Source of the DNA: Nocardiopsis flavescens
GTDB lineage: Bacteria > Actinomycetota > Actinomycetes > Streptosporangiales > Streptosporangiaceae
Assembly (NCBI RefSeq): GCF_900141985.1
Contig: NZ_FQZK01000003.1
Span: 434,001 to 498,000 of the forward strand
DNA length: 64,000 nt
Reading direction: 5' to 3'
The notes beneath the pieces were generated by a model, which saw nothing but the letters and a program-made list of their open reading frames with translations, was not told where the DNA came from and ran no database searches. Every line of letters starts with the position of its first letter. Position 1 is the stretch's first letter. A program made the position numbers and the translations under genes. Positions 1 through 64,000 of this stretch are shown piece after piece.

Positions 1-234
1 ACCGGCGGCGGCGCGGGCGGCGGGGCCGGAGGCGGGGCCGTGACCGGAGGCGGAGGAGGCGGCGCCATGGCCAGCGCCGGCAGCGGCGCGGGCTCGGCCG
101 CGATGAAGAGCAACCCCAAGACCGCCGCCGTCTACGCGGCCGCCAAGGCCGTCAAGGCCGTCGGCGAAGCGAGCAAGAAGGCGGTCGACGAGACCGCTTC
201 CGGAGGCGATGGGCCCAGTGGCAGCCGTAAATGA
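1..234 (+). CDS. 3' end of a low-complexity protein, probably a conjugation-element membrane protein (partial)
   Basis: The reading frame is open from the first base and ends with TGA at 232-234, so this is the C-terminal tail of a gene that begins outside the window. The visible 77 residues are a Gly/Ala-rich stretch followed by an alanine- and lysine-rich segment with no recognisable domain. It lies directly before an SCO6880-type gene and overlaps that gene's earliest possible start. In actinobacterial conjugative elements this place is often held by a polytopic TrbL/VirB6-like protein with a low-complexity tail. That identity is an inference from position only. Confidence 0.5.
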   Translation, partial: TGGGAGGGAGGGAVTGGGGGGAMASAGSGAGSAAMKSNPKTAAVYAAAKAVKAVGEASKKAVDETASGGDGPSGSRK

Positions 235-1726
235 CGACATGACCCGCACCGTGCGCACGTACGGGAACTGGCGGGTCCCCGCGTCGGCGGGGCTCATGGG
301 CCTGGGGACGCTCGGCACGGTGTTCCTCCTCGGGAGCCTGGTGCTCATCGTCTTCGTGGTGATGATCGCCGGGCTCCTCCGGGGAGCCATCGCCGGTGCC
401 GTGCTGTCCGTCGTCCTCCTCACCGTGCTCACCAAGGACAAGCACGGCAAGAGCACCATGTCGAAGATGGGAGTACGGATGCTCTGGTGGAAGGCGCGCT
501 CCCTGGGCGCCCACCTCTACCGTTCCGGCCCTCTGGGCCGGGTGCCCTGGGGCCGCTACCAGCTCCCGGGGCTGGCCGCCCCGCTGCGGCTGAGCGAGCA
601 GCAGGACTCCTACGGCCGCCCCTTCGCCCTCCTGCACCTGCCCGCCAACGGCAACCACTTCTCCGTCGTCGTCGCCACCGAGCCCGACGGCGCGGCCCTG
701 GTGGACATCGAGCAGGTCGACTCCTGGGTCGCCGAGTGGGGCCACTGGCTGGCCAACCTGGGGGACGAGCCGGACCTGGTCGCCGCTTCGGTGACCGTCG
801 AGACCTCTCCGGACACCGGTACCCGGCTGCGCCGCGAGGTCGTCGGGCAGATCGACGAGCAGTCCCCCGAGTTCGCACGGCAGGTCCTGCTGGAGACCGT
901 GGACGCCTACCCGCACGGCTCGTCCCTGGTCCGGGCCTTCGTGGCCCTGACCTTCTCCCCCGGCCGCGACAAGAAGATCACGCCCGAGGAGATGGGCCGG
1001 GACCTCGCCGCCCGGCTCCCCGGCCTCACCCAGGGCCTTTCCAGCACGGGGGCCGGGGCCGCCCGGCCGCTGCCCGCGCACGAGCTGTGCGAGGTCATCC
1101 GCGTCGCCTACGACCCGGCCGCGGCCGTCCTCATCGACGAGGCGCACGCGGCGGGCGAGGTGCCGGAGATCGAGTGGACGGATGTGGGACCCACCGCCCA
1201 CCAGGCGGGCTGGGACAAGATCCGGCACGACAGCGCGCTCTCCGTCTCCTGGACCATGACCGCGGCACCGCGCGGCAACGTGCAGTCGAGCATCCTGACC
1301 CGGCTGCTCGCGCCCCACCCCGACATCGCGCGCAAGCGCGTCACGCTCCTCTACCGGCCGCTGGACCCCGCGCGGGCGGCCGGCGTGGTGGAGGCGGACC
1401 TGCGGGCCGCCGAGTTCCGGGCCACGTCGAGCGCCAAGCCGACGGCACGGGACATGCTGGCGACCCGCTCGGCCCGGGCCACCGCCGCGGAGGAGGCCGC
1501 GGGGGCCGGTCTGGTGAACTTCGGGATGATCGTCACCGCCACGGTCGAGGACCTGGACAAGGAATCGGACGCGCGGGCGGCGGTCGCCAACCTGTCGGCG
1601 GCGTCGCGGCTGCGGCTGCGGCCCGCCTACGGGGCGCAGGACTCCACCTTCGCGGCGGGCCTGCCCCTGGGCATCGTCCTGCCCATGCACCTGAGGATTC
1701 CCGTGGAGATCAGGGAGCAGATGTGA
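209..1726 (+). CDS. SCO6880-family conjugation/type IV secretion protein
   Basis: A 505-residue protein with a short cytoplasmic start, then a strongly hydrophobic stretch at about residues 27-72 that would form two membrane helices, then a large soluble region. This layout and the order of genes (this gene, VirB4-like ATPase, TraG-like coupling protein) match the SCO6880 family found in actinobacterial integrative conjugative elements, where it is thought to serve as an inner-membrane scaffold for the ATPase. The start is uncertain: ATG at 209 has a GGAGG only two bases ahead, GTG at 218 is better spaced from it, and ATG at 239 begins after the previous stop. The stop overlaps the next start. 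Confidence 0.7.
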   Translation: MGPVAAVNDDMTRTVRTYGNWRVPASAGLMGLGTLGTVFLLGSLVLIVFVVMIAGLLRGAIAGAVLSVVLLTVLTKDKHGKSTMSKMGVRMLWWKARSLGAHLYRSGPLGRVPWGRYQLPGLAAPLRLSEQQDSYGRPFALLHLPANGNHFSVVVATEPDGAALVDIEQVDSWVAEWGHWLANLGDEPDLVAASVTVETSPDTGTRLRREVVGQIDEQSPEFARQVLLETVDAYPHGSSLVRAFVALTFSPGRDKKITPEEMGRDLAARLPGLTQGLSSTGAGAARPLPAHELCEVIRVAYDPAAAVLIDEAHAAGEVPEIEWTDVGPTAHQAGWDKIRHDSALSVSWTMTAAPRGNVQSSILTRLLAPHPDIARKRVTLLYRPLDPARAAGVVEADLRAAEFRATSSAKPTARDMLATRSARATAAEEAAGAGLVNFGMIVTATVEDLDKESDARAAVANLSAASRLRLRPAYGAQDSTFAAGLPLGIVLPMHLRIPVEIREQM

Positions 1727-3312
1727 GTCGCGGACAGCGCAAGAAGGGCGGGGACCGCTTCCGCAGCCGTCCCGAGGCCGTCGAGACGCCCAAGGTGCAG
1801 CCCCGGAGGCCGGGCCCGCGCGGCTGGTCCTCCTACGGCGCGGGCGAGTCCACCATCGTGGAGATGGCCCCGGAGTGGCGCGGGACGACGGTGCAGGTGT
1901 GCGGGCTGTGGCCGTTCTCGGTCGGCAGCGGCACCCCGATGGTGGGCGTGCCCGTCGGGCGCAACATCATGACGGGGGCGACCCTGTGCTGCGACCCCAT
2001 CTCGTGGTTCCAGCGGGCCAACCTGATCTCGAACCCGTCGATGTTCGTGCTGGGCAAGCCCGGCCTGGGAAAGTCGACCATCACCCGGCGCATGGCGACC
2101 GGCCTGTCGGGCTACGGCGTGCAGCCGTTCATCCTGGGCGACCTCAAACCCGACTACGTCGACCTGGTGGAGGCCCTGGGGGGCCAGGTCATCAGCCTCG
2201 GCCGCGGCCAGGGCCACCTCAACGTCCTCGACCCGGGCCAGGCGAGCGAAGAGCTGGACCGGCTGCCCGCCGAAGCCCGGACCAAGCTCGTGGCGGACAT
2301 CCACGGGCGCCGGCTGACGATGGTCACCGCCCTGCTCACCATCATGCGCTCCGCCCCGGTGAGCGACCGCGAGGAGACGATCCTCGACCGCGCGCTGAAG
2401 GTGCTGGACGAGCGGCACCAGGGCACCCCGGTGTTGAGCGACCTCCTCAAGTGCGTCCAGGACGCGCCCGAGGCCGTGCGGCAGGTCGCCCTGGACCGCG
2501 GAAGCCTGACGCGCTACCAGGAGGTCACCGACCACCTGGAGGCCTCGCTGATCGGCCTGGTGGGCGGAGGCCGGCTGGGAGAGACCTTCTCCCGGCCCAC
2601 CACCACCCCGATGAAGCGCGACCGGCCCGTCGTCTTCGACGTGTCGGGCATCGACGACACCGAGATGGACCTTCAGGCGGCCGTGCTGCTGGCCTGCTGG
2701 TCGACCGGGTTCGCGACCATCAACCTCTCCCACGCCCTGGCGGACGCGGGACTGGAGCCGCGGCGCCACTACTTCGTCATCCTGGACGAGCTGTGGCGCG
2801 CTCTGCGGGCCGGGCACGGGATGGTCGACCGCGTCGACGCCCTCACCCGCCTCAACCGCCAGCGGGGGGTGGGCATGGCGATGATCTCGCACACGATGAG
2901 CGACCTCATGTCGCTGCCGAGCGAGGAGGACCGCAGCAAGGCCAAGGGGTTCGTGGAGCGCTCGGGCATGGTGGTGTGCGGCGGTCTGCCCCGGGCCGAG
3001 ATGCCGATGCTGTCCTCCGTCATCCCCTTCTCCCTCGCGGAGCAGGAGATGCTCGGCTCCTGGCAGGACCCGCCGGCCTGGGACTCCCACTCGGGGACCG
3101 AGAGCGCGCCCCCCGGACGCGGCAAGTTCCTCGTCAAGGTCGGCGGCCGTCCCGGCATCCCCGTGCAGGTGCAGCTGACCGAGGCCGAGAAGTCCATCAA
3201 CGACACCAACAAGCTCTGGCACAGCGTCTCCCGGACCGGCACGGTCCCGGGGGCCGGGGACGCCGGGGAGAACTTCGGGGCCGCTGAACCGGTCGAGGAG
3301 AACACAGGATGA
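1723..3312 (+). CDS. VirB4/TraC-like conjugation ATPase
   Basis: A 529-residue ATPase of the FtsK/HerA-like superfamily that would energise assembly or operation of the type IV secretion channel at the inner membrane. Walker A GKPGLGKST is at residues 111-119. A Walker B strand ending in Asp-Glu is near residues 355-356 (ILDELWRAL), followed by the arginine-rich segment common in VirB4 proteins. The GTG start overlaps the upstream stop and has AGGGAG at 1712-1717. The frame stays open far upstream, but that part overlaps the previous gene and has no homology-like content. The stop overlaps the next gene as ATGA, which implies coupled translation. Confidence 0.85.
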   Translation: MSRGQRKKGGDRFRSRPEAVETPKVQPRRPGPRGWSSYGAGESTIVEMAPEWRGTTVQVCGLWPFSVGSGTPMVGVPVGRNIMTGATLCCDPISWFQRANLISNPSMFVLGKPGLGKSTITRRMATGLSGYGVQPFILGDLKPDYVDLVEALGGQVISLGRGQGHLNVLDPGQASEELDRLPAEARTKLVADIHGRRLTMVTALLTIMRSAPVSDREETILDRALKVLDERHQGTPVLSDLLKCVQDAPEAVRQVALDRGSLTRYQEVTDHLEASLIGLVGGGRLGETFSRPTTTPMKRDRPVVFDVSGIDDTEMDLQAAVLLACWSTGFATINLSHALADAGLEPRRHYFVILDELWRALRAGHGMVDRVDALTRLNRQRGVGMAMISHTMSDLMSLPSEEDRSKAKGFVERSGMVVCGGLPRAEMPMLSSVIPFSLAEQEMLGSWQDPPAWDSHSGTESAPPGRGKFLVKVGGRPGIPVQVQLTEAEKSINDTNKLWHSVSRTGTVPGAGDAGENFGAAEPVEENTG

Positions 3313-4988
3313 ACAGAGCCAGCAAGACCCCGACCGGGATGAACACCGAAGCGGTGCTCATCTGGGTCCTCATCGCCACCGTGCTGCTGGCGCTGGGAAC
3401 GGTGTGGGTGGCCGTACGCGTCGGCACCGGCGCCGAGACCCCGGTCAACCCCTTCGACGTCCTCTTCGGCGTGCTGGGCGGCCGGATCGCCTGGGGAATG
3501 CCCCACACGGTCGTCCTGGTGGGACAGTGGATCCTGATCGTCCTGGTCTTCACCCTCGTCCTTTTGATGCGCCGGAGCTCACGGGCGCGGGTGGACTCCT
3601 CCGCAGCCCACATGGGCCGCGGGGACGACCTGGGACGGCTGTCGGAGAAGGGCGCCAGGGCCAAGGCCGCACGGCTCGGGGTGGCGGGCTCACCCGGGGT
3701 GCCCATCGGACGCTCCGTCCGCGACGGCCGCATGCTGTACGGCTCCTGGGAGGACATGCACGTCGACATCTGGGGCCCTCGTACCGGCAAGACCACCTCG
3801 CGCGCGATCCCGGCCATCCTGGAGGCGCCCGGCGCCGTCCTGGTGACCAGCAACAAGAGGGACGTGGTCGACGCGACCCGCGGGGTGCGCGGGGCCTCCG
3901 GGCCGGTGTGGGTCTTCGATCCCCAAGGCATCGCCCTGGAGAAGCCCGACTGGTGGTGGAACCCGCTGTCCTACGTCACCGACGAGGTGAAGGCGGCCCG
4001 GCTCGCGGGCCACTTCGTCGCGGGGTCGCGGGACGCCGACGCCAAGACGGACGCCTTCTTCGACGGGGCTGCCCAGGACCTGCTGGCGGGCCTGCTGCTC
4101 GCCGCGGCGCTGGACCGCCGGTCGATCCTCCAGGTGTACACGTGGCTCACCCGGCCGCACGACGACGAGGCCGTGGGCATCCTCTCCGGACACGGGTACA
4201 CCCTGGTGGCCGACAACGTCTCCGGGGTCGTCAACTCCCCCGAGAAGCAGCGCGGCGGCGTGTACGGGACCGCGATGCAGATGGTGTCGTGCCTGATGAG
4301 CCGACAGATCGGGCCGTGGATCTCACCGCAGGGGGAGGAGGACGTCCGCGCGCACTTCGACCCGCACGAGTTCGTGGCGGCGGGCGGGACGCTGTACTCC
4401 CTGTCCAAGGAGGGCAAGGGCAGCGCGGGCCCGCTGGTGACGGCCCTGACGGTCGCGGTGGTCGAGGCGGCGGAGGAACTGGCGACCACCCAGCGGGGCG
4501 GCCGGTTGGGCACACCGCTGCTGGGTGTGCTCGACGAGGCGGCGAACGTGTGCCGCTGGAACGACCTCCCCGCCCTGTACTCCCACTACGGCTCCCGCGG
4601 GATCATCCTGATGACGATCCTCCAGTCCTGGTCCCAGGGGGTGGACGTGTGGGGGCAGAGCGGCATGCGCAAGCTCTGGTCCGCCTCCAACATCAAGGTG
4701 TACGGCGGCGGCGTTTCCGAGGTGGAGTTCCTCAACGAGCTCTCCCAGCTCATCGGCGACCACGAGGTCGACCGGGCCTCGGTGTCGGGGGGCAGGCAGG
4801 GGCGGTCCGTCTCCTGGCAGGTGGACAGGCAACGGACCATGGAGGTCTCCGACCTCGGCTCCATGCCGCCGGGCAGAGCCGTGGTGATCGCCTCCGGCAC
4901 CCCGCCGACCCTGGTGGAGACGGTGCCCTGGATGTCGGGGAAGCACAAGGAGAAGGTGCTGTCCTCGCTGAAGACCTACGAGCCCTGA
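3309..4988 (+). CDS. TraG/VirD4-like type IV coupling protein
   Basis: A 559-residue coupling ATPase that would bring the DNA-relaxase complex to the transfer channel. The N-terminus has two membrane helices at about residues 14-36 and 62-85. A Walker A-type loop, GPRTGKTT, follows at 156-163, with a Walker B strand LLGVLDEA around Asp409. The C-terminal half carries the SNIKVYGGG-type strand typical of TraG/VirD4 proteins. The start overlaps the VirB4-like gene by four bases (ATGA), so both are probably translated from one message. No relaxase gene is visible, so the transferred substrate cannot be named. Confidence 0.85.
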   Translation: MNRASKTPTGMNTEAVLIWVLIATVLLALGTVWVAVRVGTGAETPVNPFDVLFGVLGGRIAWGMPHTVVLVGQWILIVLVFTLVLLMRRSSRARVDSSAAHMGRGDDLGRLSEKGARAKAARLGVAGSPGVPIGRSVRDGRMLYGSWEDMHVDIWGPRTGKTTSRAIPAILEAPGAVLVTSNKRDVVDATRGVRGASGPVWVFDPQGIALEKPDWWWNPLSYVTDEVKAARLAGHFVAGSRDADAKTDAFFDGAAQDLLAGLLLAAALDRRSILQVYTWLTRPHDDEAVGILSGHGYTLVADNVSGVVNSPEKQRGGVYGTAMQMVSCLMSRQIGPWISPQGEEDVRAHFDPHEFVAAGGTLYSLSKEGKGSAGPLVTALTVAVVEAAEELATTQRGGRLGTPLLGVLDEAANVCRWNDLPALYSHYGSRGIILMTILQSWSQGVDVWGQSGMRKLWSASNIKVYGGGVSEVEFLNELSQLIGDHEVDRASVSGGRQGRSVSWQVDRQRTMEVSDLGSMPPGRAVVIASGTPPTLVETVPWMSGKHKEKVLSSLKTYEP

Positions 4989-5035
4989 TCAGCTCCAGTC
5001 CCATTCCCTCACTTTTCGACGAACGAGGACCGATC

Positions 5036-6379
5036 ATGCCCGATGAACGCTCGCATTCCTCCTTCTGGAAACACGGGGCCGCCCTGGCAGCCGTGGCCGT
5101 GCTCGCCACCGCCTGCGGCGGCGGAGGGGGAGAAGGCGACGGCGGCGAAGGCGGGGACGCACCCGAAGACGCCGTGACCCAGGAACCCCTGGCCGGGGAG
5201 GGCATTCTCGGCATGGACTGCTGGGAGGGCGCCGTCAACGCCTACCGCTTCTCCGACCAGGACGGAAGCCTTCTGGCGCAGCACTCCTACAACCCCAGCG
5301 GCGCCACGGCGACGGAGGAGCCCCGGCAGGGCGTCGGGCGGGCGCCCGAGGGCGAGTTCACCGTGGCCCTCCCCAGCTGCGACATCAACTACGAGGACGG
5401 GCAGGACGGCTCCGACTCCTGGTGGCCGCTCAGCCGGAACCAGGCCCACGAACTGGCCGGGCTGCTCATCCCCGAGACCTCCCAGCTGCTCGTCACCCTC
5501 GACGAACAGGCCGGGAGCGCCCAGATCACCACCATCGGCGCCATGTCCTCGGACGGCACCGTCGAGGCCCTGCTGCCCGCGGAAGAGGGCTCCGGCTTCA
5601 GCGACACCCTCGGCCGGTTCTCCCCTCGCTACAGTCACGGCGACGGCCTCGTCTACTACCTGGAGAAGACCCCCGAGAGCGACGAGGGCACCGTCAAGAG
5701 CCTGGACCCGTCGAGCGGGGACGTTCAGGAGGTCGGCTCCTGCACCGATTGCGACCGCATCATCCTCGACCCCTACAGCGGCCGCGTCTACGCGACCAAC
5801 TTCCTCCCGGTCGACTCCCCGGAGTACGAGGGCTCGTGGGAACGGAGCGTGACGGGGGGCCGGGAGTACGTCAGGCACTTCTCCAACCGTGAAGGCACCC
5901 TGGTCGGGCACTTCTACGTCGAGACCGGGACCGGCTGGCTGTGGACCCGAGCGGGGGGCTCCGGGGCGGGGGCGGTGTCCACGGAGCTTCCGACGAACGA
6001 ACTCAGGCCGCCGGACGGCTGGGTGAAGAAGATCGAGCACTACGAGGACGACCCCGAATCCGTCCTGGGCGCGCGGCGACCCGCCTTCATGGTCGGCGAG
6101 CACGAACTGCTGCTGGAGGGCGACAACCTCACCGTCGTGGGTTTCGATCCCCAGACCCTTGAGCTGAACCCGGAGCCGGTACGCGACCTCATCCAGGGCG
6201 GAAACCGGACGAACACCACCCCGATCCTCTCCTCCGACGGCACAAAGGTCCTGTTCCGGTCCACCGCGGGGGACGGCTCCAGCGGCTGGTACTCCGTCCC
6301 CGTCGACGGCGGCGCGGAGCCCACGGAGATCGGTGCGATCGGCCCCGAGCACAGCGAGGTCTTCCCGGTCCGCTGGTGA
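5036..6379 (+). CDS. Predicted lipoprotein with beta-propeller-like repeats, in conjugation cluster
   Basis: A 447-residue protein with a short lipoprotein signal: basic and polar start, hydrophobic segment, then LATAC with the lipidated cysteine at residue 27, followed by a Gly/Glu/Asp-rich linker. The mature part has repeated DG/SG-containing short strands (for example SSDGTVEALL and SSDGTKVLFRS), which resemble TolB or WD40-like propeller blades. No catalytic motif was recognised. The ATG at 5036 has GAGGA six bases ahead. It follows the coupling-protein gene by 47 bases in the same orientation and overlaps the earliest start of the next gene. A surface role during conjugation is plausible but unproven. 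Confidence 0.7.
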   Translation: MPDERSHSSFWKHGAALAAVAVLATACGGGGGEGDGGEGGDAPEDAVTQEPLAGEGILGMDCWEGAVNAYRFSDQDGSLLAQHSYNPSGATATEEPRQGVGRAPEGEFTVALPSCDINYEDGQDGSDSWWPLSRNQAHELAGLLIPETSQLLVTLDEQAGSAQITTIGAMSSDGTVEALLPAEEGSGFSDTLGRFSPRYSHGDGLVYYLEKTPESDEGTVKSLDPSSGDVQEVGSCTDCDRIILDPYSGRVYATNFLPVDSPEYEGSWERSVTGGREYVRHFSNREGTLVGHFYVETGTGWLWTRAGGSGAGAVSTELPTNELRPPDGWVKKIEHYEDDPESVLGARRPAFMVGEHELLLEGDNLTVVGFDPQTLELNPEPVRDLIQGGNRTNTTPILSSDGTKVLFRSTAGDGSSGWYSVPVDGGAEPTEIGAIGPEHSEVFPVRW

Positions 6380-6417
6380 CGGCGGCCGGCACCGGGGCGA
6401 GGAAAGGAATCGAGGGC

Positions 6418-6828
6418 ATGGCCGGTAACGAGGACTGGCTGGACGAATTGAACGAGTACGCCAACGACAGCGGCGAGGGCGGCGACCCCGAGGGGCTCCA
6501 CCACAGGAACGCGGTCGACTTCTTCGAGAACTACTTCCGCCACGTCTACAAGCGCCGTGTGGGGGTCCGCAACCAGTACCGCTGGTCCGCGCGCTGGTGG
6601 GAGAACGCCGAGGCGCTCATCCGGATCGACGCCATATGGCGGGCGTGGGAGAGCCTGCGCAACGACCCCTCCACGGGCATCAGCACCTGGCTGCGCGACC
6701 ACGCGGACTACCACATGGGCATCCTGCTCTCACCCGACGGTCCCATGGCCACGGCGGAGGACGCCAACGGGCGCGGCGAGCCCCTCCCGCACGACCCGCC
6801 TCCCCCGGGGCACTTCCCCGAGTACTGA
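6418..6828 (+). CDS. DUF4913 domain protein
   Basis: A 136-residue soluble protein. The stretch with WSARWWENAEALIRIDAIWR followed by WLRDHADYHMGIL matches my memory of the DUF4913 family, which is common in actinobacterial plasmids and conjugative elements and has no known function. ATG at 6418 is chosen because AAAGGA and GAGGG lie just ahead. An earlier GTG at 6376 overlaps the lipoprotein stop and would add 14 residues. It is the last plus-strand gene of the conjugation cluster and is followed by a strong hairpin. Confidence 0.75.
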   Translation: MAGNEDWLDELNEYANDSGEGGDPEGLHHRNAVDFFENYFRHVYKRRVGVRNQYRWSARWWENAEALIRIDAIWRAWESLRNDPSTGISTWLRDHADYHMGILLSPDGPMATAEDANGRGEPLPHDPPPPGHFPEY

Positions 6829-6867
6829 AGGCGTCCGCGCCGCCGCGTGGGCGGCGCGGGGCCGAAC

Positions 6868-6906
6868 GCGGAACGCCCGGCCGGTGGCACCGGCCGGGCG
6901 TTCCGC
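6868..6906. terminator. Long GC-rich hairpin between convergent genes
   Basis: Two perfect 19-base complementary arms (6868-6886 and 6888-6906) meet at a single base, so the practical loop is several bases. The hairpin lies between the DUF4913 stop and the end of the opposing coiled-coil gene and can work in both directions. There is no long U-run after it, as is usual in high-GC actinobacteria. Confidence 0.65.
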
Positions 6907-6920
6907 TTGCACGGGGACCG

Positions 6921-8243
6921 TCAACGGCCTCCCCTGCCGTTGTCCTGCCCGGGGCCGCGGTCCAGGTGGCTGCCGCGCCCTCCCCTGGCGGGGGCCGGCT
7001 CCTGCGGGCCGGAGGACGCCCCCGGCCGGGCCGCCCCCGTGGTCCGGGTGAGCAGGTTGCGGCTGTCCGTCGTCGCCGGTGCCGCCGCGGCCTCCGGCTG
7101 TTCCCGGCCCGGGTCGGCCGCGGTGGAAGGCGCGTCCTCCCGGGCCTCCTCCTGTCCCGCGGACGTGCCGGGGCCGACCTGGGGGCGCTCCTGCGCCGGG
7201 TCGCCGCCCGCGCCGGCGGCGGCGGGCTCGTCCTCCCCGGGCCCCCCGGCCTCCCGGTCCTCCTCGGCGCCGGGACGCCCAGCGGCGTCCTCACGGGCGC
7301 CCTCGGGAGATTCGCGCTGCTCCTCGACAACCGCCTCGGAGGACTCGACGGACTCCTCCCGCTCCTCCTCCGACGCCGCCTCCGGACCACCCTCCACCCC
7401 AAAAGACTCGACGGACTCCTCCCGCCCGGACTCCTCCCCGGCGCCGGGACGCCCAGCGGCGTCCTCACGGGCGCCCTCGGGAGATTCGCGCTGCTCCTCG
7501 ACAACCGCCTCGGAGGACTCGACGGACTCCTCCCGCTCCTCCTCCGACGCCGCCTCCGGACCACCCTCCACCCCAAAAGACTCGACGGACTCCTCCCGCC
7601 CGGACTCCTCCCCGGCGCCGGGACGGGATGCCTCCCCCTCCTTGTCCGCCTCGTTCCATTCGCGCTCCTCCGCACCCAACGGCGGCAGCCCCAGCCGCTC
7701 ACGCAGGTAGTCGATCTCGCGCGACATGCGCTCCAGCTCGTGCCGGAGCTCCTCCAGGCCGCGCTGCTCCTCCTGGGTGCGCGGAGCCAGCCCTGCGAAC
7801 CCCTGGGCCATGACCTGGTTCCCCACCGCATGGTGCGGGGACTGCGGACCGAAGACCTGCACGGTCTGATCCAGGTTCACTCCGGTGCGCTGCCGGTAGC
7901 GCAGGTTCATCAGCCAACCGGCCAGGCGCGCCCGCAGGCTGTTGCCGCGGTGGCGCTGGATCGCCGACGACGCGTCCGCGATCTTGGCCGGGGTGGCGTC
8001 GCTCCACCAGGACGCCCGGCCGACGCCGGCGAACTTCCCCCGGTCCTCGCGCCACTGGGCACGCCGCTCCCTGCGGGTCCGTGGCTGCGTCCCGGTCGGC
8101 CCGTTCTCCCGCGGGAGGTCGCGGAACCGGTCCATGACATGCCGGTTCGCCTCCCGGCCGAAGGTCTGGGCGATACGCATCTGGAGGTGGATGGCCTGGA
8201 GGAGGGCCTCCTGGGCTCCGTCCGATCTCTGATCTATCTCCAC
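6921..8243 (-). CDS. Coiled-coil/acidic-repeat protein of the conjugative element (unrecognised)
   Basis: A 440-residue protein starting with GTG at 8243 behind a GAGG. The first 150 residues are basic with an Arg-rich patch (RTRRERRAQWRED) and an LRARLAGWLMNLRYRQR segment. Residues around 150-190 form a heptad-like, Glu/Arg/Leu-rich helix ending in YLRERLGLPPLG. The rest is an acidic Glu/Ser/Gly tail with two identical 58-residue repeats and a Pro/Gly-rich end. I do not recognise the family. It follows the ParA-like gene on the same strand, so an accessory role in DNA transfer or partition is a guess. A small hairpin (arms 8320-8326 and 8336-8342) separates the two genes. Confidence 0.6.
   Translation of the reverse strand: MEIDQRSDGAQEALLQAIHLQMRIAQTFGREANRHVMDRFRDLPRENGPTGTQPRTRRERRAQWREDRGKFAGVGRASWWSDATPAKIADASSAIQRHRGNSLRARLAGWLMNLRYRQRTGVNLDQTVQVFGPQSPHHAVGNQVMAQGFAGLAPRTQEEQRGLEELRHELERMSREIDYLRERLGLPPLGAEEREWNEADKEGEASRPGAGEESGREESVESFGVEGGPEAASEEEREESVESSEAVVEEQRESPEGAREDAAGRPGAGEESGREESVESFGVEGGPEAASEEEREESVESSEAVVEEQRESPEGAREDAAGRPGAEEDREAGGPGEDEPAAAGAGGDPAQERPQVGPGTSAGQEEAREDAPSTAADPGREQPEAAAAPATTDSRNLLTRTTGAARPGASSGPQEPAPARGGRGSHLDRGPGQDNGRGGR
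7265..7625. repeat. Perfect 174-bp tandem repeat inside the coiled-coil gene
   Basis: Two adjacent copies (7265-7438 and 7439-7612) are identical base for base, and the first dozen bases of a third copy follow. The period is a multiple of three and encodes 58 acidic residues, so the reading frame is kept. Identity at silent positions points to a recent duplication or active slippage. Confidence 0.95.
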
Positions 8244-8357
8244 CCTGGACCTCTACTCTTCCTCGTGGGGGTTGGCGGGGGCGGGGACCCAACCGGGACC
8301 GCCCCCGGCGCGGGGAGCACTCCGCCGCCGAGGCGGGCGGAGCACTCCGCACACGGT

Positions 8358-10370
8358 TCACACACCCGATCTCTGCATGTGCGCGAGCCCCTCCACGCTG
8401 TGCAGCGCCATGTGGGCGCACGCGTTGCGCGTGGACTCGTGCAGTTCCTGGAATCTGATGACCCTCCCCCACGAGAGGTGCTCGTCGAAGGGAATTCTCA
8501 CGACAGCCCTCACCATCCCGCTGAAATGGGCTTCGAGGGCCTCGGTCTCGGGGGACGAGGCGGATTTCCGATCGACCTTGGAAATGACGACGACGGCTCC
8601 GGCGACGAGGGCGGCGTGGCCGTTCCTGCGCAGCCATTCGAAGGTCGATTCCGCGGCCCGCACCGAGTCGGAGGCGGGTTCGAGGACGACCACGACCTGA
8701 TCGGCGAGATCCAGCACCTGCCGCATCCCGGGATTGCCCATACCGGTGCCGCAGTCGTTGAGGACGATGTCGTAGTAGCGCTCCAGGAGACCGGCCACGA
8801 CGCTGTAGCCGCCCTGCCCGTCGAGCTCCCGGAAACCGAAGACGCCGTCACCGACGAGGGCGTGCATCCGCTCCTCGTTCGAGGAGACGTAGCCCCGGAG
8901 GTCGGTGAACCCGCTGATGGACCCGGCGTTGTGGAAGAGGTCCCGGACGGTGAGCCCGGTCTGCAGGGGGACCCGGTCGCGCAGGGTTCCCATGTCCCGG
9001 TTGACGTCGACCGCCACCACCCGGCTCTCACGCTGGGCGGCCATGAGGGAGCCGAGCAGGACGCTGGTGGTGGTCTTGCCCACGCCGCCCTTGAGGCTCA
9101 GGACCGCGACGCGGCGGTGTCCCGCGATGGGCACCTGCATACGGGCGTGGAAGTTCTCCGGAGGAGCGGACCATTCCGGAACGCGCAGGCCCAGCAGTCC
9201 GCCGAAACCGAATCTGCGGCGCCGGGAGGGCTTGGGCCGGGAGGGCGCGGGAGGGGCGGCCCCGGGATCGGGGAGCGGCCGCACGGGCGCCTCCGCCGTG
9301 GTGCGGGTGCCGCGTTCGCTGTTGATCTCGTGGATGACCGTGTTCCACAGCTCGGCCGACTCCGAAGGGCCGGTGAGGGTGGCGGGAGGGCCGACCTCCC
9401 CGGACCACCCTCCCCGCGGGCCCGGCCGGGGCAGGGGGGCGGGGACGACCGGCGGCTGCGCCGCGGGGGTCCCGTGCGTGTACCCCGGCGGGGGCTGGGG
9501 AGCGTACACCGGAGGAGCCGGAAGCGGCCCGGACGGAACCCCGTGCGGCGGGGTGGACCGGGCGTCCTCCGCCGTGGGCTGCGGAGCCGGGCGGGGGAGG
9601 GCCGGCGGCCGCGGAACGGACTCCGGAGGCGGCGCGGGGGCCGTCCGGTCCGGGGCGTTCCCGCTCCCGTCTGCGGCGGCACCGGAACCGGGTGGGGAGA
9701 ATCCGGCTACGGGGAGGTGCGCAGGCGCGGGGGTCTGCGCCGGCGGCTGCGCGGTGTCGTCGGGCCGGCCGGTCGGACGGGGCTCCACGGCCGGGTCGCG
9801 GTTCCGCCCGGCGGACAGCGCCCTGTCGCGTTCCTCAAGGCTCTGCACGACCATCTCGAACAGCGAGGGCGCGGCGGGACGCGGCGGAGCGGGCTCCCGC
9901 CCGGTTCCCTGTGCTTCGGGGGCGAGGGCCCGCTGCCGTGGTTCCACCGCAGGGCCGGGGGGTGCCTCGCCCGGGACGGGCGTGTCGGCCGCCGTCGGAC
10001 CCCCGGGCGCGGGCTCCCCTTCGGTGCCGCGCGGTACGGCGGCGCCCCGCGCCTTCGACGCCCGGCCCGCCTGCTTCTTCCTCCCCTTGCGCTTACCGGG
10101 GTCGACGGTCGTGTCGCTCTCGACGACCCCGTCCGGGTAGACGACGAGGGGCCATTCCTCCCCGCCTTCGACGGTGAGCGCGCGGACCGGGCGGCCGAGT
10201 CGTTTCGCGGTGAGCGAGATCAGCCGGACGACCTCGGCACGAGTCGCGTTGAGGTCGGTGCCGGTCACCGAGCTGGCGATGCCGCTCACGGTGACCCTGG
10301 CCGTCACCTCGTCGAGGATCTCCGCGGAGATCCTCGGAAACGAGGGGACCGTGCTGTGGTCTCTGCGCAT
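8358..10370 (-). CDS. ParA/MinD-family ATPase with long proline-rich N-terminal region
   Basis: A 670-residue protein. Residues 1-95 look like a folded domain. About residues 95-390 are Pro/Ala/Gly-rich and probably disordered. The C-terminal third is a MinD/ParA ATPase with the deviant Walker A KGGVGKTTT at about residues 427-436, then VVAVDVNRDMGTL and a switch-like DCGTGMGNPG. Such ATPases position DNA or protein cargo; in this setting it may partition or deliver the element. ATG at 10370 is chosen because GGAAGAGAGGG lies just ahead; a TTG at 10415 would add 15 residues without a good binding site. The coiled-coil gene follows on the same strand. Confidence 0.8.
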   Translation of the reverse strand: MRRDHSTVPSFPRISAEILDEVTARVTVSGIASSVTGTDLNATRAEVVRLISLTAKRLGRPVRALTVEGGEEWPLVVYPDGVVESDTTVDPGKRKGRKKQAGRASKARGAAVPRGTEGEPAPGGPTAADTPVPGEAPPGPAVEPRQRALAPEAQGTGREPAPPRPAAPSLFEMVVQSLEERDRALSAGRNRDPAVEPRPTGRPDDTAQPPAQTPAPAHLPVAGFSPPGSGAAADGSGNAPDRTAPAPPPESVPRPPALPRPAPQPTAEDARSTPPHGVPSGPLPAPPVYAPQPPPGYTHGTPAAQPPVVPAPLPRPGPRGGWSGEVGPPATLTGPSESAELWNTVIHEINSERGTRTTAEAPVRPLPDPGAAPPAPSRPKPSRRRRFGFGGLLGLRVPEWSAPPENFHARMQVPIAGHRRVAVLSLKGGVGKTTTSVLLGSLMAAQRESRVVAVDVNRDMGTLRDRVPLQTGLTVRDLFHNAGSISGFTDLRGYVSSNEERMHALVGDGVFGFRELDGQGGYSVVAGLLERYYDIVLNDCGTGMGNPGMRQVLDLADQVVVVLEPASDSVRAAESTFEWLRRNGHAALVAGAVVVISKVDRKSASSPETEALEAHFSGMVRAVVRIPFDEHLSWGRVIRFQELHESTRNACAHMALHSVEGLAHMQRSGV

Positions 10371-10408
10371 GCCCTCTCTTCCTTCGCTTGGACGACCCCG
10401 TTCACGTG

Positions 10409-10474
10409 TTGACAAAGGTCAATTCGGACAAATGTGCCACCGGAGGTACAGTACTCCATCCCTGAGACAGGGAT
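10409..10474. promoter_or_regulatory. Two inverted repeats upstream of the ParA-like gene
   Basis: A 14-base inverted repeat, TTGAC-AAAG-GTCAA (10409-10422), and a 17-base one, ATCCCTG-AGA-CAGGGAT (10458-10474), lie 39-104 bases upstream of the ParA-like start. Both are perfect. They could be operators, or partition or transfer sites. No clear -10/-35 pair was found. Confidence 0.4.
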
Positions 10475-10845
10475 TGTGAGTGTTCTTCCTGTGTGATTCA
10501 CACGAAGGCTGTCCGGTTCGTTTCCATTCCCGAATCCGAGCAGAAGGTCATCACCGCAGGTGAAGGCCTCGAAATTCGAAAAGCCGGGAGAGGGGCCACC
10601 GCGGCGGAAGGCGGACGGCGCCCGGCAGCACCCGTACGGCGGCCGACGCGGAGCGGACACCGACGGGACCGGACACCTCCCCGGCTCCGTTCGGGCCCAC
10701 GCCCCGGCCGCTGCGGGCGGTCCCGCACCGCCCCCGGGGCGGGGGACACCCCGGCCGGAGCATCCCCGCGCACGAGCGGACCCGGCCACCCGCAGGGGGT
10801 ACGGACCCGAGCGACGGGCGTTCCGGCGGCGCGTTCCCCGGAAGG
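10475..10845. other. Intergenic stretch without a supported gene
   Basis: Open frames exist on both strands but have the arginine/proline-rich composition of shadow frames, and none has a convincing ribosome binding site. The first about 100 bases are less GC-rich than the rest. No tRNA, transposon end or origin was recognised. Confidence 0.4.
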
Positions 10846-11400
10846 TCAGTCCACCGGGTCGGCCCCGGGCAGGTGCCGGTGCAACAGGTCGACCAGGTCC
10901 TGGATCTCGTGCTCGATGCGGTCGCGGACGAACCGGTCGGGGTTCCTCAGGTAGGAGGCCCTGCCGACCTCCGAGACGATCAGTTCAGCGGGGACCCGGT
11001 CCTCGGCCGGGGGGATGAACTTCGGGACCTCCGCGAGCGCGTGGATCGAACGCCGGAGAAGAATCGCGACTTTCTCATATTCGCCGGGAACCGCCTGCTC
11101 AACGGCGTCACGGGCCAGGGCGAAATACACATCCGAGGCCGCGTGGAACTCACCGGGGTCCATGATCTTGGAGGGCTCGGTCCCACCGAGGGGACCGGGC
11201 GGGAACGGCTCGCGGGGCATCAGGAACTCCCATTGCCTCTGGGCGCCGCAGGAAGAGCACGAAACCGAGTAGACGGCCACCGGGCGGTCCCCAAGAGTCC
11301 TCAGGGAGTGCTGCGACCCGTCCCACCGCAGGTTGCAGGTCTCGCAAACCTGAATCTCCAGGTAGAGGTGGGCTTCGGCAATCGAACGCGCTTCGAGCAT
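10846..11400 (-). CDS. Hypothetical protein with two CxxC pairs
   Basis: A 184-residue soluble protein. An N-terminal module carries CETC and, about 30 residues later, CSSC, which suggests one small zinc ribbon. The remaining two thirds are helical with conserved-looking Glu, Asp and Arg. The family was not recognised. The ATG has no clear ribosome site; instead TATAGT (reverse strand, 11408-11413) ends seven bases before the start, which fits a leaderless transcript. It is divergent from the large Rossmann-like protein gene, with 105 bases between them, so the two may be regulated together. A role as immunity protein or regulator for that neighbour is only a guess. Confidence 0.6.
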   Translation of the reverse strand: MLEARSIAEAHLYLEIQVCETCNLRWDGSQHSLRTLGDRPVAVYSVSCSSCGAQRQWEFLMPREPFPPGPLGGTEPSKIMDPGEFHAASDVYFALARDAVEQAVPGEYEKVAILLRRSIHALAEVPKFIPPAEDRVPAELIVSEVGRASYLRNPDRFVRDRIEHEIQDLVDLLHRHLPGADPVD

Positions 11401-11505
11401 GGTCCGGACTATAGCAATGCCCCACGGGGTGAGTCACAACGGGACTATATGCTCCTCACGTATTCACGATCCGAAATGCCGCCCCCGGCCTAGGAGACCG
11501 CAGAC

Positions 11506-13869
11506 GTGACCGACCTGTTCCCCGACCCCCTCAGCAGCGGACGCAGGAATTCGACCCCGGACCGGGAAAGGGTATTGCAGGAGGCCACGGCCGCTCTTCC
11601 GGTTCTCCTCCAGGACATCCACGGGTGCACACCCGTCCCGGTTCCCGAGGGCCGGCGGCAGGCCCCGGATGACGTTCTCTTCGCTTTCCAGGACCGGGAG
11701 GGCTCCCCTTTCACCCTGCGGCTGGACGCCGTTCCGCTCCCCCGGGGGGAAGTCGGGCGGGTCCACGTCAACTCCTTTTCCCAGAACCACGTCGTGCAGC
11801 TCGCCCAGGACATGCGGGCGGACGACGTGGGGATGTCGCTCGCCTATGAGGCCGGAGAGCTGTTCCAGGTCAGGGAGGACACGGCGGCGGGCCTGTCCGC
11901 CCGCCGGGACTCCTTCTTCCACTCCCTCGACCGCTCCCGGGACGCCCGGTTGTCCCTGGACGACGCGGGACGTATCGGAGAACTCAACTGGCTCGCCCAC
12001 ATCTCCCACCTTCCCGACGCGTCACCCGAACTGCGCCGGGCGGCCCGGGACGGGTTCTCGAACCGGCTCGACGCGCTGGCCCTGCGCGAGGACTCCCCCG
12101 GGTGGAACAGGGCCTCCTTCCCCGGGTGGGAGCGGATCGCGAACGGGCACGCGCTGTCGGCCCGGGCCCACGCGATGTACCGCGAACTGGGCGGCCCCCT
12201 CCGCACCCTCCCGGAGCGGGACGCCGCGGCGCTGCGTGCTTTTCGGGAAGGGCGGGAGCAGACCCCCGGCCGGCTCCCCGGCTCTCCCACGTCGTCCGCG
12301 GTCCTGCTGGACCCGACCGGCTCCCGGCCGGGCAAGCGGGACCTGGCGGAACTGGCCCGGCGCTCGGGCGAGGTGCGCTCCGGGAGAAGCGACCAGACGG
12401 TCGAGGCCCTGCGCAGGAACGCCGCGTCCCTGCCCGAGGGCTCGTACCCGCGGGTTTCGCTCATGATCGGCGGCGGTGCCGCACTGGCCGGCCGCTCCCC
12501 GGACCAGCTGGTCGTCGACGGGCGGGGGCGCTGGCATGTGGACCCCATCATGGGCATCGTCCAGTCCGCCGAGCAGGTGCGCCACCTGCCCAAGAGCGGG
12601 TTGGGGGACCCTGCGGCCTTCGTCGGCCCGAACGACCGGGTACCGCTGGACGCGATCCGGCTGTGGGAGAACGAGGCGGCGGTGAAGGGGCCGGTCATCG
12701 ACGGCCACGCCGCGCTGTCCGTGGACGACCGGGGACGACTGCTCGCGACGATCGCCCCGACCGGCGATCGGGACGGCCCCGTCACCGTCGAGGTCAAGGG
12801 GGCGCCGGTGGTGGCGACCGGTGTGCCCCCGGAGATCATCCCCGGGGCCTCGCGTGACCTTCCGACCTTCCCCGAGTCCGCGCGGATAGTGGCGGACGAG
12901 ATCAGCAGGGGCGGCGACCGGGAGTCGCTGGCCGCGGCGGAAAGGCTCAGGAGACTCCCCGACACCCCGGGGAGTGTTCGGGAGGTCCTCGACGCGGCGG
13001 AGAGGTTCGGTGTGGACCCCGATCCCGATGGGGATCCGGGGCAGGCCGTGCAGACCCTGAAGGCGTTGGACACCTGGAACCGCGCGGCCCAGGCCGCTCC
13101 GGGGCGGCTCCTCATCGGTGACGACGTGGGAGACGGGGACTACGATCCGAGCGTCACCGACGAGTGGCTGATCGGCGGGGCGGGGGGAGCCGCGATCGCC
13201 AACGCGGAGATCATCCTGGAGGCGAATCCGAACGCCCGGGTGACCATGGTCGGCGGTCGGGCACCCTGGGTCCTGTCCAACGACGCGCAGTATCTGGAAC
13301 TGCGGCAGAAACACGACAGGGAACACGGTGGCGACGGCCGGCTTTCCGTCCATGACGCCCGCCTGGGGGCGGTGGAGATGAGCCATGCCCCGGACGGCTC
13401 TCCCCGCTTTCACGCCGCGGGCCACACCGGTGGCGCCTACGTCGCCTGCCTCGGACGTGTTTCGCGGGCTCCCAAAGTCCTGGACCCGGTACAGGACTGG
13501 TGCCGCGAGAACGGAGGCGAAGTCGCAGGACGGCTGGTCACGAACGACACAGGCCAGTACCTCGGCTACGAACTCGAGTACAGGACCGAGGAACGTGAGA
13601 TGAAAGCCCTGGTCACCGGCGCCTCCTCGCGCATGCTCCCCACCGATGTCTTCTCACCCGCGCAGCAGAGAGAGGTGAACCTCATGGGCGAGGTCGAGGC
13701 CCCCGCGGAAAGCGGGAACGTCGCCGCGGGGTTCATGGCCACCGCGATCCAGGGAGCCAACCTGAAGCAGAGCCGACACCAGGCCGACGGCCCTCCCCAG
13801 CCGGACCCCTCTCCTTCGGCACGACGGGTTCCAGGAAACGGAAAACGTCCTTCGATCGAGAGGGAATAA
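11506..13869 (+). CDS. Large unrecognised protein with C-terminal Rossmann-like region; candidate effector
   Basis: A 787-residue protein with a GTG start behind GGAGAC. It has no signal peptide or membrane helix. Residues 1-450 contain mixed strands and helices I cannot assign. Around residues 545-585 there is a glycine-rich turn GGAGGAAIANAE followed by a strand NARVTMVGG, which resembles the nucleotide-binding beta-alpha-beta unit of a Rossmann fold. A later block has HTGGAYVACLGR. No catalytic set was recognised. The length, the placement at the edge of a conjugative element and the small genes on each side would suit a polymorphic toxin or NAD-linked effector, but nothing in the sequence proves it. 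Confidence 0.55.
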   Translation: MTDLFPDPLSSGRRNSTPDRERVLQEATAALPVLLQDIHGCTPVPVPEGRRQAPDDVLFAFQDREGSPFTLRLDAVPLPRGEVGRVHVNSFSQNHVVQLAQDMRADDVGMSLAYEAGELFQVREDTAAGLSARRDSFFHSLDRSRDARLSLDDAGRIGELNWLAHISHLPDASPELRRAARDGFSNRLDALALREDSPGWNRASFPGWERIANGHALSARAHAMYRELGGPLRTLPERDAAALRAFREGREQTPGRLPGSPTSSAVLLDPTGSRPGKRDLAELARRSGEVRSGRSDQTVEALRRNAASLPEGSYPRVSLMIGGGAALAGRSPDQLVVDGRGRWHVDPIMGIVQSAEQVRHLPKSGLGDPAAFVGPNDRVPLDAIRLWENEAAVKGPVIDGHAALSVDDRGRLLATIAPTGDRDGPVTVEVKGAPVVATGVPPEIIPGASRDLPTFPESARIVADEISRGGDRESLAAAERLRRLPDTPGSVREVLDAAERFGVDPDPDGDPGQAVQTLKALDTWNRAAQAAPGRLLIGDDVGDGDYDPSVTDEWLIGGAGGAAIANAEIILEANPNARVTMVGGRAPWVLSNDAQYLELRQKHDREHGGDGRLSVHDARLGAVEMSHAPDGSPRFHAAGHTGGAYVACLGRVSRAPKVLDPVQDWCRENGGEVAGRLVTNDTGQYLGYELEYRTEEREMKALVTGASSRMLPTDVFSPAQQREVNLMGEVEAPAESGNVAAGFMATAIQGANLKQSRHQADGPPQPDPSPSARRVPGNGKRPSIERE

Positions 13870-13876
13870 GGCGCCC

Positions 13877-13909
13877 CGGACCCAGGGTTTCAAATCCTGG
13901 GTCCGTTTT
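13877..13909 (+). terminator. Rho-independent terminator
   Basis: Arms of ten bases (13877-13886 and 13896-13905) are perfectly complementary with a nine-base loop and are followed by TTTTC. It sits eight bases after the stop of the 787-residue protein gene and just before the end of a convergent small gene. The loop resembles a tRNA T-arm, but no acceptor, D or anticodon arm is present. Confidence 0.85.
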
Positions 13910-13911
13910 CG

Positions 13912-14187
13912 CTACGACTCTCCGCGCCTATTCTTTACCTTCCGAACCACCGAAGAAGAATCCGGACCAAGGCAATATCTGCCCTGGAATCCACTCACCA
14001 GGTCCTTCTCCGTCAAGGTTGCCAACGCCTCTCCGATCGCCTCGACATCCGTGGTCAGGTCCGAATACCCGCCGATCTCCGAAGGCCAGAAGAAGTTCAC
14101 CGTCGGCTTGTTCTCGTACTCCAAGGCGGCCAGAGAGATCAGAACGTCCTCTTCCACTTTGGTCAAAGAAACCTCAGAATCACTCAT
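13912..14187 (-). CDS. Small hypothetical protein, convergent with the large unrecognised gene
   Basis: A 91-residue protein starting at ATG 14187, with AGGATGG just ahead; a GTG at 14202 would add five residues. It has an acidic N-terminal helix with the segment LTKVEEDVLISLAALEYE, an aromatic loop NFFWPSEIGG, a second helix pair, then a basic end. The helix-turn-helix-wing rhythm is compatible with a small winged-helix protein, but no family was recognised. Its base composition is less GC-rich than the chromosomal genes to the right, as is common in transferred DNA. It may be an immunity or antitoxin partner of the neighbouring protein; position is the only support. Confidence 0.5.
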   Translation of the reverse strand: MSDSEVSLTKVEEDVLISLAALEYENKPTVNFFWPSEIGGYSDLTTDVEAIGEALATLTEKDLVSGFQGRYCLGPDSSSVVRKVKNRRGES

Positions 14188-14577
14188 GCACCCATCCTGC
14201 ACTACGCCGCGTGCCCTGAAAAGGTCGGGTCCGGGGGCGGGGCAGGCGATCCGACGACACCGTGGCCGGTTCCGGCCACCCCGTGCCCCTGGGGGACGGC
14301 CCCGCGGACGGAATGCGAAGAACGGAACCGCCCCGCACCGGTGATCGGACCTATTCCCGGAGCCGCCCCGCGGACCGGCCGCCCACCCGTGACGGGCGCG
14401 CAGGACGCCGGCCGGGCCGCACAGAACGGCCAGGGCCCCAAGAAGGACGGCTGACCGGCGCCCCGCCCGGCGGGGGATTCGGGCAGGGCCCGCCCGGACC
14501 GCCCGCCCGCGGCGGGCGGGGCACCCCGCGGGCCGACCGGAGGGGGTCCGGACGGGACCCCTCCCGGGACCGCCCGC
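14188..14577. other. Intergenic stretch, possible edge of the conjugative element
   Basis: No supported gene. A GC-rich palindrome of nine-base arms around one base (about 14502-14520) lies 57 bases after the stop of the next minus-strand gene and may end its transcription. The mobile-element genes stop here and chromosomal-type genes begin, so an attachment site might be expected. I found no tRNA and no direct repeat in the window to prove one. Confidence 0.35.
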
Positions 14578-15657
14578 TCACCCGCGGCGGGCGAGCAGGA
14601 CGATGCCGCCGATCAGCAGGGCGGCCACCAGGCCGCCGCCCGCGATGAACGGGACCGCGCTCCCCCGCTCCCCGCCGTCCTCCGGGGGCTCCCCCGCGGA
14701 CTCCGACGGGGACGGGGACCCGGCCTCCTCCGCGTCCTCCGCGTCCTCCTCCGCCTCGGCCCGACCGGTCCGGTAGCGGTCCTCCAGCGGGACGCGCCAC
14801 ACCGGCGCGTTCAGCCCCTCGGTCCCGGCCATCAGGGCGGTGCCGTCGGGGGTGAAGGCCACGGACTCGCCCTGGTCCGACTCGGGCAGGTCGAACGCGC
14901 CCAGCGAGGTGCCCGGCACCCCGTCGGTCGAGTCGTAGACCGTGGCGCCCCAGTAGGTGCGGATCACGTACCGCGTGCCGTCCGGGCCGAAGGCGGCGTC
15001 GGTGGCGAACAGCGGCGCCGAGTCGACGCGCTCCAGCGTGTTGACGCCCTCGGGGTCGATCTCCGCGGGCGCCGCGTACAGCCCGCCCGCGAACTCCTTG
15101 GACACCACGTACAGCCGCCCGTCGCGCGGGTCGATCATCATCGACTCGGCGTCGCGGCCCCCGTCGGCGTAGGAGAACGTCAGCACGGCCGGGTCCAGGG
15201 TGGTGTCGGCCAGCACCTCGGGCTCGGGGAACCGGTACACCCGCACCTCGCTCCAGCTCCCGCCGAAGTTGTCGCCGATGTCCCCGATGTGGACCGCGGG
15301 CTCCCCGTCGGGCCCGGGGGCGACGGAGACGGCCTCCCAGTCGCGCCGCTCCAGGGCCAGGGTGACGGTGGCGAGCGTGGCGCCGTTCTCGTCCACCGCG
15401 TACACCTCGGTGGGGTGCTCGCCGCTGTCGTTGTGGGTCCACCAGACGCCCTCGTGCCGCAGCGAGGGGGCGATGCCGCTGGACTCCGAGATCCGCGGGT
15501 CCTGGAAGGTGAAAGCGATCTCCGACCCCTCCGGCCCCTCGCCGCCGCGCGGGTAGTCGAGCCCCGTCCCCCCGTCGGGGACCTCCGGCTCCGCCAGGGC
15601 GGGAGCCGGGAGGAACACGGTCAGCGCGGCCACGGCGCACACGAGCGGTCGTCTCAT
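14578..15657 (-). CDS. Secreted, membrane-anchored beta-propeller-like protein
   Basis: A 359-residue protein with a signal peptide (MRRPLVCAV and a hydrophobic run ending near ALAEP). The middle has repeated short strands with motifs such as TFQDPRISESSGIA, GDIGDNFGG and AFGPDGTRYVI, which resemble esterase-like phytase or WD40-type propellers. A Glu/Ser/Pro-rich linker and a C-terminal membrane helix followed by ARRG would hold it on the cell surface. ATG 15657 is preferred over ATG 15666, which touches its own ribosome site. No full catalytic set was seen. Confidence 0.7.
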   Translation of the reverse strand: MRRPLVCAVAALTVFLPAPALAEPEVPDGGTGLDYPRGGEGPEGSEIAFTFQDPRISESSGIAPSLRHEGVWWTHNDSGEHPTEVYAVDENGATLATVTLALERRDWEAVSVAPGPDGEPAVHIGDIGDNFGGSWSEVRVYRFPEPEVLADTTLDPAVLTFSYADGGRDAESMMIDPRDGRLYVVSKEFAGGLYAAPAEIDPEGVNTLERVDSAPLFATDAAFGPDGTRYVIRTYWGATVYDSTDGVPGTSLGAFDLPESDQGESVAFTPDGTALMAGTEGLNAPVWRVPLEDRYRTGRAEAEEDAEDAEEAGSPSPSESAGEPPEDGGERGSAVPFIAGGGLVAALLIGGIVLLARRG

Positions 15658-15765
15658 GACGGACATCCTGCCAGGGGGCGGCGGCCGGGGAACGCAGCCG
15701 GGACGGCTTTTGCACAGCGGCGCGAACGGGCACATTCGGCTTACGGAGTGCCGTGAGGAGTATCC

Positions 15766-16491
15766 ATGAGGATCGTCGCCTGCCTGAACGGGGACCGCCG
15801 CCCCGGAGCTCACCCCGCCCTTCCCGTCTCCGTGGACCAGCTGCTGGCCGACGCCCACGCGGCGGTGGCCGCGGGGGCGACCGCCCTCCACGTCCACCCG
15901 CGCGACCGCCAGGGGGCGGAGTCGCTGGAGCCGCAGGTGGTCGGGCCGCTCATGGAGCGGCTGCGCGCCGAGGGGCCCGGCGTGCCGGTGTCGCTCACCA
16001 CCGCCCTGTCCGCCCAGTCCGACCCGTGGCGGCGCTACGACCTGGTGCAGCGCTGGGCGTCGTCGGCGCTGCCCGACTCGGTGACGGTGAACCTGCACGA
16101 GGCCGGGTCGGTGGACCTGGTCCACCTGCTGGACGACCGCCGCGTCGCGGTGGAGGCGGGGGTGTGGACGGTGGACGCCGCCCGCATCCTGGTCGCCGCG
16201 CGGGTGCCGGCGGAGGCGGTGCTGGTGGAGCCCACCCAGGTCGCGGTGGAGGACGCCCGGCGCAACGCCGGGGCGGTGCTGTCGCTGCTGGACCGGGCGG
16301 GCGTGCGGGCGCCGCGGCTGCTGCACGGTTCGGACGCGACCGCCTGGCCGATGCTGGAGGACGCGCTGGAGGCGGGGCTGGACGTGCGGATCGGCCTGGA
16401 GGACACCATGCGGATGCCGGACGGGTCGGAGGCCCGGGACAACGCGGCGCTGGTCGCGCACGCGGTGCGCCTGGCGTCGGCCCCCGCCTGA
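15766..16491 (+). CDS. BKACE (DUF849) family 3-keto-5-aminohexanoate cleavage-like enzyme
   Basis: A 241-residue TIM-barrel enzyme of the beta-keto acid cleavage family, which uses zinc to split beta-keto acids with acetyl-CoA. The start MRIVACLNGDRR is followed by the metal-binding HVHPRD motif at about residues 43-48. A C-terminal LHGSDATAWPML and a glycine loop IGLEDT match the family. It is a little shorter than the usual 270-310 residues. GAGGAG lies ahead of the ATG. The neighbours do not suggest a pathway, so the substrate is unknown. Confidence 0.85.
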   Translation: MRIVACLNGDRRPGAHPALPVSVDQLLADAHAAVAAGATALHVHPRDRQGAESLEPQVVGPLMERLRAEGPGVPVSLTTALSAQSDPWRRYDLVQRWASSALPDSVTVNLHEAGSVDLVHLLDDRRVAVEAGVWTVDAARILVAARVPAEAVLVEPTQVAVEDARRNAGAVLSLLDRAGVRAPRLLHGSDATAWPMLEDALEAGLDVRIGLEDTMRMPDGSEARDNAALVAHAVRLASAPA

Positions 16492-16536
16492 GCGCTGCCG
16501 GTCCGGGGCGCGGCGGCCGGCCGGGCCCGCGGCGGC

Positions 16537-16635
16537 TCAGTCCAGCAGGGCGCCGAGCAGGACGAGCAGCATGATGGCACCGAGCACCACGGGCAGCAGC
16601 CACCGCTGTTTGTGGTTGTTGGTGAGCATGCTCAT
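16537..16635 (-). CDS. Small single-helix membrane protein (32 residues)
   Basis: A 32-residue reading frame with a short basic, Asn-rich N-terminus and one hydrophobic helix, LPVVLGAIMLLVLLGALL. Its ATG overlaps the thpR stop as ATGA, and GGAG lies six bases ahead, so translational coupling to thpR is likely. The clear membrane helix and the coupling argue that it is real. The function is unknown. Confidence 0.55.
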   Translation of the reverse strand: MSMLTNNHKQRWLLPVVLGAIMLLVLLGALLD

Positions 16636-17225
16636 GCCGTGCTCCGCTCTGGCGGTGGTCCCGGGTCGGTCCTCCAGCCTAATGCCCAGGTCCGCACGGT
16701 CGTGTAGCGGTCCTCCCGTTCGGGCCGGCTCTCGACGAGGTGCACGTCGCGGACGGGCCAGGGTGCCCGGGGGCCGCTTCCCAGCTCGGTGAGCAGGCCG
16801 TCCAGGTCGCGGGGAGGGCGGCTGCGGGCGACGGTGAGGTGCGGCACGTAGGCGCGGTCCTCGACGGGCAGGCCGACGGCGGAGGCCGCGGCCCTGAGGT
16901 CGGCGGCCAGGCGGGCCAGGGCCCCGGTGTCGCCGCCGACTCCCGCCCACAGGACGGAGGAGCGGTCGCGGTGCGGGCCGGGGAAGACGCCCCACCCTTC
17001 GGCGGTGAGGTCGAAGGGGGCGTGGCCGCCGACCGCCCCGTCGAGGACCCCGGTGAGGACCGGCAGCAGGTCGTCGGGGACCTCGCCGAGGAAAACGAGG
17101 GTGAGGTGCCACTCCGCGGGAGGGGTCCAGTGCAGGTCGGGCCTGCGCCCCGGCCCCGGTTCGCGGGCGTCCCGGACGGCGTCGACGACCTCGGGGGGCG
17201 GTGCCAGGGCGGCGAACAGTCTCAT
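16632..17225 (-). CDS. thpR: RNA 2',3'-cyclic phosphodiesterase (2'-5' RNA ligase family)
   Basis: A 197-residue protein of the 2H phosphoesterase family, which opens 2',3'-cyclic phosphates on RNA ends. Both signature motifs are present: HLTLVFLG at about residues 41-48 and HLTVARS near 130-136, each supplying a catalytic His-x-Thr. The start MRLFAAL is typical of bacterial ThpR. The reading frame extends far upstream, but ATG 17225 is chosen from homology-like content. The stop overlaps a 32-residue membrane protein gene. Confidence 0.9.
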   Translation of the reverse strand: MRLFAALAPPPEVVDAVRDAREPGPGRRPDLHWTPPAEWHLTLVFLGEVPDDLLPVLTGVLDGAVGGHAPFDLTAEGWGVFPGPHRDRSSVLWAGVGGDTGALARLAADLRAAASAVGLPVEDRAYVPHLTVARSRPPRDLDGLLTELGSGPRAPWPVRDVHLVESRPEREDRYTTVRTWALGWRTDPGPPPERSTA

Positions 17226-17724
17226 GGGGGCATCCTCGCATCCGGCCGCGGGCCCGGGCAGGGTCGGCGGGTCCCGCTCCCGCCCCGGCTCCCCGGGAGA
17301 AGGCGGCCCCGCGTGCCGGTGCCCGCCGGTGTGCTCCTCGTCCCGGCCGGGGGCGTCGTTCGCCTCGGCGCGGACCGGCGGGCCGCCGGTGGCGGCGCTC
17401 CGGGGAGCGGGCCGGGACCCGCGGGTGCGGCGCGCCGCCCTGTCGGTGATGTTCGCCGCCACGGGCACGGCGTCCCCGGCCGGTTTCGCGGTGAGCGGTC
17501 CGCTGACCAGCGGGATAGGGTCCCTGCCACCGCTCACGGGGCGCCGCCGGCGGGGGCGGCGGGCGGCGAGAAGGTGTTCCCCCGGCCGGGCGGCGGGCCG
17601 TTCCGCCGCGCGGTGCGAAGACTGTCGGCGGTCGGCCCGGTGCCGGTCCCGGTGCGCGGCGACCGCCCGGGCCCTGGCGTCCGGGGGCGCGGGGCCTCCC
17701 GGACGCGCGGGCCGTCGGCGGTCC
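17226..17724. other. Intergenic stretch without a supported gene
   Basis: About 500 very GC-rich bases between thpR and the MFS transporter gene, both on the minus strand. The open frames on either strand are Arg/Pro/Gly-rich shadows with no ribosome site. No strong hairpin, repeat or promoter was found. Confidence 0.4.
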
Positions 17725-19113
17725 TCAGCGGGCGCGGGGCCCGGTGAGGTCGTCGTGCCTCCCGGGCGCGGCGGGCGTCTCCGCGGCGCCGTTCCCGGCC
17801 GCGGCGCCGGCGTCCGGCACCGCCTCCCCCGCCTCCGGCTCCCCGGCCCGGGCGGGCTCCCGGGCGACCGGTGCGCGTCGGCGTCCGGGCAGCAGGTCGC
17901 GCACGTGCACGCCCTTGACCCGGAACAGCGGGACGGAGAGCGCGCCGACCACGAGCATCGTGAACACGCCGCCGATGACCATGCTGGTCTGCGGCCCGAA
18001 GGTGTCGGCGAGGAAGCCCACCACCGGGGCGCCGATCGGGGCCACGCCCATGAACACCAGCAGGAACATGCTCATGACCCGTCCGCGCATGCTCGGGTCC
18101 ACGGTGAGCTGGAAGGTGGCGTTGAGCGTGGTCACGTAGGTCATGAAGGCGATGCCCATGGGCACCAGCACCACGACGAACGCGAGGTAGGTCGGCATGA
18201 GCCCGGCGACGAGCTGGCCCACGCCGAAGGCCATCGCGCCGACGAGGACGAGCCGCAGCCGTGGCCGGTCCCGCCGGGCGGCCAGCAGCGCGCCGACGAG
18301 GGCGCCGACCGCCAGGCAGGCGGCGGCCACTCCGAACGCGGCGGCCCCGGTCTCGAACACGTTGTTGACCACCAGGGCGATCTGGGTCTGCCCGTTGGCG
18401 CCGAAGAACTGGGTGGACGCGGCCAGCAGGAGCAGCAGCACGAGGTCGCGCCGGCCGCTCACGTAGGCCAGGCCCTCGCGGATCTGCCCCTTGCCCCGGG
18501 GCACCGGCTCGGTGGGGTTGAGCTCCGCGGTGCGGATGAGCAGCAGCGCCAGGATGGTGAACCCGAACGAGGCCCCGTTGAGGAGGAAGACCGGGCCGCT
18601 GCCGATCCAGGCGATGAGCAGTCCGGCGATGGCCGGGCCGGTCACCCGGCCGAGCTGGAAGCTGGCGCTGTTGAGCGCGATCGCGTTGGTCAGCAGGTCC
18701 CGGTCGACCATCTCGGGGACGAAGGCCTGGCGCCCGGGGTTGTCGAGCACGGTGATCAGCCCGAGCCCGAACGCGAACAGGTACACGTGCCAGACCTGCG
18801 CGGCCCCCAGGGTGGCCAGCACGCCCAGGGCGACGGCGAGCACGCCCATGGCGCCCTGGGTGAACACCAGCAGGCGGCGCTTGTTCAGCCGGTCCACGAG
18901 GGCGCCGCCCCACAGGCCGAGGAACAGCATGGGGAGGAACTGGAGGGCGGTGGTCATCCCGAGCGCGATGCCGCTGCCGCCGCTGAGCTGGAGGACCAGC
19001 CAGTCCTGGGCGATGCGCTGCATCCAGGTGCCGGGGTTGGAGAGCAGTTGTCCGAGCGCGTACAGGCGGTAGTTGCGCACGGACAGTGAGCGGAACATGG
19101 CGATACGCCGCAT
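17725..19113 (-). CDS. MFS transporter (EntS/MFS_3-like exporter)
   Basis: A 462-residue major facilitator with about twelve hydrophobic helices and the MFS_3-type opening FRSLSVRNYRLYALGQLLS. The loop between helices 2 and 3 has GALVDRLNKRRLL, the family's conserved basic motif. The C-terminus is a long Ala/Glu/Pro tail. Relatives export siderophores, macrolides or similar compounds; the substrate here is unknown. ATG 19113 has GGGAGGG five bases ahead. Start codon and ribosome site lie inside the 3' arm of a perfect 18-base inverted repeat, so expression may be controlled at translation. Confidence 0.85.
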   Translation of the reverse strand: MRRIAMFRSLSVRNYRLYALGQLLSNPGTWMQRIAQDWLVLQLSGGSGIALGMTTALQFLPMLFLGLWGGALVDRLNKRRLLVFTQGAMGVLAVALGVLATLGAAQVWHVYLFAFGLGLITVLDNPGRQAFVPEMVDRDLLTNAIALNSASFQLGRVTGPAIAGLLIAWIGSGPVFLLNGASFGFTILALLLIRTAELNPTEPVPRGKGQIREGLAYVSGRRDLVLLLLLAASTQFFGANGQTQIALVVNNVFETGAAAFGVAAACLAVGALVGALLAARRDRPRLRLVLVGAMAFGVGQLVAGLMPTYLAFVVVLVPMGIAFMTYVTTLNATFQLTVDPSMRGRVMSMFLLVFMGVAPIGAPVVGFLADTFGPQTSMVIGGVFTMLVVGALSVPLFRVKGVHVRDLLPGRRRAPVAREPARAGEPEAGEAVPDAGAAAGNGAAETPAAPGRHDDLTGPRAR

Positions 19114-19150
19114 CAGTCCCTCCCCTGTACGGGGGGAGGGACTGATGCGG
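19108..19150 (-). promoter_or_regulatory. Perfect 18-bp inverted repeat masking the MFS start
   Basis: Arms 19108-19125 and 19133-19150 are perfectly complementary with a seven-base loop. On the mRNA the 3' arm contains both GGGGAGGG and the ATG of the transporter gene, so the folded RNA would hide the ribosome site completely. As DNA it could instead be a repressor operator. The same repeat places a mirror-image ribosome site and ATG on the plus strand. Confidence 0.7.
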
Positions 19151-19352
19151 TCACCGGGATGTTCCGGGCGAGAAAGGGTAAACGGCGTTGACTCATCACT
19201 GGGCACAACGTCGTCCACCGCCGTGGGAATTCCCGCGGCGCGGAGCCGGCGGGGCGCGCGCCCCGGGGCCCCTACCCCGTCCGCCCCGCACGGGGGACGG
19301 CCCGGCCCCGGGGCCGGGCACCGCGGCGGGTGCGGGTGCGGGAGGACGCGGT

Positions 19353-20813
19353 CTAGCCGATGAGCATGTAGATCGGGTGCTCGGCGAAGTGGACCAGGAA
19401 GACCAGCGAGATGACCCACATGAGCGGGTGGACCTGGCGGCCCTTGCCCTCGACCAGGCGGACGAAGGTGAAGACGATGAACGCCATCCCGATGCCGTTG
19501 GCGATCGAGTAGGTGAACGGCATGATCACGATCGCGAAGAACGACGCCAGGCCCACGGCCGGGTCCGCGAAGTCGATCTTGCCGACCGGCACCATCATCA
19601 TGAAGCCGACGATGATGAGGACCGGGGTGGCGGCCTCGAAGGGCACGATGGTGACCAGGGGCGCGAAGAAGGTCGCGACGACCATCATCAGGCCGGTGAC
19701 GATCGGGGCGATGCCGGTGCGCGCGCCCTCCGCGACACCCGCGGCGGACTCGGCGTACACGGTGGCGATCGAGGACGAGGTGAGGCCGCCGAAGATCGTG
19801 CCGAAGGAGTCGATGGCCAGGACCTCGCGGGTCTTGGGCAGGTTGCCGTTCTCGTCGGTCAGGCCGGCCTGGTGGGCGACGCCCACCATGGTGCCCATGG
19901 TGTCGAAGAAGTCGGCCAGCATCAGCGTGAACAGCAGCATCACGACGGTCGCGAGGCCCACGTCGGCCCAGCGGGAGAAGATGTCGAAGCCGCCGTCGGC
20001 GAACAGGCCGATGAGGGAGAAGTCCGGCAGGGCGACGATGTCGCCGAGGGAGGTCGGCAGCTCCGGGGTGTACATCGGCAGCTGCCAGCCCAGGCCCTCC
20101 TCTCCGCGGTCGCCCCACACGGCCTGGACGGCGATCGCCAGGGCGGTGGCGACCACGATGCCCAGCAGCATCGCGCCGCGGATCTTGCGGACGTAGAGGG
20201 CGACGGTGACCAGCAGGCCGACGACGAAGATCAGGATCGGCAGGGTGTTCAGGCCGTTGTCGCCCAGGCTGACGATGGTGCCGCCCTCGCCGCCGATGAA
20301 CCCGGCGTTGACGAAGCCGATCATCGTGAGGAACAGGCCCACACCCACGCCGATGGCGATCTTGAGTCCGCCGGGGATCGCGGCGAAGACCGCGGTGCGG
20401 AACCCGGTCAGGACCAGGATCGTGAGGATGACGCCTTCCACGATCAGGAGCAGGAAGACGTCGGCCCAGGTCATCATCGGGGCGATGGTGAAGGCCACCA
20501 CCGCGTTGAGGCCCATGCCCGCGGCCAGCGCGAACGGGTACCGGCTGACGACGCCCATGAGGATGCTGCTGATCGCCGCCACCAGAGCGGTCACCGCGAC
20601 GAGCTGGGGGACCTCCAGCGTGTCGCCGTTGACGTCCTGCGCGCTGCTGAGGATCAGCGGGTTGAGGACGATGATGTAGGCCATGGCGAAGAAGGTCGCC
20701 AGACCGCCGCGGATCTCGGTGCCGAGCGTGGAACCGCGCTCGGAGATGTGGAAGAAGCGGTCGAGGGGCCCGCCGGACCCCTGGGTGGCGGGGGATGTGG
20801 TCGGTACGTTCAC
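19353..20813 (-). CDS. NCS2-family purine permease (adenine/guanine/hypoxanthine type)
   Basis: A 486-residue membrane protein with about 12-14 helices. The opening LGTEIRGGLATFFAMAYIIV and the NPLILS stretch are diagnostic of the AzgA/PbuG branch of NCS2 transporters, which take up guanine, hypoxanthine or adenine with protons. The DFFDTMGT motif in the middle is part of the substrate site. It starts with GTG at 20813 and has only a weak CAGG ahead. The upstream 220 bases are less GC-rich than the surroundings and probably hold the promoter. I compared them with the purine riboswitch core and saw no match. Confidence 0.9.
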   Translation of the reverse strand: MNVPTTSPATQGSGGPLDRFFHISERGSTLGTEIRGGLATFFAMAYIIVLNPLILSSAQDVNGDTLEVPQLVAVTALVAAISSILMGVVSRYPFALAAGMGLNAVVAFTIAPMMTWADVFLLLIVEGVILTILVLTGFRTAVFAAIPGGLKIAIGVGVGLFLTMIGFVNAGFIGGEGGTIVSLGDNGLNTLPILIFVVGLLVTVALYVRKIRGAMLLGIVVATALAIAVQAVWGDRGEEGLGWQLPMYTPELPTSLGDIVALPDFSLIGLFADGGFDIFSRWADVGLATVVMLLFTLMLADFFDTMGTMVGVAHQAGLTDENGNLPKTREVLAIDSFGTIFGGLTSSSIATVYAESAAGVAEGARTGIAPIVTGLMMVVATFFAPLVTIVPFEAATPVLIIVGFMMMVPVGKIDFADPAVGLASFFAIVIMPFTYSIANGIGMAFIVFTFVRLVEGKGRQVHPLMWVISLVFLVHFAEHPIYMLIG

Positions 20814-21034
20814 GATGTCAGCCTGACCTGGTCGCGTTTATCCGGACAACAAGGATTCTGGGCCACATTAGTTGCAGGTTCATACAACAGCCCACCCTCG
20901 TTTCACCCCCGTTTCGTAGAAAACGCCATGTGTCCGGATGATCCGCTCACCCGATGTGATCAACCTTTCCCTGCTCAGCGCACATGCCGCCCCGCTCCGT
21001 GGAGCGGCCCCGGGTCTGCGGCTAGCCTGGAGCC

Positions 21035-21319
21035 GTGCGCAAACCTCGACGGCCGGACCCGGAAGTCCACGAAAGCGATTACCGCGTCCCCGCGGCGCTC
21101 GGAACACTCGCCTGGGCGGTCGCGCTGGCCGTTCTGCTGCTGATGGGCGACGGCCTGCCCGAGACCGAGCGCTGGTGGATCGGCGTGTGCGCGACGGGCA
21201 CCGCCCTGGGCGTGTTCGGCTTCCTCTACATCCCCCGGCTGCTGCGCAAGCGGTCGGAGGCCGAGGGGCGCGCGGCCGAACGCCGCGACACCGCGGCCCA
21301 CGACCGGCCGGCGCCCTGA
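21035..21319 (+). CDS. DUF2530 domain membrane protein
   Basis: A 94-residue protein with two membrane helices (about residues 19-38 and 47-66) joined by a short loop with ERWW, and a charged Arg/Glu-rich tail. Size and pattern fit DUF2530, an actinobacterial family of unknown function. It starts with GTG, and TAGCCT (21023-21028) ends six bases before it, which fits a leaderless transcript. The methyltransferase gene follows 61 bases later. Confidence 0.75.
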   Translation: MRKPRRPDPEVHESDYRVPAALGTLAWAVALAVLLLMGDGLPETERWWIGVCATGTALGVFGFLYIPRLLRKRSEAEGRAAERRDTAAHDRPAP

Positions 21320-21380
21320 TCGGGGCCGCGCGGACCCGGCCCCGAACGCCCTGGTGGGTCCGGTGACCGATAATGGACGG

Positions 21381-22877
21381 GTGCCTGAGACAGCCTTCCC
21401 GCGCGGACTCGCCGAGCGACTGCGCGCCATCCTCATCGACGCCGACTACACGGTGTCCGGCGTGCGCGACCGGCTGGGCGACGCCGCGGCCCGCGCCCTG
21501 GCCCGCGAGGAGCTCGTGCCCGCGCTGCGCGCCACCGGCGGCGACGAGCGGCTCGGCCTGCTGCTGCGCCTGTGGTGGCTCCAGAGCCCCATCCCCGCCC
21601 GGGCCGCCCGGGCGGTCCTGCCCGTGGACGAGCTGGCCGCGGCCGGGCTGGTCCGCGTGGACGAGCGGCCCGACGGCCCCGTCGTGCGCTCCCTCGTCCA
21701 CCTGGGCCCCTGGGAGCTGGAGGAGGGCCGGCCCGGCTTCGTCGTCTCCGACCCCAAGGTGCGCCCCGGCCGCGGGGAGGTGCCCCGGGCCGACCACGTG
21801 GTGGGGGCGGGCGGCGCCTCGGCCACCCTCTCCCGGCTGATCGTCGACGGCCCGGCCGAGCGCGCCCTCGACGTGGGCACCGGCTGCGGCGTGCAGGCGC
21901 TGCACCTGGCCTCCCGCTCCCGGGAGATCACCGCCACCGACCTCAACCCGCGTGCCCTGCGCATGGCCGCGCTCAGCACGGCCCTGTCCGGGGTGCCCGA
22001 CGTCCGCCTGCTCCCGGGCTCCCTGTACGAGCCGGTGGCGGACGAGCGGTTCGACCTGATCGTGTCCAACCCGCCGTTCGTCATCACCCCCGACGCCTCC
22101 CGCTACACCTACCGGGAGTCCGACCTGCCGGGCGACACGGTCTGCGCGGAGCTGGTGCGCGAGGCGCCCGCCCACCTCACCGAGGGCGGCTGGTGCCAGA
22201 TCCTCGCCAACTGGGTCCACTCCGACGGCGACGACTGGGAGGACCGGGTCGGCGGCTGGATCACCGGGACCGGCTGCTCGGGCTGGGTGGTCCAGCGCGA
22301 CGTGCAGGACCCCGCGGAGTACGTGGAGCTGTGGCTGCGCGACTCCTGCGAGCACGGCACCCCCGAGTACACCCGCCGCTACGACGCCTGGCTGGACTAC
22401 TTCGAGCGCGAGGGCATCAAGGGCATCGGGTTCGGGTGGATCAGCCTGCGCAACGACGTCGCGCAGGACGCGACGGTGCGGGTGGAGCAGCTGCGCCACG
22501 ACATCGAGCAGCCGGTGGGCCCCTACCTCCCCTCCGTGGTGGACGGGGCGATGACGGCGCACCGGCTGACCGACGCCGCGCTGCTGTCGGCGCACGTGGC
22601 CCTGGCCCCGGGCGTGGTCGAGGAGCGCGTCGGCGTCCCCGGTGCCCCCGACCCGGAGAAGATCGTGCTGCGCCAGCGCGACGGGCTGCGGCGGGTGGCC
22701 CGGGTGGGCACCGTGGAGGCCGCGCTGGCCGGGGTCTGCGACGGGACGATGCCGGTGGGCCCGCTGTTGGACGCCATCGCCCAGCTCATCAACGAGGACC
22801 CCGCCGCGGTGCGCGAGCGGGTGCCCGGCGCGCTGCGCACCCTCATCTCCGAGGGCTTCTTCACCGTCACCCGCTGA
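21381..22877 (+). CDS. Class I SAM-dependent methyltransferase (HemK-like, NPPF motif)
   Basis: A 498-residue protein. The N-terminal part is helical (LRAILIDADYTVSGVRDRLG) and resembles the helper domain of ribosomal or release-factor methyltransferases. The centre is a Rossmann methyltransferase with ALDVGTGCGVQALHLA for SAM binding and IVSNPPF, the motif of N5-glutamine and N6-adenine methyltransferases. The C-terminal 150 residues are an extra helical domain. GTG 21381 is chosen because GATAAT (21369-21374) ends six bases before it (leaderless pattern); in-frame alternatives are at 21354 and 21363. The target may be protein or RNA. Confidence 0.8.
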   Translation: MPETAFPRGLAERLRAILIDADYTVSGVRDRLGDAAARALAREELVPALRATGGDERLGLLLRLWWLQSPIPARAARAVLPVDELAAAGLVRVDERPDGPVVRSLVHLGPWELEEGRPGFVVSDPKVRPGRGEVPRADHVVGAGGASATLSRLIVDGPAERALDVGTGCGVQALHLASRSREITATDLNPRALRMAALSTALSGVPDVRLLPGSLYEPVADERFDLIVSNPPFVITPDASRYTYRESDLPGDTVCAELVREAPAHLTEGGWCQILANWVHSDGDDWEDRVGGWITGTGCSGWVVQRDVQDPAEYVELWLRDSCEHGTPEYTRRYDAWLDYFEREGIKGIGFGWISLRNDVAQDATVRVEQLRHDIEQPVGPYLPSVVDGAMTAHRLTDAALLSAHVALAPGVVEERVGVPGAPDPEKIVLRQRDGLRRVARVGTVEAALAGVCDGTMPVGPLLDAIAQLINEDPAAVRERVPGALRTLISEGFFTVTR

Positions 22878-22884
22878 CGCCGCG

Positions 22885-22896
22885 CCCCCCCCCCCC
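22885..22896. repeat. Run of twelve C residues
   Basis: Twelve consecutive C residues lie eight bases after the methyltransferase stop. It is the longest homopolymer I noticed in the window. It may vary in length between isolates, or could be a sequencing error site. Confidence 0.9.
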
Positions 22897-22950
22897 GGGC
22901 CCGGCCCCGCGGGGCGGCTTCGGAGGAACAGGCTCCCGCCCGCCGGGCGG

Positions 22951-23098
22951 GTCGGCCCTGCCCGGACACCTCGTCGAACGCCTCGTCCCCGGGACCCGGC
23001 GCCCCCGGGCGCGGTAACGGGCCGCCCCGGTCCAGCGGGGCGGTGCCGCAGGTCCGGGCGGTCAGCCCTGCCCGGACGCCTCGCCGGACGCCTCGTCC
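22951..23098. repeat. Partial duplication of the 3' end of the SRPBCC gene
   Basis: Bases 22951-22988 match 23061-23098 at 34 of 38 positions, exactly 110 bases apart. The right copy holds the last codons and the stop of the SRPBCC gene. In the left copy the stop has been changed, so it is a non-coding remnant. Confidence 0.7.
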
Positions 23099-23724
23099 GG
23101 GGCCCGGGTGTAGGCGGCGATGGTGCGCTCCGCGCAGGCGCGCACGGCCTCCGGGTCGGCCCCGGCCGCCAGATGGGCGGCCTCCCAGGCGCGGCCGCTC
23201 CGCTCCATGAAGGCCAGGGCCTCGGCCGAGGTCCCCCACCCGGTGAGCTCCAGGGGGACGTCGGAGCCGGTCTCCAGGTGCAGCGTGAGACCCAGGACGG
23301 ACAGGTCCCAGCCGACGCCCCCCGCGCCCGGGCCGTACTCGTCCCAGAAGGCGCCGAGCGGCGACGTGTGCGCCAGTTCGAAGCGGGTGCGCTCCCGGCC
23401 GTCCTCGGCGGGCAGCGGGGTCAGGGTGACGTGCACGTCGCTGCGCGCCCCCTCGAACTCCCAGCTGACGTGGAAGGACTTCGGCGGGTCGCAGGCCAGC
23501 ACCCGGCCGCTCGCGTTGCCCTCCACCCGGTAGGCGCCGCCCGGGCGCAGGTCCCCGCTGACGGGGGCGAACCAGCGCGAGAGGCGGCCGGCGTCGGTGC
23601 AGGCGTCCCAGAGGTCCCCGACCCCGGTGGCGTAGTCGTGGGCGATGGTGACGGTGGCGGCGTCCCCCTCGCCGTCGACGGCGACGGTGCGCCGGGTGTC
23701 GTCGATCCGCCTCTGAACGTCCAT
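23062..23724 (-). CDS. SRPBCC (AHSA1-like) domain protein
   Basis: A 220-residue protein with a START/Bet v1-like fold. An N-terminal strand (ATVTIAHDYATGVGDLWDAC) is followed by RLSRWFAPVSGDLRPGG, the usual AHSA1 loop, and by strands GRVLACDPPKSFHVSWEF. An extra C-terminal helical stretch ends with EASGEASGQG. Such proteins bind small hydrophobic ligands; many are paired with ArsR regulators, but none is seen here. ATG 23724 has AGGGGAG ahead. Upstream there is a 26-base palindrome and an AT-rich patch. Confidence 0.8.
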   Translation of the reverse strand: MDVQRRIDDTRRTVAVDGEGDAATVTIAHDYATGVGDLWDACTDAGRLSRWFAPVSGDLRPGGAYRVEGNASGRVLACDPPKSFHVSWEFEGARSDVHVTLTPLPAEDGRERTRFELAHTSPLGAFWDEYGPGAGGVGWDLSVLGLTLHLETGSDVPLELTGWGTSAEALAFMERSGRAWEAAHLAAGADPEAVRACAERTIAAYTRAPDEASGEASGQG

Positions 23725-23891
23725 GGTCCGCTCCCCTGTCGTGTCCGGTCCCCGGCCGGCGTCGTTCCGGCCCGGGTCACCGCGGCCGCCTCCGGCGGTC
23801 CCGCTCTCCAGCGCCCCCGGGTGCGGCTCCGGGCGGGCGGCGAACCGCCGCGGACGGTCGCCGTCCCCGCGCACGGTGGCGGAGCCGTTCT

Positions 23892-23917
23892 CCCGCGGTA
23901 CCCGCGGGTACCGCGGG
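23892..23917. promoter_or_regulatory. Perfect 26-bp palindrome upstream of the SRPBCC gene
   Basis: The 13-base arms 23892-23904 and 23905-23917 are exact reverse complements with no spacer; the core carries GGTACC twice. It lies about 170 bases before the SRPBCC start and may be an operator. Confidence 0.5.
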
Positions 23918-24056
23918 GCGCGCCCACCCTCGCCGTACAGGGTCGCCCGGCACGCCGAAGGCGCGCACGGGACCACCATATAAGCAAAGAACTATATAAG
24001 CCAAGCCTGATATTGAGCGTGTCGTCCCCCTCCGTGACCGCGGCTGCGGCACGGGG
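23918..24056. other. Intergenic stretch with an AT-rich patch
   Basis: No supported gene. An AT-rich patch (about 23977-24016) holds two ATATAAGC copies and, on the minus strand, a TTGGCT/TATATG pair 16 bases apart that could be the promoter of the SRPBCC gene. The contrast with the flanking DNA is strong. Confidence 0.35.
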
Positions 24057-24491
24057 TCAGCCGGTGAAGACGATCTCGCCGGTGCCCAGCGCGTCGCCGC
24101 CCTCCAGCAGGGTGAAGGCCGGGGTGTCCGGGTGGGCGACGACCGCGTCGTCGCACTCCAGGCCGATCCGGTGCGTCTCCCCGGGCGGGAACTCGCGCAG
24201 GTCCACCGGCAGCTGCGCGTAGCAGGTGGTGGACTGCTCCTGGTACTCGAACTCGATGGTGGGGCGGTACCCCGAGAAGAAGGAGGTGCTCCGGCCGCCG
24301 TCGCCCGAGGCGTTCATGGTGAGCTCCACCGTGATCTGCCGGCCGGGCTCGAAGGTCTGCTCGCTGCCCGCGGGCGGAGCGCCCTCCTCGACGCCGCCGG
24401 AGCCCGAGGAGGAGTCCGGTTCGTCCGAGGAGCAGCCCGCCACCGCCACGAGGGCGGCGGCCGCGAGGAGAGCGATGGGGATCGTGCGCAT
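24057..24491 (-). CDS. Predicted lipoprotein
   Basis: A 144-residue protein with a lipoprotein signal: MRTIPIALL, an alanine-rich hydrophobic run and VAVAGC with the lipidated cysteine at residue 20. A Ser/Asp/Gly-rich linker follows, then a small beta-rich domain with FFSGYRPTIEFEYQEQ and two cysteines that could form a disulfide. No family was recognised. AGGA lies about nine bases before the ATG. It is divergent from the MOSC gene; the 157 bases between hold both promoters. Confidence 0.7.
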   Translation of the reverse strand: MRTIPIALLAAAALVAVAGCSSDEPDSSSGSGGVEEGAPPAGSEQTFEPGRQITVELTMNASGDGGRSTSFFSGYRPTIEFEYQEQSTTCYAQLPVDLREFPPGETHRIGLECDDAVVAHPDTPAFTLLEGGDALGTGEIVFTG

Positions 24492-24648
24492 GGAGGGGTC
24501 CTGTCGGTTCGGATGTCGGCCGGGTTCGTTACGCCAGGGAGGACGCGCCGGAATATACCCCGGTTCCTTCCAGGCCTCGATGAGAAGTACAGCGGGTGCG
24601 GAGCCCGGGGGCAAACCGGGGGTGCCCCCATGCGCTAGCGTGCTCGCC

Positions 24649-25500
24649 ATGGCCCGAATCTCCGAACTCGTCCACTACCCGGTCAAGGGGTGCGCGGGTG
24701 TCTCCCTGGACACCGCGGAACTCACCGCGGCCGGGCTCCGCCACGACCGCTCCTTCATGGTCGTGGACGGCGCGGGCGGCTTCCGCAGCCAGCGCAGGGA
24801 CCCGCGTATGGCCCGCATCCGCCCCGAGGCGGGCGAGGGCGTGCTGCGCCTGGCCGCCGACGGCGTCGAGCCGCTGACCGTGGCCGTCGACCCCGGAGGG
24901 CCCCGGGTCGGCGTCACCCTGCACCGGGAGCCGTTCACCGGCGTCGACCAGGGCGCCGCCGCCGCGGAGTGGCTCTCCCAGGTGCTCGGCGCCCCCAGCC
25001 GGCTCGTCCGGGTGCCCGGCGACCACGTGCGGGAGACCGGCGGCCTGACCCCGGGCACCAGCGGGTTCGCGGACAGCACCGCCGTGCTCGTGGCCTCCTC
25101 GGCCTCCCTGGACCTGCTCAACGGCCGCATCCTGGAGCGCGGCGCCGAGCCCGTGCCGGTCCGCCGGTTCCGTCCCAACATCGTGGTCTCCGGGTGGGCC
25201 GCCCCGCACACCGAGGACCTCGTACGCGCCGTGCGCCTGGGCACCGCCGAACTCGGCTACGCCAAGGTGTGCATCCGCTGCGCGGTCACCACCGTGGACC
25301 AGGAGACCGGCGAGAAGCGCGGGCCGGAGCCGCTGCGCACCCTGGCGGGCTACCGGCGGGCCGACGGGGGCGGCGTGTCCTTCGGCGCCAAGTTCGCGGT
25401 CACCCGGCCGGGCGTGCTGGCCGTCGGGGACGAGCTGGAGGTCACGGCCTGGGGCGAGGCCGAAGAGGGCCTGGGCACCCGGCTGGCCGCCGTGCTCTGA
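24649..25500 (+). CDS. MOSC domain protein (YcbX/mARC-like)
   Basis: A 283-residue protein with an N-terminal MOSC_N beta-barrel (ISELVHYPVKGCAGVSLD) and a C-terminal MOSC domain. RRFRPNIVVSG and CIRCAVTTVDQETGEK supply the conserved cysteine thought to bind the molybdenum cofactor. Relatives reduce N-hydroxylated bases and related compounds. TAGCGT (24636-24641) ends seven bases before the ATG and no ribosome site is visible, so the transcript is probably leaderless. Confidence 0.85.
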   Translation: MARISELVHYPVKGCAGVSLDTAELTAAGLRHDRSFMVVDGAGGFRSQRRDPRMARIRPEAGEGVLRLAADGVEPLTVAVDPGGPRVGVTLHREPFTGVDQGAAAAEWLSQVLGAPSRLVRVPGDHVRETGGLTPGTSGFADSTAVLVASSASLDLLNGRILERGAEPVPVRRFRPNIVVSGWAAPHTEDLVRAVRLGTAELGYAKVCIRCAVTTVDQETGEKRGPEPLRTLAGYRRADGGGVSFGAKFAVTRPGVLAVGDELEVTAWGEAEEGLGTRLAAVL

Positions 25501-25552
25501 ACCTCCGCACCCCGGCACCGCGCCGCGGGAGGCCGGGGCTCGACCGCCCCGG

Positions 25553-28500
25553 TCACTGCTCCAGGTCGGCCTCGGCCAGGAGCAGCGGGGCCGCGTCGGG
25601 GTCGCGCAGCGCCGCCGCCAGCAGGTGCCGGCGCCCCCACTGCTCGGTGCGCCAGCACAGGGCGCGGGCCAGGCCCTCGTCGGTGGACGCGTGCACGACG
25701 CCGCCGCCCGCGTACCACTCCACCTCGACCCCGTCCACGACGAGTTCCGCGTGGTGCAGGTAGGTGCGGTCCGGCTGCTCCCCCTCGGGGTCCAGGAACA
25801 GGTCGGCCACCGCCGGGACCTGCCGCAGGACTCCGCCGGCGGGCACGTCGCCCTCCACCGTCTCGCTCGCCAGCTCCAGGTCCAGCACCTCGGCCAGGTC
25901 CTCCGGGGCCGCGGCCAGTACCAGCGGCCGCTCCGCGAGCAGCGGCAGCAGGTCCGGGGAGTCCACCACCACGGCGTCCTCCGCGTCGGCCACCACGATC
26001 GAGCCGCCCAGCACGGCGCGCACCCGCGAGGGCGGGGTGACCAGGTCGGCGTCCACCCCGGCCAGCGCCGTCCAGATCCGCAGCAGGCCGGGCCGGTCCA
26101 CGTGCCGCTCCGGGTCGGCCAGCCGGGCCAGCAGGTCGTCCGGGCCGTCCGGGTCGGCCAGCAGCTCCTCCAGGGTGGTGCGCACGCCCAGGGCCCGGGC
26201 GAACTCGGGGTCGATGTCCGCGGGCGCCTCGTCGTACAGCCCCGCCAGCGCCGGCTCGGCCTCGGCGGCGCGCAGCTCGGCCGGGGCCGACCCGCCCACC
26301 AGGGCCCGGGTGCGCAGCCACCAGGCGGTGTACGACGTCGCGTCCACCACCCGGCCGTCGGGCATGAGCACGCGGGCCGGGTCGGTGACCGCGGCGCGCA
26401 GCGCGCCGCGCGACAGCATCTCCAGGGCCCGCGGCCAGCGGTCGTCGGCCACGTAGTCGAGGTCGGCGACGCAGAGCAGCTCGGGGACGACCGGCGGCAG
26501 CTCGGGGTCGCCCACCCGCTCCAGCAGCTCGTCGGCCCACTCGTCCAGGGCGTCGGGCGCCTCCTCGAACACGTCCAGGACGTCCCCGCCCAGGGCGGCG
26601 TCCTCGGCGCGCACCAGGGTGAACTCCCACAGCGCGCCGACCGCGCGCAGCACGTCGGTGCCGTGCCGCTCCACCAGGTCCGCGTGCACGGTGCCGAAGG
26701 GCGCGTCCTCGGACAGCACCTCCGCCAGGGGGGCGCCGGGCACGAGCAGCTCGGCGGCCACCGAGTAGCCGTCCTCGTCGTCGCGCAGCGCCAGCTCGGC
26801 CAGCCAGGGGGCGTCCGCGGCGGTGGTCCCGGAGGCCGCGACCAGGTCCAGGACCGCCTCCGCCAGCGGTTCGGGGTCGTCCGCGTCCAGGGAGCCGCGC
26901 ACGGCGGCCTCGGTGCGCGCGTCGGCCAGGACCGCGGCCGGCCCCGCCTCCACGGCGCCCAGGCGCAGCAGGAGCGGGTGGACGGCCTCGGGGTGGACCA
27001 GGCGCACCCCCAGGGCCGCCAGGGCCTCGGCGTCGATCCGGGAGGCGCCGTCCTCCTCGGGGACCAGCAGGGACCGGGGTCCGCGGACCAGGCGCCCGTC
27101 GGCCAGCGGCACGGGCAGGGCGCCCAGCTCGTCGGTGTCCGCGCCGGCGGACAGCGCCGCGTACAGGCCCGCCCACCAGGACGGCGGCCGGTCGGTGTCG
27201 GCGAGCAGGTCGGCGATGTCGGCGGCGCCGATCCGGTGGACGCGCAGCGCGGCCAGCGCGGGGTGGCGGGGGTTGAGGCGGCCGGGCAGCAGCCCGGGGA
27301 TCAGCTCGGCCAGGACCGCCGAGAGCGCCGTCCCGCCGGTGTCCAGCAGGACCGCCTCGTCCGGGGCGACGGGCGCGCCGGTCTCGGTGGCGAGGAACGG
27401 GGTGGTGCGCAGCGGCCCGGCGACCCGGGCGCGGAACCCGGCGTCCACGTGCCCCCCGCCCACGCGGGTGCCGGGCACCAGCTCCAGGGCGGCCTCGGCG
27501 CCGAAGCGGCGCAGCAGCGCGCAGTAGGCCTCGGCGGCCTCGGTGAGCAGCAGGTCGGTGGCCGGGCCCGGCTGCACCGCGCGGCGGTCGCTGCCCAGCG
27601 GGAAGGTGCCGATGAGGACGGCGGGCAGGTCCAGCCCGGTGTCGGTGGGGGTGGGCGCGTGCACCACGGGGTCGACGTCCTCCGGCAGCGGGGCCGGGCC
27701 GCCGTCGTCGTCGACGGGCACCGCCCAGGTGAGCGACCACGCGGTGCGGGCGCGCTCCTCGGTGGGCCGGTCGGCGAGCAGGGCGGGGTCGAACTCCCCG
27801 GTGCGGACGAGGGTGCGCCACCGGGTGGTGCGGGTGCCCTCGGCCTCGCGCAGGGTGGTGACCGGCTCCCCGCCGTCCTCCTGGCGGGTGGCGACGCGCT
27901 CGGCGCCGTCGACCAGGACGCGGACCTCGGCCAGTCCGGGCAGGGCCAGCAGCAGCGCCTCGCCGGTCCCGGCGAGCAGGGCGCGCACCCGGTCGCGGGC
28001 GTCGTCGTCGCGCAGCGTCAGGGAGACGACGGTGTCGTAGCCCCGCACGGTGTCGTCCCGCGCGCCGTCCGGGGCCGCCTCCGCGGGGAAGGGCAGGCGG
28101 AGCATGGGCACGTGCCCGCCGCGGCGCTCGACCTCGGCGCCCAGCCCGGACGGGTCGCCTCCGGAGAGCAGTTCGGCGACGGCCGCGCGGGCGAGGTCGG
28201 CGCTGAAGCGGACCGCCGCGCCGGCGGAGTCCACGGTGACGTCGTCGCCGAGTGCGGCCACGGCGGAGAAGCCCACCCCGAACCGGCCGGCCTCGGTGCC
28301 GTCGCGCTTGGTGGAGGCCCGCAGGGTCGCCAGCGACTCCACGCCCTGCGCGGTGAGCGGGGCGCCGGTGTTGGCGGCGACGAGGCGGTGGCCGTCCAGG
28401 GACAGCAGCAGCCGTCCGGGGACGCCCGCGCGGCGCGCCGCGTCGGCCGCGTTCTGGGCCAGCTCGACCACGACGCGGTCGCGGTAGCCGCCGAGGGCGA

Positions 28501-28624
28501 AGTCCTCCTCGGCGTTGGCGTCCTCGCGGAACCGGGCGGGGGCGTCCGCCCACGCCGCGAGTACGCGTCGGCGCAGTTCGGCGGTGTCGTAGGGGTCAAC
28601 CCCGGTGGCGAGCGGCTCGGCCAT
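25553..28624 (-). CDS. Sacsin-like GHKL ATP-binding protein
   Basis: A 1,023-residue protein. The first 200 residues form an HSP90/sacsin-type ATP-binding domain: VVVELAQNAADAARRAG is the N-box, then NTGAPLTAQGVESLATL, and GRFGVGFSA is the glycine lid. The remaining 800 residues are Leu/Ala/Asp/Glu-rich with no recognised domain. The family is widespread in actinobacteria and is usually annotated as ATP-binding or chaperone-like; no substrate is known. ATG 28624 has AGGAGGG seven bases ahead; an upstream ATG at 28666 is less likely. Confidence 0.8.
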   Translation of the reverse strand: MAEPLATGVDPYDTAELRRRVLAAWADAPARFREDANAEEDFALGGYRDRVVVELAQNAADAARRAGVPGRLLLSLDGHRLVAANTGAPLTAQGVESLATLRASTKRDGTEAGRFGVGFSAVAALGDDVTVDSAGAAVRFSADLARAAVAELLSGGDPSGLGAEVERRGGHVPMLRLPFPAEAAPDGARDDTVRGYDTVVSLTLRDDDARDRVRALLAGTGEALLLALPGLAEVRVLVDGAERVATRQEDGGEPVTTLREAEGTRTTRWRTLVRTGEFDPALLADRPTEERARTAWSLTWAVPVDDDGGPAPLPEDVDPVVHAPTPTDTGLDLPAVLIGTFPLGSDRRAVQPGPATDLLLTEAAEAYCALLRRFGAEAALELVPGTRVGGGHVDAGFRARVAGPLRTTPFLATETGAPVAPDEAVLLDTGGTALSAVLAELIPGLLPGRLNPRHPALAALRVHRIGAADIADLLADTDRPPSWWAGLYAALSAGADTDELGALPVPLADGRLVRGPRSLLVPEEDGASRIDAEALAALGVRLVHPEAVHPLLLRLGAVEAGPAAVLADARTEAAVRGSLDADDPEPLAEAVLDLVAASGTTAADAPWLAELALRDDEDGYSVAAELLVPGAPLAEVLSEDAPFGTVHADLVERHGTDVLRAVGALWEFTLVRAEDAALGGDVLDVFEEAPDALDEWADELLERVGDPELPPVVPELLCVADLDYVADDRWPRALEMLSRGALRAAVTDPARVLMPDGRVVDATSYTAWWLRTRALVGGSAPAELRAAEAEPALAGLYDEAPADIDPEFARALGVRTTLEELLADPDGPDDLLARLADPERHVDRPGLLRIWTALAGVDADLVTPPSRVRAVLGGSIVVADAEDAVVVDSPDLLPLLAERPLVLAAAPEDLAEVLDLELASETVEGDVPAGGVLRQVPAVADLFLDPEGEQPDRTYLHHAELVVDGVEVEWYAGGGVVHASTDEGLARALCWRTEQWGRRHLLAAALRDPDAAPLLLAEADLEQ

Positions 28625-28723
28625 GGTGGTCCCTCCTGGCGGCCGGCACGGCCCGGCACGATGCACATCAGACCCTAGCCCACCCTCTGCGGGGCGGGTG
28701 CAGGACGTGCCCGGGCCGGACCG

Positions 28724-29539
28724 TCAGGAGTCGGAGGAGACCAGTTCCAGTTCGGCGGTGTCGTCGAAGACGATGTGGTCGTAGCCCATCTCGTCGACGA
28801 CGGGGGCGACCGGCTCGTTGCGCGACTGCGGCATGCGCACCTCGGAGTGGGCGCCGCAGCCGTGGTCCAGGGAGACGACGCGGCCGTCGTCGGGCGCGTA
28901 GCCGTTGGTGCACACCCCGAACATCTGGCGCAGCTCCCCGGCGAGGGGGGTCATGAAGCCGCAGGTGATGCAGCGGGCGGGCGCCGACTCGGCGAGCGGC
29001 GTGCGCGGTCCGGACTCGCCGTTGTACCAGCGCTCGGCGGCCTGCTCGCGACCGGTTTCGGACAGCACCTGCTTGCGGCCCAGGCCCAGTTCCCAGACCA
29101 TCTGCCGGTCCACGCCCTCCTCGTCCAGCTCGCTGTCGGCGACCTGGGCGTAGCCGGGCACGAGGCGCTCGTCGTCCTCGTCGGTGGGCAGCAGGTCCCC
29201 GGGACCGAGGTCGCCGGGCAGCAGCCGCTCCTTCCAGGGCACCCACTCGGGCGCCACGAGGGCGCCCTCGCCGGGCAGGAGGACGACCTCGTTGACCGTG
29301 ACGTCCTTGGCGCGCGAGGCGCGGACCACGGTGACGGCGTACGTCCACCCGGGGTAGGCCGGGTCGAGGCAGGTGAAGTAGTGGGTGATCAGACGGGTGT
29401 CCTCGACCTGGGGAGCGAGGTGCTCACCCACCCACTCGGGTCGCCCGACCTCGGCGGCCACCGAGCGGGCCAGGTCCACCGCCTCGATACACGCCTTGTC
29501 GGGTACAGGAGAACGTCGAGAAGGGCTCACGTTCCCCAT
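28724..29539 (-). CDS. DUF3027 domain protein
   Basis: A soluble protein of about 271 residues. The N-terminal helix (DKACIEAVDLARSVAAEVG) and the strand YFTCLDPAYPGWTYAVTVVR match DUF3027, an actinobacterial family of unknown function. A C-terminal zinc-ribbon-like cluster has CITCGF, then CTNGY and DHGCGAHSE. Start choice is uncertain: ATG 29539 and a GTG nine bases downstream are both possible, with a weak ribosome site. A GC hairpin separates it from the cold-shock gene upstream on the same strand. Confidence 0.75.
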   Translation of the reverse strand: MGNVSPSRRSPVPDKACIEAVDLARSVAAEVGRPEWVGEHLAPQVEDTRLITHYFTCLDPAYPGWTYAVTVVRASRAKDVTVNEVVLLPGEGALVAPEWVPWKERLLPGDLGPGDLLPTDEDDERLVPGYAQVADSELDEEGVDRQMVWELGLGRKQVLSETGREQAAERWYNGESGPRTPLAESAPARCITCGFMTPLAGELRQMFGVCTNGYAPDDGRVVSLDHGCGAHSEVRMPQSRNEPVAPVVDEMGYDHIVFDDTAELELVSSDS

Positions 29540-29628
29540 TCTCACTGATGCACGGCACCGATTTGACCACAACGCGGGTCAAGGTTCGTCCGATACACCC
29601 TCTTGGTCGGCTCTTGGGGGGAAGCGGA

Positions 29629-29656
29629 ACGGCCCCGGTCCGCGGACCGGGGCCGT
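29629..29656. terminator. Perfect 28-bp palindromic terminator hairpin
   Basis: The 14-base arms 29629-29642 and 29643-29656 are exact reverse complements. The hairpin lies 14 bases after the stop of the cold-shock gene and about 90 bases before the DUF3027 start, so it probably ends the cold-shock transcript. No U-run follows. Confidence 0.7.
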
Positions 29657-29669
29657 CGTCCCACGGGGG

Positions 29670-30053
29670 TCAGGCCTCCAGGTCGTCGGCGACGGCCCGG
29701 AGCACCGCGGCGGCGCGGGAGGCGTCGCGGCGCTCCGGGTGGCGTCCGCGGCGGTACCCGTTGGAGAGGCCTTCGAGCAGTTTGATGAGGTCCTCGGTGA
29801 TGACCACCATCTCGTCGGGGCTCTTGCGCCGCGCCTTGGCCACCGAGTGCTGGGCGTCCACCAGCTTGACCTGGAGCGCCTGGGCGCCCTTGCGCCCTTC
29901 GGCCACGCCGAACTCCACGCGCTGGCCGGGGCTCAGCGTGTCGGTGCCCGGGGGCAGTGCGGTGGAATGGACGAAGACCTCTCCACCGTCGTCGCGTGTG
30001 AGAAAACCGAAACCCTTGCCGCCGTCGTACCACTTGACCTTGCCGGTGGGCAC
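29670..30053 (-). CDS. Cold-shock domain protein with C-terminal extension
   Basis: A 127-residue protein. Residues 1-65 are a cold-shock domain with both RNA-binding motifs, KGFGFLT and VFVHSTAL, and a GKVKWYDGGKGF start. Residues 66-127 form a helical, basic extension (SVAKARRKSPDEMVVITEDL) found in a longer actinobacterial cold-shock subfamily. GTG 30053 is chosen because GAGG lies six bases ahead and the product length fits the family; ATG 30065 would add four residues. It should bind single-stranded RNA or DNA. Confidence 0.85.
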   Translation of the reverse strand: MPTGKVKWYDGGKGFGFLTRDDGGEVFVHSTALPPGTDTLSPGQRVEFGVAEGRKGAQALQVKLVDAQHSVAKARRKSPDEMVVITEDLIKLLEGLSNGYRRGRHPERRDASRAAAVLRAVADDLEA

Positions 30054-30155
30054 GTGGGACCTCATGCTTTCAGTCGTTGCGGTGAGAACTGGTATGCAAG
30101 GCTAATACCGGGGGTGGCGGAACGCGAGGGTATAAACCCGGCCCCGGGCAGCGGA
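30054..30155. promoter_or_regulatory. Upstream region of the cold-shock gene
   Basis: This stretch is less GC-rich than its surroundings and probably holds the promoter of the cold-shock gene on the minus strand, together with a 5' leader. I could not fix a -10/-35 pair. No gene is supported. Confidence 0.3.
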
Positions 30156-30188
30156 ACGGGGCCCGGGTGCGGCTCACCCGGGCCCCGT
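30156..30188. terminator. Strong GC-rich hairpin
   Basis: Perfect 14-base arms 30156-30169 and 30175-30188 with a five-base loop. It lies between the HAAS-like membrane gene, which ends at 30436 on the minus strand, and the cold-shock promoter. It probably stops read-through into the cold-shock gene. Bases 30189-30435 hold no supported gene. Confidence 0.65.
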
Positions 30189-30435
30189 GCGTTCCGGCGG
30201 CCCTCCCCGCTGCTGCGGAGTACGGGACGGGACTCGGCGGAGATACCGGGCCGCCCGAACGCGGTGCGGTGCCCGGGCTGGACGCCGGGCCACCTGTCTC
30301 ACCGACACGGCCGCCGCCGAAGCGAAAGCGGCGGTGTACGACCTGGGTACCCGAGAAAACACTTCCGAATGCACGGTAACGGGCCGACCGGAAAAGGTTA
30401 TTCCCCTGCTTTTGCCTACCGATGACCGGGAGGTC

Positions 30436-31203
30436 TCAGGCGGACGCCCGCCGCCGCTCGGCGGCCCGCGCCGACCGGGAGGCCTTCGGGGCGAGGTAGG
30501 CGACCGAGAACAGGGAGGCCGTGCCCAGGCCGATCACCCCGTACTCGGCCAGGGACCGCTGGACGTACTGGTCGACGAAGTCGGCCTCGCCGGTCCACAG
30601 CGCCATCCCCGCCAGGCAGGCCAGCAGCGGCGCCAGGACGGCGATCCACTTGTCCCGCACGCCCCACACCCGGCTCAGCAGGACGAAGGCGGCCCCGAGC
30701 ACCCACACGAAGGACAGGCCCCACCCCCAGGGCACGGAGATCAGCAGCAGGGCCAGGGCGACCAGTTCGGCGGGGTGGTGGCGCAGGCACAGCACGAGTC
30801 CGCGCAGCATCCCGGTCTCGCGGGGCGCCCGGCCCTCCAGCCTCATCTCGGTGCTGCCCGGCCCCTCCAGCAGGCCCCGCAGCCCGCCGCTCGGACCGCC
30901 CCGCCAGGGCGGCGGCGGCCGGTCGGCGTGCCGGGGCTTGGGCGGGATCAGCTCCTCGTCCTCGATGTCGAGGTTGCGGCCGGTGATCTCGCGCTCCACC
31001 AGGTCCCGGGGGGTCCCCAGGCTCAGCAGGATGCCCCGGACCGCTTCGGGCCCGCCGCCGGGCAGCGCGGCGCGGCGCGCGTCGATCCGGGCGCGCAGAT
31101 CGGCGAGGTAGGCGGTCCGTTCCCTGGCGGTCAGCCGACCGTGCAGGACCAAGCCGACCTCGGACAGATAGTCGAGTACCAATTGTTCCGAGCGCTGGGT
31201 CAT
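30436..31203 (-). CDS. HAAS-like membrane protein
   Basis: A 255-residue protein. The N-terminal 65 residues (YLSEVGLVLHGRLTARERTA, LRARIDARRA, LGTPRDLVERE) look like the HAAS domain, a helical module often found before membrane helices and linked to PadR-type sensing. A Pro/Gly/Arg linker is followed by four or five hydrophobic helices in residues 130-240 and a basic tail. No enzyme motif was seen. It starts with ATG at 31203. The function is unknown. Confidence 0.65.
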   Translation of the reverse strand: MTQRSEQLVLDYLSEVGLVLHGRLTARERTAYLADLRARIDARRAALPGGGPEAVRGILLSLGTPRDLVEREITGRNLDIEDEELIPPKPRHADRPPPPWRGGPSGGLRGLLEGPGSTEMRLEGRAPRETGMLRGLVLCLRHHPAELVALALLLISVPWGWGLSFVWVLGAAFVLLSRVWGVRDKWIAVLAPLLACLAGMALWTGEADFVDQYVQRSLAEYGVIGLGTASLFSVAYLAPKASRSARAAERRRASA

Positions 31204-31373
31204 GTCCCCATAGTGGCGGAGGATGACCTGCCTTTTAAGTCCCCTTTCCTATTTCGGTCGACTTATTCACCCCGTATACGGCCAGTCACCCGGCGGTGAA
31301 CGGGGCCGGGGGTCGGGGAGGACGCCCGCGGCGGGCGCCGCGCCCGGCTGTGCCCCTGATCACCCCCGCCGGG

Positions 31374-31400
31374 TGTCACAGCGGCGGGGTCCGGGGAGTC
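31374..31400 (+). promoter_or_regulatory. Putative ECF41-type promoter of the flavoprotein-sigma operon
   Basis: TGTCACA (31374-31380), then exactly 16 bases, then AGTC (31397-31400). The published ECF41 target pattern, from memory, is TGTCACA-N16-CGTC; the -35 matches fully and the -10 at three of four bases. It lies 46 bases before the flavoprotein ATG. Confidence 0.65.
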
Positions 31401-31445
31401 TGTGCGGGTGAAGGGGCAGGGCACCACCTCGACCGGAGGCACTCC

Positions 31446-33176
31446 ATGGACACCAGGGAACGGCGGATCTCCACGTCCGTCCTCGTCATCGGAACCGGCG
31501 GCGCGGGCCTGCGCGCCGCCATCGAACTCGCCGAGCGCGGCACCGACGTCCTGGCGGTGGGCAAGCGCCCCCGGTCCGACGCCCACACCGCGCTGGCCGC
31601 CGGGGGGATCAACGCGGCCCTGGGCACCATGGACCCCGAGGACAGCTGGCGCCAGCACGCCGCGGACACCCTCCGGGAGGGGTACCTGCTCGGCGACCCC
31701 CGCACGGTCCGCACCGTCGCCGAGGGGGCGGCCCGCGGTATCGAGGACCTGGAGCGCTACGGGATGCGGTTCGCCCGCGAGGCCGACGGGCGCATCTCCC
31801 AGCGGTTCTTCGGGGCGCACACCCACCGCCGCACCGCGTTCGCCGGGGACTACACGGGGCTGGAGATCCAGCGGACCCTCGTGGACCGGGCGGCCCGACT
31901 CGGCGTCCCCGTCCTGGACGACGTGTACATCACCCGGCTGCTGGTCGAGGACGGTGCCGTGTTCGGCGCGTACGGGTTCGGGCTGGGGGACGGGACCCGG
32001 CACGTGGTCCTCGCCGACGCGGTCGTCCTCGCCGCCGGCGGGCACACGCGGATCTGGCGGCGCACCTCGTCCCGCCGCGACGAGAACACCGGTGACTCGT
32101 TCCGCCTGGCGGTGGACGCGGGCGGCCGGGTCCGCGACCCCGAACTCGTCCAGTTCCACCCCTCCGGGCTGCTGTGGCCCGAGAACGCCGCCGGGACCCT
32201 GGTCTCGGAGGCGGCGCGCGGCGAGGGCGGCATCCTGCGCAACGGCCTGGGCGAGCGGTTCATGTCCGGGTACGACCCCGAGCGCATGGAGCTGTCCACC
32301 CGCGACCGCGTGGCGCTGGCCGCCTACACCGAGATCAAGGAGGGGCGCGGCACCGGGAACGGCGGGGTGTGGCTCGACGTCTCCCACCTGCCCCGGGAGA
32401 CCGTCCTGGAGCGGCTGCCGCGCGTGCACCGCACCCTGCTCGAACACCAGATGCTCGACATCACCGAGTCCCCGATGGAGATCGCGCCGACCGCCCACTA
32501 CTCCATGGGCGGGGTGTGGGTCCGGCCGGAGGACCACTCCACCGGCGTCGCGGGCCTGTACGCGATCGGCGAGGCCGCCAGCGGCCTGCACGGCGCCAAC
32601 CGGCTGGGCGGCAACTCCCTCATCGAGCTCCTCGTCTACGGCCGCCTCACCGGGCGGGCCGCGGCCGAGTACTCGGAGGGGCTCGCCGTCCACCGCCGCT
32701 CGGCCGAGGCGGTCGGACGGGCCCGCGCCGAGGTCGACGGCCTGCTGGCCGCCGACGGGCGCGAGAACACGCGCTCCCTCCAGCGGGCCGTGCGCACGCT
32801 CATGACCGAGCACGCCGGCGTGGTCCGCGACGAGCGGGGGCTGCTGGCCGGGCTGGCGGAGCTGGACCGGGTCGAGGAGCGCATGAGCGACCTGGGCGTG
32901 CACCCCGACCTCGCCGGGTTCCACGACCTGGCCCACGCCTTCGACCTCAGGTCCATGGCGCTGGCCGGGCGCGCCACGCTGGAGGCGGCGCTGGAGCGCC
33001 GGGAGACCCGGGGCTGCCACAATCGTTCCGACCACCCCGGGACCGATCCGGCGCTGCGGGTCAACCTCGTCTGGTCCGGCCCCGGCCGGCTGGAGCGGGA
33101 GGAGGTCCCCGCGGTCCCCGCGGACATCTCGGAGCTGATGCACGAGGTCTCCAGCACCGGAAAACTCGTCGAGTAG
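31446..33176 (+). CDS. FAD-dependent SdhA/FrdA/L-aspartate-oxidase-like flavoprotein
   Basis: A 576-residue flavoprotein of the succinate dehydrogenase/fumarate reductase family. The N-terminus has VLVIGTGGAGLRAAIELAE for FAD. AHTALAAGGINAALG contains the His-Thr pair that in SdhA/FrdA holds FAD covalently. LVQFHPSGL, DRVALA and HYSMGGVWV match substrate and capping-domain motifs. ATG 31446 has GGAGG six bases ahead. No iron-sulfur or membrane-anchor partner is nearby, so it is a stand-alone oxidoreductase rather than complex II. The ECF41 sigma gene follows 18 bases later and is probably cotranscribed. Confidence 0.8.
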   Translation: MDTRERRISTSVLVIGTGGAGLRAAIELAERGTDVLAVGKRPRSDAHTALAAGGINAALGTMDPEDSWRQHAADTLREGYLLGDPRTVRTVAEGAARGIEDLERYGMRFAREADGRISQRFFGAHTHRRTAFAGDYTGLEIQRTLVDRAARLGVPVLDDVYITRLLVEDGAVFGAYGFGLGDGTRHVVLADAVVLAAGGHTRIWRRTSSRRDENTGDSFRLAVDAGGRVRDPELVQFHPSGLLWPENAAGTLVSEAARGEGGILRNGLGERFMSGYDPERMELSTRDRVALAAYTEIKEGRGTGNGGVWLDVSHLPRETVLERLPRVHRTLLEHQMLDITESPMEIAPTAHYSMGGVWVRPEDHSTGVAGLYAIGEAASGLHGANRLGGNSLIELLVYGRLTGRAAAEYSEGLAVHRRSAEAVGRARAEVDGLLAADGRENTRSLQRAVRTLMTEHAGVVRDERGLLAGLAELDRVEERMSDLGVHPDLAGFHDLAHAFDLRSMALAGRATLEAALERRETRGCHNRSDHPGTDPALRVNLVWSGPGRLEREEVPAVPADISELMHEVSSTGKLVE

Positions 33177-33194
33177 CGAGGAGCCCGCGACCGC

Positions 33195-34112
33195 ATGCCG
33201 ACCGAGGAACGCGGCCCCGCCGCGGACGCACCCGGCACCGACCTGGAACGGGCCGAGGAGGTGTTCCGCGGCGTCCGGGGGCGCCTGTTCGGCATCGCCT
33301 ACCGGATCCTGGGGTCGGCCGCCGAGGCCGAGGACGTGCTCCAGGAGGCCTGGATCCGCTGGCAGACCTACGACCGGGCCGCGGTGCGCGAGCCCGGGGC
33401 GTTCCTGGCCACCACCGTGACCCGGCTGGCGATCAACGTGGCGGGGTCGGCCCGGGCCCGCCACGAGTCCTATGCGGGCCCCTGGCTCCCGGAACCGGTG
33501 GACACCTCCGCCGACCCGGCGCTGGGGGCCGAGCGCGGCGCGGCCCTGGAGGTCGCCGTCCTCATGCTGCTGGAGCGGCTCACGCCCACCGAGCGCGCCG
33601 CCTACGTACTGCGCGAGGCGTTCGACTACCCCTACGACCGGATCTCGGAGATCATCGGGCAGTCCGCCGCCAACACGCGCCAGCTGGTGAGCCGGGCGCG
33701 GCGGCACGTGTCCCGCGAGCGCCGCGCCGGGGTCGGGGAGGCCGAGCAGAGGCGGCTGCTGACGGCCTTCGTGGACGCCGCCCGCGGGGGCGACCTGTCC
33801 GCGCTGGAGGAGCTGCTGGCCCACGACGCCGTCTCCTACTCCGACGGCGGGGGCGCCGTGCGCGCCTCCCGGTTCCCGGTGGTGGGGCGCGCGCGGGTCG
33901 CCAGGTACGTCCGCGCGTTCGCCGACCGGTTCTGGGCGGGCGTCGAGGTGGAGCAGGTACGGGCCAACGGGGCCGCCGCGGTGCGCCTCACCCGGGAGGG
34001 CGGGGTGGTCGCCGTGGTGACCGTGGCCGCCTCCGCCGAGGGCGTCGACCGGGTGCTGTGGATGATGAACCCGGCCAAGCTCGGCGGTTTCGCCGCGGCC
34101 CCCGGGGCGTGA
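33195..34112 (+). CDS. ECF41-family (SigJ-like) RNA polymerase sigma factor
   Basis: A 305-residue sigma factor. Region 2 is at residues 20-85 (FGIAYRILGSAAEAEDVLQE) and region 4 at about 125-180 (LTPTERAAYVLREAF, a YDRISEIIGQSAANTRQLVSRAR helix-turn-helix). A fused SnoaL-like domain of about 110 residues follows, with the DGGG and NPAKL motifs of the ECF41 group. That domain replaces an anti-sigma factor: in studied members it both supports and restrains activity. It follows the flavoprotein gene by 18 bases, so it may control its own operon through the promoter at 31374. Confidence 0.9.
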   Translation: MPTEERGPAADAPGTDLERAEEVFRGVRGRLFGIAYRILGSAAEAEDVLQEAWIRWQTYDRAAVREPGAFLATTVTRLAINVAGSARARHESYAGPWLPEPVDTSADPALGAERGAALEVAVLMLLERLTPTERAAYVLREAFDYPYDRISEIIGQSAANTRQLVSRARRHVSRERRAGVGEAEQRRLLTAFVDAARGGDLSALEELLAHDAVSYSDGGGAVRASRFPVVGRARVARYVRAFADRFWAGVEVEQVRANGAAAVRLTREGGVVAVVTVAASAEGVDRVLWMMNPAKLGGFAAAPGA

Positions 34113-34142
34113 CGAAGATTTTCCCCGACCCGGCCCCGGACC

Positions 34143-34169
34143 CGTCACAGGCGCGGGGGGCGCCCGGTC
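34143..34169 (+). promoter_or_regulatory. Putative ECF41-type promoter of the SDR gene
   Basis: CGTCACA (34143-34149), 16 bases, then GGTC (34166-34169). It differs from the remembered TGTCACA-N16-CGTC pattern at one base in each element. It lies 53 bases before the SDR ATG, directly after the sigma gene. Confidence 0.6.
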
Positions 34170-34222
34170 ATAGTCGGTGAACGGCCGGCGCACCGGGCGC
34201 CGCCACCACCGGAAGGCGCATC

Positions 34223-34978
34223 ATGGCGAAGATCGTCGTCATCGGCGGAACCGGGCTGATCGGGTCCGGGATCGTCGGGAGGCTGGGCGAGCAGGGCCAC
34301 GAGGCCGTCCCCGCCGCCCCGGGCACCGGGGTGAACACCCTGACCGGGGAGGGGCTGGCCGGGGCCCTGGAGGGGGCCGCGGTCGTGGTCGACGTGTCCA
34401 ACTCGCCCTCCTTCGAGGAGAAGGCGGTGATGGACTTCTTCACCACCTCGACCGCCAACCTCCTGCGGGAGTCGGCGAAGGCTGGGGTGGGGCACTACGT
34501 GGCGCTGTCGATCGTGGGGACCGGGCGCTGGGAGTCCAACCCGTACTTTCGCGCGAAGGCCGCCCAGGAGTCCCTGATCGCCGGGTCGGACCTGCCGTAC
34601 TCGATCGTGCACGCCACCCAGTTCTTCGAGTTCGCGCGCTCCATCGCCGACGAGGCCACGGCGGGCGGCGTCGCGCGCGTGGCGGACACGCCCATGCGGC
34701 CGATCGCCGCCGCCGACGTCTCCGCCGCCGTGGCCCGGATCGCCCTGGACGCGCCCACCGGCGGCGTCACCGAGGTCGCCGGCCCCGAGGAGATCTCCAT
34801 GGAGGACCTGGTCCGGGCCCGGCTGGCGGCCGACGGCGACCCCCGCGAGGTCGTGGCGGGCAAGGAGAACCCGTACTTCGGCGCGGTCGTCGAGGAGGGC
34901 GCGCTGCTGCCCGGGGAGGGCGCGGAACTCGCCCCGACCCGGTTCGGGGACTGGCTCGCCGCGCAGACCGCGCGGTGA
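34223..34978 (+). CDS. NmrA-like atypical SDR NAD(P)-binding oxidoreductase
   Basis: A 251-residue protein with the Rossmann start KIVVIGGTGLIGSGIVGRLG, typical of atypical short-chain dehydrogenases. VVDVSNSPSFEEKAV, HYVALSIVGTGR and YFRAKAAQE follow, the last carrying the Tyr-x3-Lys-like pair in altered form. The C-terminal half (MRPIAAADVSAAVARIAL) is the substrate domain. GGAAGG lies six bases before the ATG. ECF41 sigma genes are often next to carboxymuconolactone decarboxylase, oxidoreductase or epimerase genes; this fits the epimerase/oxidoreductase class. Confidence 0.85.
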   Translation: MAKIVVIGGTGLIGSGIVGRLGEQGHEAVPAAPGTGVNTLTGEGLAGALEGAAVVVDVSNSPSFEEKAVMDFFTTSTANLLRESAKAGVGHYVALSIVGTGRWESNPYFRAKAAQESLIAGSDLPYSIVHATQFFEFARSIADEATAGGVARVADTPMRPIAAADVSAAVARIALDAPTGGVTEVAGPEEISMEDLVRARLAADGDPREVVAGKENPYFGAVVEEGALLPGEGAELAPTRFGDWLAAQTAR

Positions 34979-35104
34979 TCCCGCCCACAGGGGCCCGGAC
35001 ACCGTCCGGGCCCCGGCCCGCGACATGCTTCTTCACCGCGGTGACGCTTTTCCCCCTCCGGCGGACTCCCACCTCGTCGCAGGTATCGCCTAGCGTTGGT
35101 ACCG

Positions 35105-37576
35105 ATGACCGACAACGCACCTCCCGACCTGCACGGACCGGGCACGGAGACCCCCGGGCCGGGCCGCCCCCCGACCTTCACCTCCTGGCTGCGCGAGCGC
35201 TCCGACGCGGAGCTGGCCGCCCTACTGTCCGTGCGGCCCGACCTGGGCCGCCCCCTCCCCGACGGCATCGGCGCCCTGGCCGCGCGGGCGACCTCCCGCA
35301 ACACCGTCCTGCGGGCCCTGGAGGGCCAGGACGCGTTCACCCTCCAGGTCCTCGAAGCGGTCGTCGCCCTGGGTGACGACCGCCTGTCCGAGCCCGTGGG
35401 CGCCACCGCGGGGGAGCTGGCGGACGCCCTGGCGCCCGCCGCGTCCGCGGACGGCGGCGAGGCGCGGCGCGGCGCCGTCGCGGACGCCCTCCAGGGCCTG
35501 CTGCGCTCGGCGCTGGTCTGGTCCGACCGGGACCGGCTGCGCCCCGTGCAGGTGCTGCGCGACCTGCTGCCCGCCCCGGCCCGGCTGGGGCCGCCCGCCC
35601 GGGTGCTGCTGGCCGCACTGCCGCACGGCCGCCTCAAGCGGCTGGCGGCGGACCTGGCCCCCGACTCCCCCGCGCCCGCGCCGGTCGAGGCGCTGGCCCG
35701 CCTGCTGTCCGACCCCGCCGGACTCGGCGCGCTGCTGGAGCAGGTCGGGGAGCACGCCCACCGCCTGCTGGACGGGATGGCCTGGGGCCCGCCGCACGGC
35801 ACCGTCGCCGACGCCCGCCGCGACGTCGGGGTGGCCGACGCCGGCTCGCCGGTGGAGGAGCTGCTGGCCCGCGCCCTGCTGCTGCCCAGCGGGGACGACA
35901 CGCTCACCCTGCCCCGCGAGGTGGGCCTGCACCTGCGCGCGGGGGCGCTGTTCCGCGAGACCGCCACCGCCCCGCCGGGGTTCGCGGGCACCGCCCGCGA
36001 CGCCGGGGGCGTGGACGGGTTCGCGGCCGGGCAGGCGTTCACGGTGCTGCGCGCCGTGGAGGAGCTGCTGGAGTCCTGGTCCGGGGAGCCCGCAGCCGTC
36101 CTGCGCAACGGCGGGCTGGGCGTGCGGGACCTGCGCCGCGCCGCCGCGGCCATGGAGACCGACGAGGCCACCGCGGCGCTGTACGTGGAGGTGGCCCACG
36201 CCGCCGGGCTGCTGGGCGCCGACGACCGGGTCGAGGGCGAGTGGCTGCCCACCCGCGAGTACGACCTGTGGCGGGAGAGCCCCCCGGAACGGCGCTGGCT
36301 GCGGCTGGCACAGGCCTGGCTGGACACCGACCGGGTGCCCTCGCTGAGCGGTTCCCGGGACTCCGGCGGCCGGGTGCGCAACGTGCTCGGCCCCGGCCTG
36401 GTCCGCCCGGCGGCGCCCCAGGCCCGCCGCGACGTGCTCGCCGAGCTCGCCACCGCCGACCCCGGGTTCTCGCCCGTCCCGGAGTCGCTGTCGGCCCGGC
36501 TCTCCTGGCGGCGTCCGCGCCGCCGCTCACCCGTGTACACCGAGCTGGTGGACAACGCCGTCGCGGAGGCCGCGCTGCTCGGGTTCACCGGCCGGGGGGC
36601 GCTGGCCGGGCACGTCCGGCCGCTGCTGGAGGGCGACCCCGAGGCCGCCGCCGCGCTGCTCGCCGGGCACCTGCCCCGGCCGCTGGACCACGTCCTGGTG
36701 CAGGGCGACCTCACCGCCGTCGCCCCGGGCCCGCTCGTGGCCGAGCTGGCCCGGGAGCTGGCGCTCATCGCGGACGTGGAGTCCACCGGCGGCGCGACCG
36801 TGTACCGGTTCACCGAGGACTCGGTGCGCCGCGGCCTGGACGCCGGGCGCGGCATCGCCGACATCCTGACGCTGCTGGAGCGCCACTCGCGCACCCCGCT
36901 GCCGCAGGCGCTGCGGTACCTGGTGTCCGACGTGGGCCGCCGGCACGGACGGCTGCGCGCCGGCGCCGCCTCCTCCTACCTGCGCTGCGACGAGCCCGCC
37001 CTGCTGGACGAGGTGATGGGGGACCGGCGGACCGAGGCCCTGGGGCTGGTGCGGCTGGCGCCGACCGTGGTGGCCGCCGCGGTGGGCCGGGCGTCGCTGG
37101 TGGACGGGCTGCGCAGGCTCGGCCACCACCCCGTCGCGGAGGGCGGGGACGGGGTCATGCGGCTCTCCCGTCCCGAGGCGCGCCGCGCCGAGCCCGTGGA
37201 GGTGCCGCCCGAGCCGCCGACCGTCGTCCCCACCGCCGAGCGGGTGCGCGAGATCGTCCGGGCCGTGCGCGCCGGGGACGAGGCCGCCACCGCGACCCGG
37301 CACCCGGTCCCGCTGCCCGAGGACGGGCCGCCCGGCTCCCGGGCGGCGGCGGTGCTGGCGGCGCTGGCCCGCGCCGCGGAGGCGGGGCGGCGCATGTGGA
37401 TCGGCTACACCGACACCGACGGCCGCCAGGCCGGCCGGATCATCGGGCCCTCGGCGGCCGACGGCGGGTTCGTCACCGCCCACGACGAGACCCGGGGGGC
37501 GGTGCAGCGCTTCGCGGTCCACCGGATCACCGCCCTGGCCGAACTGGAGGAGGACGATCGGACCGCCACGCCGTAG
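35105..37576 (+). CDS. Helicase-associated (Helicase_C_3) DNA-binding protein with WYL-like end
   Basis: An 823-residue protein. The N-terminus has a winged-helix-like block (TFTSWLRERSDAELAALLSV), followed by long Leu/Ala/Arg-rich repeats. A central region with HVLVQGDLTAVAPGPL and YRFTEDSVRRGLDAG is the helicase-associated domain (Pfam Helicase_C_3). The last 70 residues (WIGYTDTDGRQAGRIIGPS) look like a WYL fold. It lacks helicase motor motifs and probably binds DNA beside XPB, whose gene is 1.6 kb downstream on the same strand. TAGCGT (35091-35096) ends eight bases before the ATG, which suggests a leaderless message. Confidence 0.85.
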   Translation: MTDNAPPDLHGPGTETPGPGRPPTFTSWLRERSDAELAALLSVRPDLGRPLPDGIGALAARATSRNTVLRALEGQDAFTLQVLEAVVALGDDRLSEPVGATAGELADALAPAASADGGEARRGAVADALQGLLRSALVWSDRDRLRPVQVLRDLLPAPARLGPPARVLLAALPHGRLKRLAADLAPDSPAPAPVEALARLLSDPAGLGALLEQVGEHAHRLLDGMAWGPPHGTVADARRDVGVADAGSPVEELLARALLLPSGDDTLTLPREVGLHLRAGALFRETATAPPGFAGTARDAGGVDGFAAGQAFTVLRAVEELLESWSGEPAAVLRNGGLGVRDLRRAAAAMETDEATAALYVEVAHAAGLLGADDRVEGEWLPTREYDLWRESPPERRWLRLAQAWLDTDRVPSLSGSRDSGGRVRNVLGPGLVRPAAPQARRDVLAELATADPGFSPVPESLSARLSWRRPRRRSPVYTELVDNAVAEAALLGFTGRGALAGHVRPLLEGDPEAAAALLAGHLPRPLDHVLVQGDLTAVAPGPLVAELARELALIADVESTGGATVYRFTEDSVRRGLDAGRGIADILTLLERHSRTPLPQALRYLVSDVGRRHGRLRAGAASSYLRCDEPALLDEVMGDRRTEALGLVRLAPTVVAAAVGRASLVDGLRRLGHHPVAEGGDGVMRLSRPEARRAEPVEVPPEPPTVVPTAERVREIVRAVRAGDEAATATRHPVPLPEDGPPGSRAAAVLAALARAAEAGRRMWIGYTDTDGRQAGRIIGPSAADGGFVTAHDETRGAVQRFAVHRITALAELEEDDRTATP

Positions 37577-37624
37577 GGTGGTACGCGGTTGCCAGTCGGC
37601 CCTCGGACAACGAGAGACACCCCC

Positions 37625-38044
37625 ATGAGCGATGCGACCCTGCCCCCCGGAGCCTCGTCCCCCCGTGAGCACGGGCGCGACGACGGGCGCGGCGGTGAGC
37701 GCGGCGGCTCGGCGGACCCCGCCCCGGCGCGCGGGGAGGGGGACGCGCCGGCGCCCGCCTCCGGAGCGGCGAACAGCTCCACGATGGCGCTGATCCTGCA
37801 CGCCTTCACGCTGCTGTGCTGCGGCAACTGGATCTTCGGCGTCGCGGGCATCGTGTTCGCGATCCGGGCCGCGCACGCCCGCGACCGCGGGCAGCCCGGC
37901 CGCGCGGAGGTGCTCACCCGCTACTCCTGGTACTGCCTGGGGGCGGCCGGGGTGATGCTCTTCGTCATGCTGGTGCTGACGTTCGTGGTGTTCACCCAGG
38001 CGGGGTCGTGGATCCAGGGCATCGTGCCGGTGACCAACTACTGA
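37625..38044 (+). CDS. Small two-helix membrane protein, CD225/dispanin-like (copy 1)
   Basis: A 139-residue protein with a Gly/Arg/Ala-rich disordered N-terminal half, then LILHAFTLLCCGNWIFGVAGIVFAIRAA as a first hydrophobic segment and a second helix near 110-130. The re-entrant/transmembrane pair with double cysteines resembles CD225 (dispanin) proteins. It starts a group of three similar genes between the helicase-associated gene and xpb. GAGAGAC precedes the ATG. Function unknown. Confidence 0.65.
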   Translation: MSDATLPPGASSPREHGRDDGRGGERGGSADPAPARGEGDAPAPASGAANSSTMALILHAFTLLCCGNWIFGVAGIVFAIRAAHARDRGQPGRAEVLTRYSWYCLGAAGVMLFVMLVLTFVVFTQAGSWIQGIVPVTNY

Positions 38045-38090
38045 TCCGCCGCGGGCGGGGAACCCGTGCCGGGCCGCCGGCGTCCCCTTC

Positions 38091-38149
38091 CGCGGGGGCG
38101 GGTACACCAAGGGTGCGCGGGGGCGGGTACACCAAGGGTGCGCGGGGGC
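38091..38149. repeat. 25-bp tandem direct repeat
   Basis: Two perfect 25-base copies start at 38091 and 38116; the first nine bases of a third copy follow at 38141. Each carries GGTACACCAA. The array lies between two of the small membrane-protein genes and ends 28 bases before the second gene's ATG. Confidence 0.85.
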
Positions 38150-38177
38150 CGCGTGCCCGCCGGGGGAAGGGGAGCAC

Positions 38178-38648
38178 ATGCAGAGGGGATCCGGGAGCCC
38201 CAGGGACTTCTGGGAGCGCGAGCAGGGCTCCGCCCTGCGCTCGGTCGCCCCCGCTCCCGGGCGGACCGCCCCCGCCCGGGGTGCCCCCGCCCCGTCGCGC
38301 GGGCGTCCGCCGCAGTCCGTCACGCCCGCCGCCCCGGCCGCCGCCCCGGTCCCGGCCGGCCCGCCCGCGCGGGTGGGCGGAACGGTCGCCGCCCTGGTCG
38401 TGGCGGTGCTCACCCTGCTGCCCCCGCTGCTGGGCGCCTACCTCGGGGTGTGGTTCGTCCTCCTGGGCTGCAACGTTCCCGGGATCGTGCTCGGCGTCAT
38501 CGCACTGTCCAAGGTCCCCGACGCGGACGAGGTCGAGCGGTACCTGCGGTACACATGGGCGTGCAACCTGGCCTACGCCGCGCTGTGCGTCCCCGTGGTG
38601 CTCATCGTCCTGTTCGTGCTCGCGATGGCCCTGGTGCTCGGCTACTGA
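38178..38648 (+). CDS. Small two-helix membrane protein (copy 2)
   Basis: A 156-residue protein. The first 65 residues are Pro/Ala/Arg-rich and probably disordered. Two hydrophobic segments follow (about 70-105 and 128-156) with a CNVPGIVLGVIALSKV loop like that of the copies on each side. It ends within a membrane helix (LGY). GGGGAAGGGGAG lies ahead of the ATG. The function is unknown; it probably arose by duplication with the flanking genes. Confidence 0.6.
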   Translation: MQRGSGSPRDFWEREQGSALRSVAPAPGRTAPARGAPAPSRGRPPQSVTPAAPAAAPVPAGPPARVGGTVAALVVAVLTLLPPLLGAYLGVWFVLLGCNVPGIVLGVIALSKVPDADEVERYLRYTWACNLAYAALCVPVVLIVLFVLAMALVLGY

Positions 38649-38686
38649 GCCCCGGCACGGCCCGCTCCCCCACCGAAGGAACCGCT

Positions 38687-39088
38687 GTGAACGACAACCC
38701 GTACGACCCCTACAAGGACGCGACCGGCGGCTACTCCGCGCCCGGCTCCGGCCCCTACGGCCCGTACTCCCACGACTCCTACTCCTACGGCCCGCCGCCC
38801 GGCGGGGTCCCCCCGTTCCAGGCGCCCCCGGGCAGACCCGAGCACGAGGGCCGGGCCATCACCGCGCTGATCCTGTCCTGCGTCCAGCTGATCCTGTGCT
38901 GCGGCGTCACCGCGGTCCCCGGCATCGTGTTCGGCGCCCTGGCCATCGGGGAGAAGTACGACCTCGAACGAGGTCGACGCATGACCAAGAACGCCTGGCT
39001 CTCGGTGTGGATCAACTTCGGGATCATCGGCTTCGTCATCGCGGCCTACATCGTGTTCATCGCGTTCGCGATCATCTCCTCGGCCTGA
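38687..39088 (+). CDS. Small two-helix membrane protein, CD225/dispanin-like (copy 3)
   Basis: A 133-residue protein with a Tyr/Pro/Gly-rich N-terminus (NDNPYDPYKD, then repeated GPY/SY units), then AITALILSCVQLILCCGVT and VPGIVFGALAIGEKYD, and a second helix at the end. Of the three copies it looks most like a typical dispanin. It starts with GTG at 38687, with GAAGGA six bases ahead. Tyr-rich tails of this type often take part in membrane protein assembly, but no partner is known here. Confidence 0.7.
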   Translation: MNDNPYDPYKDATGGYSAPGSGPYGPYSHDSYSYGPPPGGVPPFQAPPGRPEHEGRAITALILSCVQLILCCGVTAVPGIVFGALAIGEKYDLERGRRMTKNAWLSVWINFGIIGFVIAAYIVFIAFAIISSA

Positions 39089-39154
39089 CCCGGGCATGAT
39101 CGGGGCCCGCGGTGCGTTGCACCTGGGGCCGCCCCCGCCGACGGAAGGTTCCGC

Positions 39155-40801
39155 GTGTCCTGCCTGATCGTCCAGTCCGACAAGACCCTCCTGCTGGAGG
39201 TCGACCACGAGCTGGCCGGCGAGTGCCGCCGCGCCGTCGCGCCCTTCGCCGAGCTGGAGCGGGCGCCCGAGCACGTGCACACCTACCGGATCACCCCGCT
39301 GGCGCTGTGGAACGCCCGCGCCGCGGGGCACGACGCCGAGCAGGTCGTGGACGTCCTCCTGCGCTTCTCCAAGTTCCCCGTGCCGCACTCGCTGCTGGTG
39401 GACATCGCCGAGACGATGGACCGGTACGGGCGGCTGCGGCTGGAGGGCGACCCGGCGCACGGCCTGGTGCTGCGCTCCTCCGACCGGGCGGTGCTGGAGG
39501 AGGTCGTCCGGTCCAAGCGGCTCCGGGGGATGCTGGGCGAGCGGCTGGGCGGGGACTCCGTCGCGGTGCACCCCAGTGAGCGCGGCAACCTCAAGCAGGC
39601 GCTGCTGAAGATCGGCTGGCCCGCCGAGGACGTGGCCGGGTACGTCGACGGCGAGGCGCACCGGATCGACCTGGTCCAGGACGGCTGGGAGCTGCGCGAC
39701 TACCAGCGGGCCGCCGCCGAGGGCTTCCACGCGGGCGGCTCGGGCGTGGTGGTCCTGCCCTGCGGGGCGGGCAAGACCGTGGTGGGCGCCGCCGCGATGG
39801 CGATGACCGGCGCGACCACGCTCATCCTGGTCACCAACACCGTGTCGGTGCACCAGTGGAAGACCGAGCTGCTGCGGCGGACCACGCTCACCGAGGAGGA
39901 GATCGGGGAGTACTCGGGCACCCGCAAGGAGATCCGCCCGGTCACCATCGCCACCTACCAGGTGATGGCCGCCAAGCGGAAGGGCGTGTACACGCACCTG
40001 GAGCTGTTCGACGCCCGCGACTGGGGCCTGGTGGTCTACGACGAGGTCCACCTGCTGCCCGCGCCGATCTTCCGGATGACCGCCGACCTCCAGGCCCGGC
40101 GGCGACTGGGTCTGACCGCGACGCTGGTGCGCGAGGACGGCCGCGAGGGCGACGTGTTCTCGCTCATCGGCCCCAAGCGGTACGACGCCCCGTGGAAGGA
40201 CATGGAGAACCAGGGGTGGATCGCCCCGGCGGACTGCGTCGAGGTGCGGGTGGACCTGTCGGAGTCCGAGCGGCTGGCGTACGCCACGTCCGAGCCGGAG
40301 GACCGCTACCGGTTCTGCGCCTCCTCCGAGGCCAAGACCGCGGTGGTGCGGGAGCTGGTGGAGCGCCACTCCGAGGGGCAGGTGCTCGTCATCGGCTCCT
40401 ACATCGACCAGCTGGACGAGCTGGGCGAGGCGCTGGGCGCACCGGTGATCAAGGGCGAGACCCGCACCAGGGAGCGCGAGCGGCTGTTCGACGCGTTCCG
40501 CGAGGGGGAGCTGCGCGTCCTGGTGGTGTCCAAGGTCGCCAACTTCTCGATCGACCTGCCCGAGGCGGGCGTGGCGATCCAGGTGTCGGGATCGTTCGGC
40601 TCCCGGCAGGAGGAGGCCCAGCGGCTGGGCCGGGTGCTGCGCCCCAAGGCGGACGGCCGGGCGGCGCGGTTCTACGCGGTGATCGCCCGCGACACCCTGG
40701 ACCAGGACTACGCGGCGCACCGGCAGCGGTTCCTGGCCGAGCAGGGGTACGCCTACCGCATCGCCGACGCCGCCGACGTCCTGTCCGGCGACGAGGTCTG
40801 A
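39155..40801 (+). CDS. xpb: DNA repair helicase XPB
   Basis: A 548-residue superfamily 2 helicase. The N-terminal domain (residues 1-180) is the damage-recognition-like part of bacterial XPB. Motif I PCGAGKT is at 202-208 and the DEVH box at 296-299. LTATLVREDG (motif III), the RED-like loop, and QRLGRVLRPK (motif VI) follow. It unwinds DNA 3' to 5'. It starts with GTG at 39155. The bacterial enzyme's partner nuclease is not nearby; the helicase-associated gene 1.6 kb upstream is the closest candidate partner. Confidence 0.95.
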   Translation: MSCLIVQSDKTLLLEVDHELAGECRRAVAPFAELERAPEHVHTYRITPLALWNARAAGHDAEQVVDVLLRFSKFPVPHSLLVDIAETMDRYGRLRLEGDPAHGLVLRSSDRAVLEEVVRSKRLRGMLGERLGGDSVAVHPSERGNLKQALLKIGWPAEDVAGYVDGEAHRIDLVQDGWELRDYQRAAAEGFHAGGSGVVVLPCGAGKTVVGAAAMAMTGATTLILVTNTVSVHQWKTELLRRTTLTEEEIGEYSGTRKEIRPVTIATYQVMAAKRKGVYTHLELFDARDWGLVVYDEVHLLPAPIFRMTADLQARRRLGLTATLVREDGREGDVFSLIGPKRYDAPWKDMENQGWIAPADCVEVRVDLSESERLAYATSEPEDRYRFCASSEAKTAVVRELVERHSEGQVLVIGSYIDQLDELGEALGAPVIKGETRTRERERLFDAFREGELRVLVVSKVANFSIDLPEAGVAIQVSGSFGSRQEEAQRLGRVLRPKADGRAARFYAVIARDTLDQDYAAHRQRFLAEQGYAYRIADAADVLSGDEV

Positions 40802-40804
40802 GGG

Positions 40805-41164
40805 TCAGAACGAGGGAAGCGCGCCGATGACGTAGGTCCCGGCGGCGATGGCCCATGCCGTGAGGGAGTAGGCCAGGGTCCGGGTGCGCAGCAGGCGGTC
40901 GTCACGTACCCCCGGGGCCGCGAAGGCGGCGACCAGCAGGGCGAGGCCGAGGAGCGCGGGGATCGCGGAGGCCAGCGAGAAGAGCTGGGTCTGGGCGGCG
41001 CAGGCGGTGTAGCCGGAGGTGCCGGGATCACCACAGAACACGTCGTACCCCGATCGGATCGTTCGGTGCGGGCGGGACAACCCGACCGTACCGTTTCGGC
41101 GGAGGCGGCCGGTCGGCCGATGCCGACCGTATCCGGGGCGGGGCGTTTTCGTGATCCACGACAC
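40805..41164 (-). CDS. Hypothetical membrane protein
   Basis: A protein of about 119 residues with a basic, Arg-rich N-terminus, a Cys-containing loop ([18 protein letters not shown]), then two helices ([21 protein letters not shown] and the C-terminal [19 protein letters not shown]). GTG 41164 is chosen because AGAGGGG lies ahead; earlier starts overlap the R2lox gene on the other strand. It ends three bases after the xpb stop (convergent). No family was recognised, and the true start may lie further downstream. Confidence 0.55.
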
Positions 41165-41246
41165 CCGCCCCTCTTTACACGAAGCCGGTTCGTGTCCAAT
41201 CATGGGCGGGACGGCGCGCCCCCCGGCTCCCCTCGGAGGTCCTCCC

Positions 41247-42197
41247 ATGTCCGAACGCACCGGTTTCCACTCCCTGCGCGGCGGCGGCCTGAACTGGGAC
41301 TCGCTGCCCCTGAAGCTGTTCGTCAAGGGCAACGCGAGGTTCTGGGACCCGGCCGGCGTCGACCTGGGCAGGGACGCCGAGGACTGGAAGGCCCTCGGCG
41401 GGGCCGCGCGCGAGCGCGTCCTGCGGCTGTGCGCGTTCTTCGCCGCGGGCGAGGAGGCCGTCACCGAGGACCTCCAGCCGTTCCTGCGCGCCATGGCCGC
41501 CGAGGGGCGGCTCGGCGACGGGATGTACCTGGCGCAGTTCGCGTTCGAGGAGGCCAAGCACGTCCAGGCGTTCCGGCTGTGGCTGGACGCCGTGGGCGTG
41601 CAGGAGGACCTGCACTCCTACGTGGAGGACAACCCGGGCTACCGGGCGCTGTTCTACGACGAGCTGCCTTCCTCGCTGGAGGCGCTGCTGGAGGACCCCT
41701 GCCCGCGCAACCAGGTGCGGGCCTCGGTCACCTACAACCACATCGTGGAGGGCTCCCTGGCGCTCACCGGGTACTACGCCTGGAACCACATCTGCACCGT
41801 GCGCGACATCTTCCCCGGGATGCGGGAGATCGTGCGCCGGATCGGCGACGACGAGCGCCGCCACATGGCGTGGGGGACCTTCACCTGCCGGCGGCACGTG
41901 GCCGCCGACGACGCCAACTGGGCGGTGGTGGGCGAGCGGCTGGAGGAGCTGCTGCCGCACGTGGTGAGCACCGTCGAGCACGGGGAGGGCGCCTCCGGCA
42001 CCGCCTCCGGGGCCGCGGGGTACGAGCCGCCCCCGGGGGAGCTGCTGCGCTACGCCACCGACCGGGCGCTGCGCCGCCTGGGCGCCATCGAGTCGGCGCG
42101 CGGCGTGCCCGTGGCGCGGATCGACCTGGACGCCTCCCCCGAGCACCTGGAGGAGCGGTTCGGCGAGGAGGACCGGGCGGCGATGGCGCGCCTGTGA
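41247..42197 (+). CDS. R2-like ligand-binding oxidase (R2lox)
   Basis: A 316-residue four-helix-bundle metalloprotein related to ribonucleotide reductase R2. Metal ligands can be read as E69, E102, H105, E168, E203 and H206. V72 and Y163 sit where R2lox forms its Val-Tyr ether cross-link, and the radical tyrosine site of true R2 is not used. This pattern marks a Mn/Fe ligand-binding oxidase, not a reductase subunit; the physiological substrate of the family is unknown. There is no nrdA/nrdE nearby. ATG 41247 has GGAGG seven bases ahead. Confidence 0.9.
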
Positions 42198-42219
42198 GCG
42201 CGGGAGCGGCCCGTCCCGG

Positions 42220-43305
42220 CTACCCGAACGACACCTCCTCCGGATGCCACAGCTCACGGCGGCCGCGCCAGGCCTCCAACGCGACCCGCCCGAACGGCTC
42301 CACCCGCCAGTCGCCCCCGGGGTCCAGGTGGTTGGCGTAGAGGACCTCGCCGTCGCGGGACAGGACGTAGAGGGAGTCGACCAGCCGGTGCGTCTCCAGG
42401 AACTCGACCGTGTTGGGGACGCCCTGGTAGAAGCGGTCGTGCAGGTGTTCGCGCATCCAGCGGCCGAACCCCTGGTGCTCCCGGGAGCGGCGGTGGCGGT
42501 CCACGACCGCGAACCGGCTGGCGGAGGCGTGCACGGCCAGGAAGGCGGCCTCCACGCGGTAGCCCGCCTCGCGAAAGCCCCCCGTCCAGGCGGCGGCCCA
42601 GTCGGCCCGCCCCAGCGGGTGGCTGCACAGCACGTCCGCCCGGCAGGCGCGGACGTGCTCCAGGGCGGGGGTGTGCAGCACCCCCACCTGCTCGGCGACC
42701 GTCCGCGAGGCGGTGCGGTCGTCGCGGCCCATCAGGCGCTCGTAGTCCGGGGACAGCCGCATCAGGTCGTCGCCGTCGTAGCTCACCGTGCCCTCGGGCA
42801 GGACGGGCAGGAGCAGCCGCTGGAGGGTGGACTTGCCCGAGCCCGGCTGGCCGCCGAACAGCAGCACCCGGGGGTGCTCGCGGGCGGTCCCGGTGAGCCG
42901 GTCGCGCAGTCCCAGGTCGAAGAGGTCGGCGGCCTCGGCCGCCGAGAGCGGGGGCGGCGTCTCGCCCCGGTCGGGTGCCGGGCGCGAGCGCAGCCCGGCC
43001 AGGAGCCGCACGAGGTCGCCGTCGGCGCGCTCGACCTCGTCCGGGGTGAGGAAGGGCAGGCGGGCCTCCGCCGCCAGCAGCTCCGCGGCGCGGTCGCGCA
43101 GGCCCCGGGCCGTGCAGGCGCCGATGGCGGCACTGAAGAGGTTGTAGGCGCGCTCCAGGGCCAGGCGCCGCTCCCCGGTCTGGGGCGGGAAGCCGCCGGT
43201 GCGGCTCTGGGCCAGGAGGGGCCCGGCGGCGGGGCCGGGTGCCGCGACCGGGGCGGCCGCCCCGGGTTCGAGCGCCTCCGGGGAGGGGTCGGTGTCCGTC
43301 GCCAT
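42220..43305 (-). CDS. Zeta-toxin-family kinase/AAA ATPase
   Basis: A 361-residue protein. Residues 1-140 are helical with an Ala/Pro-rich start. Residues 145-340 resemble a zeta-toxin P-loop kinase: VLLFGGQPGSGKST (Walker A 151-160), then VSYDGDDLMRLSPDYERL, the usual zeta substrate loop. Zeta toxins phosphorylate UDP-N-acetylglucosamine and poison wall synthesis. No epsilon-like antitoxin gene lies next to it, so either the N-terminal region acts in cis or the protein has another role. ATG 43305 has GGAAGGG ahead. Convergent with the R2lox gene. Confidence 0.75.
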   Translation of the reverse strand: MATDTDPSPEALEPGAAAPVAAPGPAAGPLLAQSRTGGFPPQTGERRLALERAYNLFSAAIGACTARGLRDRAAELLAAEARLPFLTPDEVERADGDLVRLLAGLRSRPAPDRGETPPPLSAAEAADLFDLGLRDRLTGTAREHPRVLLFGGQPGSGKSTLQRLLLPVLPEGTVSYDGDDLMRLSPDYERLMGRDDRTASRTVAEQVGVLHTPALEHVRACRADVLCSHPLGRADWAAAWTGGFREAGYRVEAAFLAVHASASRFAVVDRHRRSREHQGFGRWMREHLHDRFYQGVPNTVEFLETHRLVDSLYVLSRDGEVLYANHLDPGGDWRVEPFGRVALEAWRGRRELWHPEEVSFG

Positions 43306-43515
43306 GCCGTCACCCTTCCGGGGGCCGTGGCCGGCCCCGCGTTCGCTCACACCGGGTGATGCTAGTGCGTCCGCACGGGATCGGGTGGCGGTTCCGGCGG
43401 CCGGTACCGGACAGGGCGCGGGTCCGCGTGCCCGGAGGGCTCCCGGAAGGCGCCGGGAGCCCCCCGGGGGACCGCGCGGACCGGGCGGCGGGGGGTGTCC
43501 GCCCGGCCCGCGGGC

Positions 43516-45021
<1,506 letters not shown>

Positions 45022-45035
45022 CTAACCTGGAGTCC

Positions 45036-45455
45036 ATGTCCGCCTCCACCACCCCGCCCGCCGTCATCGACGCCCTGGCCTGGGTCCACGTCCGCGACGG
45101 CCGGGTCCTGTGCGTCCGCTCCCGCGGGCGCGACGTCCTCTACTCCCCCGGCGGCAAGCGCGAGCCCGGGGAGACCGACGAGCAGACCGTGGCCCGCGAA
45201 GCCCTCGAAGAGGTCGGCGTCACCCTCGTCCCCGGCACCTTCCGCCTCGTCACCGTCGTCGACGAGGTCGCCCACGACCAGGCTCCCGGCACGCGGGTGC
45301 GGATGGCCTGCTACGCCGCCGACCACGAGGGCGAGCCGCGCCCCAGCGCCGAGGTCTCCGAGATCGCCTGGGTCGGCCACGCCGACCGGGGGCGCTGCGC
45401 TCCCGCCACCCAGCGCCTCATAGAACTCCTGCACACCACCGGAGAGGTGGTCTGA
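45036..45455 (+). CDS. NUDIX hydrolase
   Basis: A 139-residue pyrophosphohydrolase. The NUDIX box starts at GGKREPGETDEQ and ends with REALEEVGV, with all expected Glu and Gly residues (about residues 38-60). The family splits nucleoside diphosphates linked to another group; the substrate is not predictable. TAACCT (45023-45028) ends seven bases before the ATG, a leaderless pattern. The ABC exporter genes follow 63 bases later on the same strand. Confidence 0.9.
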   Translation: MSASTTPPAVIDALAWVHVRDGRVLCVRSRGRDVLYSPGGKREPGETDEQTVAREALEEVGVTLVPGTFRLVTVVDEVAHDQAPGTRVRMACYAADHEGEPRPSAEVSEIAWVGHADRGRCAPATQRLIELLHTTGEVV

Positions 45456-45518
45456 GCAGGGGGTTCCCCACCGGAAAACCAGTGGCCCCGGACGCTCGCC
45501 CCCGCTTACAGTCCGTGT

Positions 45519-47240
45519 GTGCGCGACCTTCCCCAGCCCCCGGGCGACCCCGACCACCGCTCCGCCGACCGCTACCTGCTCTGGATGGCGCGGAAGGAGT
45601 GGCGCGCCCTGCTGTGGGCCGGGGTCCTCGCCAGCGGGTACACCGCCGGCACCGTGCTGCTGTCCGCGGTCATCGGCGCGGCCCTGGACTCCGGGCTCGA
45701 CACGCGCTCGGTGCTGTCCTGGGCCGGAGTGCTGTCCGCGGTCATCGCGGTCGCCGTGGTCTTCATCCCGCTCGCGCACCGCGCCGAGTGCTTCACCTGG
45801 TACGCCTCCGCCTACCGCACCGTGCAGGTCGTCTGCTCCCGGGCCGCCGACCTGGGCCCCACCCTGACCCGGCGGCTGCCCTCCGGCGAGGTCATCGCCG
45901 TGGGCACCGAGGACATCGAGCGGATCGGGGACTTCTGGGAGCGGTTCGCGATGATCCTGGCCTCCCTGGTGTCCATGGCGGTGGTGGCCGCCCTCATGCT
46001 CACGTCGCACGTGGTCTTCGGGCTGATCGTGCTGGCCGCCGTACCGGTGATCATGCTCGGCATCGCCCCGGTGCTGCGCCCCCTGGCCAGGCGCCAGGAG
46101 CACCAGCGCTCCCGCAAGGCCGAGCTCACCACCCGGGCCTGCGACCTGGTCGCGGGGCTGCGGGTGCTGCGCGGCGTGGGCGGGGAGCGCACCGTGGGCG
46201 ACCGCTACCGGGACGAGTCCCAGCGGGTGCGCGCCGCCGGGGTGCGGGTGGGCTGGCTGGACGCCGCCCTCCAGGCCCTGCGCGAGCTGTACCCGGGGCT
46301 GCTGCTGGTGGGCATCGTCTGGTACGGCGCGCGGCTGGCCCTGGACGGGGAGCTGACCGTGGGGCAGCTGGTGGCGTTCTACGGGTTCACGACCAACCTG
46401 GCCGTGTCCGTGCGCCACCTGATGACGGGCGTGTCCCTGTACATCTCCGCGCGGGTCGCCGCCGGGCGGGTGTCCCGGGTGCTGGCCCTGGCCCACGACC
46501 ACCCCGACCCCGAGACGCCCGCCGAGCCGCCGACCGGCCCCTGCGGACTGTACGACCCGGCCAGCGGGGTGCGCGTCCCGGCCGGGCTGCTGACCGGCGT
46601 GGTGTGCGCCGACCCGGCGGACGCCACCGGGATCTCCGCCCGGCTGGGCCGCTACGCCGAGGGCGGGCACCTGGTGGAGGAGGCCACCGGCCGCTCGGTC
46701 CCGCTGTCCGACCTGCCGCTGCGCGCGGTGCGCGAACGCGTCCTGGTCGCCGCCAACGACGCCCACCTGTTCTCGGGGCCGCTGCGCGAGGAGCTGTCGC
46801 CCGACGGCGGCCTGTCGGAGGAGCGGCTGGCCGCGGTGGTGCGGGTGGCCGCGGCCGAGGACGTCGTCCGCCGGTCCCCGTCCGGTTGGGACGCGCTGCT
46901 CACCGAGCGGGGCCGCGAGTACTCCGGCGGCCAGCAGCAGCGGCTGCGGCTGGCCCGGGCGCTGGCCCACGACCCCGACGTCCTGGTGCTGGTGGAGCCC
47001 GCGTCCGCCGTGGACGCCCACTCCGAGGCGGCCATCGCCGCCCGGCTGGCGGACGAGCGGTCCGGGCGCACGACGGTGCTGGTGACCACCAGCCCGCTGC
47101 TGCTGGACCGCACCGACCACGTGCGGTTCGTCCGCGGCGGCCGGGTCGCCGCTGAGGGCGCCCACCACGACCTGCTGGCCGCCGAACCCGGGTACGCCGC
47201 CACCGTGCTGCGCACGACCGTGCTGGAGGAACAGCCGTGA
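45519..47240 (+). CDS. ABC exporter half-transporter with degenerate Walker A
   Basis: A 573-residue exporter subunit: six membrane helices in residues 20-310, then a nucleotide-binding domain. The ATP loop is abnormal: where GxxGxGKST should be, about residues 360-373 read GVVCADPADATGIS. The signature YSGGQQQR (468-475) is intact, and the Walker B strand VLVLVEPAS lacks the usual Asp. It thus supplies the signature motif for its partner's ATP site. GTG start with TACAGT (45507-45512) six bases ahead. The stop overlaps the partner gene. Confidence 0.85.
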   Translation: MRDLPQPPGDPDHRSADRYLLWMARKEWRALLWAGVLASGYTAGTVLLSAVIGAALDSGLDTRSVLSWAGVLSAVIAVAVVFIPLAHRAECFTWYASAYRTVQVVCSRAADLGPTLTRRLPSGEVIAVGTEDIERIGDFWERFAMILASLVSMAVVAALMLTSHVVFGLIVLAAVPVIMLGIAPVLRPLARRQEHQRSRKAELTTRACDLVAGLRVLRGVGGERTVGDRYRDESQRVRAAGVRVGWLDAALQALRELYPGLLLVGIVWYGARLALDGELTVGQLVAFYGFTTNLAVSVRHLMTGVSLYISARVAAGRVSRVLALAHDHPDPETPAEPPTGPCGLYDPASGVRVPAGLLTGVVCADPADATGISARLGRYAEGGHLVEEATGRSVPLSDLPLRAVRERVLVAANDAHLFSGPLREELSPDGGLSEERLAAVVRVAAAEDVVRRSPSGWDALLTERGREYSGGQQQRLRLARALAHDPDVLVLVEPASAVDAHSEAAIAARLADERSGRTTVLVTTSPLLLDRTDHVRFVRGGRVAAEGAHHDLLAAEPGYAATVLRTTVLEEQP

Positions 47241-49006
47241 CCGCCACCGACGAGCGCCGGGGCCTGCTCCCGGTCGCCCCGCCCCCGATGGTGTGGGCCC
47301 GGCTCTCCCTCCTGCTGCGCGGCCACGGCCGCGTCCTGGCCGCGGTGGTCGGCCTGTACGGGCTGGCGGCCCTGGCCGCGCTCGCCCCGCCGTGGATGCT
47401 CGGGCGGATCGTCGACGCGGTGCGCGCGTCGGCCGCCCCTGAGCGGATCGACCTCATGGCGCTCCTGGTCGTGGGCGCGCTGCTCTGCCACGCGGTGCTC
47501 ACCCTGGTGTCGGTGGCGCTGTCCATCCGGTTCGGCGAGGCGGTCCTGGCCGAGCTGCGCGAGAACTTCGTGCGGGCCGTGCTGCGGCTGCCGCTGGGCA
47601 CCGTGGAGCGCGCGGGCAGCGGCGACCTGATGGCGCGCACCGGGCGCGACGTCGGCCACCTCAGCCACACCGTCCGCCACTCCCTGCCCGTGATGGTGGT
47701 GAGCGGGGTGACGGTGGTGGTCATCTTCGGCGCGCTGACCGTGCTGCACCCGGTGCTGCTGCTCGCCTGGCTGCCGTCCGCGGCGGTGATCTGGCTGTCC
47801 ACCCGCTGGTACGCCCGGCGCGCCCCGGCCGGGTACCTGCGGGAGCTGGACACCTACTCCGAGCTGACCCAGGGAGTGACCGACACGGTGGAGGGGGCGC
47901 ACACCCTGGAGGCCCTGGGCCGCCAGGACCGCCAGCGGGTGCGCACCGACGGGCGGATCCACAGCGCCTACCTGGCCGAGCGGTACACGCTGTGGCTGCG
48001 CACCGTGTGGTACCCGACGCTGGAGTTCTCGTACCTGGTGCCGACGGCCGCCACGTTCGTGGCCGCGGCGTACCTGCACGCCCAGGGGGAGCTGACGGTC
48101 GGGCAGATCGCCACGGCGGTGTTCCTGGCCGTGCAGGTGGTGCGGCCGGTCGACCTCCTCATCGACCAGGTGGACAGCCTGATGATGGGGTTCACCAGCC
48201 TGCGCCGCCTGATCGGCGTGGAGCTGGCCGAGGAGCCGGCCGCGGACGACGCGTCCGGCGGGCGGGGGGAGCCGGGCGCCGTCGAGATCTCGGGGCTGCG
48301 CTTCGGCTACACCGGAACCGAGGTCCTGCACGGGGTCGACCTGACGCTGGAGCCGGGCGAGAGGCTGGCCGTGGTGGGTCCCAGCGGGGCGGGCAAGTCC
48401 ACGCTGGGCAAGCTCATCGCGGGCGTCCACACGCCGACCTCCGGGACCGTCCGGGTGGGCGGGCGGGACCTGACCGGGCTCTCCCCGCGGGCCCGCCGGG
48501 AGAAGGCGATCCTGCTCAGCCAGGAGAGCCACGTGTTCCGCGGGACCGTCGCCGAGAACCTGGCGCTGGCCCTGGACCGCGAGGAGGCGGACCGCGACGC
48601 CCTGTGGGAGGCGCTGGCCGCGGTGGACGCCGACTCCTGGGTGCGGGCGCTGCCCGAGGGCCTGGACACCAGGATCGGGTCGGGGCACCTCTCCCTGGAC
48701 CCGGCGCACGTGCAGCAGCTGGCCCTGGCCCGCGTGGTGCTCGCCGACCCCGGGGTGCTGGTGCTGGACGAGGCGACCTCGCTCATGGACCCGGGTTCGG
48801 CCCGCCACCTGGAGCGCTCGCTGGCCGGCGTGCTGGCGGGCCGCACGGTGGTGGCGATCGCCCACCGCCTGCACACCGCCCACGACGCCGACCGCGTCGC
48901 GGTGGTCGAGGACGGCCTCGTCCGGGAGCTGGGCTCCCACGACGAACTCCTCGCGGCGGGGGGCTCCTACGCCGCCCTCTGGCACGCCTGGCACGGCACC
49001 CCCTGA
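47237..49006 (+). CDS. ABC exporter half-transporter with degenerate signature motif
   Basis: A 589-residue partner subunit: six helices in residues 20-320, then a nucleotide-binding domain with intact Walker A GPSGAGKST (381-389) and Walker B VLVLDEATS. The signature motif LSGGQ is replaced by LSLDP (485-489). Together with the upstream gene it forms a heterodimer with one complete ATP site and one dead site. It starts with GTG inside the upstream stop, so both chains are made together. The substrate is unknown; no biosynthetic genes are adjacent. Confidence 0.85.
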   Translation: MTATDERRGLLPVAPPPMVWARLSLLLRGHGRVLAAVVGLYGLAALAALAPPWMLGRIVDAVRASAAPERIDLMALLVVGALLCHAVLTLVSVALSIRFGEAVLAELRENFVRAVLRLPLGTVERAGSGDLMARTGRDVGHLSHTVRHSLPVMVVSGVTVVVIFGALTVLHPVLLLAWLPSAAVIWLSTRWYARRAPAGYLRELDTYSELTQGVTDTVEGAHTLEALGRQDRQRVRTDGRIHSAYLAERYTLWLRTVWYPTLEFSYLVPTAATFVAAAYLHAQGELTVGQIATAVFLAVQVVRPVDLLIDQVDSLMMGFTSLRRLIGVELAEEPAADDASGGRGEPGAVEISGLRFGYTGTEVLHGVDLTLEPGERLAVVGPSGAGKSTLGKLIAGVHTPTSGTVRVGGRDLTGLSPRARREKAILLSQESHVFRGTVAENLALALDREEADRDALWEALAAVDADSWVRALPEGLDTRIGSGHLSLDPAHVQQLALARVVLADPGVLVLDEATSLMDPGSARHLERSLAGVLAGRTVVAIAHRLHTAHDADRVAVVEDGLVRELGSHDELLAAGGSYAALWHAWHGTP

Positions 49007-49139
49007 CCCGCGCCGCGGGGCGGCGGCCGGGCCGGGCGGCCTCCTCGCCGAAGCCCTCCGGTGCGGGCCGGGCGTCCCCTCCCCGCCGATCTCGCCGGGA
49101 GGGGCGCGCCGCCCCCGCCGGTGCCGCGGTCAGGACCTC

Positions 49140-49594
49140 GGGAGCACACGGAGCGGCGCGGCACACCGGAAACACACCGGACCCCACGCTCAGCACCGAA
49201 AACACACGCCGCGTAGGTCGGCAGAAGTTCACCGGGCCACGCGGGCCGGCAGGAGCACACCCGCACCACACGGGCCATCAGAAACACCCCGGACCACACA
49301 CGGCACCGAGAACACACCGGTCCGCACAGGCCGACGGGAGCGCGCGAGACCGGGCGGAACACCGGAAGCACACGGAACGGCGCGGCACACCGGAAACACG
49401 GGATCACACAGGCCGACACGAGCACGTCCGACCACACAGGCCACCGGAAACACCCCGGGCCGCGCGCGGCACCGAGAACACACCGGTCCGCACAGGCCGA
49501 CGGGAGCGCGCGAGACCGGGCGGAACACCGGAAGCGCACGGGGCCGACAGGGCCCCGGGAACGCGGAACCGGGCGGCCCCGAGGGGACCGCCCG
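49140..49594. repeat. T-depleted imperfect tandem repeat array
   Basis: The 634 bases between the exporter and groEL2 hold no supported gene. From 49231 to 49594 the plus strand has only five T residues in 364 bases. A unit of 166 bases repeats: 49301-49369 and 49467-49535 are identical over 69 bases, and similarity continues on the left. A second related block (49144 and 49368) is offset by 224 bases. Lack of T removes stop codons on this strand, which creates false open frames. Confidence 0.85.
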
Positions 49595-49640
49595 GTCGTC
49601 GCGGGCTGAGGTCGCGTATCCGGACCTCCGACGCCGTGGA

Positions 49641-51395
<1,755 letters not shown>

Positions 51396-51396
51396 T

Positions 51397-51423
51397 TAGC
51401 ACTCAGCCTGGGCGAGTGCTAAC
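51397..51423. promoter_or_regulatory. CIRCE element 1 (HrcA operator)
   Basis: TTAGCACTC, nine bases, GAGTGCTAA: a perfect match to the CIRCE consensus. It lies 128 bases upstream of the groEL2 ATG. Confidence 0.95.
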
Positions 51424-51435
51424 CCGATCCCTTTT

Positions 51436-51462
51436 TAGCACTCGCCCCGGGAGAGTGCAAAC
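51436..51462. promoter_or_regulatory. CIRCE element 2 (HrcA operator)
   Basis: TTAGCACTC, nine bases, GAGTGCAAA: a CIRCE copy with one mismatch in the second arm, 12 bases from the first copy. Two adjacent boxes suggest tight cooperative repression by HrcA. Confidence 0.85.
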
Positions 51463-51552
51463 GATGCGGTCACGATTCCACCCCCTCTTCAAGCCGCGTT
51501 CACCTGCACAAACACCCCGCAGGGCGGTCTTTTCCGCTGGCGGCGGACGAGG

Positions 51553-52356
51553 TCAGGCGGAGATCCTGCGCATCGCGCGCGAGCCCAGGAGCAGGACCAG
51601 CAGGGTGGCCGCGACGGCGACCGCCCAGCCCAGGGCCACGACCGCGTTCCACTCCCCGGCGAACAGCGCGCGCTCCGCGTCCACCACGTAGGCGACGGGG
51701 TTGATCCGGGAGAGGCCGTACAGCCAGCCCGGCGCCAGCTCCATCGGCAGCAGCACGCCCGACAGCAGCATCAGCGGCATGACGGCGGTCTGGACGATGG
51801 GCGCGAAGACGAAGGTCCGCCGGACCCTGAGGGCCACCAGGTACGACACCGAGGACACGCCGGTCCCCAGCACGACCAGCAGGAGCAGGCCGACGACGAG
51901 CCCGGCCACCGGGACGCGGAACCCGAACGGCAGCACCAGCACGACGATGAGCACCGCCTGCGCCGTCATCACGGCGACGTCGCCCAGCACCCGTCCCAGC
52001 AGGAGCGCCACCCGGCTCACCGGGCTGGCCGTCAGCCGCTCGTGCGCGCCGGAGGCCAGCTCGGGCAGCAGCCCGAACCCGGCGAAGCCGGCGGTGAACA
52101 GGGCGAGCATCACCAGGAGCCCGGGCACGAACCACTGCCAGGGGTTCTCGCCCTCGGCCCCGGCCAAGCCGGAGAGCAGCGGCGCGAACAGCACCAGGTA
52201 CAGGACCGGCTGGAGCATGCCGAACAGGAGCAGGGCGGGGCGGTGCAGCAGCGGCCGCATCTGCCGGGCGAAAACGATCCCGGTGTCCCGGAGCGGGGAC
52301 GGCCGGGGGACGCCGGCCTCGGCGGCGGCGGTGGGGGCGGCGGTTTCGGTGGTCAC
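51553..52356 (-). CDS. ABC-2 type transporter permease (DrrB-like)
   Basis: A 267-residue membrane protein with six predicted helices. FARQMRPLLHRPALLLFGMLQPVLYLVLF at the start and the RINPVAYVVDAERALF signature near the C-terminus mark the DrrB/ABC-2 family. With the upstream ATPase gene it should export drugs or similar hydrophobic compounds. The GTG start overlaps the ATPase stop, so the two are translated as a pair. Confidence 0.9.
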   Translation of the reverse strand: MTTETAAPTAAAEAGVPRPSPLRDTGIVFARQMRPLLHRPALLLFGMLQPVLYLVLFAPLLSGLAGAEGENPWQWFVPGLLVMLALFTAGFAGFGLLPELASGAHERLTASPVSRVALLLGRVLGDVAVMTAQAVLIVVLVLPFGFRVPVAGLVVGLLLLVVLGTGVSSVSYLVALRVRRTFVFAPIVQTAVMPLMLLSGVLLPMELAPGWLYGLSRINPVAYVVDAERALFAGEWNAVVALGWAVAVAATLLVLLLGSRAMRRISA

Positions 52357-53318
52357 GGGTTCTCCTCCCGCAGGCTGCGGCCGGTGAGGGCCAGGAAGAC
52401 GTCGTCGAGGGTGGGGCGCTGCACCCGCACCGTGGTCGGGGCGACCCCGGAGGCGTCCAGCGCGCGCAGCAGCTCGGGCAGGACGGCGTCGCCGCGCTCG
52501 ACCCGCAGCCGCACCCCGGGCTCGCGGCCGGAGACGGCCTCGACCCCGTCGGCGGCGGGCAGCCTCCCGGCGATCTCGGCGCCGGTGGCCGCGGACCCGC
52601 CGTCGGCGACGGTGAAGGAGACGAGGTCGCCGGAGACCCCGGCCTTGAGCTCGTCGGCGGTGCCGTCGGCGATGACCCGGCCGTGGTCGATGACCAGGAC
52701 CCGCCCGGCGGCCCCGTCGGCCTCCTCCAGGTAGTGGGTGGTGAGCACGATGGTCGTGCCGGACTTCTCCCGCAGGCGGGCGATGTGCTCCCACAGGTTG
52801 GCCCGGCTGTGCGGGTCCAGGCCGGTGGAGGGCTCGTCCAGGAACAGCAGCGGCGGGCGGTGGATGAGCCCCATGGCGATGTCGAGGCGGCGCCGCTGCC
52901 CGCCGGAGAGCCGGGTGACCTCGCGGTCGGCGGCGCCCGACAGCTCCAGCACGTCGAGCAGTTCGGCGGTGCGCGCCCGGGCCGTGGCCCGGCCCAGGCC
53001 GTAGAGCAGGCCCTGGGTGTACAGCTCCTCCCCCGCCCGCTGGTCCTCGCCCGCGCCGTGGCCCTGGCCGACGAACCCGATGCGGCGGCGCACCCGGGCC
53101 GGCTCGGCGCGCACGTCGCGCCCGGCGACCACGGCGGTGCCTGAGGTGGGTTCGAGCAGGGTGGTGAGCATCCTCAGGGTGGTGGACTTGCCCGCGCCGT
53201 TGGGGCCGAGCAGGGCGACGAGCTCGCCCTCGGCGACGTCGATGTCGACGCCCCGGACCGCTTCGACGGTCTCCTTGCCGACGCGGAAGTGCTTGGTGAG
53301 ATCCCGGGTCCGGATCAT
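52353..53318 (-). CDS. ABC transporter ATP-binding protein (DrrA-like)
   Basis: A 321-residue ATPase with Walker A GPNGAGKST, signature LSGGQRRRLDIAMGL, Walker B LLFLDEPSTGLD and an H-loop LTTHYLEEAD. The C-terminal extension (about 230-321) with PTLDDVFLALTGRS is characteristic of the daunorubicin-resistance DrrA family. ATG 53318 has AAGGAG six bases ahead. The message starts behind two palindromes and the PadR gene lies upstream on the same strand, which points to ligand-induced resistance export. Confidence 0.9.
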   Translation of the reverse strand: MIRTRDLTKHFRVGKETVEAVRGVDIDVAEGELVALLGPNGAGKSTTLRMLTTLLEPTSGTAVVAGRDVRAEPARVRRRIGFVGQGHGAGEDQRAGEELYTQGLLYGLGRATARARTAELLDVLELSGAADREVTRLSGGQRRRLDIAMGLIHRPPLLFLDEPSTGLDPHSRANLWEHIARLREKSGTTIVLTTHYLEEADGAAGRVLVIDHGRVIADGTADELKAGVSGDLVSFTVADGGSAATGAEIAGRLPAADGVEAVSGREPGVRLRVERGDAVLPELLRALDASGVAPTTVRVQRPTLDDVFLALTGRSLREENP

Positions 53319-53328
53319 CCGCGACTCC

Positions 53329-53346
53329 TTATTCAAAGTTGAATAA
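53329..53346. promoter_or_regulatory. Palindromic operator 1 before the DrrAB-like genes
   Basis: TTATTCAA-AG-TTGAATAA, eight-base perfect arms with a two-base spacer, overlapping the region directly before the ATPase ribosome site. AT-rich in a GC-rich background. A likely PadR target. Confidence 0.75.
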
Positions 53347-53372
53347 GAAGGAGTCTGCCGCACCGGCGTCCC

Positions 53373-53390
53373 GTATTCAAGTTTTAATAC
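53373..53390. promoter_or_regulatory. Palindromic operator 2 before the DrrAB-like genes
   Basis: GTATTCAA-GT-TTTAATAC, the same shape as operator 1 with one arm mismatch, 44 bases away (start to start). Two similar boxes support binding of a dimeric PadR regulator. Confidence 0.7.
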
Positions 53391-53424
53391 GGACACCCGG
53401 CGGCGCCCGGCCCGCGGCGCGGGG

Positions 53425-54027
53425 CTACCCCCTCGGCACCCGCTCCGGCGGCAGGCCGAAGGCCCGCGGGTCGTCGTCGGCCATGGTGTAGCGCCCCTCG
53501 CGGAGTTCGCGGATGAGCCCGCGGGTCCACTCGATGCCCGCCGCCACCGTCAGCCGCTGCAGCTGGAACAGGGGGCGCACGTGTGCCGGCTTGTCCCACT
53601 CCGCGGGGTCGCGCCGGGACGTCTCCAGCGCCTCGGCCGCGTACTCCTCCAGCACGGCGAGCCGCTCCTCGAACAGTTCGATCACCCTGGCGCGCGGCAG
53701 CGAGGTCATCAGGGTGACCCCGGCGCACAGCAGCGCGTGGTCGTCGCCCGCGTGGGCGAGCGCCTTGCGCAGCAGCCGGTGGAGCTCGGTCACGCCCTCC
53801 TCGGTGATCTCGTAGGAGGTCCGCTCCACCGGCCCGTCGTCCTCGGCGGCGACCTCCCGCAGCCTGCCCTCGGCCGTGAGCTTGCGCAGCGTGTGGTAGA
53901 TGGAACCCCACTTGACGTTGGCCCAGTCCGAGGCGCCCCAGTCCATCAGCTCGCGACCGACCCGATACCCGTGGGCGCGTCCCGACATGCGCACCACACC
54001 CAGGACCAACAACCGCGTCGCCGACAT
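53425..54027 (-). CDS. PadR-family transcriptional regulator
   Basis: A 200-residue regulator. An N-terminal winged helix of about 90 residues (LLVLGVVRMSGRAHGYRVGRELMDW, KWGSIYHTLRKLTAEGRL, TSYEITEEG) defines PadR. The C-terminal part is a long helical Vir_act_alpha_C-like domain for dimerisation and ligand binding. ATG 54027 has GAGG five bases ahead. It lies directly before the DrrAB-like genes, and the gap between holds two similar palindromes that it probably binds. Confidence 0.9.
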   Translation of the reverse strand: MSATRLLVLGVVRMSGRAHGYRVGRELMDWGASDWANVKWGSIYHTLRKLTAEGRLREVAAEDDGPVERTSYEITEEGVTELHRLLRKALAHAGDDHALLCAGVTLMTSLPRARVIELFEERLAVLEEYAAEALETSRRDPAEWDKPAHVRPLFQLQRLTVAAGIEWTRGLIRELREGRYTMADDDPRAFGLPPERVPRG

Positions 54028-54109
54028 CGCCGCCTCATCCGGAGCACCCCGGGGACCGCCCCCGGTGGGACTCCAGGTTACGACCGGTCCCGGGGACCGC
54101 CCCGACGCC

Positions 54110-54592
54110 TCACAGGTCCTGGAAGTACCGGACGACGGGCAGCGGGGTGAGCCCGGCCTTCTCGTAGGTGCGGCGTGCGCCCGCGTGCGCCTCGTCCCCC
54201 CCGGTCTCGATGACGGCCATGCCCATGCCCTGGGCGCGGATCCAGTCCACCGCGTGCCGGGCGAGGGCCTCGCCCGCGCCGACCCGCTGGTGGGCCGGGT
54301 GCACGGCCAGCAGGGTGACCTCGCCGGAGTCGTCCTTGGGCCGGACCACCACGGCGTAGAACCCGGCGACCTCCCCGTTGCGGACCGCCACCCGCACGGT
54401 GGTGTCCGCGTCGTCGAGGGCACCGCCGACCTCCGCGTGCTGGCTCATCCGCCAGTCGGGGATCATCCGGTCGTAGATGCGCGCGCCGAGTACCCGCCGC
54501 AGCGAGTCGTGCACCGGCTCCCATGCCAGCAGCGACAGCTCCAGCACCGCCTCGCGGTCGCCGTCCCGGAAATCCCTGATCTCGATGCCCAT
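54110..54592 (-). CDS. GNAT-family N-acetyltransferase
   Basis: A 160-residue acetyltransferase. The start MGIEIRDFRDGDREAVLELSLLAWEP and the acetyl-CoA loop VHPAHQRVGAGEALARHAVDW (Q/R-x-x-G-x-G/A) identify the family. It ends with GARRTYEKAGLTPLPVVRYFQDL, a common GNAT finish. ATG 54592 is chosen from the family length. The substrate is unknown. It is upstream of padR on the same strand, with 82 bases between, so it could be cotranscribed. Confidence 0.85.
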   Translation of the reverse strand: MGIEIRDFRDGDREAVLELSLLAWEPVHDSLRRVLGARIYDRMIPDWRMSQHAEVGGALDDADTTVRVAVRNGEVAGFYAVVVRPKDDSGEVTLLAVHPAHQRVGAGEALARHAVDWIRAQGMGMAVIETGGDEAHAGARRTYEKAGLTPLPVVRYFQDL

Positions 54593-55028
54593 AGCGGCAC
54601 CGTACCGACCGGCTCCCCGGCCCGACAGGGGTTTTCCCGCGGCGACCGGGCGACGCGGGTCACGGCCCGCCGAACGGGTCCGCACCCGGAACCGCCGGCC
54701 GCTCCCGCCCCGTCTGCGGGGCCTCGCACGCGGGCCCGCACCGGGCGGTGCGGCCCCGCCCCCTGGCGGAACCGCGCCCGCCCTGCTCACCCGGGCACGC
54801 GCCCCGAAGTCCGCCCGAGGGCCTCGCACCTGGGCGCGTACCCCGCCTCCGGCACGCCCCGCAGCGCGACCCCGCCCGGGAACACCGTCCCGCCCCCGCA
54901 CCCCCGACCGCGCCCGGGAACGAGGGCGGCCCCGCGTCCGAGGGGACGCGGGGCCGGGGAGCCGCCCGGCCTTGTGGGCCGCGGCGGTGTACGGGGTCCG
55001 GCGCCCGGGGCGCCGGAGGGGCCGGGGC
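54593..55028. other. Intergenic stretch without a supported gene
   Basis: About 436 very GC-rich bases between the sulfur-carrier gene and the GNAT gene. Open frames are Arg/Pro-rich shadows. I saw no strong terminator hairpin. The sequence is biased to CCGC/GCCC runs. Confidence 0.4.
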
Positions 55029-55307
55029 TCAGCAGCCGCCCGCGACCGCGGGGATGATCGAGATCTGCGCGCCGTCGGCGATCTCGGTCTCCAGGCCCTT
55101 CGCGAAGCGCACGTCCTCGTCGCCGACGTAGACGTTGACGAACCGGCGGACCCTGCCGCCGTCGTCGAGGATGCGGGCCCGGATGCCCGGGTGGTTGGCC
55201 TCCAGGTCGTCGATGACCTCGGCGAGGGTGCTCCCCTGCGCGGTCACCTGGGCGGCGTCGTCGGTGTAGGTGCGCAGGATGGTGGGCACGCGAACGCTGG
55301 CGCTCAT
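55029..55307 (-). CDS. MoaD/ThiS/CysO-family sulfur carrier protein
   Basis: A 92-residue beta-grasp protein. SVRVPTILRTYTDDAAQV is the first beta hairpin, RFVNVYVGDEDVRF a middle strand, and the C-terminus ISIIPAVAGGC is the sulfur-carrier tail. Carriers of this family end with Gly-Gly, which is adenylated and turned into a thiocarboxylate. Here a Cys follows, so the tail would have to be trimmed by a protease before use. It follows the threonine-synthase-like gene by 69 bases on the same strand, behind a SAM riboswitch, which suggests a sulfur donor role in methionine or cysteine synthesis. Confidence 0.85.
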   Translation of the reverse strand: MSASVRVPTILRTYTDDAAQVTAQGSTLAEVIDDLEANHPGIRARILDDGGRVRRFVNVYVGDEDVRFAKGLETEIADGAQISIIPAVAGGC

Positions 55308-55376
55308 GGCGTCCTTCTTCTCTGTGTGGGTCGTGGGATGAAGGCCCCGGGGCGCGGCGGCGCCCCGGGGGCGGGG

Positions 55377-56636
55377 TCAGGCCAGCCCGGCCTCGGTGAA
55401 CGCCTTCAGCGACGGGGCGATGGTGGCCGTCACCCCGGCACTGACCGCGTTCAGGGTCTTGAGCCCGTCGCCGGTGTTGAGGACGACGGTCTCGGCCCCG
55501 GGGTCGAGCCGGCCCTCGCGGACCAGCTTGCGCAGCACGCCGGTGGTGACGCCGCCCGCGGTCTCGGCGAAGATGCCCTCGGTGCGGGCCAGCAGCGAGA
55601 TCGCCTCGACCACCTCGTCGTCGCCCACGTGCTCCACCGATCCGCCGGTGCGGCGGGCGATGTCGAGGACGTAGGGGCCGTCGGCCGGGTTGCCGATGGC
55701 CAGCGACTTGGCGATGGTGTCGGGCTTGACCGGCTGGATGACGTCGTGGCCCTTCTCCCAGGCCTGCGCGACCGGGGAGCAGCCGGTGGCCTGCGCGCCG
55801 AAGATCTTGTACGGCCGGTCCTCCACCAGGCCCAGCTCGACCAGCTCCTGGAAGCCCTTGTCGATCTTGGTGAGCTGGGAGCCGGAGGCGATGGGCACGA
55901 CGATCTGCTCGGGCAGCCGCCAGCCGAGCTGCTCGGCGATCTCGTAGGCCAGCGTCTTGGAGCCCTCGCCGTAGTAGGGGCGCAGGTTGACGTTGACGAA
56001 GCCCCAGCCCTCGCCCGCCTCGTCGCCGATGAGCTCGGAGCAGAAGCGGTTGACGTCGTCGTAGTTGCCGTCGATGGCCACGACCCGGCCGCCGTAGACG
56101 GCGGCCATGACCACCTTGGCCTCCTCCAGGCCCGCGGGGATGAACACGCAGGACCCGAACCCGGCCCGGGCGGCGGCGGCTCCGACGGCGCCGGCCAGGT
56201 TGCCGGTGGAGGAGCAGGACAGGGTGGTGAACCCGAAGTTGCGGGCGGCCTCGACGGCGATGGCCACCACCCGGTCCTTGAAGGAGTGGGTGGGGTTGCC
56301 GGAGTCGTCCTTGACGTGCAGGGAGGCCAGGCCCAGTTCGGCGGCGAGGCGGTCGGCCCTGACCAGGGGGGTGAGGCCGGGGTTCATGTTGGGGAGTTCG
56401 GCGACGTTGTCCGGGACCGGGAGCAGGTGCCGGTAGCGCCAGATGTTGGCGGGGCCGCTCTCGATGTCGGCACGGGTGACGGTGCCGAAGTCGTAGGCCA
56501 CTTCCAGCGGGCCGAAACAGAACTCGCAGGCGAACCGGGGGGCGAGGTCGTAGCGCTCACCGCACTCGCGACAGGACAGCGCTGCTGCGGGTCCGAAGGC
56601 GCGGACGGCGGTGGGTTCGGTGGCGGTCATCGCCAT
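55377..56636 (-). CDS. thrC: Threonine synthase-family PLP enzyme (possible homocysteine-forming paralogue)
   Basis: A 419-residue fold-type II PLP enzyme. The N-terminus has a small zinc ribbon (C22, C25, C37, C40), as in many actinobacterial threonine synthases. HSFKDR contains the PLP lysine, K120. CSSTGNLAGAVGAAAARAG is the phosphate-binding loop and IASGSQLTKIDKGF another conserved block. It would act on O-phosphohomoserine. A SAM-I riboswitch directly upstream and a sulfur-carrier gene downstream are unusual for plain threonine synthesis and suggest that sulfur may be the nucleophile. ATG 56636; ATG 56630 is also possible. Confidence 0.85.
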   Translation of the reverse strand: MAMTATEPTAVRAFGPAAALSCRECGERYDLAPRFACEFCFGPLEVAYDFGTVTRADIESGPANIWRYRHLLPVPDNVAELPNMNPGLTPLVRADRLAAELGLASLHVKDDSGNPTHSFKDRVVAIAVEAARNFGFTTLSCSSTGNLAGAVGAAAARAGFGSCVFIPAGLEEAKVVMAAVYGGRVVAIDGNYDDVNRFCSELIGDEAGEGWGFVNVNLRPYYGEGSKTLAYEIAEQLGWRLPEQIVVPIASGSQLTKIDKGFQELVELGLVEDRPYKIFGAQATGCSPVAQAWEKGHDVIQPVKPDTIAKSLAIGNPADGPYVLDIARRTGGSVEHVGDDEVVEAISLLARTEGIFAETAGGVTTGVLRKLVREGRLDPGAETVVLNTGDGLKTLNAVSAGVTATIAPSLKAFTEAGLA

Positions 56637-56651
56637 GGCGAGGCGTCTCCC

Positions 56652-56790
56652 CTCATCTTCCCTGGCGGACACCTTGTCCCCAGGCCGGAGTTGGCACCTG
56701 TCCCGGCCGCCTCGCGTGTGCGCGAGCGATGTACGCCGAGATGGTTGCCGGGGCTTCGCAGGGCCGGTCCCTCCACCCCTCTGGATGAGC
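56652..56790 (-). promoter_or_regulatory. SAM-I (S-box) riboswitch before the threonine-synthase-family gene
   Basis: The minus-strand RNA reads CTCATCCAGAGGGGTGGAGG near the start, then GGCCCTGCGAAGCCCCGGCA, a variable P3 arm, AGGTGCCAACTCCGG, and closes with GATGAG. These are the hallmarks of SAM-I: P1 closed by CTCATC/GATGAG, the GGUGGAGGGA core and the GCAACC/AGGUGCCAA joins. The 3' P1 strand touches the GAGGGGAG ribosome site, so SAM binding would probably block translation of the gene that begins 15 bases later. Confidence 0.9.
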
Positions 56791-57154
56791 AATATGAAAT
56801 TGTCGAGCGTTGTGTCGGTTCCTTCCGGATCCGGCATGGTCACTGTAACGGACGGGTCGGGCCGTTTTCCACGGGGCGTGATCCGGGTAACACGAACCGA
56901 CTCACATGGTGAGACGGCGCAGGTCCGGGGGTGACGCGTGCACGTGCCGTGTTTCCGGGGGGTGACATCGCACGCCGGGGGCCGGAGGTCGGGTTTGGGG
57001 CGGGTGCCCACCGGCGAGACCTAGGGTGCGCCCTCCGCCGTCCGCCGCCCGCCTTTCGCGCACCGGGCGGTGTGCCGGACCCGGGGGCCGTTTCCGTATT
57101 CTTCGCCCGACCCGTCAGACCCGCGGAACCGCGCGCCCGAGAGGACGAGACCAC
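56791..57154. other. Divergent intergenic region between the riboswitch and otsA
   Basis: This stretch should hold the promoter of the riboswitch transcript (minus) and of otsA (plus). The part next to the riboswitch, about 56791-56850, has an AT-rich patch with ATATGAAATTG, which is the probable -10 area for the minus strand. The middle is GC-rich. No gene is supported. Confidence 0.4.
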
Positions 57155-58591
57155 GTGGACAAGGCACAGATCCTCATCGCCTCCAACCGGGGGCCGGTGT
57201 CCTTCTCGACCGCGCCGGACGGTGCGCTGGAGCACCGGCGCGGCGGCGGGGGCCTGGTGTCGGGGATGATCTCGGTGGCCACCGAGGTCGACGGCATCTG
57301 GGTGTGCGCCGCCCTGTCGGACGCGGACCGCGAGGCCGCCGCCCGCGCCCCGGGCGCGCGGCTGGACCTGGAGTACGACCTGGACGGCATGCGCGTCCAC
57401 ATGCTCGACATCCCGGAGGAGACGTTCCAGGGGGCGTACACGGGGGTCGCCAACTCGACGCTGTGGTTCCTCCAGCACATGATGTACGACACCCCGAACA
57501 AGCCCTCGTTCGGCTCGGAGTTCCGGCGCCGGTGGGAGGACTACACCGCCTACAACAACGCCTTCGCCGAGGCGCTGGTGGCGGGGGCGGCCGACGGCGC
57601 CCGGGTGGCCGTGCAGGACTACCACCTGGCGCTGGTGCCGCGCATCCTGCGGTCCCGCCGCCCCGACCTGCGCATCGCACACTTCTCGCACACCCCGTGG
57701 GCGCCCCCGGAGTACCTCCGTCTGCTGCCCGACGACATCGCGCGGGAGCTGCTGTCGGGCATGCTCGGCGCCGACCGGCTGGGCTTCCTCAGCCCGCGGT
57801 GGGCGGACGCGTTCCTGCGCTGCTGCGCGGAGATCCTGGGCGCGGACGTGGACTTCTCCCGCCGGACCGTGGAGCACGGCGGCCGGGTGGTCGGGGTGGG
57901 CGTGCACGCCCTGGGCGCCGACGAGGCCGAGCTGCGCGCGAGCGCCGCCGACCCGCGGGTGGCGGCCCGCCGGGAGACCCTGGAGGAACTGGTCGGGGAC
58001 ACCCGGCTGATCGTGCGCGTGGACCGGACCGAGCTGTCCAAGAACATCGTGCGGGGCCTGGAGGCGTACCGGGAGCTGCTGCTCGCGCACCCGGAGTGGC
58101 GCGGCCGGGTGACCCACCTGGCGTTCGCCTACCCGAGCCGCGGCGACGTGCCCGAGTACCGCGAGTACACGGACCGGGTGCTGCGGGTGGCCAAGGAGAT
58201 CAACGAGGAGTTCGCGACGTCCGGGTGGACGCCGCTGGTCCTGGAGGTCAACGACGACTACCCGCGCTCGCTGGCCTCGTTCCAGCTGGCCGACGTGCTG
58301 CTGGTGAACCCGATCCGGGACGGCATGAACCTGGTGGCCAAGGAGGGCCCGGTGCTGTCGGAGCGGGACTCCGTGCTGGTGCTGTCGCGCGAGGCCGGGG
58401 CCGCCGACGAGCTGGGCCGGCACGCGCTGACGGTCAACCCCTACGACACCGTGGAGACGGCGCGGGCGCTGCACCGGGCGCTGTCGATGCCCGCGGACGA
58501 GCGGCGGCAGCGGCGGGAGCGGCTGGTGGAGGCGGCGGTGGCGCTTGCGCCCCGGCGGTGGTTCCAGGACCAGCTGCGCTCCCTGGGCTGA
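57155..58591 (+). CDS. otsA: Trehalose-6-phosphate synthase
   Basis: A 478-residue GT20 glycosyltransferase that joins UDP- or GDP-glucose to glucose-6-phosphate. The start ILIASNRGPVSF, the VQDYHLALVPRILR motif and VNPIRDGMNLVAKEG (nucleotide-sugar site) are diagnostic. GTG 57155 is chosen with AGAGGA ahead, where the family homology begins; longer starts are unlikely. The partner phosphatase otsB lies 3.8 kb downstream on the same strand. Confidence 0.95.
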   Translation: MDKAQILIASNRGPVSFSTAPDGALEHRRGGGGLVSGMISVATEVDGIWVCAALSDADREAAARAPGARLDLEYDLDGMRVHMLDIPEETFQGAYTGVANSTLWFLQHMMYDTPNKPSFGSEFRRRWEDYTAYNNAFAEALVAGAADGARVAVQDYHLALVPRILRSRRPDLRIAHFSHTPWAPPEYLRLLPDDIARELLSGMLGADRLGFLSPRWADAFLRCCAEILGADVDFSRRTVEHGGRVVGVGVHALGADEAELRASAADPRVAARRETLEELVGDTRLIVRVDRTELSKNIVRGLEAYRELLLAHPEWRGRVTHLAFAYPSRGDVPEYREYTDRVLRVAKEINEEFATSGWTPLVLEVNDDYPRSLASFQLADVLLVNPIRDGMNLVAKEGPVLSERDSVLVLSREAGAADELGRHALTVNPYDTVETARALHRALSMPADERRQRRERLVEAAVALAPRRWFQDQLRSLG

Positions 58592-58761
58592 CCGGCGCCC
58601 GGAGCGCCCCTTCCGAGGGGGCGGCGGTGGTTCCGGCACCGGCCGCGCTCCCCGGACCGGCCGGGGCCCGGCCGCCCGCCCCGGCGAGCCCCCTCGCCCG
58701 GGGGAGGCTTCTCCCCCCGTCGGGGGAGGCCGGCCGCCGCGGTGCGGGCGAGACTCGTGCC

Positions 58762-59298
58762 ATGGACTTCCCGGACGCGACCTCCCGCCCTTCCTCCACC
58801 GCCGTCCCCGCCCCGCGACCGCCCTCGGGCGGCGGGGTCCGCGGCTCCGCCGGGCCCGGCCCCGTTCGGGGGCCGGCCCGCACCGCCCGGTGGGCGGTGG
58901 CGGCGGCGCTGTGGTCGCTGTTCTACGTCGCGTCCAAGGTGGCGTACGCACTGGACGGGCGGCTCGGGGTGACCGGCGGCCCCCGGGTGGCGGCCGACTC
59001 CTACGCCGCCTACGGCCCCGGGGAGGTGGCCGCCGCCCAGTGGGCCAACGCCGGGGTCGGGCTGGGTGCGGCGCTGCTGTTCGCGCTGTGCGCCCTGCCG
59101 AGCGCCCGCCGGGTACCCCGTCGGCTGTCGCTACCGCTCCTGGGCGGGGTGGCGGCCGTGGTGCTGGCGGGCGCGGTCGGCATGGTGGTGCGGGATCTGT
59201 CCGCCGGTTCGGGCGGAACGTTCTTCGGTCTGTACTGCCTGGTGTGGGGCGTCCTGGCGACGGGTGTGACGGTGGGTCTGGCCCGGCGCCGCCCCTGA
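58762..59298 (+). CDS. Four-helix hypothetical membrane protein
   Basis: A 178-residue protein. A disordered Ser/Pro/Gly-rich start of about 40 residues is followed by four hydrophobic segments, the first with WAVAAALWSLFYVASKVAYALDG cut by charged turns. The pattern recalls DUF3995-like membrane proteins, but I am not certain. It sits between otsA and the GrpB gene, which is on the other strand. No enzyme motif was seen. Confidence 0.65.
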   Translation: MDFPDATSRPSSTAVPAPRPPSGGGVRGSAGPGPVRGPARTARWAVAAALWSLFYVASKVAYALDGRLGVTGGPRVAADSYAAYGPGEVAAAQWANAGVGLGAALLFALCALPSARRVPRRLSLPLLGGVAAVVLAGAVGMVVRDLSAGSGGTFFGLYCLVWGVLATGVTVGLARRRP

Positions 59299-59310
59299 GC
59301 GGTGTGCCGG

Positions 59311-59904
59311 TCAGGCCTCGGGCGCGGGTGCCCCGGCCTCGGCGAGCAGCTCGCGCACCACCGCGGACTTGGCCTCGGAGTAGTCCTGGATCTTCTCCCA
59401 GGTGCGCTCGGACAGCTCGCGCTTGACCGCCACGTAGCGCTCGCGGGCGCCGGCGTCGGCGATGAGGTGGTCGCGGAACATCCGCATCCGCTCGACCTCC
59501 GGGCAGCCCTCGCTGAAGACGTGCAGGTTGAGGTTGACGTCGGGGCCCTTGAACACGCGGTGCTCGTACCAGGCGGGCTCGCGGATCACCAGCATGTAGC
59601 CGACGGAGTAGAGGTCGGGGAGGTAGGCGCCCTCATCGGCGGAGTCGGCGACGACCAGCAGCAGGTCGACGCAGGGTTTGGCGGGCAGGCCCGGGACCGC
59701 GGTGGAGCCCACGTGCTCGAAGAGCAGGACACGGTCGCCGAGGGCCGCGCGGACCCGCTCGGCCTCGCGGACGAACAGGTACGGCCACTTGGGGTCGTAG
59801 TCGGAGATGTGGACGCGGCCGTTGACGAGGTTGCGGTGCTCGGGGGAGGGATCCATCCGCAATTCCCCGCGGGAGGGCAGCGGTGACGCTTCGAGGGGAG
59901 ACAT
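59311..59904 (-). CDS. GrpB family protein (nucleotidyltransferase-like)
   Basis: A protein of about 197 residues. RVHISDYDPKWPYLFVREAERV and FEHVGSTAVPGLPAKPCVDLLLVV are the two hallmark blocks of GrpB/UPF0157 proteins; the latter carries the GS...D-x-D-like nucleotidyltransferase pattern. ATG 59904 is given, but ATG 59856 (MDPSPEHR), behind GGGGAA, is also good and still includes the whole domain. Relatives are fused to dephospho-CoA kinase in some actinobacteria; this one stands alone. Confidence 0.85.
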   Translation of the reverse strand: MSPLEASPLPSRGELRMDPSPEHRNLVNGRVHISDYDPKWPYLFVREAERVRAALGDRVLLFEHVGSTAVPGLPAKPCVDLLLVVADSADEGAYLPDLYSVGYMLVIREPAWYEHRVFKGPDVNLNLHVFSEGCPEVERMRMFRDHLIADAGARERYVAVKRELSERTWEKIQDYSEAKSAVVRELLAEAGAPAPEA

Positions 59905-60464
59905 TCCACAAAGGTTTCTCCGTTCACCCTCCTGAGTCAAGAGTATACGGCGTCGCTTACATATGCACGTGTATTCGTCACACCACTAACAGCCGAATCG
60001 CCACGGAGAGCAACGCGCCGGACACTCTTGGGCAGAATATCTCCCTCTTTTTCTTCGGCTTCTCCCTTTCCCGCGTATCTTTCCTTCCGAAACCCCCTCC
60101 CCCGCCGCGCAGACCACAGAGGACAGGCATCACAGCAGGTCAGATCAGCAAGAGCACCCCGGCGGCCCCGGCCGTACGCGCCGGGGGCCGCGGCCCGGGA
60201 CAGGTGTTCGAGGAAACGGCCTTCGTCCGCGCCCCCAACGAAAGCCGCTCCCCCGGCGAAATGGGCGTGCCGCGCCGGTCCGGCACGGTTCCCATGCACG
60301 CCTCGGGCGGACGCCCGAGCCCCGCGCGGAATCGGCCGGATCGGTGCGGCGAAATGGTGGGGGAATAGTACGCACGGCGCCGCCCGGCCCTTCTGCCTGG
60401 GCGTTCGGCGGCGGGTGCGCGGAGCGCCCGCCCGTGCGGCCCGGGGCCGTGCGGGCGGGACGGG
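59905..60464. other. Long intergenic region with an AT-rich, pyrimidine-rich tract
   Basis: About 560 bases between the GrpB start and the mycosin-like gene, both on the minus strand. Bases 59935-60110 are distinctly AT- and pyrimidine-rich for this genome, including a CTCCCTCTTTTTCTTCGGCT stretch. TATACT on the minus strand (59943-59948) may be a -10 of the GrpB gene. Frames open on both strands here have poor codon bias, and I do not support a gene. A small RNA is possible. Confidence 0.35.
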
Positions 60465-61619
60465 TCAGTTCCTGCGGCGGCGGCCGCCCTTCTTGCGGCG
60501 GGAGGCGGGCGGCGCCTCCGCGGCGCGCTGCGCGGCGATCTCGGCGTCCTCCAGCGCGCGCTCCGCCTTGACCCCGTAGGGGTCGGCCGAGGAGCGGCGC
60601 ACCCACACCACGATGAGGGCGATGCCCAGGGCCAGCACCAGGCCGACCATCGCGAACCACACCCAGACGGGCACGGACGGCCTCTCCTGGGCCTGCTCGG
60701 CCAGTTCCTCGTCGATGAGCGGGACGTCCTGCGCCGCTCCCGAGGCCTGCGCCTCGGCACCGGTCAGGTGCAGGCTCGGCAACCCGCCCGGACCCTCCTG
60801 CCCGCCCTCCACCAGGGCCGCGCGGATCTCCTCGGGGCGCAGCTGCGGGTGGGCCGAGCGCAGCAGCGCGGCCGCGCCCGCGGTCATCGCGGCCGCGTAC
60901 TCGGTGCCGGTGACCTGGACCTGCCCCATGTCGGGCCCGGCGGTCTCCAGGTCGGCGCCGGGGGCGACCAGTTCGATCGCCCCGGCGTCGGGCGAGCCGG
61001 AGATCAGCTCCGACTCCTCGTCCACGCCGCCGACGGCCAGCACGTTGGGGTCGGCCTGGTTGTCCGCCGGGCCGACCACCAGGGCCCCGGCGGCGACGGC
61101 GTCGCGGGTGGCGCCGGTGAGGTCGGAGCCCTCGGGGATCTCGGGGAGCAGGATGACCTGCGCGCCGGAGTCGGCGGCGTGGCGCACGGCGGCGGCCAGC
61201 CGGTCCTCGGTCGGGATGACCAGCAGCACCGAGTCGGGGGACACGCCGAGCACGCCGCCGTCGGCGTCCATGCCGTGCCCGTGGCCGGCCACCAGCGCGG
61301 CGGCGGCGCTGCCCGCGTCGGCGTCGCCGTCGTTGGAGCCGAGTTCCTCGTCGATCGTCAGGTTGTCGACCAGATCGGGGTGGTCGGCGTGCACCGAGGC
61401 CCCCGGGAGGGCGACGGTGATGCCCTGGCCCTGTGTTTCCGGCCACAGTTCCTGGGCGTTGACGGCCTGGAGCCCCCATTGTTCCGGGCGGAAATCGGGC
61501 ACCCCGTCCGCCGCCGCGGGGGCGGCTGCCAGGCCGAACAGGACGGTCGCTGCCACGGCGACGGTCCCGGTGTGTTCCCTGTGACGGCTGATGCCCCCGA
61601 GCACGACAGGCTCCCTCAT
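60465..61619 (-). CDS. Mycosin/subtilisin-like pseudoprotease (catalytic triad lost)
   Basis: A 384-residue protein with the layout of a mycosin: signal peptide to about residue 38, subtilisin-like domain, then one membrane helix near 305-330 and a short basic cytoplasmic tail. All three catalytic positions are altered. The Asp of VAVIDTGV is Gly73, the His of HGTxVAG is Ala106, and the Ser of GTSxA is Glu240. Structural elements (HPDL, LVAG, GVDEESE, TAGAAAL) remain. It should therefore be an inactive scaffold or binding protein. No type VII secretion gene is visible in the window. ATG 61619 has AGGGGAG ahead. Confidence 0.85.
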   Translation of the reverse strand: MREPVVLGGISRHREHTGTVAVAATVLFGLAAAPAAADGVPDFRPEQWGLQAVNAQELWPETQGQGITVALPGASVHADHPDLVDNLTIDEELGSNDGDADAGSAAAALVAGHGHGMDADGGVLGVSPDSVLLVIPTEDRLAAAVRHAADSGAQVILLPEIPEGSDLTGATRDAVAAGALVVGPADNQADPNVLAVGGVDEESELISGSPDAGAIELVAPGADLETAGPDMGQVQVTGTEYAAAMTAGAAALLRSAHPQLRPEEIRAALVEGGQEGPGGLPSLHLTGAEAQASGAAQDVPLIDEELAEQAQERPSVPVWVWFAMVGLVLALGIALIVVWVRRSSADPYGVKAERALEDAEIAAQRAAEAPPASRRKKGGRRRRN

Positions 61620-61812
61620 GTTGCTCCCCTGTACGGCCGTAATTCTGTCACGAGCACAGGTTCCCGGCGTGGACAAGTGGCGGTGGAGGTAGGAAAGGCA
61701 ACTGTATCGTCGCTGCCAGTCCTAGGTTTTCCGCTCCGCATCCGGCATGTCGAGTCGCTAGCATGAGTCGGGCCGATCCGGACAAACCAATTTCCCGTGC
61801 AGGGGGTGTCCC

Positions 61813-62097
61813 ATGCCGAATATCGGTCCGGCCGAAGACGGCCAGTCGGCACTTGCCGATCGCGATCAGCGCATCCTGGCCTTCGAGCGCCAGTGGTGGA
61901 AGTTCGAAGGCTCCAAGGAGCAGGCGATCCGCGACGAGTTCGGGTTCTCCGCCACGCGGTACTACCAGCTGCTGAACGGGCTGGTCGACCGCCCGGAGGC
62001 GATGGCCTTCGACCCCATGACGGTCAAGCGGCTGCGCCGGGTGCGCGCCGACCGCCAGCGCCAACGCAACGCGCGGCGGCTGGGCATCCGCCTCTGA
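61813..62097 (+). CDS. DUF3263 domain protein (HTH-like)
   Basis: A 94-residue basic protein. DRDQRILAFERQWWKFEGSK, the KEQAIRDEFGFSATRYYQLL helix-turn-helix-like stretch and a C-terminal RRVRADRQRQRNARR tail define DUF3263, common in actinobacteria. It is probably a DNA-binding regulator; targets are unknown. AGGGGGTG lies ahead of the ATG. It is divergent from the mycosin-like gene. Confidence 0.85.
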   Translation: MPNIGPAEDGQSALADRDQRILAFERQWWKFEGSKEQAIRDEFGFSATRYYQLLNGLVDRPEAMAFDPMTVKRLRRVRADRQRQRNARRLGIRL

Positions 62098-62168
62098 GGC
62101 CCCTTTTCGGTCACACGCCGACCGGAATATCACGGACGCGACCACAGGCCCGAAACCAGACAAAAAGT

Positions 62169-62196
62169 GCGGGTGCGCACCGAAGTGCGCACCCGC
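62169..62196. terminator. Hairpin with a stable tetraloop and a minus-strand U-run
   Basis: Perfect 12-base arms 62169-62180 and 62185-62196 with a four-base loop, CGAA on the plus strand and TTCG on the minus strand. On the minus strand it is followed by ACTTTTTG, so it looks like a classical terminator in that direction. It lies 71 bases after the DUF3263 stop and may serve both ways. Confidence 0.8.
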
Positions 62197-62348
62197 CTCT
62201 CTCATCCCACACGAACCACCATGATGCCCCGGACCCGGTGAACGGCGGCCGAACGCGGCACGGACATCGGACACCGGTCGTGCGACGCCCGCGGGGCCCG
62301 CGCCCGTTCCGGTTAGGTTGGAGTCCGCCCCTGACGGAAAGGCCCGCC

Positions 62349-63176
62349 ATGCAGCTGCCCGCACCCGGAACGACCGAGGGGCGCGCCGCCCTCGCCGCCC
62401 TGCTGTCCGACCCCGCACGGGCGCTGGTCGCCTTCGACTTCGACGGCACCCTCGCGCCCATCGTCGCCGATCCGCGCGACTCCGCGCCCGAGCCGGGGAT
62501 CGTGGAACTGCTCGCCGCGCTGGCCGGCCGGCTGGGCACGGTCGCCGTCGTCACCGGGCGCCCGGCCGCCACCGCCGTCCGCCTGGGCGGGCTGGACCGG
62601 GTGCCGGGCATCGTGGTGCTGGGCCACTACGGCGCCGAGCGCTGGGAGGACGGGCGCGAGACCGCCGTCCCGGTGCCCCCGGGGGTGGACCTGGTCCGGG
62701 CCGAGCTGCCCGGGCTGCTGGACTCCCTCGGCGCACCCGAGGGCACGTGGGTCGAGGACAAGGGACGCTCGCTGGCGGTGCACACCCGCCGCACCGCCGA
62801 ACCGGACGCCGCGCTGGACCTGGTGAAGCCGCACCTGGTGGAGCTGGCGGACCGGGCGGGCCTGCGGGTGGAGCCGGGCCGGATGGTCATCGAGCTGCGC
62901 CCCGCGGGCGTGGACAAGGGCGCGGCCCTGTCCGCCCTGGTGGCGGAGCGGGCCGCCGGCTCGGTGCTGTTCGGAGGCGACGACCTGGGCGACCTGCCCG
63001 CGTTCGACGCGGTGGTCCGGCTGCGCGCCGAGGGCGTGCCCGGGCTGACCGTGTGCTCGGCCTCGGCCACCGGGGAGGCCGCCGGGATCGCCGAGGCCGC
63101 GGACCTGGTGGTCCAGGGGCCCGCGGGTCTGGCGGCGTTCCTGGGCGGCCTGGAACAGGCCCTGGCCCGGGGCTGA
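62349..63176 (+). CDS. otsB: Trehalose-6-phosphate phosphatase
   Basis: A 275-residue HAD-superfamily phosphatase. VAFDFDGTLAPIVADPRD is the HAD motif I with the nucleophile Asp. VVTGRPAATAVRL (motif II), KGAALSALV (motif III Lys) and FGGDDLGDLPAF (motif IV) follow, as in OtsB. It removes phosphate from trehalose-6-phosphate, the product of OtsA, whose gene is 3.8 kb upstream. GGAAAGG lies ahead of the ATG. Confidence 0.95.
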   Translation: MQLPAPGTTEGRAALAALLSDPARALVAFDFDGTLAPIVADPRDSAPEPGIVELLAALAGRLGTVAVVTGRPAATAVRLGGLDRVPGIVVLGHYGAERWEDGRETAVPVPPGVDLVRAELPGLLDSLGAPEGTWVEDKGRSLAVHTRRTAEPDAALDLVKPHLVELADRAGLRVEPGRMVIELRPAGVDKGAALSALVAERAAGSVLFGGDDLGDLPAFDAVVRLRAEGVPGLTVCSASATGEAAGIAEAADLVVQGPAGLAAFLGGLEQALARG

Positions 63177-63183
63177 ACCGGGC

Positions 63184-63208
63184 GGGGGAGGCCCCGGAGG
63201 CCTCCCCC
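63184..63208 (+). terminator. Terminator hairpin after otsB
   Basis: Perfect ten-base arms 63184-63193 and 63199-63208 with a five-base loop, beginning seven bases after the otsB stop. No U-run follows. It also lies 60 bases past the end of the opposing serine hydrolase gene and may serve both. Confidence 0.65.
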
Positions 63209-63267
63209 GGTCCGCGTGCGCCTGCGCGGACCGGGACCCGCTCCCGCTCCGGAGGCGGGCTCTCCCC

Positions 63268-64000
63268 CTACGGCGTGGAGTCGTGCGACTGCGGCGACAC
63301 CGCGGACCGGGCCGCCGCGCGCAGGTCCGCCAGGCCCGTGCGGTCCCGGCCGTAGTGCACCGCGTTGGTCAGCACCCCCACGTACCGGCTGCTCTCGGGG
63401 TGCATGAACAGGCTCGTCCCGGTGAACCCGTTGTGGTACACCACCCCCTCGGCGGTCACCAGCCAGCCCAGCCCGCGCCACAGCCGCTGCCCGGCGTCCA
63501 CGTGCGGCCGCCAGCTCGCCCGCACGAACGAGGGCGGCACCGGGCCGTCGCCGCCCTCGTGGATGCGCAGCAGCTCCCGCGCGAACGCTCCCAGGTCGAT
63601 GGCGGTGGTGAACGCTCCGGCGTGCCCGGCCACCCCTCCCATCAGCGCGGCGGCCTCGTCGTGCACCACGCCCCAGGTCGGGGCCGTCCCGGGCAGGCGC
63701 CGCTCCGTGGGGGCGACCCCGGGTGAGCGGGCCAGCGGGCCGAACGCCGTCGACCGCATGCCCATCTCGTCCCACAGGTCCGCGGCCAGCCGGTCGAGCC
63801 CCGTCCCGTACAGCCGCTCCAGCACCAGGCCGAGCAGGATGAACCCGCGGTCGACGTACCGGTACCCCGGCTCCTCCAACGGGTCCGCCAGGATGGCCTC
63901 CGCCAGGTCCTGGTCGGTGCCCACGTACCTCTCCAGCCAGGTCACCGGATTGAGGCGGCCCGTGTGGGTGAGGATCTGCCGGGTGGTCACGGAGGCCCCG
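63268..64000 (-). CDS. Serine hydrolase, class C beta-lactamase/PBP-like family (5' end missing)
   Basis: The C-terminal 243 residues of a serine hydrolase that continues past the window edge. VTTRQILTHTG is the conserved block after the active-site Ser-x-x-Lys, which would lie outside. YRYVDRGFILLGLVLE carries the Tyr of the second motif, and HNGFTGTSLF is the third (His-x-Gly). Such enzymes include esterases, peptidases and beta-lactamase-like proteins; the exact substrate is unknown. A GTG at 63990 could be misread as a start, but the open frame and family length show that the gene is cut. Confidence 0.85.
   Translation of the reverse strand, partial: GASVTTRQILTHTGRLNPVTWLERYVGTDQDLAEAILADPLEEPGYRYVDRGFILLGLVLERLYGTGLDRLAADLWDEMGMRSTAFGPLARSPGVAPTERRLPGTAPTWGVVHDEAAALMGGVAGHAGAFTTAIDLGAFARELLRIHEGGDGPVPPSFVRASWRPHVDAGQRLWRGLGWLVTAEGVVYHNGFTGTSLFMHPESSRYVGVLTNAVHYGRDRTGLADLRAAARSAVSPQSHDSTP

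Follow-up and report, generated by a model that had tools for sequence, protein, structure and literature searches.

The locus described here very probably encodes the MetM/MetO route to methionine in a Nocardiopsis-like organism, and SAM would control its translation. It is an orthologue of a known system whose mechanism has already been published for Streptomyces, and the chemistry of the two proteins is very probably the one described there in 2024, from which we carry it over. The window, i.e., the whole stretch of 64,000 nucleotides that was analysed, contains the parts of this system in direct succession (Table 1), with metO 69 nt downstream of metM on the same strand. A SAM-I riboswitch, a threonine-synthase-like gene and a carrier had been noticed at this place in a sequence-only reading, and they are real, with correct coordinates and naming. 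Their layout is conserved far beyond chance: the riboswitch stands upstream of the metM orthologue in all 40 related loci scanned, and metO comes after metM in 79 of 80, the exception (L028) being a locus where the contig ends ca. 75 nt past the gene. The MetM orthologues are 75–92% identical, and the nearest named loci are mostly from Nocardiopsis (86–92% protein identity).

Table 1. Parts of the metM-metO locus, with positions in the window.
Feature	Position	Strand	Basis
SAM-I (S-box) riboswitch aptamer	56650..56791	minus	RF00162 match, 72.0 bits; same place in 40/40 related loci
Short expression platform (putative function)	56637..56657	minus	Sequence, 40-locus layout, folds computed with P1 enforced or prevented
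metM-like gene, threonine-synthase-family PLP enzyme, 419 aa	55377..56636	minus	TIGR00260, PF00291, orthologues
metO-like gene, ubiquitin-fold sulfur carrier, 92 aa	55029..55307	minus	PF02597, SAMP1

The aptamer matches the full RF00162 model (1–108; 72.0 bits, gathering threshold 44.4; E 6.8e-15), and its internal hairpin is larger than in the Rfam model. RF00162 has no second match in the 7.17-Mb genome, the assembly of which is rated 100% complete. A SAM switch agrees with the earlier proposal of methionine control. Between its 3' end and the metM ATG (56636) there are merely 13 nt, and the spacing from aptamer to start codon is 10–18 nt across the 40 loci. This rules out an intrinsic terminator after the aptamer and, without space for one, makes it most likely that metM-metO is controlled at the level of translation. 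The P1 3' strand GATGAGGG abuts GAGA (Shine-Dalgarno-like GGGGAGA), followed by GCCTC and the start codon, and in the alignment the ATGAG in P1, the purine-rich stretch and the CCTC before the ATG are common to all 40 loci. When SAM is plentiful, the riboswitch would fold and its P1 helix would sequester the bases next to the ribosome-binding site, and less metM-metO would be translated. Folding with P1 either forced or blocked gave a mixed result in the window, while the ribosome site clearly opens in three related loci (L032, L034 and L056). The conserved GAGG in the P1 strand could also pair with the downstream CCTC (56637–56657), which would compete with P1 and leave the ribosome site in a loop; since these pairs are invariant, covariation cannot test the pairing.

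The metM-like protein has the PALP fold (PF00291), reaches 275 bits against the TIGR00260 thrC model (cut-off 167) and is ca. 34% identical to ThrC of the same genome. It carries an N-terminal Cys-x2-Cys...Cys-x2-Cys knuckle (C22, C25, C37, C40), and its PLP lysine, which like the fold is evident from the sequence, is Lys120 in NPTHSFKDR. Like the ThrC enzymes with which it was compared (2d1f, 1uim, 6cgq, 2zsj and the genome's own ThrC), it is a fold-type II PLP enzyme with Lys120 and the cofactor motifs (STGN and IGNP) retained. In contrast, 47 positions that are near-fixed among 81 MetM sequences differ from the residue common to four true ThrC. Several of these positions belong to the loops that in ThrC hold the substrate and its phosphate, and the ThrC substrate-loop residues SVNPYR, GNAGN and TGNGLKD are replaced in the 81 MetM sequences: the ThrC loops SVNPYR.EGQK, VGNAGN and TGNGLKD correspond to NLRPYYGEGSK, IASGSQ and TGDGLKT in MetM. 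By these comparisons, MetM is a distinct branch that can follow the chemistry of ThrC as far as the PLP-bound intermediate, which would be expected if the nucleophile alone had changed.

The partner protein belongs to the ThiS/MoaD/SAMP1 family and ends in ...PAVAGGC. Its closest solved relatives are 4n6e_B, a ThiS/MoaD family protein, and CysO 3dwg_C, in line with the earlier description of the carrier as CysO-like; we take 3dwg_C to be CysO of M. tuberculosis. Thiocarboxylation in this class of proteins needs a terminal Gly-Gly, and MetO has this pair plus one extra residue (-GGC), so that its tail is probably trimmed before charging, supposedly by a Mec-like protease. The C-termini of MetO in 79 relatives read -GG (46), -GGC (28), -GGAR (3), -GGQ (1) and -GGA (1). 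The CysO encoded in the same genome is 53% identical to MetO, ends in -GGSR, i.e., with two extra residues, and lies beside a JAMM-type Mec protease. What follows the Gly-Gly of the carrier (nothing, C, AR, Q or A; 55029–55040 in the window, loci L022–L101) differs among close relatives, which suggests that dependence on trimming can arise and disappear with ease.

The remainder of the genome leaves room for such a route. A canonical thrC lies between hom and thrB (hom-thrC-thrB, L002; ThrC at G000:C43:68784), which leaves the paralogue free for another role; the sequence-only reading had proposed to look for a second thrC near thrB and hom, and its refuting condition, that the gene in the window be the only thrC of the genome, fails. 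Also encoded are MoeZ with a C-terminal rhodanese domain, a complete CysM-CysO-Mec cysteine cluster (L103; G000:C43:3222-4974) and MetH, so that a full path from sulfur to methionine via the carrier can be drawn. Along this path, the terminal residue past the Gly-Gly of MetO would be removed and MoeZ would adenylate and thiocarboxylate the carrier. MetM would take O-phospho-L-homoserine from the hom-thrB branch and eliminate phosphate on PLP, upon which the MetO thiocarboxylate, rather than water, would act as the sulfur nucleophile and homocysteine would be obtained after release from the carrier. MetH would then methylate homocysteine to methionine. The 2024 work of Hasebe and colleagues reportedly describes just this formation of homocysteine from O-phosphohomoserine and thiocarboxylated MetO. 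The scheme resembles CysM/CysO/Mec (M. tuberculosis 3dwg and the copy in this genome) in its combination of a phosphorylated substrate, a PLP enzyme and a thiocarboxylated carrier. It differs from it in the proposed substrate O-phosphohomoserine, which is one carbon longer, in the presence of a SAM riboswitch and in an enzyme that comes from the ThrC rather than the CysM branch; moreover, the carrier in the window is not beside cysM or mec, and the cluster that contains these genes has its own carrier. A groEL gene is found ca. 3.8 kb downstream of the metO-like gene (49641–51269, minus strand), and the Streptomyces metM locus presumably has groEL nearby as well.

The Streptomyces report of an O-phosphohomoserine route to which the sequence-only reading referred does exist: it is Hasebe et al. 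2024 (Appl Environ Microbiol 90:e01247-24), reference 44 of PMC12172450. As summarized there, MetM is a novel homocysteine synthase of Streptomyces that averts methionine auxotrophy, metO was named in S. albulus, and a SAM riboswitch lies upstream of metM in this organism (Hasebe et al. per PMC12172450). Within the bounds of that summary, the locus in the window shares with the Streptomyces system the threonine-synthase homologue, the adjoining sulfur carrier and the upstream SAM riboswitch, and it differs from it in the Nocardiopsis-like host, in the MetX and MetY that are also encoded and in the -GGC end of the carrier. The Streptomyces orthologues in our comparison, which did not extend to the S. 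albulus sequence, are 75–79% identical and have identical gene order and riboswitch. Outside Streptomyces, the sole accessible test of a homologue concerns ThrC of M. aeruginosa, for which an identity of 51.6% with S. albulus MetM is quoted. This enzyme had threonine synthase and deaminase activity and gave no clear homocysteine (PMC12172450). A literature search for more papers on the MetM/MetO route returned none besides this one. In a reannotation of S. lividans, an operon with a SAM riboswitch (RF00162), SLIV_16930-SLIV_16925, is filed under 'Threonine biosynthesis' (PMC8079986). This operon is very likely the metM locus under an old name. In S. coelicolor, we take SCO4293 to be the metM orthologue. 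ArgR bound the upstream region of this gene, listed as a 'putative threonine synthase' (PMC3293853), and via this site arginine regulation may also reach the metM operon.

The expectation that metX, metY and metB would be lacking proved wrong, as all three are matched above curated cut-offs. metY (NF005872, 786.6 bits, cut-off 703) and metX (NF047917, 542.8 bits, cut-off 475) are adjacent on one contig (L102; G000:C45:190193-192621), and a metB/CGL-like gene is found on another (C50; NF005871, 674 bits, cut-off 513). NF047917 was used for MetX after the TIGR01392 cut-off (500 bits), which none of the control genomes reached, had been dropped. The whole-genome RF00162 search gave no SAM riboswitch at the metY-metX pair. 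With these genes present, MetM need not be the sole source of homocysteine; judged by these matches, two homocysteine routes are encoded together, which is a mild twist on the known system, and the methionine route via MetM is probably present here though not necessarily the only one.

MetM was found in all 151 genomes sampled from the order (at least 69% identity among the matches listed) and a MetX match (E <= 1e-60) in 47 of them, 26 of these at no less than 68% identity. Within the genus, MetX occurs in 14 of 31 genomes. It is absent from the relatives that have the most similar MetMs, G138 (97% identical) and G122 (94%). When the further PF01053 members of six metX-negative relatives were searched for MetY, none reached a MetY cut-off. 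In the class, 71 of 98 sampled genomes have MetM (at least 61% identity). MetX is present in 35 and absent in 36 of these 71, compared with its presence in 24 of the 27 genomes without MetM (Fisher p = 4e-4, kinship ignored). This distribution is the pattern that would be expected from two alternative routes to one product and, with MetM universal in the order and MetX patchy, the standing route would seem to be the one via MetM, and MetX-MetY the accessory one. The metY-metX pair is present in this genome although G138 and G122 have no metX, and its MetX is closest (82%) to that of another species of the genus, which suggests gain or repeated loss. In three genomes of the class sample (G159, G208 and the contaminated G157), no match to MetM or to MetX reached the thresholds applied, and these genomes may have another homocysteine route or be incomplete.

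Against this background, it is most improbable that the metM-like gene is just a second threonine synthase next to a carrier that serves cysteine, molybdopterin or tRNA thiolation. A TIGR00260 score of 275 bits, above cut-off, the filing of the S. lividans operon under 'Threonine biosynthesis' (PMC8079986) and the threonine synthase activity of the cyanobacterial homologue (PMC12172450) would fit such an enzyme, but metabolically there is little reason to put a threonine gene under a SAM switch, and the canonical thrC is already in place in hom-thrC-thrB. Furthermore, the 47 fixed MetM positions set the protein apart from ThrC, the carrier gene adjoins metM in 79 of 80 loci, and Streptomyces MetM has been published as a homocysteine synthase, as far as this is related in PMC12172450. 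We also consider it improbable that MetM uses free sulfide or shares CysO, with MetO as a helper instead of the obligatory sulfur donor. The 53% identity of MetO and CysO, with CysO-CysM-Mec encoded elsewhere in the genome, means that the carriers might be exchangeable, but a second carrier directly behind metM in 79 of 80 loci despite CysO points to a dedicated donor.

A different possibility would leave the proposed activity of MetM and MetO intact and have MetX-MetY make most of the methionine in this organism, with metM-metO redundant or conditional. The adjacent metY and metX, each above its curated cut-off and without a SAM riboswitch, lend this some plausibility, but none of the genomes sampled from the order lacks MetM, whereas MetX is scattered and missing from G138 and G122, and we regard a merely redundant or conditional metM-metO as rather unlikely. 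For the larger picture, we can only tentatively propose that the O-phosphohomoserine route via MetM and MetO is the standing one in most of the class and MetX-MetY patchy or secondary, and that the carrier might share trimming by Mec and charging by MoeZ with CysO, which would tie cysteine and methionine synthesis together.

The MetM/MetO route would account for methionine synthesis in many actinomycetes without MetX-MetY, and it implies that many genes annotated as 'threonine synthase' may be misnamed homocysteine synthases. The SAM riboswitch at these loci would thereby gain a sensible target, and the apparent coexistence of two homocysteine routes in one genome would make their division of labour directly testable.
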